Shown: piece after piece, positions 1-64,000 of the stretch | How positions within the stretch are numbered: the first letter of the stretch is position 1 | Layout: each line of letters starts with the position of its first letter | Assembly (NCBI RefSeq): GCF_000003815.2 | Contig: NC_049983.1 | Coordinates: forward strand, 15,076,234-15,140,233 | Length of the DNA stretch: 64,000 bases | Reading direction: 5' to 3' | From: Branchiostoma floridae | Lineage: Eukaryota > Chordata > Leptocardii > Amphioxiformes > Branchiostomatidae | Notes under the pieces: model-generated | Database searches by the model: none | What the model saw: only the letters and a program-made list of their open reading frames with translations | What the model was told of the DNA's origin: nothing | Made by a program: the position numbers and the translations under genes

Positions 1-1
1 A

Positions 2-3000
2 ATAGATGGTGGTACAAATATAACAATTCTGGGAGACAACCTTGGTGACATGGCCATGGCTGACACGCACATTGTCAGGATCTGGGGACAGGAGTGCGCA
101 CTAGTGGAGCATGCAAGTGACTTCAACAAGTAAGTGCAAGGCAATGACAATTTTTTCTTTCTTTTGAACTAAATTGATACCAGAAAACATTTTTTTATGT
201 ACATGAAGTAGCTGATTAGTAACATAGCACACATGTGATCAAGAAAGCTGCAGTTTTTATCAGTTTGGAGTTGTAAGGTTCAAGTTGCTTTTTATCCCTT
301 TCTATCCCCAGTGAAAATTCACAAGTAAATGGTGTGACATTTCAACGAGGAGGCAAACAATGTTAAAGTTTTCAGAAATGTATTTCTTAATGTGTTGGCA
401 TAGCTGAAAGGTGAAAGCAGATCAAACTTGAAGTGTATGCTATACAAAGCTTATACATGTACTTTTTCATACTGGATAGTGCAATGCAGTAGGATCATGA
501 CTAGCAAACCTAATCCCTGTTGTTGTCTGTGTTCATGTAGACTTGTGTGCACCACAGCCCCTAGTGAGGTAGCACAGGACCATGTGACAGTGGAGGTCCA
601 TGAGGAGTCTGCTGCTCTGGGCTACACCATCAGTGGCACAGGTTACTCCAGGCAACCCTTCAGCTATGTGGTGAGTCTTAGTAATGCTTTCCACACATTC
701 CAGACCTCCTTTGAACTAATGTACATTGTATATTGTACTTACAACAAGGTGCTCAGAATCTGACAGACTCACAACTATGTCAGACTGAGAAATGTGTCAT
801 TCAGCACCAAGGACAGGTCTGCTATTCACATCAATGTTAGAACTAATGTATATTGTGTATTGTACATTTTGTACTTCCAGCAAGCTGTTCAGAATCAGAC
901 TCAGTTGTCATTCAGCACCAAGGACAGGTCTACTGCTTACATCAACATTAACCTTTGAGTTTTCAGAACCGAAGGGCCACCTAGCCACCTAGCACTCTGT
1001 TTGAACTAAATATTTCATTGCTGTTCTCATAATGACTACAGGATCCCCAAGTGACAAGCATCAGCCCAACCCTGGGACCCAAGGCAGGTGGGACAGTCCT
1101 TATAATCACAGGACAACACCTGGATACCAGCAGGGGTCCTCAGGTCTCTGTGGCGGGACAGGTGTGCAGGATACAGAGGTAAGAACAGTTAAGAACTGGA
1201 GCATTGTATATAGAATTCACACATTAAGATAAGCAATCTAAAAATCTCCAGAGTTGATTAAATGAAACACTGTTTTAGTGTATGGCAGATAACATACAGC
1301 CAATGCTTCTCACATGACAGATACTCAGTAGTTGTTTTGAAGCTTTGAATTTTTGTTGAGGCAATTTTGAACTTCTTGAATGTTACTAACTAATGATCTT
1401 CTTGTTTCCAGTATTTCAGATGACACACTGGCATGTATGACTGCCCCATCATCCACACCGACATCTGGACCTGTCTCGCTGACTTGGGACGGAGCCACAC
1501 GATACACAGATGACTTGTTCACATACACAGAAAACCCTGCAGTCACTGATATCATCCCAAAGAGAAGCTCTTACAGGTGATACACTAGTAGATATTTTAC
1601 TAAGCAACTGTCAACATGAAATCCCTCTTATGATTCAGATGTTTTGTTTTCAACAGAATATTGTTTATATATAATGCTTGTTTTTAAAAACAGGGTATCT
1701 AGGTTTAGCAAGTTGATGGACAGGATTTGAAATTGCATATTTTTTCCCAATACATTTTCATGATATTGCAGTTTGAAACCACCATCCATTCATTAACTTG
1801 GGCTCATTTCCTCATGTGTACGTTTTCATAAACCAAAATCATTCAGGTTGACAGGGCATTTCTTTCTATTCAAAAGGTTTTGAACATGAAATGTTTTCTT
1901 TCCAGTGGAGGTACTGAACTCAATGTGACAGGCGTGAATTTACATAGTGTGGCTCAACCCAGGATGAACTTCAGTTTTCTACAGGGGAATGAAGTGGTCT
2001 CATTCCTTCAGGTAGGCAAGGAATAAGACATGGAAAATACTTTATCCAATAACATATTCAGACTATCACGAAGTTCAGGTAAAACGTTAAAACAGCAGAA
2101 GCACAGTACTAGAAACTACATGATATTATAAACTTAGTATGTAAAATCCATATATGATGATTTCAATTACCAAGAATATCTTTCAAAATCCATAATGTTT
2201 TCCTCCCAGACTTGCATCCATGCAGAGTCAGCCAGGTCAACTCAGATGATCTGTCAATCACCCAATATCTCCAGCAGGCTCCACCCACTCCCAGCTCCAC
2301 AGCCAATCACAGTACAGCTCTCTCTGGTGTTAGATGGAGTGCTGGATGAGCCATCTCCAGACCTGAGATATTTTACCTATTACCCTGACCCTGTGTTCTT
2401 CAGTTTCGACCTTAGTAAGGCATATCCCAAGACTGGGAGAACATTGATGCTCAGGGTATGTATCTGTGACTGCAAGTGAGCCTCTCAAGTAGATTAACAT
2501 TCATGTATGATGAAAACATTGGAAGAAATTTGATGTACGTCATGTAGATGAATGTTGCAACTGTTTCCATTTACAGTAACTTTGTTAAAGCTTCACGGAA
2601 TGCATGGAAAAAGTATTGTCATTACAATTAGATAACAGGTATGAACTGCCATTAGATTCAAAGTTGGTCTGGAAGGTAATAAAACAGACAAACATATTTT
2701 TAAGTTTTGATCCTCCTTTCTCTTTTTGAAGGGTGACCACCTTGACAGTGCACATGGTATCAGAGACTTCACAGTGCTTGTAGGACAACATAGTTGCAGA
2801 GTCACATTGCTGAACTCACAGGTTGGGTGATATGCTTTTGTCTTACTCTTAGTTTAGAAACTTTATCCACAAAGCTTTGAGAAGTTCAACATTTGCATGT
2901 TGTTCTTATATCACAAAGCCTGCACAGCAATTGCCTTTCTGTTTCACATTTTAACGTTTTATGTCTTGTGTTTCAGGAACTACACTGCCTTTTGCCAGAA

Positions 3001-6000
3001 GACCAGAAGTTTAGCAACTATACAGATGCACCAGTGATGGTAATGTAATGATCAAATACTGCCTTGACATTGAATTTGATTTAGTTCATTTCAAACATGT
3101 TGCCATATGTTATATTACAATATGTGACAATTTGCACAATTACAGAAAACAATCTCTTATTTGAGATGTCAATAACTTTCTTAAATGTATTGTACTTTGA
3201 TTTGATTTATAGGTCAATGTTGGAAACCTTCAATTTACTGTTGGTGAGTTAAAACTACAGTTTGCTCATAGCAAGAAGGTCCCTGATGCCATCATCATCT
3301 ATGTCTGTGCTGCCATTGTTTTGTCAATCCTGGTCCTTGTGGCTCTATTGGTTGCCTGGAAGCGACGCCATGGCAACCCCATCATCAGGAGGACCAATAG
3401 GAACGGCTTGTGGCATGTCCCTGATGAACAGATAGCCATGGTGGACATGAGCAGTCCTGCACCACAGCCTGATCCCATCAGTGTGGCCAGGCAGCTGTCC
3501 AGGGACAACAGTAAGTGTGCCTCTTTTGATTTCCTTTGTCTTAATGAGGTTTATATGTTACCTTCACAGAATAGAATTCTGATTCTCCTTCTCCCTCTTA
3601 TTTGTCCATTTTAAACAAATAAGATCAGTCACCTTTATTTCTCCCTGTAAAATACAAACTTTAGAATCACAGACTGTTTGTCTAGAATTTATGCCCAGTT
3701 ATTTGACACATTGACAAATTTAATTTTGTATACATTGCAGCTGTTGTTTCACTACCTGTACCTGTAGCAACTAAAATCAATAAACCTGTTGAGCCAGAAA
3801 ATATAACTTAGATGCATTTACAATGTGAGCTACATTTCAGCTCTCATCTCTGTCCCTCATTCCCATCCCAGATTATGAGTCCCTCCCATCTGAGTATGAA
3901 AACAACACCCTGGGCAGACTGAGGTGTGATGACCCTGACCTGGCTGCATCTGTGGAGGAGACTCTGATCCCCAGACAGAAGCTCCACCTACATAACATCA
4001 TTGGCAAAGGTACTGCAGCTGTTCACCCTTTGATAAGCACAAAAAACTGGCAGACTCACATCGCATACTTAGACAAGTGGATCAGCATCTGACCTTAAAT
4101 GCAGAGGGTTTCGAACAGCCAATAAAATCATGCTGGTCAGTATGCATGACAAAGAATGAGTTACTAAGTGTTCATGTCAAAAAACAGTGTTACTATTGAT
4201 ACTATGCCTACTAATGTTTGTCTTACAATGCAGGTTTCTTTGGAAGTGTTTTCTATGGAACATACCAACATCCAGTAGAGAAGGAGCCTGTCAGAGTTGC
4301 TATCAAGACTCTCAACAGTAGGTGCACTATGTGGTTAACAATGTTTGCTTGAATCTTATCAATTCCCATATATTTTTTTGCCATAAGTGACAAACTTTAC
4401 TGTAAAAACAAATATACACTGATCATCTCACACTGTCTTTCTTAATTTTCTTAAAGATTCGGTTAAGTAAAAAAAAGCTTCCTTTACAGCTTTGTAGTTT
4501 CTGTGCTGTCCTTTTTATGATATATTGTGTGGTTAATTTTATCAACTACCATTTTAGTTTATTTGCTGTTAATACTATAAAGTATAATCAAAATGTCAAC
4601 AATGTCTTTTCCTTCCAGGAGACAACTGTGACATGAATGACATAGAGAACTTCCTGCGGGAAGGCATCATGATGAAGGACTTTAACCACGAGCATGTCCT
4701 GCACCTGGTGGGGGTCAGTCTGCCCACTACGGGCGCTCCGCTGGTCGTCCTGCCCTACATGAAGCTAGGGGACCTACACAGCTTCATCAGGAACCCTCAA
4801 CAGGTATGGAACCTGGTACAACTCTGGACTTCAGAATCTCAAGTTGTACTACAGGACTAGAAATATACATAATGTGATGTTTTCATGGAAGCTTATCTGT
4901 GTTGGTAGTAATCATAGTACAATACTCAAATTTCTTCCATCACAGGTATACACGGGTCAAATTTTCATCGACCACTGGTGCCTTCTTCAGGATCAATGGT
5001 CTTTTAGAAGGTGATAGTGGTCGATGAAAATTTGATCCGTGTATACCTTAGCGTTGGAAGAAAGTTTAGCATTGTACTATAATGTTATGTTATTTATCAT
5101 ATGTATGTAAAGTACTGTCAGTAGAATATATCTTGTGAATGTGGAGGAGTAGACTGTGTGGTATTTGGCAGGTCAGTTTTTGTCAATTTTCTTACAGTGT
5201 ATGAACTCCTGTTACTGTTTGATCTTACATGCTCCGATGGTTAACTGTGATTCCAGTTGCTGACTGTACAAGACATCCTAGGATTTGCACTGCAAGTGTG
5301 CAAGGGAATGGCGTATCTATCCAGTCTGAAGTTTGTTCACAGAGACCTGGCTGCCAGGAACTGCATGTGAGCAGGCTGTTCTATATGATTTTATGTAGTT
5401 ATGCTTAACTTCATGTTATCGTTTGTTTGGACAGCTGGTTTACTTATGTCACAGACTGTTCGATAGACGCATGTGACCCTTACACTGGCAAAAACCTGTT
5501 GAAAACCTTCCTCACACTATCAAAGACCTGTCCCTGGTACTGAAAACCTTCCTTATACTAACAAAGACCTGTCCCTGGTGCTGAAAACCTTCCTCATCCT
5601 AACAAAAACCTGCCCCTGGTGCTGAAAACCTTCCTCACGCTATCAAAGACCTGTTCTTGGTGCTGAAAACCTTCCTCACCCTATCAAAGACCTGTCCCTG
5701 GTGCTGAAAACCTTCCTCATCCTAACAAAGGCCTGTCCCTGGTGCTGAAAACCTTCCTCACACTATCAAAGACCTGTTCTTGGTGCTGAAAACCTTCCTC
5801 ACCCTATCAAAGACCTGTCCCTGGTGCTGAAAACCTTCCTCACCCTATCAAAGACCTGTCCCTGGTGCTGAAAACCTTCCTCACACTATCAAAGACCTGT
5901 CCTTGGTGCTGAAAACCTTCCTCACACTATCAAAGACCTGTCCCTGGTGCTGAAAGCCTTCCTCATCCTAACAAAGACCTGTTCTTGGTGCTGAAAACCT

Positions 6001-7587
6001 TCCTCATCCTAACAAAGACCTGTCCTTGGTGCTGAAAACCTTCCTCACCCTAACAAAGACCTGTCCCTGGTGCTGAAAGCCTTCCTCATCCTAACAAAGA
6101 CCTGTTCCTGGTGCTGAAAACCTTCCTCATCCTAACAAAGACCTGTCCTTGGTGCTAAACACCATCTAAATGCCTTAAGGAAACTGTCCTTGGTACTGAA
6201 CACATTCCACACACTTACAAAGACCTATCCCTGGTACTGAAGACGATTCACATGCCTTGAAGGAACTGTTCCTGGTACTGAACACCAGCGAAGACCAGTT
6301 CATTTATGGAATGGAATTGTCATTTCTTCCTCTGATTTTGGCTGAAATGATTGCTTGATCAATGGATCATTCTGCTAATTGGATGATTACCCAAAGTTTT
6401 TCACTAAGTTTCTCCCACCTTTTCCCTCCAGGGTTAGTGAAGACTTGGTGGTGAAGGTGGCAGATTTTGGATTGTCCCGAGACCTGTATGAGAAGGACTA
6501 CTATACCTGTGGGGATAAGAAGGCCAGACTGCCTGTCAAGTGGATGGCACTGGAGAGTTTGTTAGATGGTACCTACACGACCAAGAGTGATGTGGTTAGT
6601 ACTAGTATGTAGAATCTTGTTCATCTAGATGACATATCCTAGTGTGCTAGAAAAGGCGTTTCTTGTATGTGTGCATATCAGATTTTCTCTAGGGTATTCT
6701 TCCCATAGTATCCACTGCTATTTCGGTAGATACGTATGGGCAGAACATTCATCATTGTTGTATCTAAATGATTATCTACTTCAATCATAGGCTCCATAGA
6801 AACATTTTGATTGGTCTTTCCAGTGGTCCTTTGGAGTGTTGATGTGGGAGCTAGCCATGAGAGGAGTGAACCCATACCCAGATGTGGACAACTTTGACCT
6901 GGCCGTGTACCTACAGCGGGGCAGCAGGCTGAGGCAGCCAAAGTACTGCCCAGATCACATGTAAGTACTGTAGTGGGGGAATATAGCCTTGAAAACCCAC
7001 TCTTTCCATGGGGCTCCAAGCAGGTGGAAGTAATATCAACAAACTGCACTAAACTGTAATGTTACATTTCTTAAGCAATGCCATGCAAGGTTACATTTTT
7101 GTACATCTAACGTTATACTGCTAGATAGTCTTCAAGATCTCACAGTGTGACAGTGAGTTGAATCATTGTAAGCTTAATTGTTTGAAATATTAGTGCTTGG
7201 TGAGTTCATTGTTAACTAATTCACTATTGAGAAGTCACCAGTAACCAATTTGATTGTAGTAGGAACCAATTTGATTGTGGATGCTGTCACTACTAAACAA
7301 AAGATTGCTGATTACTGGTCTGTGGCAGTCTCATTACCAGATCTTATATAAAATGAACTTCAATGAACTTTTGGTTTCACCTATCTAAGTTTCTGTTATT
7401 TCTTCCCACAAACAGCTATACCATGATGCAGCAGTGCTGGCAGGTAGAGCCTGACCTCCGACCGACCTTTGATGACCTTGTGTCCCGGCTGAGTGAGGCA
7501 TTACCACCCACCAGCCCTGTTCCTGAGGGAGAACAATCTGTTCAAGACTTTGAAGAATGCTATACTGATGTCTTAGCAAGAGCATGA
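2..7587 (+). CDS. MET/RON-type receptor tyrosine kinase, C-terminal 783 aa (5' part outside window)
   Basis: Single-pass receptor tyrosine kinase of the hepatocyte growth factor receptor family. Exons read: 2-129, 541-670, 1042-1178, 1412-1576, 1906-2011, 2210-2455, 2732-2821, 2977-3039, 3213-3510, 3872-4009, 4234-4317, 4619-4803, 5257-5366, 6432-6594, 6824-6960, 7416-7587; all junctions are GT-AG and keep frame. Four IPT/TIG domains occupy about residues 1-355 of this fragment ([44 protein letters not shown]). A membrane segment follows at about 381-404, then basic WKRR. The kinase has a glycine loop [11 protein letters not shown], the VAIK lysine, HRDLAARN (618-625), DFG (638-640), a MET-like twin-tyrosine activation loop (Y650, Y651) and WMALESL. 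SEMA and PSI domains should lie upstream of the window. The tail after the kinase is only about 30 residues, ending in YTDVLARA. It could be orthologous to the MET/MST1R ancestor or a lancelet paralogue, so no symbol is given. Family call is very secure. Confidence 0.95.
700..950. repeat. Diverged tandem duplication in an intron of the receptor kinase gene
   Basis: Two adjacent segments of roughly 110-130 bp share GAACTAATGTA, TATTGTAC, the run around TCAGAATC, and a terminal block containing TTCAGCACCAAGGACAG (at 800-816 and 911-927). The second copy is shorter. The same 17-mer occurs in the 41-bp minisatellite 5 kb downstream on the opposite strand. Confidence 0.75.
4931..5063. repeat. Intronic foldback (hairpin) element, 133 bp
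   Basis: Left arm 4931-4986 and right arm 5006-5063 are inverted copies. The core is 31 bp (4945-4975 against 5017-5047) with a single mismatch, flanked by shorter paired runs including TTTCTTCCA / TGGAAGAAA at the ends. The loop is about 20 bp. It sits in the intron between kinase exons 4619-4803 and 5257-5366. A small non-autonomous foldback element is the likeliest explanation; a transcribed hairpin is possible. Confidence 0.85.
5501..6290. repeat. 41-bp minisatellite carrying a RE1-like motif, about 16 exact-period copies
   Basis: The run GAAAACCTTCCTCA recurs at 5501, 5542, 5583, 5624 and on at exactly 41-bp steps to 6116, sixteen units without an indel. Three or four degenerate units follow to about 6290. 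Units differ by a few substitutions (CACACTATC, CACCCTATC or CATCCTAAC variants). Read on the minus strand each unit contains TTCAGCACC, two bases, then GGACAG. Because 41 is not a multiple of 3 the array is not a coding repeat. It lies between kinase exons 5257-5366 and 6432-6594. Confidence 0.97.
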
Positions 7588-9884
7588 TAAGACTAAAAGA
7601 TCTGCTGAGAACTTTCAAACTGCGTTGAAGGGTTTAGTCCCTGCTGCATTTTATCAGCATTAACATTGGCAATAAGTTGTGAATGATCGACATGGGTCCT
7701 TTGCAGCAATTTGTGGAAAACTTGCGTAATCAGGATATTATTTGGTCTTAATGTGTGCAATTTTTATTTCCAATTAACAATACATTTTTGCCCTTAACTG
7801 TACAACTACTAGATGTAACTATATCAGAAATCTACCAAACATTTGTATTCTAGATAACTATATGGATTCCATGTACAGGCTATTGGTACTTTTCAAAATA
7901 TCACACTGCTTAAAACTTAATTCAAAATGTGATGTGACTTTGAGTCAGTTTGACTATATACTATGCTGACTATATATTTGCATTCTGCCTATTCATAAAA
8001 ATGTCGAGGCAGATGAATGACAGTAGACCTATTGTTGGAAAGTGGTCAAGTTTTGATAAAGTAACACTAAGCCATGACTTCTCTGTATGGAACAGGACTA
8101 GATTGTATTTACTGTGTAAAAATCTATGATATACTGAATCAATACAATGCATACATGTATGTGCAATTTTGAATCATGCTAACAACGCTGTACATAATGT
8201 TATGCAACTGATGCCTGAAGTTTGAAGAGGCAACTATTAATTGTAGTTAAGGCCATGTTGATTTGATTATATGGATGACATCCTCTGGGAACTCCAAAAC
8301 TGATGCGAGCGAGCGAGCGAATAAAAAAAAGTTTGGCCAAAAAAAAAGTTGCCTTCAGTATGAAATCAAAGTGGCCAGGAAGGTTTAACATAGGACTAAA
8401 CACACATAGTATGGTATACCAACAGTTAGGTGTAGGAACCAGTACATCATACGGTGCAAAACATTTTTTTCTTCTTGGACCAATCCGAAAAAAACAGACC
8501 TTAAAAAAAATCAGAGGAACAGGTTTCCCCAATTACAAAATGGACACACTATGTCGGCAGCCATTTGGGGTCTAACCGGGGGGCCAAGAAGACAACAAGA
8601 GTGAAGTCAAGTAGAGTTTATAGTCAATTGTACCAAGTTTCTACAGTCAACGGTACAGAGACAGTTAGCCTTTATTACATGGAGATGGGATTTTAAAATG
8701 CCAGTGGGAGTCCAATAATCCATCAAACAGATTCCTTTGGAGCAAAATTGACCAATTGTTTTGAGTATTGCCAGTTCTCAAGTTTCCACAGACAATCAGG
8801 TTCAGGTCCGGACCTGGAAATGATCCTCTGGACCTGAACGGGACCTATACCTGAATTTTCTGATACTTTTTTTTTTCAATCTACAGAATATTTGTGCTCA
8901 TTTTACAGCTGCTTAGCACAATTTACTGTGTGGTCGAAAACTTTTTTTTGTGTGTGGAAACGGCCGAAAATTGGTGCGAGCGCGGATATCATCCATATAA
9001 ACAAATCAACATGGCCTAAAGTACTGACAAAGTTAAATGTGTTATACAGGTGGTGGTCTTTTTATATTTGTATAAAGTATAGCTTATTTTTATTGCAATA
9101 GTGTAGTACATTACATGACTTTTTTTGTATGAAATGGTCTTCTATATTGACTACATTCATAGCATCTAACTTTCAGCATAAAATTTTAGTTTGGTGTGAA
9201 TTTCTTTAACTTTTTTGTAACAAATGTACCACTAAACCAATATAACGTCCTTGACTGAACAAAGTAAGTTGCCTGTAGCAACAGGCCATTTTACATTTGT
9301 CCCAATAAAACAAATATGATATCTTACAGGGTATCTATTGTGATCCATTTTGTGATTATTGTCAATACACTGTTATACTCTCCAGGAGATCAATCAATGC
9401 AAGGAGGTTAAATGCATATTGCACATGGCTATTCTAAGTACTCTGAAAGTTTAGGATTCAGTTCATAATTCTGCTTACATATCCACTCAACGGGAGTTAA
9501 TAAAACTGCCTGAGGCCATGCACTGTGTACATAACCATAGTCTGTAAAATGTCACAAGTAAGCCATTTATCAACTTGATTTTGTCTAATGATAGCTTACT
9601 TGTGTACTTCCTTACTGTCGCGAACAAAATTGTAGCAAACTCTACTAGAAGCAGTAGAAGCAGTCGTCAATGTAAAGCTGCTCGAGCGGCTTTCCCCACC
9701 AACTCTTGTTTTCCCTTTATGTAGAGTGCAGTTAGTCTTAAGATTACACAGGAAAGCAACATTTCAGTCTGACACAATGTAATATGATAACTACTGAAAA
9801 TGATCAAAGGTGTGCCGATGTGCAACCTAGCAAATACAACAGCCACGATTGCACTTGATCCTACCTACTATATATTCCAAATAG
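7588..9884. other. Intergenic interval after the receptor kinase gene
   Basis: This holds the kinase 3' UTR (length not determinable; no clear AATAAA close to the stop), the 766-bp TIR element at 8251-9016, and a GCAAGGAGGTTAAATGC motif at 9399-9415. No coding exon was recognised; short open frames here overlap the TIR element or are AT-rich and featureless. Confidence 0.6.
8248..9019. mobile_element. Non-autonomous TIR element with TAA target duplication (PIF/Harbinger-like), 766 bp
   Basis: Element 8251-9016 is bounded by TAA at 8248-8250 and 9017-9019. The left end starts GGCCATGTTGATTTG and continues TTATATGGATGACATCC; the right end is its near-perfect inverse (GGATATCATCCATATAA, CAAATCAACATGGCC), giving about 33-bp terminal inverted repeats. 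Three-base TAA/TTA duplications with GG-starting ends are typical of PIF/Harbinger transposons. No transposase frame is present, so it is a MITE. A shorter copy with the same ends lies at 63536-63897. Confidence 0.88.
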
Positions 9885-10898
9885 TCATGAGAAACTGGGA
9901 GCCCTGAGTTTGGAGCACTGTTTCAGTCTTTCTTTTACCTCCTGTGCAACAGCCAAGACTTCCTCAGGAGTGCCCTTTTCTATAACTTCCCTCGCGTATG
10001 TGCAGCTACCTCGAACACGGGCTGCGCTCACGGCTACCGCGGTGATGTTCTCTAACAACTGCCTGTTCTTTGTGGTCTCCACACGTTTGAGCTGCTTTAT
10101 TCTCTCGTCTCTTTCCATCTGTATCGTCTGTATAGCCCGCCTGGCTTGCTCTTCTATCTTCGCAATATTTTCTTCACATTGTTGCTGCCATACTTCACGC
10201 CTTGTATTCAGCTCTTGTAGTCTCTTCTCGTGAAGTGCAGCAACCTTCTCTGTCTCCACCAGGAGCGCCCTGACTTCCGAAGTTTCTCTCTCAGCGGTCT
10301 CCCGTACCTGTGAGTGCAGACGTGCTCTGTGTTTGGAGAGGCTGCCTTTTCGACATATGAAGTCATGACAAGACTTACAATAGAGGACATCAGGGTCTGC
10401 GTGTAATGAATGCGAAGTTCGTTCCGTCTCTTGGGTTCCTTCTGCTTTACTCTCTGTCGGTGTGGACGAGAACATTTTTCGACGCGGTGACGCCCTCGTG
10501 CGAAGGTCGGAGCCGACGCAGTTCTGACACAGGAAGTCGTCGCAATTATCACGATACCTGGTTGTACTGGACATGTCGCCACAGCTTCTACACACAGCCC
10601 TCGATGCTGAGCGCCTTTCTGGAGCCTCCTCGCGGTGTGTTGCGTTGCGGACCATGTCGTGCAGTTTGCCAACGAAAAAGTTGTCCTTTAAACCGGCGAT
10701 ACCGTTCTCATACTGATATGTAGAAATCTGTCGACAAGTCGGGCAACAGATCTTCGTCTTGTTCCCGACCATTCGCTCCAGACACCGCCGACAGAAAGTG
10801 TGAAGGCACGGGAGAACTTTCGGTTGTCTATAGTCGTCCAAACAGATCTGACAGACCAGAAACTCCCGAGTGATATCACTTACCAGTTTGTCCGCCAT
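9885..10898 (-). CDS. Intronless TRIM-like RING/B-box/coiled-coil protein, 337 aa
   Basis: A single uninterrupted frame starting ATGGCGGACAAAC. RING C3HC4 finger at residues 16-55, with C16, C19, C31, H33, C36, C39, C52 and C55 all in place, implying E3 ubiquitin ligase activity. Next come a B-box1-like region (CRSCG ... CQNC, about 100-135) and a second Cys/His cluster (CKSCHDFIC ... HRARLH, about 170-200). A charged coiled coil of about 205-300 follows (EKVAALHEKRLQELNTRR; MERDERIKQLKRVE). It ends soon after, with no B30.2/SPRY, NHL, filamin or other C-terminal domain. Lancelets have many TRIM-like genes, often intronless. It could be a complete short family member or a copy lacking its 3' end. 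The symbol cannot be assigned from sequence alone. Confidence 0.9.
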   Translation of the reverse strand: MADKLVSDITREFLVCQICLDDYRQPKVLPCLHTFCRRCLERMVGNKTKICCPTCRQISTYQYENGIAGLKDNFFVGKLHDMVRNATHREEAPERRSASRAVCRSCGDMSSTTRYRDNCDDFLCQNCVGSDLRTRASPRRKMFSSTPTESKAEGTQETERTSHSLHADPDVLYCKSCHDFICRKGSLSKHRARLHSQVRETAERETSEVRALLVETEKVAALHEKRLQELNTRREVWQQQCEENIAKIEEQARRAIQTIQMERDERIKQLKRVETTKNRQLLENITAVAVSAARVRGSCTYAREVIEKGTPEEVLAVAQEVKERLKQCSKLRAPSFS

Positions 10899-11587
10899 TG
10901 CTGAGTGATGTTGAACCGCGTGACTGATCGTTCCAGTCCTGTCAGTTAGTGCCCGGGGTCTTTACATGTCATCCCCATCAGGTGTTATTAATGAAATGAT
11001 AAAGCGCTATTATTCAAGGGAGAGTGGGCTTGTTTCTGGTTCATATAGCTGACGTCATCATCACATGCACCTAGACGTCTGATAGGTCCCATAAATGTAC
11101 TACACTGTATAGGACTATTATCAGGAGCTGAGTGAAGCCCGGTCTGGTGCCCTAGGAGACAATGTTGCCGAACACGCAATTGTAGTTTGTCAATGTCAAA
11201 ATAAAAGAGTTAATGTCATTCATATGGACATTATATGTAAGTTCATTATGGTTATGGACATAGAAAGCTTGTGGAGCACCCCGGAAAGGCGTTTCGTCAG
11301 AAAGGTGGTGTGTGCTACTCTCCAAGAAAGAGCGCCCGTGTAATTTTTCCGACTACTACTATATCTGCGCTATTCAACCGCTGCTTGGACAGTAGTGTGT
11401 GCGAGTGTGTTCTCTAATGATTCAGGTTCTAATCAGGTAGCGACTTTAGCGTAGATAAAATGTCGAATAGACGAACCATGCAAAATGTATTACTCGTGGC
11501 AAGGAGGTTAAATGCTCGTTAAGATTCCTATGGTTATTTCTGTCTGAATTGATGGGAGTTGATAATCGGTACTTTCACGTTGAAAGC

Positions 11588-11707
11588 TAATCTCCAAGCA
11601 GATTTTGCGGTTGTTTAAGACAGTAGAATAAAACTCCTCTGCCAGCTAAACTCCTTCCCCAGCTTATGTTACTGTCTTAAACTACCGCAAGATCTGCTTT
11701 GAGATTA
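11588..11707. repeat. Foldback element, 38-bp arms
   Basis: Left arm 11588-11625 (CTAATCTCCAAGCAGATTTT onward to AAGACAGTA) pairs with right arm 11670-11707 (TACTGTCTTAAAC to GAGATTAG) with a handful of mismatches and a 44-bp loop. A likely non-autonomous element; not related in sequence to the TAA-flanked elements. Confidence 0.8.
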
Positions 11708-11761
11708 GTTGAAAGCATAGACGAGGGGAAATTCGCAACCTTCAGTTTTTTCAAAGAAATA

Positions 11762-11805
11762 CCAAGGAGGTTAAAAATCATATAACGTTACTTTAACCTC
11801 CTTGG
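11762..11805. repeat. AAGGAGGTTA-type hairpin
   Basis: CCAAGGAGGTTAAA (11762-11775) is matched perfectly by its inverse TTTAACCTCCTTGG (11792-11805), with a 16-bp spacer. It is one of nine related sites in the window. Confidence 0.85.
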
Positions 11806-12559
11806 AAATACGTATTCACGGTGAATAAACTATAAGACACAAAATTTTAAGAAGGCTTCATCGGAATACTTTAATGCATCATTTATTCTGTAAAATGGTC
11901 TGTAAAATCAATCATGATCGTTCTACACCTCGACGTAATATTAAAGAAACACTGGCTGGCGGAGACATGGGTTTCGTCCTGGAAAAAAGTAAATTCCTGC
12001 CACCCTGGAAAATACAGCTATTGGTATCGCCCAGCTACTTGAAATCAAAATGGCGCTGCCCTTGTGAGAAAAACTGTCCGTGGTAATATTTCCAATTTTA
12101 AGCAACGAGGACTCAAGAAATTGCACACAGAATTGCAGAAAAGGTTATCAGGTAAGACGGTCAGTGTTTGGGTAAATTGTTTTACTACAGAGATAACGGA
12201 AGGTAGGTAGTATCGCCGCACAAACCGTGGTGGGTCAAAGTGGGGAGGGGAGCGTGGAGGACCATGCCGAGAAAAAGCTAGTACAGCCGCCAAGCCACGT
12301 AGTAAATCGAACACGAATCGAACCGTTTTTATTTGCAGTTCGAAGTGTTCCGCGGTCCCTAGCAACGTCGTTGCTAAGGAAAGGCTTGTCGCGTGACAGT
12401 TGGATGAAATTTCACCCGACTTAAACAGCTGTTTTAAACCTATTTGGCGGCCATTTTACAAATATTGCGTTATATGTACAAGAAGGGAACACCATGTGCT
12501 CTCTGTATAAACCGTTTTGGGGGGATTTTACGGCAATTAAAGTTAGTTTCATGGTCATA

Positions 12560-14000
12560 TTTGTTACATAGTAAAATTAGCAAAATGGCGGTGCCGTACT
12601 GGGCAAAAATTTCGACGAATTTCACATTGACGGCATTTGCATTACGCCCTCGATTCTATCTTTAATGACTAGTGAATTAGCTTTGTCGAATCTTCGACTA
12701 CAACTCAGGTAAAGATCCTGTTGGTTTGAAATTTGGAAAGGTTTGAAAGTCCATGTCTATCGGGGTCACCTTATCGACTGTTTTACGCGCAAATATTGCA
12801 AGTTGTTGGTGTAGCTGATTCGAGTACAGCTGGCTTTTTAACACAAGATGCGGTACCGATGCACATGCCCGGTATTGTCAGAGGATGCATACGGAATAAA
12901 ACAGTGTTGAGACGGACTGAATTAGCAAATGCTACATTGGTCTTACGGCAACTAGGACGCAAATACGGCGGTGCGTGTCTGGCGCGGGCTCCGTGGAACG
13001 GGCGTTGACGCAAGGGCGGAAGCGTTCTTTTTTGAATGCCTCTGATGAGGTGCCCTCGCGCGATTGGGAAAAAAGCCTATTACTACCACGAAATGGATAG
13101 TATGCCATATACCGACTGAAAGAAGAGAATTCGGACTATTCTGTGTACTAAATTTTCCGTTTATTTTCAAATCTGTCACAAGATAAAAAAGCGGTGGAAA
13201 TTGCACTAAAATCAACTGATTTCAGGTTATAAAATCAAATGGATACAGCTAGACAAATCTGTTAAAAATCCAAAGGAGTGAAGTGAGAAGCTTTAAAAAT
13301 GTATATGCGATGAAATGTTGAATATACATAGTTGTAAACTCAAGCAGCAGGCTTTCTTGTAAGTAGTCCCAACGCCCGGGGGTCATGGAACGTAGAACTG
13401 TCACAAAACGGCGCGCGTTTCGCTACGGTAGTCAGTTAGAACTTTTGAAGTTATATTTATATCATCTCGGATTGGCATATCAACTTGAAAGTTGGAATTT
13501 ATATACGGGGGACCACTGTTAACTTGGTTCCGGTCAAAGATTCGATATCTATGGGACGAAGAGCTGTCCAGAGTCGATAATTACTGAAAAAGTCAAATCG
13601 GGCGCGTTCTATTCTGGAGTCAAAATTATGACATGACTCCGCGCGGATTGGCGGCATTTGCATTACGCCCTCAAAATCTATGATGAGCCTTATACCGACA
13701 GAAACTACAATGTTTGCTCTTTCTTGTGGTCCCAAATTCCTGTTGGTTTGAAATCTACAACAGTTAAAAAATATGAGGGGAAATTACACGAAAATCACGA
13801 GATTTCGGGCCGTATAATTGATAGGAAAACGATAAACTATCGGTTCAAAAATCCACAGAGATAACAAATGAGTCTAAAATATTGTAAATAACTTGACATT
13901 AGTAAGATAAACGGTAATGTACTCCTGCGATAAGCTTTCTTGTAGGGGCTGTTGACGCCCGAAGTCATGGAACGGACTACTTTCTCTCGCGGAAGGAAAA
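12560..14000. repeat. Diverged tandem duplications, partly about 580 bp apart
   Basis: GGCATTTGCATTACGCCCTC occurs at about 12633 and 13651, and CCTGTTGGTTTGAAAT near 12718 and 13739. TATACCGAC follows near 13110 and 13690, AAATCCA runs near 13270 and 13850, and CTTTCTTGTA ... GTCATGGAAC near 13352 and 13936. The shared landmarks keep order, so this looks like an old tandem duplication. No protein domain is encoded. Confidence 0.6.
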
Positions 14001-14299
14001 TAAAAAAGCCTCGAACTCTCGACGTGGCGTGGCGGCTGAGTACCGTAAGATCAGCTTCCAAGGTGAATCGAACATCAGCAAAGGTGATTGCACCTGTATT
14101 CAACAAAACAACGTTATCCTCATCCTGGCCCTGATCATCCTGTGTGTCTAGAATATTTCCAGAAAGTCCAAAGACAGCGGTACTTACAGATCCCTCTCTT
14201 GGTTACACAGATTGTTTTGTTTGTCAACTTTGTGTGTGATTTATACTATGGTAGATTTACCAATAGTACTTCTTTCTTCCAGCCACAGCTATATATACC

Positions 14300-15422
14300 A
14301 TGGCTGGTTTGTCCAATTATGCCAGAAGGATGGCGAGGCTCAGTGCCCAGATCTTTGGAGAAGTCACACGAAACACTGATAAAAAGTCCATGAGGGTAAG
14401 TCAGATCAAGGAGGTTTTATCAAAAATTTGTTTGTCAAATGCATAACGTTAACTTTTTTCTTCCGACCAATCCCAATAGATACACCAATTAACATGCCAC
14501 TTCTTGAGACTTTGAATATTGTAAATGCAGAAATATTCGCGGTGGTTGTATGTTCATGATTTTCACGGTGGCCACTTCACTGAGAACTTAAAACCACTGC
14601 GGACATTTTTCCATTACAGTATGCGATTTCAGTCTATAGCGCTACCGCAAACTTAAAACCACCACAAACACTCCATTATCCTGCTACCGTGAAAGTAAAT
14701 CCCTGCAGACTTAAAATGCATTTACAACTGTCAGTAAATTGAGCTAATTGGTGATTCATCCAGTCTATAGTTCTCAAAATATGACCAATAAATTATAATG
14801 ATACTGATAGTGCTCTGGTATGCAGTCACATGAAGAGAAAATTGTGAAGAAGCTACATGATTTGTAACTGTTGATGTACAAAAGTCTCCTGTTGTTTTTA
14901 ATGCTCAGGTTGTGAAGATGTTCAGTGAAAAACCCATCTGGCTGAAAAGGGAAATTGTTGACTACTATCCAAACCATGACATTCTGGTCAAGATGATGGC
15001 TGACCTTCGGAAAATAGGACTGTACAGGTAAAATTTGGCACATGTGACCATACAGTACGTTATACTATATATTTGAACTTAAAGCTGAACCTAACAAGGA
15101 TATGTTGAAGAACAGAAGACAAAACAGCATATCTTAAATATAAATGTATTGACAGTTAGTGATTTCAGTTTCATAGAGCTCAGTTCCCCACTGCCTGCAC
15201 TCACTGACGCTTCTAAACAACATGGCTTCTTGTGAACAAGTCTATTACCACTCAGCTTATTGAAGAGACACAGCTTATAATTAGAAAAGACAACTTTTTT
15301 GTTCTTGTGTTTTCAGAGATGAACATCAGGATTTCAAAGAGGAGATGAGAAGACTTCGAGCACTTAGAGGAAAGGTTAAACCTAAGAAAGGGGAAGGCAA
15401 AAGAGCTTCAAAAAGAAAATGA
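14300..15422 (+). CDS. MRPS33: Mitochondrial small ribosomal subunit protein mS33 (MRPS33)
   Basis: Small basic protein of the mitochondrial ribosome 28S subunit. Exons 14300-14395, 14909-15027 and 15317-15422 encode about 106 residues, matching the usual length of around 106. The product starts [20 protein letters not shown] and keeps family landmarks FGEVTR, KSM, DYYPNH, LGLYRDEHQDF-like IGLYRDEHQDF and a lysine-rich end [14 protein letters not shown]. The start codon is preceded by a splice acceptor (TTCTTCCAG), so an untranslated first exon is expected upstream. It is convergent with LRGUK, stop codons about 1 kb apart. The identification is essentially certain. Confidence 0.97.
14524..14700. 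repeat. GC-rich 'cgcggtggtt' dispersed element, copy A
   Basis: It shares GGTGGTTG, TTTTCACGGTG, CGCGGACAT-type (TGCGGACAT) and TTTCCA in order and spacing with 24724-24900. Internally it has weak inverted pieces (CACCGCAAAC-like versus GCGGTGGTT-like). It lies in the first MRPS33 coding intron. Confidence 0.55.
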
Positions 15423-16460
15423 TCTCAACATATTGTACTTGTGATAGCTTTGGATAAGTGATAATTCAATACCTTTTGAACTACATGTATATACAGTACT
15501 TGTATTGTGCTGCAAGGACAAGCACAAGACATTGGGAATCATCATCCGTGTATTGTTTGTATTTGTTGTTAACTAGCTGATCATTCAGGAAGGAGATTAA
15601 ACTCTTATTGCGCCGAAGAATTCCTTTTTTTAAGTCTCATTGGATAGTACTAGTGGTGCTGGTAGTATAAGTACTATGTAGTAGCATTTTCATGTTTGAG
15701 GGCATATGGACCTTCAAAATTGTAAAAAAATTAAGATGACGTGCACAACAGACTCCGAAATGTCCTGTCCACTTGTCAAATTAGTGACAAGTATTCAAAA
15801 TGTGTATTCTTAAGATTTTTACCGGTACAAATTTATTGCATGAAGGGAATTCAAAAGCATGTCAATACATTTGTTAAAATAGAATTCTTTTTATTTCTCT
15901 TTTGCAAACACCATCACCATGCAATACAGACTTTAAGAAGACATTTTTAAGTAGACATTATACCAATCAAAGTTGTTCCATAGTTGAAAATATTTTGACA
16001 TCTTACCATTTACTATTTACATTTTACTTGTACAACACAAGCATCAAGTGACTTGTAATGACTAAAGAGGCCCATTCAACAGTACAGGCAAAGTACTCAA
16101 CACAATCTGCAAGAGAGTGCTCCATTCAAAATCAGTTACTCATGCATTCACTATGAAAGTGTCCTGATATGCACAATATACTGCCAAGAGTCATGAAAGT
16201 TTGTACAATGTATTTAGCAGTTATCTAACTTACACAAACTGATTCAAGTCAATGTCAAGCTGTTTTTTCAGCAGAGGCAGTACATGTTTGTACTTTCTAA
16301 ACAGATGTGGGAAGCTCAAAGACTTCAAAGATAAAGACCAAAACAGTGAAGAAAGTATTTGAAATATAATTATATACAGAAAAACGGTTTACAGACTTTC
16401 TTCATTGAAATGTGAAAATTCCTTGAGATTATTGGTTTTAATATCATGTACAATAAAGAA
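15423..16460. other. 3'-3' intergenic interval between MRPS33 and LRGUK
   Basis: Both untranslated ends should fall here. An AATAAA on the minus strand (TTTATT at 15890-15895) is a plausible LRGUK polyadenylation signal, giving a 3' UTR of about 0.57 kb. No coding exon or clear repeat was seen. Confidence 0.5.
15890..15895 (-). terminator. Candidate LRGUK polyadenylation signal (AATAAA)
   Basis: The plus strand reads TTTATT, i.e. AATAAA in the LRGUK direction, about 0.57 kb past its stop. It is a short motif in AT-rich DNA, so it is only a candidate. Confidence 0.4.
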
Positions 16461-19400
16461 TTAGAAATCAGGCAGACTCTTGTCCTGTTTCTCCCCTCTG
16501 TAAGAGGGGATGGGTGGTAGCACAGGCTTGAGATTTGACCCAGGCCTTGATGTTACTGGCTCCCTCGCTGACCCTGGCCTTGACCCAGGCAATGACATTT
16601 GACCTGACCCCGCTGACCCAGGTCGCGGAGCTGCAGGTGGGGAGGTCAGAGACCCTTGATCTGATAGGGCATTCTCCAGGGCAGCTAAGTCCAAGCCTTC
16701 CACCCTTTCAGCGTAACCCCCCTCCCCCTGTTCTGATGTGTCGGAGGATCCTGCAGCAGAGAACTGCCTCGCTGAGGAGAGGTCTGACAGACTCGCGCTC
16801 TCCTCTGATTCGTCGGAGCTAGAGTCCATGCTGCCCTGCAGAGCCTGGCTGGTGTTGGCCTGCATGGACAGGAAGGACGTGGTGGCATCCATGGGAGCGG
16901 TTGCCGGGCGTTGCTGATCATGGTCGCCAAGGCCGTCCTGATCCAATGTGTTACTTGGTGCAGTACCAGGTGGTCTGGATAATAAGGTGAAAGGTCAGAA
17001 TTTGCCCTCATCTTTAAGATTCTATTAAGCGTTTAAGTCTCTGAACACTTGTACTTACATAAGTTGGAGTAAGCTTGAGACACTTCATTGTTAAATTTCA
17101 TTAACACACTTTGGCTACTCAAGAATTTCACCCTTACAATAGAAACAACCTTGTGTGATGAACATTATTATAGTACGGTACATATAGACACAAGGTCTGC
17201 TGAAGTAACAAGGAGTGCAAATGCAGATGCTAAAGCTGTAGGAAGTGTGGTGGAGTACCTCTGCATGAGCTGCTGGTATGGGTTAGGCACAATTCCTGTG
17301 ATGATGGCAGCTTTGGCTGCAGCCGACCTGCGAGCATAGGATGCTTCCTCCTATAGGGGACACAGCATTTGTTATCAAACTGATATGCATTGTTCTGTAT
17401 GAACCTAGATGTCATTAGTCCACACTCTTTCATGATATACATGTCTACTCCACTATTTGGTCCCCATGGAAAGTAACAACACTATAATTAGGACTGATAG
17501 TGATAGTAAAAATAATGGAAGAAGAATAAGTAAGAAGAATGGAGTGCACTAACCACAGGTGTCTTCTTGGGTTCCATCTTGCGGTGTTGACCGGAGTACG
17601 TGCGAGCTGCCCCCCCTCCCATCTCCATGTCCATACTGATGGAGCCTGTAGGTTTGCTCCACTTGGTGGCCCTGGTGGCTGAGTTGGTGGATGTGACACC
17701 TACAGAAGTCAACCCATTACAGTCAAGTCAACACAACATTTTGGAAGCAATCAATGGTTGAACTTCAACATCAGGAACAAGATATTCAAAAATTGAAAGT
17801 TGAACATCAACTTGTTTTGGAGAATTTGCTTAGCAAATTTTTAAGGGATAGCTATTATTTCTCGCTTATTTTCTTCAAAAAGTACAGTACTCTCACCAGT
17901 CATGGTTCCATCCTTGGCCTCTATGGCACTCTGGGACCTGGAGTCACCATCAATGGTGGATGTCTCAGATGATGCAGCATCACTAATGCCCAGGTAGTCC
18001 ATAACTAACTTCCGTAGGTTCGTGTAGGCTTGCCCAAGATCATCTATCAACAAATATAGAGAAGATATCGATAAGAAATATTGATAACATAGGCTGGCAA
18101 AATTGTCTTTAGAAAATTGAAGGCAATCAGTATTAGCTTGGCTCTTTAAATAAAAGGTCAATGTATGTTCAGGATAAGGAGGAGAGCTTTCGAATTTCAC
18201 GACTACCAGTATTTGGAGAATTTGGAAAGTTGTCGTCAGACCAAAGAAGGTTTTTACCACTGTCAATGGCCATGTCGAAGAAGCCAGGAGAGGTCTGGTT
18301 GGTGTCCACATAAGTGTTCCATCTGGTGATGTTGTAGGTCACCTCGTCCTGATGTATCCCCTCCCTGGAGCTGAGCCGTTCTGCCAGGTACTGCCGGGTA
18401 GCCGGGATGATCAGGACGTACCTCGGCTCAAAGTAGGTGTTCTTCAGAGTCATCACACCCTGAGGATAAGAGTCAAGGTGTATTTTTATAAATCTTCAAG
18501 GACACCATTCCACGTGTTCCTACTATCACTATGCAATTAATTTGAAACCTGACTAGATATGTGTCCCAATGACATTAATTAAGCGCAAAATTACTAAGTA
18601 CATGTACATGTATCTTCAAATCCTATCATTAGGTATAAACTTTGCAGTAAACTTATTATCAAAGGACAATTCTTAACAAATATAGGCTTCCAGAAAACCA
18701 TATGCGCCAATAGTGAGGTTACTGTTAGTTTGAAAAATCATGTATTGGCATGTCACCTACCCACATCAATACGAACTTTAAGTACGACATCCCAACATGT
18801 ACAAAAGATCAGTTGCAGAGAGCCTACCTCCAGCTCCATGTGCACCACACAGGCCAGTCCTTCCTTAGCCACAGCCTCCACAGCATCCATGGTCAGACCA
18901 TACAGATGGCCTGCATACTGACATGTCTGGATAAACTTTCCCTACACACAGGAAAAACAACAACTTATAAGGATCACCATATCCACAACAAGTACAATGA
19001 ACAAAATCCATGTAAATTCTGTGAGCTTGTCACTTGCATACCTGTCTGATAAGGTTCTCAAACCTCTCCATGGACACAAAGTGGTAGTCTTTGTTGTCCT
19101 CCTCTCCTGTCTTTGGGGGACGTGTTGTGTGAGAAATTCTGCCCAAAGGGGGAACATCACAAAGAGTTACAGACCCAGTGCAACAGTTGTTGTAAAAAGC
19201 AATGGACAAAGTATAGAACTTCGACATAAAAAAGTGCGTCTCATCTGAGGGGTACATGTACTTACCCATATCCAAAGTAGTCTGGAAAGTCCTGCACCAA
19301 TCGGAGAGCCAGGTCCCTCTTCCCTGACCCCTGGGGCCCAGTCAGTACTAACATGGGGTAGGGGGTCTCAATACTGGGCAGTGTGCTGTGAACAGAAAAA

Positions 19401-22400
19401 TCATAAAGTTTAAACATGGTAATAGCGCTCCAAAAGAAAGACCCTTTGGAATTCTGGTAACAACAGACTCGTTTGCCTCTACCATGTAAAAAATTGAAAT
19501 TCTAAAACATCCATCTACTATAAAAAGTTTTGTAAATTCTTGTCAAATAAAAGGAGAAGTAGATTGGTTGTTTTGTTAGTGAAACTGCTTTAAGATACTT
19601 GGTTTCTTCACTCACTTGCTAAGCAAGACCATTGAAGCCTGACCATACCTAGCTAGATGTTGCCACATACAGAAGTCTCACCTGTCATAGACCCTACTGG
19701 CTGTTAGGAAACTGTACACCACATTCCTGATGTGGTCCTGCGCAGCTATGACCTCCTGGGGAGGGTTGAACATGTTGATGGCCTGGACCTGAAAATACAG
19801 GAGATTATTGGAAAAAAATTAGACCATAATTTTACAACACAATTCTTCCATAATTCTGTATAAACTTTCATGCTAATAATATACAACATCTCTTTGATAT
19901 CTTACAAGACCTCTTCAAGTGCAGTGTTTTCTTCTCCGCTGTAGAATAATCATGTACAATTATGAAAACTGAACAGATGAATCTAAGCATGATTTCTGCC
20001 TGACCTTCTCTTCCACTTCCGCTCTCTTCCTGTCCAGAGTGGACAGCTGCTGTAACTTGTACAGGATGGACAACCGGTAGTCAGGAAGGCCCTGGTTATA
20101 GAGAAGAATGGCATCAGTCTATGAGTCTACTCTAGGTATTACAAAGACTTCTCTTTCTTAGTACAGTCAAAGGGTCAACAGTGATAGCTCAATATGGTCA
20201 CAATAGATAGGTAGGAACCATAGACAGTATTCTTGATACTTGAGTCAATGGGAAGAATGATTTAGGTAGCCTGATTAAATCTCGCTTATAGCAGCCCGCC
20301 CAACATCTGCCGGTCTCCTATAGCTAGAGGAGGGGCCAGTTACAGCCCTGGACAGCAGAGTTTGTGTTACACAGACTATGATTTAGGTTACATCAGAAAA
20401 TATTCACAATGGCCAGTGGTGACTAATGTAGGTGTGACTGTACCTCTTATTGCAACTACGATATTCAACTGCTGTATCACAACATCATTCCATCAGCAGT
20501 TGTTTGACAGAAAAATCTGACCTGTATGGGGTTCCTCATCAGGTTCAGGTCTGTGAGCAGCCTCAGGTCCACCAGGTACTGCACCTCAGCTATGTTGCTC
20601 ACCTGTCACAAGATGGGTCATTATTCAATTTATAAAAACAAGAACTTTTCTAATCTGGTAATATGCAATACCCCCCGGTAGCTGTTATATTATGATTCAA
20701 CAAATGTCAAATAGTAGGGAAGTAGGAAGTGACCTAACTCTTTTACAAAACATGAAAAGTATCAATTTTTTACCTCATTGTCATCCAAATCCACAGACTC
20801 CAGATAGTTGTGTCCCTCCAGCCCAGCCATGCTGCTGATGGCATTTCCAGACAGGTTCAACACCTGGAGGAAGGGAGGGGGGATTATTGGTCACAGGTCA
20901 TATTACGATGTACCAACAAACCACCTTACAAGTCTGGCATCATAGTTGACCAGAGAAAGACCACCATTCTTTTTCTATCTTGGTACAAGCATTTGCCTGG
21001 TGTTGGTGATCACCAGCCTTGCAGTCCATATCTAACAGTAAGGAGTTTTGAATAATTTGGATTCTCGTCATAAAGTAGAAGGATCATCATATTCCTGTAA
21101 GTAAGTTGTTCAGGGTACTTGCCTGAAGGTACACCAAGGTCTCCAAGTTTTCTATCCTCTTGATGTTGTTTCCTCTCTGAAAATATCAATGTATATTCCG
21201 TTAGTCATCATAAACTGCAAAATTTGCATTACTTGGCAACAATTGTCTTGATGGCAATAATACAAGCATTACTTTCAATGACTTACACAACTGTATAACC
21301 AGGTGATTCAAATCTACATTATGTGATACTCAGGTGTTAAAAGATTTCCTTTTGGCAGGACATAGTTGAAGAGTCTTGACCCACCAGACTGAGGTATTTG
21401 ATCTTGAGATGATCCAGTCCACTGATCTTTTGTAGGTTGTTGTGGGCGATACTCAAATATCTGAGCTGCCGACAGTTGGACAAGCCTGTGATCTCTGTGA
21501 TGTTGTTGTCTTTGGAGGAGCAAGAGTCAAGGTCAAATGCTCTTATTGGAAGAAGAAAGAAAACCGAGATAGGGGCCGATACTGACTTCCAAGCACCTTT
21601 GACACATTGCTGACGTCACACTTCCAGTCTAGATGTGTGATATAGGCTTTGGGTCATTTCAAATTGATCAGAGGACTGATCAAAAGCTTGTTGGTAAGCA
21701 CTGTAGTTTGTGTACGGATATAAAGTTTAAAATTGTGGAGAATAACCCTAAGAATCAGTAAAGGAAGCTGTTGACATTTATAAAACTCTGAAGGATACTG
21801 TCCAGGGTCAGCTTGGTGAGAGCTGTGTGTTCTGACAGGTCCTGAATTGCCTCCAGCTTGTTGTAGGAGTAGTCCACCTCCTGTAATTGAAAAGTCACAG
21901 AAATTAAATCTCTCCAGTGTAGTTTATTACAAAGTTTGTACCCTAAAACATCACCATACCTTGTTCATGACTTTCCTGGTGACATCATTCTAAACCTTCC
22001 TTTCTGATGAATTTTAGGATTGCACTTAAAAATCTGTGGCAAAGATACCAATAAAACAAAACTTTAGGAGCAAATCAATAAGTTAAACTAATTTGTTTAA
22101 TACCAAAATACATCCCATATTACAAAACTGACTGCATTTAGCCCCAATGGGGCATGAATATGCAATAAACTTCATTGTCATTGTCATTGTCATTACAAAG
22201 CTCTCTCACTAATAGCTGTACTAATTGCCAACACACTTTTGATATTTGATAGCCCACTGCCATACATACCTTCAGATTTATGGGGGGATCAAAGTTAAGC
22301 AGATCTCTCAGCTCGTTGTGAGAGACATCCAGGTACAGCAGGTGTGTCATACAGCTCAGGGCAGACAGGTCTGTGAAACAAACATGAACAGGAGTTTAAA

Positions 22401-23563
22401 CACAAGGCAAAGGACTTTTGCTACCTGTCATTGTAGAATTTCTAGATCCTCCACTTTAAAACGTTTTTTTAACAAAGGCGATATCTTTCTCCAAAGTGAT
22501 AGGGGTTTTAAGTATCTTGTAAGAAATACGGGCATCTGTCTGTATATGCAATGTACAGACATGTGATGACTACAGTTCTGTTAGCATTTAACAGTAAAGT
22601 ACTAGTCTAAGACCTAGTAGTGTCCACACCTGTGATCTGGTTATACGGCATCTCCAGCCTCTGCAGGTGGACATAGTCCTGCAGCAGGCTGATGTCGGCT
22701 AGGTTGTAGCCCTGTGTACATAAAATGGGGAAAAGATTTAGAAATCTTCATACAACATTATAATGATTGGTCGACTAACCAAGGGAAAGAATGCACACTG
22801 CACAATCCCTCAGATAAAGGTGAGAGCACAGTCTCTGATACACTATGCAGCACTACCCACAAGCCATGATATTCATCAACATGAATGTGAGCTTGCACTG
22901 GAAGAACAAGAAAGAAGAAGACTGTCTTACCGGCAGTGTGAGGTGCAGGAAGACTTGAGACGTGCCTCCTGCAGCCTTCCCCAGGTTAGACAGACCCTGG
23001 GCCACTGTCTCCTCATCCAGGATTCCATCAGGAGACAGCTACAGGAGTAAAGAACAGGTACTTAGTTCTACTAGCTTCAACAGATTTTACTTTGAATCAA
23101 ACAATTCAGAAAAACACCGTTAAACATACGTTTGTAATCTTATCCATCGTACGCTGCCATTACTGTAAAATTAACAGGTGGTTTGAATATGGTCAATGAC
23201 AGAGGAAACCATTTTGACAATCTGTTATTATGATATTGAAACAAAACAACTCTTCACACGTTTCAATGCTCTAGCTTGAAGCGTTTGTTATTGTCGTCTT
23301 CACATCAATGTGATTGTAAACTGTGACACTTTCCAATATTTTCTCCCCACCTCAGGCCCCTCCTCCTCCTGCGAGTCGTCATCATCGTCCGGTATGTAGG
23401 GCACCCCGTACCCCAGCGCGCTGTCCGGCAGCTCGGACGCAGGGGAGTCCGACGTGCCGACCTGGAAAACTTCCGGGGCCCCAAAGCTGATTTCCGGCGG
23501 GTCGCTGGGCGGCAGGCCGTCCATCCCTCCGTGTTGGGACCAGATGCCGTCCGCGTCAGCCAT
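16461..23563 (-). CDS. LRGUK: Leucine-rich repeat and guanylate kinase domain protein (LRGUK), complete, 853 aa
   Basis: Nineteen exons in transcript order: 23563-23351, 23038-22931, 22711-22630, 22370-22270, 21880-21799, 21509-21385, 21176-21123, 20863-20774, 20602-20522, 20091-20005, 19788-19682, 19385-19266, 19138-19042, 18941-18828, 18459-18258, 18043-17897, 17699-17554, 17350-17259, 16974-16461. All junctions keep frame. Domains: acidic N terminus (1-71), seven or so LRRs (about 108-312; LDVSHNEL, LSIAHNNL, LNLSGNAI), guanylate-kinase domain (about 386-573), and a Ser/Pro-rich tail. The kinase domain has P-loop GPQGSGK (393-399) and GISHTTRPPK, with GLTMDAVEAV and HMELE following. In mouse LRGUK acts in manchette and sperm-tail formation. 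The human protein is about 825 aa, so size fits. Intron after exon 21176-21123 uses a GC donor. Confidence 0.97.
20267..20376. repeat. Dispersed repeat, copy A (inverted partner at 24473-24576)
   Basis: It shares, in reverse orientation, CTCGCTTATAGC, GGCGGGC/GCCCGCC, GGGGCCAGTT, CAGCCCTGGACAGC and GTTACACAGAC with the segment at 24473-24576. About 105-110 bp are alignable. No inverted ends of its own. It lies in an LRGUK intron. Confidence 0.8.
22172..22193. repeat. Short TCATTG tandem repeat
   Basis: Three to four copies of the 6-bp unit TCATTG in the LRGUK intron between exons 22370-22270 and 21880-21799. Confidence 0.8.
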
Positions 23564-23755
23564 ATTTTTCAGAGTAAACTTCGGTACAAAACTAGTCCTT
23601 ACGCGAAAACAGTACAATGTACGTGCGACCGAGTCACAGAATGAAGTCTTAGATCACCTGCGTCACACCTTGGAATTATGTCTGTGGCGGGACAGGTCGA
23701 ATTAAGCCAAGTTTTTCACATAAATTACACAGAACCGTGAAAAGTTGATCCAAAG

Positions 23756-23808
23756 GCCGCCATCTTGTTTCGCCGTTCCCTTGGAAATGAGCAATGCATT
23801 GTGGGATT
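23756..23808 (-). promoter_or_regulatory. LRGUK core promoter candidate: YY1 and ZNF143/STAF-type sites
   Basis: On the LRGUK strand CAAGATGGCGGC (23767-23756) matches the YY1 core AANATGGCGGC. About 25-40 bp upstream, ATCCCACAATGCATTGC (from 23807) closely fits the ZNF143/STAF consensus around CCCAYAATGCAYYG. Both lie about 200-245 bp before the start codon, a typical arrangement for TATA-less promoters. Binding is inferred from motif match only. Confidence 0.55.
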
Positions 23809-23847
23809 AGTAAAGTGACTCCGAGCTTTGGCGAGTGACCAGATTGC

Positions 23848-23896
23848 GGTTAACCAAGGAGCTTATATGATCTTATATCAGCTCCTTGGGTTAACG
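23848..23896. repeat. CCAAGGAGCT-type palindrome
   Basis: GTTAACCAAGGAGCT ... AGCTCCTTGGGTTAAC pair with two or three mismatches around a short centre (TATATGATCTTATATC). A variant of the AAGGAGGTTA sites with C for G at one position. Confidence 0.75.
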
Positions 23897-24472
23897 TTAC
23901 AACATGTACTAAAAGTTTAAACTACTTGATGGTGAAAACACATAAGATGTTAACATGAATAAATAAAACTTTCCGGCAATGTAAACATTTCCATGAAATG
24001 CAACGTGTTGTTGATTTGATACATTCCAAGTTTTGCAAGATTTTCCCCAAGTTCCTTTCTTTGAAAGTTTGATAATGTTGCGACTCGCTTAACCTACATA
24101 ACTCACCTGTTATTCAATATTTGCCGTTAGCATTTTTTTTAGAAAGCTGCTGATTTGATAGATATTTCGCGGAGCAATATCAAATTAAATAGCTACAAAG
24201 CCTGGACGTCGGCAGAGTCGAGTGAAGCCTAGTCCTAGGATCGCGTGCTGTTCCCTGGCAGGTTATATTCCTCTGGCCGGCTTACTCCTAAATTTGTTCC
24301 ATTTCTACTATTTTTCCAGCGATCCGGAGTCTGGTAGAGACTAAGTGAAGACCGGGACCCGCTATATATATAACGTTATATTTATCATTCCCATAAAACT
24401 TCTTTTTAATTTAGCTTTGACTCCACCGTTCCTCTTCAGCCCGCTAAAACTTCTTTGCCCCCCGTCGTTCTA

Positions 24473-24576
24473 GTCTGTGTAACGCAAAGTCCGCTGTCCA
24501 GGGCTGTAAGAAACTGGCCCCTCCTGGAGCCGGCGGATGTTTGGCGGGCCGCTATAAGCGAGATCTAATCAGGCTA
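24473..24576. repeat. Dispersed repeat, copy B (inverted partner at 20267-20376)
   Basis: Inverse of copy A with about 80 percent similarity by eye; it begins GTCTGTGTAAC and ends TCTAATCAGGCTA. Confidence 0.8.
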
Positions 24577-24723
24577 CCGTCGTTCCTCTTTGTCTCGAAG
24601 TAGGCTGCTTATTCCCCGTTGACAGCTTTGAATCCAACGACGCCGTCAACCGGTATACGTACTAACGTTACCCCTCAATCGAAGTAGTAACGTTTAGTTA
24701 GTGTAACGTGTTACTTCTGAATA

Positions 24724-24900
24724 TTGTAAATCGTAAAAAAATCGGTGGTTGGATTTTGATCTATTTTCACGGTGACCTCCCACCGACACCGCGGACATGC
24801 GTTTCCAATGTATTACTAGCTGTACTGCATAATTGTTTCAATCGCGAATATAAAACATCGCTAAATCTCCTTTCCCGCCTCCTACCGCGAAACAAAATGC
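24724..24900. repeat. GC-rich 'cggtggtt' dispersed element, copy B
   Basis: Collinear with copy A at 14524-14700 over about 90-100 bp; the remainder, including TCGCGAATATAAAAC and TACCGCGAAAC, resembles the type of end seen in short non-autonomous elements. Confidence 0.5.
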
Positions 24901-25566
24901 AGCTTCAGTATGAGAGCAACTATCTCATGATCGTAACAGAGCCAGACACATTCCCTGTATTGTCTTTTATTTTTCAAGCTGGGTCACCATGATGATTTAT
25001 GTCATTTGCGAACTTTCCCCGCGGAATGTTTGTTCATACCTTGATACCTTGATGATACCTTCATAAGTTATTAATTACTCAGATTTGGTATAAAAAAGGG
25101 ATTCTGCTCCGCATCTTGTGACAACAACAAAATAATTCATAAGGCCTGGACTTGACAATACGAAAACCACCTTCACCTTGTCATCGGTGTTATATTCCTC
25201 CTCCCCACCTGTTAAATAAGTTGATACAAAACAAGTCAACACTGTAACATGTTTAACGCTACAAACATCACAGAAAGTGATCTAACTGGTTGAATACTGG
25301 AGTGTCCCCTTTCAGAGGATCAAATGTACTCAGCTGCCCGCGAACAAATGGTGAAGTGCTATTCTAGTACCGACCTAACCTGCCAGGCGGCATGATGAAT
25401 GCCTTCTCACGTTCCCCCATAGCAACCAGGTATGACCCCTGGCGCACCGTACGCCACAGCACACCTGTAGGACCTGTCAGGCGTCCCGTCTCCAGGGAGA
25501 CTGGCCACGCCCCCACTGTCCCCAATCCAAACACCTATAAACAGTTGGGGTTCTCAAGTACCCAGT

Positions 25567-25579
25567 CAACATGGCGGCC
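25567..25579 (+). promoter_or_regulatory. YY1-like site, possible start region of the C3orf20-like gene
   Basis: CAACATGGCGGCC matches the YY1 core in the orientation of the downstream gene, 520 bp before its ATG. The ATG inside the motif opens a frame of only about 16 codons, so it is unlikely to be the true start. Confidence 0.35.
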
Positions 25580-26098
25580 CGCATGGCATGTACCGAGAGT
25601 CTCTCTCGAGACGGGCTTTAGGGCTCCTTAGGAGAGGCTTTGAACGTCCTCCTGAAGGATTAAATCTTGAAAAGATCTTCAGGGAATGATATATAATTGG
25701 TAAGTGATCATGTTTCTTGTTTTGAGTGCCTTTTCTGACATGCAACAGGTCTCCGAGCAGGTTGGCCACTTCGCTGTCCCGGGACGTTGCTGTTGGGAAC
25801 TTATGGTTGGGAGGGCCGTGCTGAGATTACGCTTCATGCTATGGCAACTCAGTCGATTCCGTCTTTGCATTGATTATTCGTGTAAGTGTGAACTACTGAG
25901 ATAGCAGTAAATTTACCATGATGTCTACAGCGTAATTATCAAAGCCCTGGGGACCGCACGATTCACTAGCACTCCCGAAAATCGCCATGCAAAGCAACTA
26001 ACTCCGTCCTGCAAATTTTTCTGTTCCAGACCCGGACGAGGTGAGCTCCTGACGAAGTTTGTTCCAGAACAATCTGATTTTGACCTCACGAAATCACC

Positions 26099-29000
26099 AT
26101 GACATCAATCGCATCATCATCAGCGCCAGTGCAGGAGTTACCCCCTCCCTGGAGAGCAGCCGGCTCCACATTCTTCTGGCAACAGACCAGTCGTAAGTCC
26201 GCCAAGCGGTTCCGCAAGTCCCCTGACGAGCTTCCTCAGTCTCTGCGGTTTGCCAACTTCAATCCTCGCCTGGCAGCTTTCTTGACGAAACAGGACAAGC
26301 AGAAGAAAGCGGAGGCGGATACTGAAGTGGGTACACACGAGGAGACGGAGGAAGGCGGCAAGAAGAAGGAAAGTTTACTACCGGCAATCAACCAAACTTT
26401 GTCTCTAATTCAAGAATCTCTAGATCGAGCTACCTCGAACTTAGCACAGTTAGAACAGCAAGAACAGGAGAATAAACTAGCCTGGGACGATCCACAGAAA
26501 ATCCAGTTTGAAGAGTCGAAATACGCCGCACCTACACTACTTGTAGAGTTGGCAAAAGTTTTGTATCTATTTGAACATGAAGAAACAGTGAACCTTCACA
26601 CAGATATTGTGTGGCAACTCTGTTGGGGATTCAAAGAGCTCTGTTCGGATGTGGTATTCACCAAACGTGAGTGGCAGTCAAATGCGTACAGAGGAACCTC
26701 TGCGACAAAAAAGCACTCGGAAGGTACAATAGATCCCACGCATATGGACGAATCAAAATCGTCCACCAGTCGGATGGATGCTGATCGGGAAACATCAAAA
26801 GATGAGGAGGGCTCAGAGAGAAGGAGGCGGAGAAGAGCAGGCACCAGGAGTGATGTGATATCAGAAGAAAGTGTGGACTCCCCGCGAGACGACGATCAAG
26901 ATGACTTGAGATCTAAAGTGGGATTTGCCCAAATAAAAGAAGGCCGAGTGCTGTCTGGTGGTGGGAGGTCCAGAACTCGAGCGGAGAGGTTCAAGTTGCC
27001 AGGTGAGATATGGGCATGGGTTTTGACAGGTATCAGGAACACCTGTTTCAAAACAATTTTCCAATTTGCTTCAATACAGAGCTAAATTGAATATTTGCAA
27101 ACAGACATTTCTTACGGAATTTCTAATTAGAAAGAAAGTCAAGAGAGAGAAAGAACCAGCTGTTATTTCTTAAACACAACTGATGAAAAGATGACTGTTT
27201 TGTGCCCAGTGTATCAACTTGACACCTTGTATCAAGGTGTGTTTTCCTGTAGTTGATGGTGCAGGTTCACTAGTGGTATCAGATTTCCCCAATTGTTTTA
27301 GTAGCCTTTTACCTGAAACACCTGCCTCCATACAGGGCAGCTTCTGACAGGTTTTCTTTCCCATGACATGTTATGGACTCATGAGAAAACATGATTTCAA
27401 AGTTGTAAGTTTAACGGTAAAATTGTACGTAGGATATTCAAGTTTGACACTTTACATGGCCTCTGTTTGTCAGCATTGACCATGGATGAAAATCCTTGAC
27501 CACCTGTTGTCAATGAAACAGGTGATCTAACATGACAAAGACATTTGGTGTGAAAAAAAGCTTTGTGTAACAAAGCGGACTAGAATACAATTTTTTTTAT
27601 CGTCAGTAGCATGGGCTCTTCCTTAAAACATTCCATTGGTAAAAGTAAAGGGAGTATAAAAAGACCATACAAATGCCAATCAACGTTAGCATGGCAATCA
27701 ATTAGTCAGGGTTTGTTATCCATCACAAATGGTGACAAATCAATTACTGTGGGATTAATGATTAAACCAAAGTGGGGCTATAATACATCATTAGTTAAAT
27801 CAGGCAAACAACTCTGCCCAACCAACAGTACACAGCGTATCATAGCACCATAGTGATAAGTGGGCCAGAACAGAATCTAATAACTTTCACCAAGACATGC
27901 AGAGTTCATACTTTCCCTGCACAGATTTTAGTCTTTATAACTCAAATACATGTATGTCTAAATTTGACTTTTGGATAGTCATGGTGTAGGAAGACATGCT
28001 CCCAATGTTTTGTGTAATTAGTATACTGCCATCTAATGATATGAAACGTACCGGTACTGACAGTAGTTTATACAGATGACATAATTTGGTTTCTAATAGT
28101 TCAGTAATAACTGTAGGGTTAGTGGTTTCAAAGGAGAAAAAGCAATTTTAGGGAATGAAGTATTGAGTCAACATTGTTCCAGAACCATTAGAAGACTACA
28201 TTTTAAACAACTTAAAAGTTTGCACAGAAATTAAATGTGAAAGAATAATTTTTTTACCCATAGACTATTAAAACTTACAAACTTTTTTCAATGAATGATA
28301 CATTATTGTGTAGCCAGAAAACAGGCGGAGTAAATTGAGTTCATGTTTAACCCTGAGTCAACATGTAATCTGTGGAAGAATGTATGCTGATAGAGTTAGT
28401 GTGCACCATATATAACAATTACTGTTGGCTACCATTGTGTGGGCATCGCGTTAGCTGGTGATAAAACATGCGGAATGGCCCCAAAGCACTACATCACACT
28501 TGACCCAACCCTTATTAACTCCAACACCCCTTTCTTTTTTCGGATCTGGCCGTACAATTTGTTTTTCTCTCACCGACTTTTGTAAAACAAAAAAAAGCAT
28601 TGAAACCCTACGCATTTTTTAGTGTACATACAATTTGAGACTTGTTTTCTTTATCAATAGATGTGTTTTCTTTTTTCGTCATTCCTTTCTTTAATATTGA
28701 AAATCCAAACAGAGACTGAGGTAAATGATATGGAAGAAGTTGTGTTGAAAAAATTGCTTTTAATCTCCCAAAGTCTATATGTCTTACAATGAAGGCATGA
28801 TATTTTAGTTTGTTGATGAGAGAAATGTCATAGTTGTCTCCCCTAACATGAGAGTTGGATACTGTGACGCATTTACACTGTCAACCTTTTGAACCAGTTG
28901 TAAGGGTCCTTTTCAGGGTGACGAGAAGCGGTCCATTGCAGGAGTTAAGTACACACTTGTTTTTGTCCCGCAAAGTTTACACAGGCGTCCTATTTGCATG

Positions 29001-32000
29001 CCGAATCTGGGCTGCACAAATCTTATTGATCCTTCATGCGTTGCGCGACGAATGAAGGATAGAGGTATCAATCACTCAAAACACTTTTAAAGGATTAGGA
29101 CCCACAAAAGGTAGCCGTATGAGCTCAGACTCTGCATTCTTTAACTGGATTTATGAAGGAGTATGGCAGACGCTGTCTTTGACCTGTTTGTTCTGCTTTG
29201 AGTCTCTGCCCAGACCCCTTTGACGGTCTTTGTGAGATTCTTATTCAACCCTGTGAAACAATTCTTATGTCATAACCCCTCTTTAAAGCACATATCCTGT
29301 TCCTGTTTTCTTTCTCTACCAGGTCTACCAGGGCTACTGACGGATTGTATGTACTATTTGAACCTTTTCAGGGTGAATAGGTGGATACGGTGTTGGCTGA
29401 CAGTCTGTTTTAACTCTAAATGGAGCAAAGAAAACTCAACTATGAATATAAAAACACTGAAAACAATTATACCACAAACCATTTTAAAGGAAAGTATTCA
29501 TGTGAGACATGTACTCTGTAATGGAAAGAAACACTCAATAGGAACCCACTTAGAACTGGACAGAAGGTTGATGTTAGTAGTTGGTACAGAATAAAAAGCC
29601 TTTAAACCTTGATATAGATGGGCAAATAAGGTTATTTTGGGTGACGTTAAGTATGTTAAGTAATGCTTGATCCAGATAAAGGCTTATAGAGTGGCTTTTG
29701 TCACAAAAGATCCTTGAAATTAATGTATGGTTTCATAGGTTTAATTTCATAACAGTCTGAAAGGAGAATGACACCTGATTTAAGTTTAAAGTTCCAAAAT
29801 TCAAAAAGACTTCTTCAGAAAGCAATTTTTCCATTTGTCAGAACCCATCAATAGTGAAGATATGGCTATCGGTATTTTATCTTGACTAAAATATTTGTCG
29901 CACATTTTGTATCTTTTGATAAGAAACCCTTCAGTGATATTACTTCTATTGAACAGTTTCTGTTTTTTCCTTGAAGATCGCGTACCACTTTTCTGAATTT
30001 GGATTGATAGCTTGTTTGCACTAAAATTATTTCTGAAGTCCTTTGTGACCATGTATGTATTATTCCTCCAGCTGGTGCAGATCGGAAGGTTTCCCTGATG
30101 TCTTCCCGAGCCAGCGGAATGTTCTACGACACCAGGTCACAGGCCTCCGATGTGTCAACAGGTATGAATACTACACTAAGTCTTGTACATGTTAGAGATA
30201 CTATGTTATACTTACCTGAGAGACTATGAGTTATCAAAGGTGTAGTTAAAATATTTTTATCCAAACAGCATATTGATTTTTCATTGAAACTTCATTATTT
30301 AGGCTGAGAGAAGTGGATTTTATAGATGTTTTGTTATTTCTTAGTTGTATATAATGGCTATATAAGAGAAAGCTTTGATGACTCATATGTTGGCGTATGT
30401 TGAGATACCATTTTACTGAGCAACTGTGATAAAATCAGTGCTATTATGCCTGGTGACAGTCAATCATGAACATAATCATGTATAATTAAAACTCCTACAA
30501 GTGGTTATAATGAGGACATCACTGGAGTAAGAATAGTGTGACCCATGAGTACAATGATGTTGTGATCACTTGATTATCCGGCAGTTATTCATGAAAACAC
30601 CGCACTCAATCACCCCTGCTGCTCTTTATCCCCTTTCACCCATGACAAAGAGATCGCAAATCTGGCGATCTGAGGGACCTTTGGAGACCCTTACTATTCT
30701 TTCTATGGTCTGTGATCACATACCTATGTGCCCTGCGATTGGTTGCCTGGGTGCCTGGTGCATTATGGGAGGTTTTTACGGGGACAGATGACGGTTGTTG
30801 AGGCTTGTTGAATGACCAGCCTTTTCAGTAATAACCGGACATTGTTATACAACTGGGGTCATTCAGACTGCAAATTGGATGCAGCACAAGCTGTAACACT
30901 AACAGTTGTTTTTGTGGTTGTGAGTAGTCTTTGTTGCATTGCTGCTCTGAATTCCCAATTTTTAGCACATTTTGAAACATTTTCCAGTTAAGCGCTGTTT
31001 TCTTCTTTCCTGGTATGGCAATGTTACTTATTGTTACTAATGTTAGGGAATTGCCCTCTGTGGATTTCAGAATCAGTGCTTTCCACATTGAAAATTTCCT
31101 GTACTGAAATTTTTGTCTCTCTTCCAGCTCTTCCATACAGCTCAGCCCACACCCCAGCTGGCTACATGTCTGTGCTCAACTTCTCTCTGGCCAACAAAGC
31201 CTGTGAGGAAAAGGGTAAGTAAACTCATCATCCTTTCTGATTTGAACAGTTTGGACAATCATCCAACTTGTGGTTTTGTCTTCTTACATACAAAAAAGGA
31301 CTCGGGCTTGAATTGAAGTCTTTTGCAATGTCCTTGGTGTAAATAAGCAATTTTACATGTTTGCATTATATGGATCTTGTTCTGTTTGTGAACCATTGAT
31401 TTGTAACGTTAACTCTGTTTTGTTTTTGGTAAATATTCTTCAGGCTGGATTGTCCACCCCAACGAGCGAGATGACCCAGAGAGACAGACCATGTTGGAAT
31501 GGGCAAGACAGAGACTGCTCCTGTCCATCAAAGTATCGTAAGTAGATACTCAACAAATATGCCTTGTATGAAAGGAATTATTGTGCCCAATGTGCATAAT
31601 CAATCTAAACATGTTGTACATTTAAGAGAATTGCGATGAGAAAAGTTCAACTATGACATTTATATCTGACTATTCATTCAGATGTTATTCCATGTTGTTG
31701 ACTCAATACCAACAGAATAACATCATCTCAGCCATTAACAGTCACAAATGCTACCTTACAGCAGTTGTAGATGTCTTTTACATTTAGAATTAGCAGTAAT
31801 TGCACTTCATAAATTGCCATGTATCAATGCATTAAACACCATACTTTTGTATCCCATCAGTACTGAACAACATGAAAAGGCGCTTGAGTTGGGTCACGAC
31901 AAGCCACTCGTCATCCGTTACTATGGCGACACCAAACGAGAAGCCATGCTGAAGTATAAGAAGCAGCCGCCGCCCAGTCAGAAGCCGGGAGCCAGGGTGA

Positions 32001-35000
32001 TGTCACCACCCAAGATCCCGCGGATGGACAGCCCAGTGGAGCAGGGCAGGCTGAAGCTCATGAGACAGCTGCCGGACGGGTCCTGCTCTGTCTTGTATCC
32101 TTTCACAATTCTGTACTCATCTCACAGAAAAATATACTTACTTTTATGTCTTTTTCAAATGGTGAAGTGGAGACCTTTTGAAAATTTGGCATCAACATAA
32201 AATGGTTGGGGTAAAGGTAACGGCTAATCCAAAACATAAAGAAAAAAAGTTTTTAGCTTGCAAAAAGTACAAAAACACTATTATTGTACAGTAACAGCAC
32301 CTGTACCCACTATTTAAGGAGCTTATAATATAAAGGCCAATTTGCTACACCAGAAAGCTGGTGAATGGTTTCATTAATGGTTAAAATTTGCTGAGTGGTA
32401 ATTTTTATTTTTTATTTTTTTTTCCAAAAAATTGGAGCGAGCGAATCCGTGAACCAAGAAATTAAATTGGTGTGGCCTAAACAGCAAATAAACTACAAAA
32501 AAGTTATTGTATTATGACATAGTTACCCTTACTTTTATGCATATATGATATAAAAGTTGTAGAAAGGAAATAAGAAATAAACAAAGTTGTACCTCAAGGA
32601 TGCAGCTTTGATCCAATACTGTTTTCTGACTCCATCACAATTGCTGTCATGTTGACATCACCTGAATTAGTGCTGAATGGCTGCATCTCCAGCTTTACCA
32701 ATTGTAAACCCCTATAGCAATTTGCCCCTGGCTGTGAAGAGAGATTAGTCACCCCATGATAATGATACTGATGATTGCTAGTGTGAATGTGATTGCCTTA
32801 ACAACCATTCCCAGCTACCCATCAGGTCGTGTAGCGATCTCGATCAGCCCTCCCACCAAACCCGGCCAGCTGGGCCTGTACACCAATGTGTATGCAGATA
32901 ACCTGCAGGGCACCATGCTGGCCTCATTCACACCCTCGGGTCACGGCTGCTGCTACCATCCAAACGGTGTCCCGCGCTTCGTCATGAGTCCCGAGGGAGG
33001 CATGCTCATGGAGCCAGACGGAACCATCTCCAAACAGTGGTCCTGGCCAAAGACGGGGAAACTCCCCGTGACAGTGAATGTGCAGGTAAGGTCTCATCAA
33101 ATTTTACAGCTCAGAATATTTATGTGTATTGATGATAGGGACTAGGTAGGACATCCTTACAGGTGATAGGAACTAGGTAGGGCACTGCATGGGTGATAGG
33201 GACTAGGTAGGGCACTGTATGGGTGATGTTCAGTATTGGCCTAACAGTCACTACTAGGACTAGGACCATACAGATTGCAGATATAGGTCTTTGCTTTACC
33301 TTAGGTCAAATTTTTACATTCAATAACATTTCTGTGTCTCCCCAGGTCACAGAGCTGCTTGTGCTCCGCTGTACAAACCTGTCCTCCGTTGCCCTGCACT
33401 TTGCCTGTCAGAAGGAGACAGCCAAGTTCAATGTTGGGCTGTATGCTGGGGCTGTGCAGCCAAAAGTGGAAGAAATGGTAAGTCATTTTGTCCTGCAATA
33501 TAGAAGGTGTTTTGCTGTGTAACTTCACTGCACATGTAAAGCATGATTCTTGTCTTTTGCAGATAATAGCCTTTTGCTTGTATAAATTGCTCATTTATTG
33601 TAGTAAGACCTTCAGTGCAGTGAGGAGTTCTTAATATGTGCCTTTTATCCCCTCTATTTTAGGGTTATCTGAAAACAGAAGGACCATTCATTTCCCAAGC
33701 AGCCAAAGAGTCAGTCAAACCCAAGAAGAAAGAAAAGGACAGACTGAGAAGAGGATTTATCAAACCAAAGGTATGTTGATAAGCATGATAACAAACTCAT
33801 CCATAAGCAACTTGAGCTATATTTTCCAATTCTGTAATGTTGACTGGATATAGCTTAGATAGGAATTACTATAATCATTATAATCGTAATGCACTTAGAG
33901 AATAGAACATTTTTATACTCAACTAAAAGTGTTCTAATATGTCATTCTGTTTGCACTCTGTACCATGGAATTGCAGCTTTTCATATTCATGGTTGGAAAA
34001 CAAGGTGAGGAAAGACACTACCGGTAGATTTTGAATGTGGTTCAAAATTTTGGTTACATCAAGATTAGTCTCAAGCATTCCTTTTCTATGACTGTAATTC
34101 TTATGTGTCAAATACAACTTTTCGAATCCGTTTCATCCTAAAATGGTAGTTTGTGTAAATTTAAACCTTTTGTGTCATTGAAGCACAATATGAAAATCAT
34201 AAGCAGTATGTGAGATGTTCACATTTTTCCCCAGTCAAGATGGGCTAGGGTATCAGCTACTAAAAAAGAGCGAGACAGAAAGAGGCCTTCTGGTAGTAAC
34301 CTTGGTGGTACTAAAGATAACAAGGACTTAGGAAGACCTGACTCAGCAAGAGGCAGCAGTGCCAAAGTCAGACAGGACAGTGATCCGCAGGCTACACCCA
34401 GAGGCAGTGTAGTAGGAGTCCGGCAGGGGTCAGCTAAGGACAGGAGGGATCAGGATAGGAAAGAGTCAGTCACAGGCAGAGATGAAACATCTGGTAAACA
34501 AGCTTCGGGTAGTGCAGGCAATCTGGAGGCAAGTCAGTCAGACGTCAGGGAGTTTATACAACAAAATCAGTCAGTTAGCAAGAGACTATGGGAAATAGGG
34601 AGCAAATAGTTTAAATATCTGCTGTAAGGTATGTAGATTAAATTCTAACCCTGTTGTTAATACAAGTTTAATTCATGTTCTGGTAATGACTTCACTACAA
34701 TGATTGCTGGTTTTCTGTTGACATATTCTTGTTGTTCTTAGTAAGTTCCTTTGATTAAGGTTGTTGGGTTGATGAATAAATACACAGCTCTTAATGAAGT
34801 TTTCTGGAAAATATGAATCTTGTAAACTTTACTAACTTTTTGTCTAATGTTCCTATCCACAGGAGAAGAGAGTTTCCCAGCAGATGGCTGAGCTGACCAA
34901 GATTCTGGAGCTGCCGGGAGACAAGGACGAGTTTTTCTCCCAGGCAGAGAAGGACCTGGTCAGACTGCAGCGTAAAGTCAAGTAAGAAGCCTGCTGAATT

Positions 35001-38000
35001 ATGACAGTTATTCTGAGAATTTCAGGGGTCTGGTTATTTTTTGCTACCTAACCAAGCACGATGGGCCTTGGAATAATTATTAGTTCCCTTCCCACTTTAA
35101 TTTTTTGTCTTAGATAATTTGTTTAAAACACTGTATCATTTGCAGTTATAATTGTTTCTGCCAGAGGATTTTCCCAGACACAGAAATTATGTTCAATATT
35201 GACTTGTCTGTGAAGTAAGCCAGTTGTAGCCTTTTCAGCACCAAGGAGAGCACCTATCCTGGTGAATGTAGGAACTTCATCATCTTCATGTTACAGTTTG
35301 CATTCAACCAATGTATCATATCCTCTGTGTACAGGAACCTGATTGATGATTGGATGGAGCACTACCGTATCGCCATGCACATCAGGTCTCCCCACCTCGC
35401 CACGCTGTCGCACCGTCCTGGTAAACAGTCTGCCCGACGTACGATCCAGTCCGCCCGCCCCGCCGCGAAGACTCCTCTGACCTCGCTCTTCCACCAGATC
35501 TCCAAGGATGAGGATGGGGATGAGGAGGGGGAGAAGGTGGAGGAGAGGAACCCTCCCACCAAGCACCAGTCCTTCCGCTCCCCATCAGCACCACCGCGGC
35601 ACATGATACAGGAGAGGCCGCTGACGGCAGCCTCGTCACGGCCCTTCAGCTCAGCAGAGGCGCTGTCAAGAAAGGGTGAAACAGACTCCAGAGTGCGTCT
35701 GGATCTGGGGAGTGCTAAAGAGGGAGAGCCCAAGTCCCAGGCTGGGTCTGCCAAGACAAGGCAGCAGTCCACTTCCAGTGCAGGGTAAGGATCCCTCTAC
35801 TACCAGTGTACAAAATACTTTTCTGAGCCAAAAGCTCAGCTTGGGGCAAAAACAAAGTTGCACACCTTGTTACACTACCTACAATTCACTAATTTATGAA
35901 AAAAAGGTACAATACATACATACATACATAACCTTTTACATAATCATATTACTTATAAGCAAGCATGTGCACGTGTGTGATTGCTGCTGTTCTGTTCTTC
36001 CGATAATGTCCATCTGCCGAAGAATCTGTAATTACTGATATGGCTAATATGACACAGAGCTGCCTCTGTCTATTTATTTCTTCCAAGTAAATTGACTACA
36101 AAATCGAGTTCTGAGGCTCAAAATCTAAGTTGCACCCTTTGCAACCTGAGTTTAGAAGTAAGTTGCACCAAGCAAAAAGTGGTTGCAATGTGCAAGTGTG
36201 CAAGTGGTATTTTGCACGCTGACTACATGCCTGTCCTTCTGTAATCTACATAAGGATCTCTTTAACTTAGTTTTTCCCATGTAAATTTGTAAAAGCTTAC
36301 ATACTTTAAAAGAGTGGCAAATCCCTTTATTATCCAAGGACCATCTGATTGAAGTTCTGAAAATTCATTAACCCTTTGCTTATTCTTTCCTAGGTCTCCG
36401 ATGCGAGCTCCCTCAAGCCTCTTCCCAAAGAGTGCCAGCCATGCCAACCTGTCCACCCCCGAGCGTGTGCGTACCCCGCTGCGGGAGGGCTGCCCCGTCT
36501 CGCTGCGTGCTGAGATCCTGGGAGAGGGCATCCTGGCCTGCAAGTGTAGCAAGCACAAAGTTCCGCTGGTCATGGACCTGGAATTCGACCGTCTCCTCAA
36601 GGAGTTTCTTCCCAAGAACCAGCTGATAATCATCGCTGTCACCTCTACGTACTACACGAACGCTAACCCGTGTGATTCCATGTTAGAACGGATGTACATA
36701 GACCGGAACAAAAACAGGACGATGCCTTGCGTGCAGAGCCGGTCCGATCCCTTCAGAATATTCAAGTACGACATGGCGGTGGCGGCTGAGCGGACGGACT
36801 ATGACCAGCCACTGCTGCTGAGGAGACACAACGCCGTGGCAGGCATGTTCCTGATGTACTACAGCGGGAAGCTGCTCTTCTGTGACCACATCTTCAACGG
36901 CTATGGTAACGCAAAGAAGGACCTCGTCAAGCAGATACTGAAGACCAAGCATGATGCCAAAATGGGAAACTTCCTGCCAGCTGACTTCCGATTTTGGTGA
37001 GTGTAACACTTTTGCCAGCTTTTGCATGTTATACATGTCGTACACAGCCTTGTAACTGTTTGGCAAAGGTTTGTGTTTGCGACAAGGAGTTTTGTTTGAA
37101 TTTACTGCTTACCTGTACTGGGTAAATAGAACTGAATCAGAGCAGCTGTCTTAATATCACACCATATACTTCCTCACCTAGGTATCAAGAAGCGCCAAAG
37201 TTGAAGGAAAGTCCATTTTAGAGGTCTGGTGGAAAAGATCCCTCAATACTACAGATGCAGACATGTAACTTTGAATGTAGCAGAACAGCACCTATTTGAT
37301 GCACCTGATGTACACTCTTTCAGCACCCGTGTGGCTCCTGTTTTTATGTGTAAATCTACATAAAGTTTTTTCTACAAGAAGTTTTTTCAGCACCAAGGAC
37401 AGCACCTGTCCTGTTGACTGTAGGAACATATTCATGACTTTATCTTCACTATGTTACTATTTTCATTTATCCAATGTATGAACTGTTCATCAAACAGTTT
37501 TCTCCTTTCCTTCTTCTTTTCAGATCTATTGTTTGTATGTTTTGAACTCTGCCATACATAAATTATTGTTTCTATGTGAGGAGTATGAGGGCAATTGGTG
37601 AAAGACTAAAAAGATTTCATTTGTGAGGAGGAATATTGCCTTTTTACCTTCCAAAAGCCAATGTCAGACAGTGAACAAGCTTTGGCCATGTTGATCATCT
37701 CGACGTCACCATATTTTCAAATCAACAGAGGATTGTGTGTATTTTTTGCCTAAAAATCTATGCTCTACAGGGCTTGGTGACCTGCAAACATAGGACAATC
37801 TGTAATATTCCAAGATAATCAAAAGCACACTAGGCAATATTACTGAAGAAAATGTCATTTAGAGCTCACAAACTTGTCGGCCAATCAATTTCCTTGCCAT
37901 GTGACGGGCATATTAGAAACATCTCTTGGAAAAGCCTACTGTACTTTACCAATTAAAAGTCAAGGCTATGAAATGAGTGTCATGAACTAAGATAACCTAT

Positions 38001-38753
38001 AGGTACATGTAACATTTACTACATTTATCAATAGAACATTATGGTTTGTTTTCTGTTGTAGCCCCAGCAGAGGGAAGGCTGGTCCCCGTGCCGCCTGGGG
38101 AGGAGAGATCGGGGGGACAGGGATAGGGAAGAGTGGCAAGCCAGGACTACCCAGAGATGCCAGGTCAGACAGAACATCGTCTATCTCCAGCGTCGACTCA
38201 CGGGAATTCTATGTGGATGCAAATCGCTGGAGGTGAGGTTTCCTACTTGACAATGTGTAACTCTAAGATTCATCCCTCTCCGACTTAAACTTCAAACAGT
38301 ATAGGCCAGTTCTGGATGGAAGCATAGCAGTTACAGCTACATTTGTGCTAGCAAATAGAATAATTATTCATGACAGTTCAACGGGCAAAGAAACACTGTT
38401 TTGCCTTTTTGTGTGTCATAATCTGCACACAAATAAGCTCAGCAGCCAGGGCCATACCAGCACTAGGAAATCATTCTTCTTGATCTCAGACAGATCTTTT
38501 AAGCTGTCTGTAGGCAACTTGTGAGATAATTATGTGTACCACTGTTACATTCTGTTGATGGAACAATTCTGAGGTATCAAAGGTCTCAATAGGGATGATC
38601 TTGCTCTCTCCACACAGCCAAGGCACGGCGCGAGACGTGGTCACCCTCAGCCTGTCTAAAGACTACTACTTCTTACGGGAGGAGCAGCTCCGTACAGCCA
38701 ACCCCAGCACAGCCAAACTCCAACCTGTACCATCTGTAGGAGCCGGGCTGTAG
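26099..38753 (+). CDS. C3orf20: C3orf20-like protein with FAM194 domain, complete, 1230 aa
   Basis: Fourteen exons: 26099-27002, 30072-30161, 31128-31214, 31444-31537, 31861-32094, 32815-33085, 33346-33477, 33663-33770, 34235-34528, 34863-34981, 35335-35784, 36394-36996, 38062-38232, 38618-38753. The summed frame is exact. Residues about 395-605 carry a FAM194-type region (KPLVIRYYGDTKREAM; FYPSGRVAISIS; NVYADNLQGTMLASF), known from ERICH6, ERICH6B and C3orf20. Residues about 960-1128 hold a second conserved block (CKCSKHKVPLV, MPCVQSRSDPFR, LLFCDHIFNGYGNAKKDL), which I associate with C3orf20 rather than ERICH6. Linkers are Ser/Arg/Lys-rich and low complexity. Molecular function is unknown. 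The start has an in-context ATG after a GC-rich leader. It is longer than the human protein (about 900 aa). Gene structure is secure; the symbol is moderately sure. Confidence 0.88.
27003..30071. other. Large first intron of the C3orf20-like gene
   Basis: 3.07 kb. I see no coding exon. There is a small hairpin (ATCCTTCAT 29029-29037 with ATGAAGGAT 29052-29060) and a palindrome ACACCTTG/CAAGGTGT near 27222-27240. Otherwise it is AT-rich and featureless to the eye. Confidence 0.6.
32095..32814 (+). other. U12-type (minor spliceosome) intron, GT-AG
   Basis: The donor reads GTATCCTTT (32095-32103), exactly the U12 consensus RTATCCTTT. The acceptor CCCAG ends at 32814, and TGCCTTAAC (32794-32802) 12-13 nt upstream matches the U12 branch site TTCCTTRAY. 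Splicing here gives VFYPSGRVA in frame, and no polypyrimidine tract of U2 type precedes the acceptor. Confidence 0.92.
32331..32480. mobile_element. Possible short relative of the TAA-flanked elements
   Basis: A right end GGTGTGGCC followed by TAA (32471-32480), with GCGAGCGAAT just inside, resembles the right end of the 8.25 kb element. The left boundary TAAAGGCC at 32331-32338 fits only loosely. It lies inside the U12-type intron. Confidence 0.35.
33133..33228. repeat. About 30-bp minisatellite, three copies
   Basis: Three tandem units share GTGATAGG(G/A)ACTAGGTAGG, in the intron between exons 32815-33085 and 33346-33477. Confidence 0.85.
34529..34862 (+). other. GC-AG intron in the C3orf20-like gene
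   Basis: The only in-frame way to join exon 9 to the following conserved exon uses donor GGAG|GCAAGT. Apart from the C, it is a strong U2 donor. If unspliced, translation meets TAG at 34607-34609, 26 codons later. Confidence 0.75.
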
Positions 38754-39659
38754 ACCAGGAAACAATTTTTAGCAAACAGACACTGAACTTACAGAAATCT
38801 GTGAAGAGGATAGGCTCTGAAGGGTCATTGAATCCCTTTGCTCCTCTTTCATATCCAAAAGGAACTGGATGGATGGATGAAACATCTCATTTGACAAATC
38901 AGTATTGAAGTAAGATGTGGAATAACCAATAGCACCTCATGACATGGGTGGTGTGTTATTTCTGTCATATCATAGTATCAGTTTTAAAAGCTGATTAGCC
39001 AAGTTGAGTTTTCCAGAAAATTCTGCCTTGTGGAAAGTAGTTGCGTGTGAGTTGAAAAAATAGTGGAAGCTGTTGGATTGCATATTGGGTGTTTTGTCAA
39101 TCATCAGTCTTGTTGCATGTATCAAAGTTATTGGAGATTATGTGAAGTTATGATTACACTATTGAATCTATACAAGACCTTTGTTTGCCACGTGTCTTTC
39201 AGATTTGTGAATTATACATGTAGGTATTGTTTGTGTTGCAATGTTATGTTAGATAACATGTGATGACATAATGTTACATTTACATATGAAAAGTCTATAT
39301 TGTTCTGTACCTTTCAGTAGTACAGTTGTAAGGTTTCGAGTTGGAGAAAATTGGATATTGCAACCTGGTGCTCGATATGCCTCATGTTCTTAAAATGTAT
39401 GTAGATGTTGCCCTAAGACTCAGCTTTCTGACAAAGTGTTGTTTTTTTTAGATAACAGAAATATGGTATCCTTATGTATTACTTGTCTTCCATAAAGCTG
39501 TAATTATCATTATTCTATGTACATAACTGTTATTTGTATATTTCTGCAAAATGAAAAGAGTAAATTGATGTTTTATGATAAAAGTGTCCAAGTCATTTGT
39601 TTCTGCACAAAATCAATAACCTGGTCCATCTATGTCACAGTCTATGCATTCTCCTACAC

Positions 39660-39717
39660 AGAGAGTCCAACAGCAAACCGCCTGTTGTACAACAAGCGGT
39701 TTGCCATTGGACTCTCT
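39660..39717. repeat. 58-bp near-perfect palindrome without loop
   Basis: 29-bp arms meet at 39688/39689 (centre GTTGTACAAC) and match at 26 of 29 positions. Arms begin AGAGAGTCCAA. Confidence 0.92.
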
Positions 39718-39767
39718 GCGAAGTCTATGAAGTCTGTAAAGGTTCAATTTAACTAATTGCCAACTAT

Positions 39768-39896
39768 CTGGATAAAGTTAAACTTAAACTTCCCAAATGA
39801 GACATCACAGAAGCAGTGGATTATCCATGCCTTGAAAAAGACTGGAGTTGAAGAGTCAAAAATTTTGTTTCGGAAGTTAAATTTAACTTTATCCAG
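39768..39896. repeat. 129-bp element with 25-bp inverted ends
   Basis: CTGGATAAAGTTAAAC (39768 on) is inverted at 39872-39896 (ending TTTAACTTTATCCAG), about 24 of 26 matching. It starts 50 bp after the palindrome at 39660-39717. Confidence 0.85.
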
Positions 39897-41634
39897 AATG
39901 ACTTCTACAAAGAACGCAGATGAACTTTCAAGTTACGGCGCCAGAGATTATTGCAATTTAGGGCCATGATTGACAACTTCAGCCATTCCAAAAGACTTCA
40001 GCGCAATTGTATTGAGAACAAACCACAATGTCGTAAGTCCCATAGTCCATTCACTGTGAAGCCGTTTACATTAGAGTATTTCCAATTTGCCAGAGTACCA
40101 ACCTCATTTATCACACATCTAACTAGGTTGATACACACAGCTTATGAACATTAATCCACAAATGTAAACGTCACATCACCTACTTCCACTTCTCTACATG
40201 TACAAAACCACGATGTACAGTTTTGTCTTGACAGCCTTGTGACTGTATTTTTTTTCATTTAATGACATAACGATCAACATGAAATAACTGCAAGTACAGC
40301 AACAGTTTCATTGTAACACAATTATGATTACTGTTTCCAAAAAGCTGGTGCCTGTGTGTTTCTATCTTGCAGAAGCAAGGTGTAAGTATTGCAGCTACAA
40401 TGGTAGAAAACATCAAATAGCAACTACAACACATTTCCCCATCACCACTGACTACAGTTATCCCATGACAGACATCTAATTGGACGGATAATTCCGGAGA
40501 TGTAGCGTGATGTCACGTCCAAAGTCTGATGATCTTATGAAAGCATCTGTACATTATAAGGGTGGCTAGGAACAAGGAATGTCTTAATCCGCTTTTCAAG
40601 GATTCTTCAGATTTACAACTACATAAAACAGATTCTATGAACACTTATCCTAAACCTTAGGAACTTTGCTGTGGCTGTTGAGATGCCTAGCTAGCAAATC
40701 TGTCAACATAATGTCTATCAATGACCAACAAAGTAAAATCAAACTAAAACATTTCTTTCTTTAACAATTGGGCTTTGAAACACTTTGGATGAAAAGACAG
40801 CACCTATAAGCTTCACATAAACTGGTATTAAAGGCATTTTGAAAAAGCTACCAAACACTGGTATACAAAAATTAAAACAGTAATTCTCATTCAGTTGCTT
40901 TTTCAGGTTGGGTCATCTCTTATCAAAATAATCTCTTCACATCTCCTTTCTCAGGATTTTACAGCACAGTGCCTTGTAAAAAATCTAGATATACAACAAA
41001 TAACATACTTTATACACACATATAGTTACAGATTTCAAATTCACAGGATCAACAATACCCATTAGAAAAAAATCGGGGTAAAATTTGATCAACAAAATCA
41101 ATAAATGCTGACAAGTCTGCCTTCTCTCGATTGTAGGTTACATTACCACTTTGATACTTATTACTGCACAACTCAGTAGGAACAACGTAAAGAATGTGAT
41201 TGATGATCCTACATTATCATTAACATAATTAATATCTGTAAATGCCAAGCTAGATACTGTGACAAACTCAAAAATAGAACAAGAGTTCGTAGACCTCAGG
41301 CCTGCATGAAATGTATTGGGTTTCTGTAGACCTATTGTGTATTTTTGCCTTTTTGTCTGTGGTACGTGGTTGGAAAAATGAGCTTTTTACCGTGTTGGTT
41401 GTGCACCATGCAAAAGTCTGACTCTGAAATTCCATTTTCTGAATTTGTAAGTTTGGACATGGATGAACATTACTTATTTTGGATTTCTTAAGTATGTAAC
41501 CAACCACAGTACTTTGAAGTTGTTGAGACGCTACCTTTTTTTGTCTCAGATGGCCCATGCACATGTAGTTACTCTGTCACATGATATACTAATATCTTCC
41601 TATTTCAATGTACTGACCTAATGCAGCTGCTAAG

Positions 41635-41855
41635 TCTCGTTGGTTTGTGTTCTTCCAATGATATTCATTAAAGATTTATTTCTGGGGTGTTATTCACTTG
41701 ACATCGGAATGTTACTTGCATAATTTGACCAATGATACTTTTATCTCTCGTTGGTTTGTGTTCTTCCAATGATATCATTAAAGATTTATTTCTGGGGTGT
41801 TATTCACTTGACATCGGAATGTTACTTGCATAATTTGACCAATGATACTTTTATC
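41635..41855. repeat. Direct tandem duplication, 111 bp
   Basis: 41635-41745 and 41746-41855 are identical apart from one deleted T and the outer edge. Both begin TCTCGTTGGTTTGTG. A very recent duplication or an assembly join artefact. Confidence 0.95.
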
Positions 41856-42751
41856 TGTAGTTCCATAGACATTAGACAATATGAATAGTGGTAGCCCCCA
41901 TGCAGCAGCAACAGTTAGTCCCCAGGGTGGTATGATATTTTCATTCAATCCATCCAACCCAAACCTAAATCTCCTGTAGTATCTAAGCCAAATTTAACAG
42001 CATAATTTACTATGAAAAATGTCCTTGTCAATCCCATTTATAGATGGCAAGCTGCTGGCAATGGAAGCTTTGAAAAGTTCAGAAGCTGTTGTAGTCAGAG
42101 CAAACACCCAGCAAACATCCCCGCAAACCAATGAGCAGTTGCTTAGAAGGGGAATTTCATCATATATTTGCCGCGACAAAATGCAACAAACGATACTGAA
42201 TTTAAAACAGAACAAAGCTAAGCCTCCACCACTTAACCCTGCCTGTACCATAGATTAAGCAGGCCCAAAAACCAAGCGAACATGACTAGCCCAAAACAAC
42301 AAATTACTTGTATACAGTATGGAAATGGCATTACCAAAGAAACAAAAAGAAACACAGGACAAATCATACACATACCTTTCTCTTATGCCCACACTCTATA
42401 CAGTTCTCCTCCACATTAGAAAATTGCATCTTCTTCTGTTTAAGTTCAAGTTCAACCATGATTGCCAACAGGGTAAAGGAACTTGTACCGAAACTTAAAA
42501 CTCAGTACTATACAGCTCTAGAAACACCAGAAAGAGTAATAAGCAAACTCCAATTATACCTGACCAACAGATATATAATCTTGTATACTCCCGTCATCTG
42601 GCAAACTGTCAGTGCCACTAAGTAACCTGATACATTGAAGGTGGCCCAGGCCAGATGATGGTTCTACACCCAACCATAATCTGTTTTTAAAACCAAGCAG
42701 ATATTGGGAGGATGCCCCAACCACACAAAAACAGGGTCAACCTATACAGTA

Positions 42752-43375
42752 TCAAGTTCAAGCACTAGGAGGCCCAAAATCAAACCTGACCACCAGGACA
42801 CCACAAACAACTCACGTACCAAATAGCAACACAATGGTACCTTGCGTTCCGGAGATACAGCGCACGCCCCGTGCCCGCACAAAAGGTAACCTAAAATGTC
42901 AAGTTCAAGCACCAAGGGCACCAAAATCAAAATTGAGCATTATTCAGCCACCGCCGACACATGTGCCAAATATCATCGCGCCAGCACCAGCCGTTCAGAA
43001 GATATAACTCCGGAAACACCCCTCCCGGACACAAAATTCGACCTGCCGGGTCAAGTTCAAACGCGACAAGGCCCAAAGTCAATCCTAGGCAACAGGCAAC
43101 AACCCCCCACCCATGCACCAAAAATCGTCGCAATCGCGCGTATCGTTCCGGACACACAGCGCCAAAAGTGCCCCAAAAACACCAAAAATGCCACCTGCAA
43201 TGTCAAGTTCAAACGCCAGGAGGCCCAAAATCAAACCTGAGTGTTAGGCTACCACCCCCAACCCACGTACCAAAAATCGTCGTGCTCGCACCATCCGTTC
43301 ACGAGATACAGCGCCCTACATCCCCGGCTACCGAAAAGTTCCCACCAGCATCAAAACCATACCTGCATACATGCA
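42752..43375. repeat. Satellite of about 150-bp monomers, four copies
   Basis: Monomers start with TCAAGTTCAA at 42752, 42899, 43051 and 43203 (steps 147, 152, 152). Shared blocks in order: GGAGGCCCAAAATCAAACCTGA, written here as its two halves GGAGGCCC and AAAATCAAACCTGA; CACGTACCAAA; ATCGTCG; CCGTTC; GAGATACAGCGCC. Copies differ by roughly 20-30 percent. It is much richer in G+C and CpG than its surroundings. Confidence 0.85.
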
Positions 43376-43520
43376 GGTAACTAGTGTATAAAGAACTATG
43401 ATTATTACATGAACATCACAATATGTACCTATGCTATGTATAGCAAGTAAGAGACATGTAAACTCACTTTTACTTCATGATGTTTACAACAGCGTTCAGT
43501 CTGAATGGTTTCCAATTAAA

Positions 43521-43548
43521 CACGGAGGTCCTTTTTCAACCTCCTTGA
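43521..43548. repeat. Imperfect AAGGAGG hairpin
   Basis: CACGGAGGTCC ... TCAACCTCCTTG: right half-site intact, left half-site with mismatches. Confidence 0.55.
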
Positions 43549-44852
43549 ATTAATAGATAACTTTACAAGCAAGAACCAAGCCACTGACTTGACATGGCCA
43601 GACATTTCTGTAACTTACAGCTGTTGGCTTGAAAGAACCTTTGTGTAAGTAGCACTCCACATAAAATATCATGATATTAGACACTCATGTACAATATTCA
43701 TAAAGCTCTTAAATTGCCATGAATCACAACTATGTGTACTTCATAGCTACAATGTAGCTAGAACAAACATGCAAGCTTATGTACTTCTGCCATGAGCGGC
43801 GTCATATTTCCAGCACTGACAAAACACGGGAGGGCAGTATGGTGAATAGTCAGACAGAAGGTTAGACTCAGGACTTAGTCAGATTGGTCTACTTTGAAAT
43901 GAAAGACTTAAGTTATTTTCTAGATCATTGTAACTGTATGTGTGTTTGTGTAAGGGGAAGGGCTGGGGGCTGGGGCAAGACTTTTGGCTAAATACTTGAC
44001 CAGGCAAAATCTCAGGCAAAACTGGAGTTCTCGAACCAGCCAGCAAAGATGAAGACTGTCAAGGCACAACAAAGATAGAAAACTAATTTGGCTACAACTC
44101 GAATAAAAATTGGGAAATTGAACATCTGTCTTACCTAGCATTACCAAGTAATAAACAAAAGATAGCAGCATTTTGTAAGAAAAAAAAAAAGAGTTTACCA
44201 TTCTTCGCAAAGGAAAGTTTTCCTGCTATTGTAGATGATGCAAAGTGTCATATATAATGGGAATATGAAAAGGTTATATAGTGATTAAGTAACAGCTTTG
44301 ATCTCAATAGTAAGCTAGAAGTGTTGCAACAAAGTTCACAACAAAAGATTTTCAAGTCTAATGCTTTACGTGTAACACTGCAAAACATAGCAATTCCATG
44401 CCAGCCAAGGTAGCCTTGTGTAATTGCATACTGTGCATGGCTTGTGAAAATTCCTGCCTCTGAGTAGCAGTGCAAACATGTAAAACAGTATAGCAGAAAT
44501 TGATTTTACTTGCATGTAGCAGTTGAACCACAAAAAAACCTACAGTAACTGATTGTACATGTACTCATAGCCTGGGACCTTGAACAGCAAGACACGTTGG
44601 CTTTACGTAGCTCACGTGGGGCAGGGTCAACAGCAGCCAATAGCTTCTATGAAAGCACAACTGTAGGTGGGAAAAACCTGGAGGGAACAGCAGCTAGACT
44701 ACTTTCTGTCAACCATTAACATTCTTTGATATCATCTGCAAATTGCAACAATTGAGCCATGGAATACATAGTAGTCTCTTCACAACTTTTCTTTTAACTA
44801 ACCACAAAGTGGCTGTTCATGGTATACCATGGCCAGTGCCTGGTTAATTGGT

Positions 44853-47800
44853 TCATGAGGACCCCTCTTCTTCATCCTCCTCCTCATCGACTGTCCATGA
44901 TTGGGATGCATGTCTGGAAGCAACCAACACCTGGTCGTAGACTTCATCACGGTTAATCATTGCACCAAACAAGTAGGGCTGGGGAAACAAAAGGCAGAGT
45001 TACTGTACAAAGTTCAAAGGCTATTGCAGTATGCAAGTAGACATAGATTTTATCTGTACATTATCAAACACAGAAAATGTAACATCCTCATGATGTTTTA
45101 ATGGACACTGGTTGAGTTACAAACTTTTCCTAGTGGCATCCCTAAAATTGGGAGAGTTACAGATAGAAACTACAGGTATCATACCTTTTCTGCATTGTTG
45201 ACTTTCACTTCTAAGGACATCCCATTACCTGGCATAAATGGTAGAGCTTTGGCCTAGAAGAAGAAGTAAGACATTCAACACCATGTTTTAAAACACTTCA
45301 CATTGTCTAGTAGTTCAACTCAATCTGGTCTAGTCTCTCTTATAGGTCTCATGCAATGCCCCTAAGCAGATTTTGTTACTTTTCTCTCACTTACTTTTCT
45401 GTATCTACTGGTTGCACAGATTTCATTTCATTTAATATAGGACACATGTCTCATAATACAAATATACATTTGACGGAACAGTCAGTTGTCTTTTGTAAGA
45501 AATGCTATTTAAAATTCTTCTGAAACCTGAATATAAGCACATCTCACCTTTTCCAGTCCTACTATGTCCCCTAGCTGGATTTTGACATTCTTGGAAGGAT
45601 TACTCTTGGAGCGTTCATAACACAAGAAACTGAAAGGCAAAAGGCAAAGAAAAATGGACTTAGTATATGAACAGATCATGGATGAATGAACACCAAATCA
45701 GAACAATGAGGCCATCACAAAATTATAAAGATGGTGATGCTCACTTTTTGGTGAGATAGAGCCTGCCATGTTTGATACCCCCGGATGTTAGCCCCTTGTC
45801 CCTGTCAATCAGCACGCAGTGGCGACCATCTTCCCACTCTGCAAAAACAAACAGCACCTTCAGAGATGTTTGAAATGTTTGGTACGTATACACTCCATTA
45901 AAATACATGTATCTGTACGCTTGCAAGACAATCAAAACTTGTAGTCACTCTTTCTTTTTCACACACAAAAAACTTCTTGGTGATTGCTGTAGAAATTGCA
46001 GGTTTGTTACTGTCTTGTACCTTGTACTTTTGAAATCTAAAGTAACTAGAATAAGACAACATTTTCCAAAATGCAGAATGTTTTCTATGTAGCCTTTGTC
46101 AAGCTACTTGCACACATTATACCATTACGTGGGGTCGTTCTTCACTCACGACTTTCCTCACTTCACTTATTGTGTGCAAATAATAAAAAACAAAATTACC
46201 ATTTTGCAATCACAAACCTGTAATTGGTCATATCTATACAGCTAATATGCTGATGCAGTTCTCAGCTCTGATTGGTTCACGGCAGTTCTAAGCTCTGATT
46301 GGTTCCTGACAAAAGAACAAGGAGAAAGAAAACAAACACAACAGCAAAAACGATATGTTTATCCCTTGTTCCACATCTATACCTTGCTGTGGCACCTCTG
46401 TGGAGGGCAGGTTGAAGAGCTGTAGGAACTCTGTGGTGTCTGTGCCAGTGGGTGTGGTGGCCAGGCTGGTCGGGGCACTGTTAACTACAGCTGAAGCATC
46501 GAGTTCTGGGGGAGGTGTGGATGGGATGGGCTACAAAGCAAAGGTCAAGTTTAGGATAGACCGTACTTGTTGAGACCTCTACAGGAAACACATGTCATAT
46601 ACAGACGTGTCTCTTGACTCAACCTTAACCCAACCATAAATACTATTGCAGTTTCTGCAATGATATTGGATACTGTTGGACAAGACTACTGGATACCTTT
46701 CAATAAACTGTTGATCTAAGGGAGAAGTTTCAAAATAATGGATGGCTACTTTTAAACAATGACAAAAATATTCGTCACGACTGAAATCTTCTGGATCAGA
46801 GAGGAGAAGAGAGTAATGTGCAATATCATGAAAGAAATTACAATTTTTTTTACACTTTGTGCGCAGAGGTAAAATATATTGATGAATTAATATATCACGT
46901 TAAATTTCAAACACATTAAGTTACAAGAGACATCTCCCAAGTAACAACCAATCAAAAAAGTGCTCCCTATGTACCAGGTATGGCTCTGATCTGGATCCCT
47001 GCACCACGACCCAGCTGCCTGACTTCAGCTGCAGGTCTGTCGGCAATGTCTGCCAGATCCGGTGGGTGTTGTCGTACTTAGAACGGACTCGCGGGAAACG
47101 TTTGAAGACGTAGTCAATAAGGAACAACTTGATACCAAGGCCAACTCCTAAAGACACACGGAGAAGGGTACGGATTAACTGTCAATACTGATTACCCTCA
47201 GCTAGACATTAGTTATGAATTATATGATTGATATATACTCATTAAACAGACACAATAGTATTGAAAGGCAGTATGTGTTTTGTTTTTCCTTGCAGCAAGA
47301 ACGGTTCAGAATAGTACAGAGTGTATCAGCTCTACACAGTATGCCTGTCCTTGGTGCTGAATCAGTTCTATATCAGTTCAAAAAGTGTAAAAATTAATAT
47401 TACACAATGTTCTACAGCAAGGACTACACTGATGCATTCACAAAATTATGGCACTCCACAGTTGAACACATCATGACTGACAGCAACTTTGTATTGTTGC
47501 TAAATGATAACATAACACACTAATCGTTATAGTAAAAGTTCTGATGCCGTACCAAACATGGGCACCAGGTACTGCCCTGGGATGACACAGCTGGCCAGGA
47601 ATGCCATCCACAGGCTGGAGTACAGCTGCCGGGTGGCCTCTGGATGCTGCCATGTCAGGAGACTACAGACACAGTACAACAGTCAAACACATCTCAGGAG
47701 ACTATAGACACAGTACCGGTCAGACACAAACCAGTCCAGGAGAGCAATCATCTCAAATCACATTGGCCAATACAATTCCATTACAACATAACACTTTTAT

Positions 47801-50800
47801 CCAGTTTCAGGTTGAAATGGTTTTGCATTGATTTTTGGTGATACATTTATTGGCAAAACAAGCCATACGTACAATCAAGATATTGGGTCTTCTTGAAGTT
47901 TAACTTAACATAATCTTTGCATGGTGCAAATATCCACTTTTTGCACACATGTACATAAAAATGTCTGTCAATAATACTTCTTTGTATTTAAATTTGTTTA
48001 AACTGGAGTAGACACTAGTCTACATTCAAATTCAGTTTCAAATTGTCAGAAAGCTACAGTAACTATTTTAGGACGAGAAAACTTACTTCTTGAGTTTCTC
48101 CAAACTGTCTGCCACCTGTCCCAATGTGTTCTACATGGAAATTTGAAAAGTATGTCCCAGTAAGTAGCAGTACATGTAGTGTACAATAAATTACCTACTT
48201 TTGTAGAAGATATCAAAAGTTTCATATGTAACCTACAGCAAAATAAATAATTGTTATACAATTTACCTTTTAGTAAGTAAATGAATAAAAGTTATGAAAC
48301 ATCATAATCAAAGCAATGTTGCGTAGGTGTGGTCATAAAACAAGAACAAGAAAACAGACAAAGCAGTGCACATCCCTGGCTGACTGACCTGAACCTTCCT
48401 TGCCACCTGCAGCACCAGTTGGAACTTGTCAGCCATCCCAACGTTTTCTTGACTTTCCTGAGATACAAAAATATATCAACCATTCAATAATGCATGCACT
48501 CACAGTATCTCTGTTGAAACAATGTTAGTTTTCATGAAAATCAGATTCTTACCTCTATCACCTTACTACTGTGTCCAACAAGTACAGTCATGTTCCATGT
48601 GTGTTGTGGTTGAACAGAGTAGGACATAACTGTTGGTGAAATTGATATCTTTCTACCAATTAATCATTATTTGATATAAGAACTCTGAACTTTTTTTTTT
48701 CATTGACCCTTTAACTCTGTGGAAGACCTGTGGTTAAGCATCAGGGGGCACCCACTCAAAAACACAGTACATATCATAATAACAGATACAGAAAAAATAA
48801 TAAAATCCTGTATACAAATGACAGTTTCTTAAATGACAGCAGATATCTCACTGTAATGGCTGAAAACATCAAGCAAAGGACAACAGTTGATTCAATCTGA
48901 CAGAGCTTTGAACAATAAACACAACCAGACATGAAAGACAACACATCATTCCAGTATGATTGACACATAAATCTGCATTACAGCCCCCATATCAAGCACC
49001 AATCATGTTAAGGCCTACCTCTGGCTACCATTAGACGACGATCCAAGCGGTGATTTGATCAGGACACAACATAGCAAAAATCAAGAGGAATCAAGTATTA
49101 GCTGACAGGACATAATCACAACATGGTACATGTAACTTGCACATCACAGTGTCAAAAAGAAACATACAAGCAAACATTCTTGCTTACAAGCTGTATCATT
49201 AATATCTTCAGAATTATAAGCAAAAATGACATATTATTTCTTAAATGTCATGTGAAAGTTTGACAGAAAACAACTTGACCTTCATTCACAATAAACAGCA
49301 TGTGTGTAATAGAAGGAGAAACTCCTTTGATGGAGGGGACATGCATTTGACCTTGCAGACGCAACTTCCTTTTAAAACATGTACGGTGACATATTTGAAG
49401 TCTTTTACATAATTGGAACGGACAAAGTAGTGAAGCACATGTGAGGTCAACTGTTATTTAAGCATGGATGTCTTTGAAGACATTTTCATCTAACTGGATA
49501 AAGCTAAGGTCACAACCCGCTGTACATGTAACTGCATGCTGTCTACATGCAAAATGTGGGCAATCTTAATTTTTGGGATCCGTAAAAATTCTACAGAATT
49601 CAATGGATTTGGGAGCATTCAGACACGCCATATAACGAGTAATAAAACTGTAGGTAACTGTGAGTACGGCCTGCATACAGTAACGTGGCAATCACACAGA
49701 GATTGTGCGTTGTGAGCACGTACACCTCACTTACCACTTGCGCAACGAATAATACACGTAAACGCTCATGGCCAGGCGTGGCGTGCAGACACGTCCTTAC
49801 CCCTTGTACAATCATGCGAGTGACATGGTTTGACGTACTCCCTACCTGCTCTTGCCAGTCCTTCCCCACGTTTACGGACAAATGTAGCAAACATGGCCTC
49901 CCAAAATATGTACGGCAGGTTGTGACCTTAGATAAACCCAACATGATTATTTTGTGGTCAACTAAGAAGAAAAACAAAGATTCCACACCTCCTTCTTTGG
50001 TTGTGCTCTTCGAGGAATGATTTCGAACGAGATCTTCCATCCTCTGGGTAAAAGATGAAAATTTAATGCCAGCGTAGCATACCATGACATAAAACCTGCT
50101 TTATCAACACTACAATCATCAAAATACATGTTTGTAATAATGATACATAGCATGCCATAATAGAGGCATCTGGAGTCTGCAATCAAAAATCTCCACACCT
50201 ATGTGCAGGCATGTCTAACCCTTGTATAATAGGGAACAACAGACAATAAACCTGATAGTGAGTGTATGTGATAATACATGTATATGGCAACAAGAGTTTC
50301 TACAAAATAGAGACAAAGCTGTACACAATTCTCATTGCCAAGACTGACTGGTTTATAAGGTAATAAAAGAAAAAGAGAATTGGACAGATTTACTTGATGT
50401 ATAATACAAGTACTGCAAAAATGTACTAATCATATCAAAGACTTATGGGGTATCTAAACTGTAGCATTAGGGCCTTAAACAGTAAGAATGGTGCAGCATT
50501 ACTTACTTGGCAATGAGGTAGTTAAGGGAAAGTCTCAGGATGCACAGGAACAGGAAAAACTGGAGAAGCCAGCCTTGCCATGCAAAGTACATGTAAATCT
50601 GCAGAAGGAAGTTCAGGGAATTTTCATTAATACCAAATAGTTCTTAATCACTATTTTCTTACATTTTGTCCATACATAGTATCTTTATGGCTTAAATTAA
50701 TTGCAGTTAGTACTTCATTTACACACAAAATTTACAGTAGTGCATGTCTTCTCCAATACTCTAAATATTCACAGACATTGATGTATATTTAATGTGCAAA

Positions 50801-53800
50801 GTTACACGAAACTCGTCTTTTCTAACGAAAGATTGCTCCAGGTAGTATCAGAGCTTACCATGCCTAATACTGATACCATTCAATAAAACAAGGACTGGAA
50901 GCTACCACATTAAAGTATTGGTTTCAAGGATTCAGATTGTTGAAGACTCACAAAAAAAGATAAGAAGGTGGCAGAAGGAGTCTTCCACCCAAGGAGATCC
51001 GTTAAAGAACTTCCAAACTCCCAGATGGGCTTGGAATCTGTACCTAGAGGAAAGAAAATTGTTGTAAATCTGCTGATGAATACTTGTAACACTAAACACT
51101 TACATGTACTATAGTTCGGAATAGAAAACTATTGATATGCTACATGTTCCTCATACAAGTTTAATGTGGAAGTGTTGACTTGTACTCTCCAAAATGCATC
51201 TGAGAATGTACAAAGTCATAACTTTGAAGACAAGTTTGGCTCAAAAGATGAGGCAAAGTATACTTACTGAATCTCTTGAGATTCTCTTTCAACCTGCGGA
51301 ACAGGGGGCAATATTTAGTAGATTAGAAAAAACAGAATAATGATAAGACCAAATATGACACTATATCATTAAGATTTTTACAACATTTCTGAAACTGTCT
51401 GTTCATGGTATTCTAAGCCAGTACATTGAGAATAGTGCTACATTACACATCTCCCTATTTGGTGTGTCTTTGTATATTCCTGATAAGCATGTGTTCTTGA
51501 TTTAAGAATTTTTTAAAGAATTGTAGTCATCTTTTAAAATTACAGTGAATGGGATAAATAACCAAATGGTTGCGATTTCCCCATTACCTATAGCTAGTAT
51601 AGCTAGGAGTCCTTCTGTGACAAAACTACCAATTGCTAATTTATCCCACAAAATAGCATATAAAAGACAATTGATTTGGAGACTACATACTACTAGTATA
51701 TGTTTTCTGAAAAGACAGAATTTTTACATTGATGATAGAGGAAATTATGAAATCTCAGACTGACTTCTTGACTGTGAGAGGATCTCCCTCCTGCTCCACC
51801 TGTACAGTCTCCTCCTTGGCTACTTCTGAGAAGTCGTGCATGAGTTCATAAACTTTCTCCATCATTCGTTCCAGGAATGTCACTTTGGCTGTTGGATTGT
51901 GCTTTTTTTCTGCATATGCCCCAAAAGGCAAGAAAAGAGATTATATGAAGAGAGTTTCCTTGTTTTAATTTTTTACCTGTATAACAATATCTACAGCATC
52001 AAAAAATATATTGACCACAACTGTTTTCAAGTTAAGTGGGCATGCAAAATGTACAGCATAAAGAATGTACTAAATTAATGTACACTTTCCATAAGTTACT
52101 CTATTCTCTTTTTGAGAAAGTAATAAAACCTCTAACATTGAGGAAATTTTCTGTGAAATTGAAAATACTGTGTAAAAGGTTTGATATGGGGTGATGCATA
52201 TACATATAGATTCCATTTTATGCAAAAGAAAAATATATTGTTAAGAAAAGAACTGCTTACCAGTTTGCTGTCTGCCATGTTGTTGGACCCCTCTGTTGGT
52301 ATGGTCCAGGTTCTCCAGGGCTTCATCTGCGGGGTCAACATCACCAGGGGGGCGTCGCCTTCTCAGAATGCTGCATCATGGGACAACACAGAACTATGGG
52401 TACTCACAGTAGAGACTCCATCATACATTCAATGGTGTTGACAATTTATACCTTATTTTTTTAATTTCAGGATGCCGAGGTGATCAGGTGGCAGATACAG
52501 CAAGATTGATGAGTAACTAATCAACTTCCTGCAGTCAGGAAAGACTCTGCATCATGCATAAATTACATTCACTTCATTAGATATCCTTTCTACAAAAGCA
52601 GACTGTTGTACAGGCCATTTCTTGGAAGTATTAGGAACTTGTTTGATCAGAATGCCAATTGGTTTGTGGTAATTATTTATGATGAGCTATGCCAGTGCCA
52701 CCTGATCACAGCACAGAATCAGGAATCTGGTTCGGTTCTAATAATCAATCAGGAACTGCACCAGGTCCATGGAGGGGATATTACAAGCCATCATTGCCTT
52801 GCAGAATGAGACTGGGTAAAGCAAAGGCACCTGTGCATGGTGCAGAATAACGCAGGTGTCTGCAGACAGAAAGAGTTTGGACGTAATACAGATTATGCCA
52901 CTGCACTGCCAATTGTACATGGCTTCCTGCTAGATCTGTTGTTACAGATTGTATTTGATTGCAAAATCAGTACTAAATCCAAAAAGTTAAACTGTGCTTT
53001 TCCACATGCCACACAGCTCTGAAATTACCTTAATAATGATTCTGCCAGGAACTATGCTGTAAATATAGCATAATTATGGATAACGTTTGGGGAAGCTATG
53101 GTAACAAGAAACGGAAAATAGTTGTCTCAGACTATCCATAGAATCCACCGCAATCTTGATGATAGAGCAGACTGGTCAAAATTGGTCGGAAGTAATGAGA
53201 TCCTGGCAGCATGAATGGATGTCCTCATTAGTGATGGATTTCTCCATGTAATAAAGGGGGGATTCCGGTAAAGCCACCAGGAGACTGTCACAGTAATTAG
53301 TGTTGTCACAATGCTGTATTACATTCAATTTGCCTTCCTGGTGTCCCAGTAATAGGATTGCTCAGATAATCAACAACATCCATGAAACCTTGCAGAAGCA
53401 ACATCTGATGATCAAGCTCTGCTATATTGTATCCTCAACTACATAGTAACTCCTCTACAAAATGTGCTGGCTGACTTTTGGACAATTATCCCAATTTGGC
53501 ACTGTCTGAATAAGTTTATAGTACATAGAATAGTCTGAGTAATTGTGCAAAGTCAGTATTGTGAAAAAGTAAGTGTAAAGTCATCTAGGTTCAAACATAG
53601 CAAATTACTGGAGAAAAAGTCAGGGAGCTACATGTAATACATTGCAGCATATGTACATTTACACACAGTTCATGAGATAACAGAATCAGTGGACTGAAAT
53701 AAACTAGAACTGATCACAAAGGTTGGTGCTATGCACTGATTCCCTGGTTTAGAATACTATTGGTGACTGTGGAAAAAAATTGCGAATTCAGGTAAAAAGC

Positions 53801-56800
53801 ATAAAATTTGTATAAATTCAAGTAAGATCATCTAATTATGTAAGACCATGATAAAAACATATGGGATATCCAGAATTGTGGCTTTGGCAACATTGCTCAC
53901 AGACTAACAGTCAATACTTAAGAAAGGCATTTTCCACTTGTGATGATAAATGATAATGTAATATTCATCAGGACACATCACCTGACTGAAGGCAGCGACT
54001 TTTCATAACAGCAGTCAGCATGCCTTTGTTAAATTTTACATGAGAAGCACTTCCCACTCAGGGTCTGCCATATGTTGACCTTCTCTGTCACCTTTAAGCA
54101 AAATGTCAGTAGTACTATTTCAAATCAACGAATGACAGCCAAGGTACACAGCTAAACAGCTGTCTTTCACCTGGAGTGGAGATACTGCAATAGTTGACGT
54201 TTTACCTAATAGTCTTATCCCACTTTTCCTCTTATTAATACAAATACAAAATACAAAATATGCAATATGAATATGTCAAGACTAAAGAGTTCAGCAAATG
54301 TCAAAACAGGTCTATGTACACAGACAAATATAGCGAGATGAAAAGAATCACACTATGGTTGGTTATGACATGATGATTACCATAAGGCTGTGGATAACAG
54401 GTGTATTACTGTGCACTCCACCTGGATCTGATAGGTGGGCACCTGCAGCTGGGTGTGACAGGTGTGTGTTTGGGTTTGACAGCTGTGTGCTTGGGTTTGA
54501 CAGCTGTGTGCCTTGCATGGTCATTTAGTGTGGCAGGTGTGCAAAAGGTGTGTCATTTGGTATGGCAGGTGTGCAAAAGGTGTGTCAATTGGAATTACAG
54601 GTGTGCAAAAGGACATGACAGGTGTGTACCAAGCTTTCACAGGTGAATTTGTACTACTGTACCTGGGTGTTGCTGGTGCCTCCTCCTGGCTGTACTCATG
54701 GTCATGTAGTCGTCTCTGTAGCTCCTGGTTCTTGTCTCTTTCTTTCTTCAACTCTGTGTGCACCTTTTCTGTGGGGACAATGGGAGGGAGGACTTGATTT
54801 TGACTTACACTGTTCCTGTAACATTTTCTGTTGTATGATAAGAACAGATAATGACATATGTCAGGAAATATAATCATACGATCTTTGAGAATGATATAGA
54901 AATGCCTTTTCAGTTCAGAAGGTAGTTTTTCATCTTACATAATCCTTTCATGTAATGTATACGTCCTTATAAATTTCTTTACATTTGATGCCAAGGAATG
55001 ATAGATGAACAGCCATAGCAAAGGTGTCTGCAATATCAAGTGGATATCTGCTCTATAGAGTATAGACAAAAAGGCTATCTTGCTGATTGGCTGATTAAGA
55101 CTACCGTGCCCCCTGACCTAGGTTCTGGTTCTCTATCATGGCTGCCACCAGCTGTTCTTGGAGCTGCTCCAGTTGTCGCTCGTACATCTCCCTCTCGGAG
55201 CCTGGGAGACTCTCCACCGAACCCTGCCAGTACAAACAGCCACCAGACAGATTAATTCAAGTCTGCCGTCTACTTCTCACAAGTCACGCAGACAGCTTTT
55301 CCTACCATTTCTTCATTTATGATCATTAGAAAGTGAATACTAAACTTCCTGCTTATGTATTGTAGCTTTGCATCAAATTTCAGTTATTGGGTTGGGCAAT
55401 AAGCAACACAGAGAAGAAATGGGGCAATCAAATTATGCAACCTGCTTATGACTTTCTACAGTAAAAAAGATGAAATTGAAAATGATGCCTCATGTCAAAT
55501 ACCTACCGTACACACCCTTGGTCTCCTAATATGATTCACACTAAAATGACTTGTACCATAACAGAGCAAAACACGATGGCAATGTGACTGACGCACACGC
55601 AGCTAACCAGCGCTGGTACATTACAGTTATGTCAATATACAACTTCATTGTGACCTTTTGAATGCAAACAGTGAAAAGAAATGTCAACAAATTAATCTTC
55701 TTTTACTTTACATCAGACAGGTGCAGCATATACATGGCCAGTATTTTCTTCTGTCAAGAGTACACATACTTAGGGACATGAAATAGGAAAATGGCTGCTA
55801 ACCTTTCTCTGCATGAGTCAAATGCACTTATAGGAAGCACATGAATGTTTGTCTACACCAGATGCAGGCTGCCAGCCAAATGGCCTGGCTATTTGTAGTA
55901 GTGGTACCCTGACTATTGTAAGAGAATACGACTATGACATTTGTATTCAGTGGGAGGTGATCATGCAGAAAGGACGTCCTATATTATTGGAAGCATTACG
56001 GGGCCTGGGTTTGATTAGGTATATACTTATATAGACATGGGTGTGCCAACTTGTCGTGATATTGGCAAAGCGTCTGCAATCCAGTTAGCACAATTGCACT
56101 TCCTCTACTTGAATAAATAACTTTGCTGTGCATTAGAATATTGAAGTTGAACCTACTATTAACACTGCATCACATACACATGAAACGGTTACTTCTAAAA
56201 AAAATATAATTATATCATCTCATATATTTGAACTGGGCATTATTTTTCAGTCTGACTGAAAATAGTACATACAGAAAATGTACACTCGAAAGCGTATAGT
56301 TTCATAACCAATGGTGGGAAAGTGCCACTTTGACAGATGCCCAAATGTAGTAAAAGTGTGCTATTATGACCATAAGTTTGTGATAAGGAAAGCTTATAAT
56401 AAACCAACAGTTACAAATATCAGATTCTGCAGTACTGTATTTGTCGCTTCAATGATGGACAGATCTTATATGTTATATATACCTGAGTTCTGACCAAATA
56501 GATGTTACATGAATAGAGGAGGCACGATCAATCTTTAATCAGTATACTACATGCAGGACACACACCGGGTAGCCTGGAAATGTCAAGGTCTTGGGAACGT
56601 AACTATAGGTTGTCGGCATGACGCCCAGACTCAGGGTCAATTCTATTACAATAAGTATAAGTACACATTGCTGTTAAGGATATATGTGTACTTAGATTGT
56701 AAACCTTTTGCACAGATTGAACAACTTCCACAAACTAATACAAATATGAAAATATGGAAACAGTAAGATGCATGTGACATGGCATAATGGTATGACTCTG

Positions 56801-57323
56801 ACAACATTGTTTTGATAACAGGTCTAATAATTCTACAGGTCACAATGAATATCTATTGAGCAGACTCATGCAAAAATTGAATTGGCAATTGAAAATTAAA
56901 TGAAAATTTTAAATTTAAGATGTGACATTTTTTATTGGATGACCATTGTGATAAAAAATAGAAATTTAAGAAATTAACCTGAATCGATAATTTATAGCAT
57001 TTTTATGAAACTTAGCAAATGTGTTATATATATACTATATCTTACTCAGTTACTGATATCTTTTACATAATAATAGAGATAAATAAGTGTTTCCACATTA
57101 CCTGTGCAGAGGTTTTGCCTGGAGACTGTGGTCCAGGGCTAATCACCTCCACAGACTCCGAGTCCTCCAGGGAGCCCATCCTAGGCCTGTGGTATTTCAG
57201 CATAACAACACTACTGTTACCCTCCAGGAGTGGGGAGGAAGTGCTGGATTCATCCAGGCTACTGGCCCGGCCTTTTTCCTTGGATCCCACTAGCTTCCCT
57301 ACGCGGGAGCGGATTCTAGACAT
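44853..57323 (-). CDS. GRAMD4: GRAM domain-containing protein 4 (GRAMD4), complete, 622 aa
   Basis: Eighteen coding exons in transcript order: 57323-57102, 55223-55118, 54768-54663, 52370-52261, 51909-51765, 51293-51268, 51043-50952, 50598-50507, 50043-49989, 48457-48389, 48130-48087, 47662-47553, 47147-46975, 46530-46383, 45838-45745, 45629-45548, 45253-45185, 44978-44853. All phases agree. Order: Ser-rich N terminus, coiled coil (about 75-145; MYERQLEQLQEQLVAAM), first membrane hairpin (about 262-297; WQGWLLQFFLFLCILRLSLN), second membrane region (about 362-410), motif FKRFPRVRSKYD ... LPTDLQLK, and a GRAM domain (about 480-600; DGRHCVLIDRDKG, GRLYLTK, PYLFGAMINRDE), then an acidic end. Vertebrate GRAMD4 (DIP) is a membrane protein linked to mitochondrial apoptosis downstream of E2F1. 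The human protein is 578 aa. The donor at 46975 is the least certain junction. Confidence 0.96.
46255..46309. repeat. 27-bp tandem duplication with two inverted CCAAT boxes
   Basis: GCAGTTCT(C/A)AGCTCTGATTGGTTC occurs twice head-to-tail in a GRAMD4 intron; each copy contains ATTGG. Confidence 0.8.
52371..54662. other. GRAMD4 intron, 2.3 kb
   Basis: No coding exon recognised. The end next to exon 54768-54663 holds a minisatellite (54440-54640); the rest shows nothing distinctive. Confidence 0.6.
54440..54640. repeat. Minisatellite of 24-bp and 32-bp units beside a GRAMD4 exon
   Basis: Copies of GACAGCTGTGTGCTTGGGTTT-type units (24-bp step) give way to 32-bp units starting GGCAGGTGTGCAAAAGGTGT. 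Two full 32-bp copies and partial ones, ending about 20 bp from the exon's donor. Confidence 0.85.
55224..57101. other. First coding intron of GRAMD4, 1.9 kb
   Basis: AT-rich; no exon, repeat or regulatory site that I can support. Confidence 0.6.
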
Positions 57324-60300
57324 TCCTGGAAATAAAGGGAGAGTGGCATGCTAGCCAGTCGGAGGTTGCATGCAGGAGTGCACAGAACACCATTCCAAAG
57401 GGAAAAACCATGGGGAAAGTGCATCCAAGATTTCCAACTCAACCAAAAAGTGCTGCACCTGACAGTCCATGAATTCAAGACACTGAGATCCAAAGTACAC
57501 CATGCTTGTACAGCTAGTGACAGATTTAGTAAGGTGTGAGGATTGCTTTAAGCGCAGGTTGCAAAATATGGGTATCACTATCACATGATATATCATGACC
57601 AAATGATCAAGAATGTATTAGTATGCAGGACTGTATTAGTAAGATACAATGTCATCATGACAGGGCCAAGAGAAAGCTAAGTCAGGACTTTCAATTTGCA
57701 CTGTTGCCCCCTCCCAATCCATGCCAAAACATGAAATTAGATATAATTTATGGGTATCATTTCACTCAGCGCAGCCTCAACATTACAATGGGGTGATCAA
57801 TGAGAAATCAATATTCTGATTATGTTTGTCACTTGTGTAAAGGTCAGAAGAAAGTTCAGAAAGGTGAACACACAATTAAACAGTGTGAGAAAAACAGTCA
57901 TGTTTTATCCATATTCCTACAATGTCATAAGATTACGAAAGCGACAACTGGCAAGTAACTTGCAAGATGAGCAGATTGTTGCAATTTTGCTCCATATGGC
58001 AATGAAACAAAGTACAGATGCTAAATGACGCATCAACCTTGAGATACAGGAATTAACATATGGCATACCGTAAGGTAAAATATGATCAAAATCTCATTTA
58101 CAATCAATCTTAATGAGATAACGTTATAGAGTTAAGCTTCCAGCTCTAGCAGATTTGGGTGTGTCGGTTTACCATAGATACAAATGTACAACATACATCA
58201 CAAAATCAAACCTGAAAATGTCGCAGCTAAAGTATTCATTCAATCACATGGAAATATATTTCCTGCATGCTGAGAGGTACAAATGTCTTTGACCCAGATC
58301 CATTACCATGTCTAGTTTGTTGCAAGTCTGGCTTTAATACAAGGGTGGCCCTTGCCACAAATCTAATTGAAAAGGACCTGAACGTTCCAGCAGCATTCTG
58401 ATAGTTCACGACCCTAAGGCTTTCCACCCTGATTGAGGTGAAGGCACTGGGCAAGATGAAACGATTTAAGACTGCTGTGTCACCTCATCCAGTAATTTGG
58501 GAATATGAAATTTCCAAGAATTATTATCATCTGGATACAATAAGCAAAAAGCAAAATTTAAAAAAAAAAAAAACAATACTTGCCCAGTTGACTCATGGGT
58601 AACAGAATAACGAACACTCATTCTGAAAACAATAGATATATCAAAGAACTTAGGTACAAAAATAAAAGTGAACAAAAACGCATTTTCTAGCAGATGATGT
58701 GCAATGTGCAAAAGTATTACAACAAATTAAATTTAGAGTTGCAATGCTACATGTAATTCGTAAAACAGCATTTAAAATTCTGACTTTTGATATTTTTCTC
58801 CTAATAACAATTAAACACTCAATGTTCAACTATTAGTACTAGTATGTGTGGACATCCCATACATGGTTGGCTGTAACATAACACCAACAGATTCAACAGT
58901 ATGTTTTTATGGGATCACCATCATGTTTCATAAATCATGGCTGCAAATTAAAACTTCCTGCTCCTAACACCCATAACGGTACATATAATTTTGATAAAAT
59001 TTGGAGAAAATATCAGAGCTTATTAGGCTGAATATGTACATAGCTGTCCTCGCAATCAGTGAACAAGTTAATACATATGATTATGAGCATACATCTGCGA
59101 TGCACATAATTGTGTAGGTTGATTGCACATTATGTAGGTTGTTTATATTCCTTCCTCATCCTCTTTGATACACAAATTAAAATCCTCACAGCCTCACTGT
59201 GACGATTGTACAGGAACTACATGCAGCCTCAATGACAAAAGGACGTGTACATGTTCATATCACTGGAAACTGTAAATCTAAGGCCCATGACAAAGTGACC
59301 AAGATTTCAAACAGAAGCAAAAATTATCTTGAGTCATGATCCGTGTTTACGTATTTTTCTCACCTACGCTTGATCACGAAAACTTTCATCCCAACTGCCC
59401 AAAATTAGCCAACGTACACATTGAAACACGTCTGTACTCACTCACCTTGAAAAAGCCTTCAGGTTTGGGGAAAATCAATGTTTGTGGGCGATTAAAGACT
59501 GGAATATTCCGGCTAAGATGTGGCGAGGCAGAGACAGGTGACCAAATGAAGTGTTGACAAGATGAAATCTCGTCATTCCTCGCTAGATCTCGCAATACTT
59601 TCCTGTTGGAATAGTCCACTACCGATGTGAATGAGGTGAAATATGCAGAATTAGTGTATTAAATTGCTTTATTCAAAGCTTTTCTATGTATTTTTATATC
59701 AACAATAGTATAAAACACTTTACAATAAATATTATACAAATAATTGGTTTGAAATTGTCCAAAAACAACGAATCAATGATCAAGTTACAGCTAATACTTC
59801 CCCTTAAGGGTAGTAATGGAATATTCTCTTAAGGTCAGCAAAGTTCATTCTTCTGAGAAATGCATTCTCAGCTGACCGTGAGGTCGTGAGGTAGGTTTAC
59901 AGCGACATCGACAACATACGGCGGACGGCAGTGACTCAGCAGGGTTGACAACAACAGTCCTGCGTGCTTTCGTCGATCTGAGGACATATCTTCTAACTGG
60001 AAAGGAGACCAACGTTACAAAGCAACATGTGCTGAGTGATAATCTCGGGTGAGACATGTTAGATTTTCTTCCCTCCTGGTGACGTTACATAATTTGATTA
60101 AAACAACCGTGAATTGGATATTGGTCTAAATTTCAATATTTCCTATGCATATTCTTAACAATGGGAATCATGGGAGAAAGAGGCTGTCAAAAATCACCTA
60201 CCTGACTTTTAGAACATGAAAAACTCACATTGGCAAGGTTGTCCGACCTCTGAAGAGTAATTTAACGACAAAAAAGGGAAAAAATTTACGGCGGAATTAT

Positions 60301-61316
60301 ATTATACGCCATGAAAACATAGGTGGGAGACCTTTTCACCCCCTTTCACTGCATGTAAACAACACCAAAACACCTAACTTCTAAGGCCTACTGCAACCAC
60401 AAATATCACTAAAAATCTGTTTTTTCAACACAATATAGAAGCTACAACCCTTGCCTATAAGATGCACCCCCAAAATCCAAACATATCCCAAGAAAAACAA
60501 TTTTACAGCCACTTTTCCCAAGCCTACCTAAGCATTCTGAGGGCACTAAAACTGGGTCATCTGCGCAAGTCCGGAAATACTGACATTTGCCCATTGGGTA
60601 ATGGCGACAAGACATTCAGTCGACCGGTTCACCTACATTCTTCTATTTAAGGTATTGGCAGACTCTGTTTGTTAGGTAAGTGTGTTTGAATTCTAGATGT
60701 AACTTTAACAGAACAGTAAGTAACGTTATATATTATATGACACAAAATGTTGAGAGTTGAAGTCTACCTGTTGCAACTTTTGAACATGGTTTCAAGACTG
60801 TCTACGTGCTCAGCCTGAAATCTTATACCATTCTTTTGTTTCCTAGACACACCCTTCTATTATAATTTCAATGTCAACCAGATAGTTCTCTCCTAAATAT
60901 CTCCTAAAATGTAAAATGTTAGAGGCCTCAGAACAAACTTAAAAACTAATACAAAGGTCCATCAGGAAAAGAAACACTGCTTTTGAAAAGGGAACACTTG
61001 ACTCTGCTTGCAGCATTTCAAGTATCCCCATTCTAGCATGATCTTATGGTCCACTTCAACTCTGAGGGGGAACGAACAATGGTGGACAACACATAGAAGA
61101 GTCAGTGACATTCAAAGGGCAGTCAGAGCCATTCAACACATTGGACACTACAATTTGAAGTCATGCAGAACTCGAGCTTTTTTTGTATATCTGAGGTTGT
61201 CTTAAAATGTCAGTTCTCAGGGTGTACCTAATTTAGTTCTACAAAATTTCTAAAACTGAACAGAAAAAAGACCATCCTAACACCATGCCATGTTGTCACC
61301 TCTCCTTCCATGCAGG
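57324..61316. other. GRAMD4 5' intron and upstream region
   Basis: Apart from the probable GRAMD4 first exon I recognise no coding sequence. A good plus-strand donor (TTAG|GTAAGTGTG, near 60676) could belong to the gene ending at 61.4 kb. An A-tract at 58559-58573 is the only clear simple repeat. Confidence 0.5.
59446..59640 (-). other. Probable untranslated first exon of GRAMD4
   Basis: The exon holding the GRAMD4 ATG starts two bases upstream of it, after an acceptor (TTTATTTCCAG). The best upstream donor in this direction is TTCAAG|GTGAGTGAG at 59446/59445. The frame through this exon does not join in frame to the ATG exon, so it would be untranslated. The upstream boundary is a guess. 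Confidence 0.45.
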
Positions 61317-61434
61317 CATCGAGTGGTGCCTGAAGAAGATACAGCAATGCTGCTGTGGTACGCCAGAGGAGGAGACCAACAAGCGTAGCCTCAGCTGTGC
61401 GTCCACCAAGTCCCGCCCTGCAGGGGGATGAGGC
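61317..61434 (+). CDS. Possible terminal coding exon of an unrecognised gene
   Basis: A polypyrimidine tract and acceptor (CTCCTTCCATGCAG) precede a frame reading GIEWCLKKIQQCCCGTPEEE and on to a stop at 61432-61434, 39 codons. The frame has amphipathic Lys plus a Cys triplet, which could be lipidated. In the same frame beyond the stop the DNA reads GYPVQQQYDQYP ... PPPPYYGQ to a second stop at about 61541. That Tyr/Pro-rich run looks protein-like, so either the first stop is a mutation or sequencing error, or part is spliced out. No domain is recognised, and no upstream exon was confirmed. Confidence 0.35.
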
Positions 61435-61822
61435 TCGGGGAGGGGGTACCCAGTGCAGCAACAGTACGACCAGTACCCTGTCACCAAGCAGCCACCTCCA
61501 CCCTACTATGGTCAGACGACTCAGAGACCAGGATGAGGCTAGGCCTTAAAAAGTGCCACTATTAAACACGGGAATGGTTCCCATAGGAATGCTTTTATGT
61601 GCAACATACATTTCAAATTTTCTTTAACTACAGCACTGTACATTTTTGCAAATAGTTTTTCTTTTCTGTTGATACTTTCTAATAATAGAAGTAGTAATAG
61701 TCCATAGTATAACATGATTCCTTCCATGTTATTGTTGACGTAACAGGATAACTTCAGCAAAATGTTTCTCAAACTTACTTTTCTCTGGAGAAAGTATTGT
61801 CATATGGCAACAGGTAGTTCAT

Positions 61823-61850
61823 ACCAAGGAGGTTTTTTTAACCTCCTTGT
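61823..61850. repeat. AAGGAGGTT hairpin
   Basis: ACCAAGGAGGTT and AACCTCCTTGT separated by a short T run. Confidence 0.85.
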
Positions 61851-62123
61851 TCCTACTACAACATAATGATGTATGATGCTTGTATTTAGAAGTAAGTGTT
61901 GTCACTCTCTTTGATAAATCTTCCTTAATGCTAATAAGAGAGCCATTTTTAATGAAGGCTGCACCCTAAAGTCACATGGCGGGGTCAGTTGGATGTGCAC
62001 TAATGGCCTCTTTGTTGATACTTATGGACCATTACCCCTGTTTAATGATACAGTATTTCAAATGTCTATATTTACCAATTAATGAACACTACCCCAGATT
62101 CAACAAATGAGGTATCCATTTAC

Positions 62124-62145
62124 TCAAGGAGGTTAACCTCCTTGA
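62124..62145. repeat. Perfect 22-bp palindrome of the AAGGAGGTT family
   Basis: TCAAGGAGGTT followed immediately by its exact reverse complement. Confidence 0.95.
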
Positions 62146-63369
62146 TTTACTGTAGAAGACAACCTACTGTTCAGTATTTGACTAGAAGTAAGACACTCCA
62201 TATTGTGTTGCATGGAAGTCTTGAAGACATTTTTATCTTAGCTTGTGATATTCTATAAACTTTGTTAATACAGTATAAAATACATGGGGATTAAATGCTG
62301 TGCTATAGTATACTATTAGCAAACTAATAAACGATTTTTGGTAGATCATTGTGATGCGTAAGTAAGTTGTAATTACAAATCACAGAAAGCCTCAAATAGT
62401 ACAGAATAAAGTGACTTATTTGTACACTGTCATCCTGCTATTTCATGCCTGAGCAATACTGGTGCTTTTACGGTGTAGCACATGTACGAATGGCAATAGT
62501 TATGAGCTTCGAGATACTATTAACTTGTATGACACCGTTCAAAATTCAGTCCTCTTGTTCAGAAAAGCCTGCTACAATCTCTGTCACAGTGTTTCCATTT
62601 ATTTCTGCATAACCACCCCAACTTGAAGAGTTGTACCCACAGGCTGTACATGTTTACTATGTTATGCTTCAGCAAAAGGTGGCTGTAGATCAAGGGGACA
62701 TGTATGACTATGGAAATTCAAGAATGATAATATAAGGGGACATATCATTGTTTCTGTGCCTTGAATAACTGTTTGTCGGAAAGATATTTTTTAGGATTTA
62801 ACATCAGGAAGTGATGGACCAAAATTTATCAGGTTTATAAGGTTGAATTACTAGTAACCATTGTGATAACAGGTTTTTATCAGTATTTGTATCCAATATT
62901 ACTCCTGCCCAATAGAACAGCAATCAGATTTTTCCCAATATAAGATATAGAAACTGTAATTACTTTGTAGTGAGGAATTCTTGGAATTTTCTGCGGCAAA
63001 ATTCTGCCTGATTGTTTGACATATGATCTGTCTATGTCGTCTTAGCATCATCAGTAGTTAAGTGTTACATTTTGTGAAGAGCAAGGAATAAATTTGTAAC
63101 TGGACATCTGTCTCTCATCTCAATCACTACAACCTCTTTGGCAATGTTTATAAGCAAGGAAAGATCATAACGTTTTACAACTACCGTTGTGTCAGCAGAA
63201 TTTTCCCTGTCTTTTCTCCCAACAGTGGATTGCGGATTACTAGTATTGCTGACTTTGAGGTGTTATAAAATAGTGATAAGAAGAAAACCCATTGGTGGTG
63301 TGTCAATATTACATTATGCAAACAACATAGAATAGCATATGTTCATGTATGGCAACAACACTACAAGGC

Positions 63370-63532
63370 TAAGGCCATGTGGACTTGATTATATGGATGA
63401 CACCCATAAATTTCATTTACAACAGAAGTTTTCAACCATACCATACATCATACAAAACAGCTGCAAAGCTAATAAAAATATGCATGCTCACACCAGTTCA
63501 TTCAGTTCCCAGGGGTGCCATCCATACTACTG
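63370..63532. mobile_element. Truncated TIR element, interrupted by a second copy
   Basis: Left end TAA (63370-63372) then GGCCATGTGGACTTGATTAT and ATGGATGACACCC. Near 63513-63526 GGTGCCATCCATA is the inverse of the inner part of this end, and the outer part is missing where the next element begins. Confidence 0.7.
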
Positions 63533-63900
63533 TAAGGCCACGTTGATTTGATTATATGGGTGACATCCTCTGGGAACCCCAAAACTGATGCGAGCATGTG
63601 AATGGGAAAAAAAGGTTGGCCTAAAAAAGTTGTCTTCATTATGAAATTTGAGTGGTCAAGAAGGTGGAACAGATCACTCAACTCACAGAGTATGGTATGC
63701 AGAACAATAGATTCTTCATTTTTGTTCTTTCACATCTCCTTTGACCTTTACGTTTTCAGACTTTTTCTTTGTAATCTACAGCATGAATTTTCTCATTTTG
63801 CAGCTGTTTTGTACGATTTACAGTATAGTTGAAAACTTCTTTTTTTCGGAAACGGACAAGAATTGATGCGCGCGTGGATGAACAAATCAACATGGCCTAA
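63533..63900. mobile_element. Non-autonomous TIR element with TAA target duplication, 362 bp
   Basis: Element 63536-63897 between TAA at 63533-63535 and 63898-63900. Ends GGCCACGTTGATTTG and CAAATCAACATGGCC. Subterminal sequence (GACATCCTCTGGGAAC, CCAAAACTGATGCGAGC) is nearly identical to the 8.25 kb copy; the central part of that copy is deleted here. Confidence 0.88.
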
Positions 63901-64000
63901 TTGGAGCAACATGTGGTAATCTACCCAGCTACACTTCACTGGAATGCAATGACTAGAATGCATATATCATGGTCTTTTCTCCACTCCAGGCCCGGATTGG

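Follow-up and report, generated by a model that had tools for sequence, protein, structure and literature searches.

Introduction

Gene control by REST (NRSF) is usually treated as a vertebrate matter. For the sites concerned (RE1/NRSE), a REST ChIP-seq consensus of NTCAGCACCNNGGACAGCNCC, with 17 fixed positions, is quoted in one report (PMC4901126), and another ties the spread of mammalian RE1 to transposable elements (PMC4499139). An invertebrate protein, Drosophila Charlatan, is reported to bind NRSE in vitro, although its own consensus is much looser (PMC4901126). Two further systems invite comparison: the amphioxus "mirage" minisatellites in genes (e.g., Adh3, globins), described as duplicating exon-intron boundaries (PMC3087553), and the small-RNA family mir-2060 (Rfam RF03662), for which a Branchiostoma belcheri small-RNA table gives bbe-miR-2060c-3p as gttcagcaccaaggacaggc (PMC5650284). 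Among the literature matches listed, no paper treats RE1 sites or arrays in amphioxus, and the core discussed below is printed as a microRNA in PMC5650284.

The stretch analyzed here (the window; 64,000 nucleotides of Branchiostoma floridae) contains a tandem array that resembles vertebrate RE1/NRSE in both half-sites and in the 2-bp gap between them, and the genome carries a REST-like gene with finger 5 and 6 contact residues like those of human REST. In contrast to the vertebrate sites, the 3' CGCC tail is mostly missing, the core stands in tandem, and exact cores run into thousands in 513 Mb. Like the mirages, the array is a minisatellite inside an amphioxus gene, but it is wholly intronic and bears a recognizable protein-site sequence. 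The core is shared with the mature sequence of mir-2060, whose Rfam model spans two successive units from a family of arrays with a 43-bp period, whereas the window array falls under the cut-off of that model and the single cores tested form no hairpin. We consider it likely that these are RE1-type sites that mostly lack the CGCC tail of vertebrates, that same-strand local duplication turned some of them into minisatellites, and that the array would act as a REST platform. A dense set of exact RE1 cores in the genome of an invertebrate chordate, along with a REST-like gene, would date the REST code before the vertebrates, and would separate the two halves of the site, which are old, from the tail, a part either acquired or lost.

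The intronic array and other cores in the window

A core scan of the window confirmed the tandem array, with 19 minus-strand cores (5528-6266; Table 1) rather than the 16 units counted in the initial annotation, and with a core spacing of exactly 41 bp at 18 of 18 intervals; TRF returned 5500-6241 with a period of 41, 18.1 copies, and 88% matches. The motif and its canonical gap had been correctly recognized in that annotation, but an exact core in every unit, as it claimed, is true of 9 of the 19, the remainder matching TTCAGCACC-NN-GGACAG with one mismatch (8/19) or two (2/19). RE1/NRSE half-sites at the 2-bp gap are thus present throughout the array (at most two mismatches in the 10 non-exact units), and the last three units (6184, 6225, 6266) are degenerate with the register still kept. 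Units were scored by counting consensus positions in a fixed register, in place of a weight matrix. Against the 17 positions of the REST consensus, nine units score 15, eight score 14, and two score 13, compared with averages of 8.0-8.7 for the best placement in dinucleotide shuffles (300 per unit); one of the 19 units (score 13) merely equals its best shuffle. In this consensus-counting form, the comparison with shuffled units that had been proposed for a position weight matrix favors the motif. The vertebrate 3' tail CNCC (positions 18-21) does not occur in the array, where C is found at position 18 in 0, at position 20 in 17, and at position 21 in 2 of the 19 units. A chance origin of the motif is ruled out by the genome counts, the permuted cores, and the shuffle scores.

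The host is probably a MET-like growth-factor-receptor kinase gene, with the array in an intron, as judged from the adjoining coding sequence. When the downstream exon was searched against protein chains, hepatocyte growth factor receptor (MET) was best among single kinase chains. Overall, that search ranked an EGFR chain first, matched in two stretches. Duplication of an exon-intron boundary of the mirage type is ruled out, the array (5500-6290) lying within the intron (5367-6431).

Outside the array, the window holds four more exact cores (800, 911, 37386, 47345), plus a one-mismatch copy at 35234, none of which appeared in the initial annotation; 25 permuted cores, allowing up to one mismatch, gave zero matches in the window outside the array. 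The 52-bp surroundings of the site at 35234 are 87% like those of the site at 37386, and the latter carries the full 3' tail CNCC in the same window as the tail-poor array.

Table 1. Positions of the array, its host exons and intron, other cores in the window, and the REST-like gene
Feature	Position	Strand	Basis
Exact core, pair member, partner 111 bp away	800..816	+	core scan
Exact core, second of 111-bp pair	911..927	+	core scan
Kinase exon upstream of intron, last codons HRDLAARNC plus AT	5257..5366	+	read from sequence
Intron enclosing array, 1,065 bp, GT 5367-5368, AG 6430-6431	5367..6431	+	read from sequence alone
41-bp minisatellite, 19 RE1-like cores, single orientation (TTCAG on minus strand)	5500..6290	-	TRF + core scan
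Stretch with all 9 exact cores	5569..6077	-	core scan
Exact core starts	5569, 5692, 5733, 5815, 5856, 5897, 5938, 6020, 6061	-	core scan
Rest of array beyond TRF end 6241 (last degenerate unit and edge)	to 6290	-	TRF + core scan
Downstream kinase exon	6432..6594	+	search against protein chains
RE1-like site TTCAGCACCAAGGAGAGCACC, 16/17 consensus positions	35234..35254	+	consensus scoring
RE1-like site TTCAGCACCAAGGACAGCACC, 17/17 consensus positions	37386..37406	+	consensus scoring
Lone exact core	47345..47361	-	core scan
REST-like zinc-finger gene L059	C4:20317697		similarity to REST fingers

Distribution of the core across the genome

The 15 fixed bases of the core occur in 7,427 exact copies in the 513 Mb genome (3,462 + 3,965), against a single copy of the reversed pattern and an arithmetic chance expectation of about one. 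In a gap sample of 216,517 bp, mostly DNA chosen for containing the core, TTCAGCACC (n = 139) is followed by GGACAG after a gap of 2 in 113 cases, after a gap of 1 in 2, and after gaps of 0 or 3-30 in none. Vertebrate REST tolerates larger gaps as well. The sampled loci all lie within the initial 8.7 Mb of contig C1 and were chosen by an exact core, so that conservation of the core among them is partly built in. Together, 41 C1 stretches and the window contain 113 exact cores in 47 clusters, and most clusters have a single exact core (34/43 in the C1 sample, 2/4 in the window). A profile using one core per cluster is nearly flat beyond the core and gap, and 22 core pairs from the sparser loci show a core identity of 0.93 with a flank identity of 0.49. 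With the cores masked, 27 of the 990 pairs among 45 stretches share sequence, in 64 alignments that lie at least 40 bp from an exact core in either member and, when both members are considered, never nearer than 98 and 341 bp. This comparison rules out a single dispersed element surrounding the sampled sites that stand alone, their flanks being unrelated next to the core. Neighboring cores (at most 2 mismatches, no more than 1.5 kb apart, 39 loci) are on the same strand in 106 cases and on opposite strands in 0, mostly within arrays. Among 10 chosen frames near cores, Pfam returned a carboxylesterase at an array locus (L045) and a molybdopterin-binding domain at a single site (L035), with no domain in the other 8; as single sites also stand beside a molybdopterin-enzyme frame, a neural target set is not established.

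Arrays were compared by spacer consensus because masking leaves unit pieces too short for BLAST. Across loci the unit length is mostly 40-56 bp, with one core each and one orientation, and five of the 10 array spacers (window, L001, L031, L045, L037) show no mutual resemblance. Seven of the 45 spacer pairs exceed a z of 2, each involving L030 or L033 (e.g., L001 versus L030, z 2.5) and none including the window spacer. The spacers of L030, L033, L048, and L027 are alike and represent one 43-bp family that spread. This family, weak RF03662 scores at L017 and L024, and the mutual alignment of arrays in unmasked BLAST (E 1e-13 for L001 versus the window array, at 71% across 189 bp) are what would be expected had the core traveled with a neutral satellite or a mobile family, with an incidental likeness to RE1 and single sites as relics. 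We regard this as quite improbable: the sampled single-site flanks are unrelated next to the core, the five spacers lack mutual resemblance, and relics keeping the core while their flanks fall to about half identity would need selection. The unmasked alignments are read here as an effect of the recurring core. The genome-wide satellite family that the initial annotation set against its own reading is half right, the core being genome-wide (7,427 copies) but its arrays not a single family. Of its three options (a multi-site binding array, a repeat that happens to resemble RE1, or chance), the genome favors the first, given the single-core clusters with unrelated flanks and the REST-like gene.

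A REST-like gene and its predicted sites

The search for a REST-like zinc-finger gene suggested by the initial annotation led to L059, whose sequence is partly masked, hiding finger 8 and the greater part of finger 7. Human REST and CTCF sequences were entered by hand for these comparisons; L059 aligns with the hand-entered REST at 54% over 125 aa (ungapped, 134 bits) and with the hand-entered CTCF at 34% (29 gaps, 84.7 bits). Its contact residues equal those of human REST at 4/4 positions in fingers 5 and 6, 3/4 in finger 2, 2/4 in finger 4, and 1/4 in finger 3. By the likeness of its fingers, L059 would count as the REST orthologue. N-terminal zinc fingers read the 3' end of a site; the changed finger 3 would therefore fit the lost CGCC tail, an argument weakened by finger 2, which is also near the tail end and largely kept. 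A PDB search with L059 gave generic zinc fingers, with a REST chain absent among the best 60 of 149 matches. The 16 zinc-finger loci (52,860 bp) contain zero cores at up to 2 mismatches, the expectation for exact cores being below one.

A different protein, most likely a clustered C2H2 zinc-finger, might read the core, the arrays being its targets in a recombination function or an arms race, as for KRAB-ZFPs or PRDM9, and the RE1 likeness coming from related fingers. A search with the hand-entered REST finger 5-8 region gives 275 matches (150 of 6,314 candidates scored), many of them in clusters on C158, C16, C200, C323, and C10, and a break- or pause-causing factor at its site would seed minisatellites. 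In a finger 2-5 search (150 of 6,096 candidates scored), two cluster genes outscore L059 (1.7e-23 and 3.5e-22 versus 3.8e-22) at lower identity (42% and 41% versus 51%), the L059 alignment running across a stop. Such a reader is nonetheless rather unlikely: among the 16 zinc-finger loci (L052 and L057 being partly masked), L059 alone carries QKTHL.R and NQHE..R, the helices of REST fingers 5 and 6, and another route would hardly lead to agreement with the vertebrate REST site at 15 bases.

Under the preferred reading of RE1-type sites bound by REST, the 17-bp core is the predicted recognition site of the lancelet orthologue, usually lacking the CGCC tail, and the zinc fingers of the protein encoded on C4 would bind TTCAGCACCAAGGACAG. 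From thousands of core copies genome-wide, many standing alone, minisatellites with units mostly of 40-56 bp and one core each would have arisen through head-to-tail duplication of the DNA around a core, the array in the MET-like intron being one such minisatellite. Within the intron it would give REST and its corepressors a platform of many sites, damping the MET-like gene or marking its chromatin. We infer REST binding, silencing, and a promotion of duplication by the site itself. The arrays are a natural setting in which to ask whether tight protein binding causes local DNA duplication, and how a gene is affected by many sites in a row.

The mir-2060 family

Searched against 10 loci, RF03662 gave 15 matches above its gathering cut-off (54.5 bits), in L033 and L030, with L048 just under it (53.5 bits); the window array peaks at 36.2 bits. 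The 94-nt "precursor" consists of two adjacent 43-bp repeat units, and the mature bbe-miR-2060c-3p in the B. belcheri table includes the core (PMC5650284). These matches and the table entry, together with the folding of L033 (z -4.35) and L048 (z -2.57), are in keeping with a core that is the mature sequence of a small-RNA family and arrays that are its genes or sinks. That account is very doubtful, since the precursor is two repeat units, folding z values are near zero for most of the array pairs and both of the single sites tested, the window array scores no more than 36.2 bits, and a small RNA would not account for lone cores that occur on either strand amid unrelated flanks. Folding z values are 0.11, -0.49, -0.11, and 0.35 for four other array pairs, and -0.03 and -0.30 for two single sites, which form no hairpin; for the window array, tested as one 90-nt stretch, the value is -0.49, with no stable two-unit hairpin. 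A microRNA gene as a general explanation of the core is ruled out by these tests. As judged from its repeat structure, the Rfam family is one 43-bp array family, and its status as a microRNA calls for review. More tentatively, REST sites may have repeatedly and independently seeded ~40-bp tandem duplication, giving homotypic repressor arrays without transposons, with mir-2060 a by-product of one family; we find this possible rather than probable. Weak RF03662 matches were also obtained at L017 (29.0 bits) and L024 (28.2 bits).

The RE1-like core across the genome

Exact matches to the 15 fixed bases of the core, an RE1/NRSE-like site ending in GGACAG after a 2-bp gap, number 7,427 in the assembly containing the window (513,431,437 bases, 431 contigs), while the same pattern read backwards occurs once. 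The sampled loci come from 100 listed matches, which all fall in the initial 8.7 Mb of contig C1; flanking DNA was analysed for 99. Together with the window, this sample holds 113 exact cores in 47 clusters (one exact core in 36, two to 25 in the other 11); clusters are thus mostly single, yet individual cores lie mostly in arrays. If these 8.7 Mb are typical, their ~44 clusters would scale to ~2,600 genome-wide. The core is predicted, with good confidence, to be an RE1-type site of the lancelet. Among the papers listed by the literature searches, none was seen to describe amphioxus RE1 sites or arrays (related papers: PMC3087553, PMC3902484, PMC4499139, PMC3529185, PMC4901126, PMC3145563, PMC2206037).

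Neighbouring cores (at most 1.5 kb apart, at most two mismatches) share a strand in 106 of 106 cases from 39 loci, mostly within arrays; two opposite-strand cores at one C1 locus (L011) are 2.7 kb apart, beyond the 1.5-kb count. At loci carrying two to seven cores, 22 pairs average 0.93 identity in the core and 0.49 in the flank, a contrast partly built in because the search selects the core. Near-cores are also present in 8 of the 30 loci with one exact core, and permuted cores give 0.08 matches over the same 92,139 bp.

When one site per cluster is aligned (n = 47; 15 bases constant by search design), the free gap is biased, with A first in 40 sites and A (25) or G (11) second. Position 18, where the vertebrate tail begins, is G in 26 and C in 6, and the remaining flank columns show weak bias at most. 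After masking of the cores, shared sequence is seen in 27 of 990 pairs of stretches, and the 64 resulting alignments all stay at least 40 bp away from any exact core.

Outside its array, the window contains five further cores, four of them exact and the fifth with one mismatch (see table), and 25 permuted cores find no match there at one mismatch or fewer. Site 37386 carries all 17 fixed positions of the REST consensus. The left half TTCAGCACC has six copies outside the array, five of them followed at gap 2 by GGACAG or GGAGAG. Segments 35232-35283 and 37384-37435 form a diverged duplicate (87% over 52 bp) whose RE1-like sites are near the full 21-base consensus. Elsewhere in the window are two 110-bp copies without a core (41635-41856, 99% identity), a recent tandem duplication, and a 337-aa open frame (9885-10898, minus strand) that by eye resembles a RING and B-box (TRIM-type) protein.

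Cores, arrays and microRNA matches
Feature	Location	Spacing or modal unit (bp)	Remark
Cores	window 800 and 911	111	copies
Cores	window 35234 and 37386	2,152	copies
Core	window 47345		solitary
Array	window	41	
Array	L001	40	
Arrays	L027, L030, L031, L033, L048	43	
Array	L037	47	
Array	L045	51	56-bp steps too
Array	L029	68	from one spacer
mir-2060 precursors	L033:1005-1440	43	pairs of minisatellite units
mir-2060 precursors	L030:1060-2938	43	pairs of minisatellite units

The array in the MET-like intron

Tandem Repeats Finder reports 18.1 copies of period 41 at 5500-6241, and scanning with TTCAGCACCNNGGACAG places 19 cores on the minus strand between 5528 and 6266, every step exactly 41 bp. The initial annotation had the period right and undercounted the units at sixteen; its statement that the core is exact in each applies to nine of the 19, the others having one (eight) or two (two) mismatches. 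The expectation that units would outscore shuffled ones is borne out in consensus form: in a fixed-register count against the REST ChIP-seq consensus, units reach 13-15 of 17 and shuffled units average 8.0-8.7, the best shuffle equalling the real unit in 1 of 19. Splice signals place the array in an intron (5367-6431) of a kinase gene, and the exon that follows is best matched by MET among single kinase chains, in agreement with the MET/RON-type host proposed earlier. The array may plausibly act as a platform reducing expression of this gene, a reading that we hold with low confidence. The adjoining intron carries inverted repeats (4911-5083; 52-nt arms, 83% complementary, 1 nt apart) with additional 29-nt arms outside them, resembling a fold-back element.

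Origin of the arrays

Unmasked arrays align mutually (e.g., L001 with the window array, 71% over 189 bp); recurrence of the core can explain such alignments, and spacers were therefore compared separately. Only pairs involving L030 or L033 exceed z = 2 (7 of 45). L030, L033, L048 and L027 form one spacer family, L001 and L029 resemble L030 less strongly, and the spacers of the window, L001, L031, L045 and L037 show no mutual likeness. A single genome-wide satellite family, the alternative raised initially, is consistent with the genome-wide spread of the core and not with these five spacers; the arrays thus have more than one origin. Bound sites may seed minisatellites, the site itself perhaps provoking duplication, a reading that we advance tentatively; it seems improbable that repeats picked up scattered cores at random. 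At L037:572-1354, an array of decayed cores retains one exact core among 22 at three mismatches or fewer, with many 24-bp steps.

The B. belcheri small RNA bbe-miR-2060c-3p, as printed in PMC5650284, includes the core. The Rfam mir-2060 model spans two adjoining 43-bp units, and its 15 matches above cut-off in 10 searched loci lie in L033 and L030. Folding gives z < -4 in one of six array stretches and < -2 in one more; neither of two single sites folded falls below -2. We interpret mir-2060 as a small RNA of one array family, which may form a true hairpin at a few places, and not as the cause of the genomic cores; its microRNA annotation merits review.

A REST-like gene and the clustered zinc fingers

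The reference proteins were human REST and CTCF. REST fingers 5-8 give 275 matches, many in C2H2 clusters (150 of 6,314 candidates scored), and the main rival explanation is that a clustered zinc-finger protein is the true reader of the core. With fingers 2-5, locus L059 (C4:20317697-20317990) ranks third by E-value among the matches listed, and its 51% identity is the highest among those of at least 85 residues. Translation of the locus gives ...YASSQKTHLNRH...YAAANQHEIVRHVRQV and, from another frame, YATADRS followed by a masked stretch. L059 aligns best with REST at 54% over 125 residues without gaps, versus 34% over 134 residues with 29 gaps for CTCF. Contact residues agree with human REST at 3/4 in finger 2, 1/4 in finger 3, 2/4 in finger 4 and 4/4 in each of fingers 5 and 6, and among the 16 zinc-finger loci examined only L059 has the REST finger 5 and 6 helices. 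The genome thus contains the REST-like gene that the initial annotation proposed to look for. Under the recognition code, GGA, which is present in the right half of the core, is preferred by finger 5 (Q, H, R) in L059 as in REST; by the antiparallel rule, finger 3 is presumably placed towards the tail, the part of RE1 without conservation here. Large C2H2 gene clusters of one type (KPYMCGECGYRTA... / KPYKCDQCDYSAA...) lie on C158, C16, C200, C323 and C10, are among the fingers 5-8 matches and include several of the examined zinc-finger loci L049-L064.
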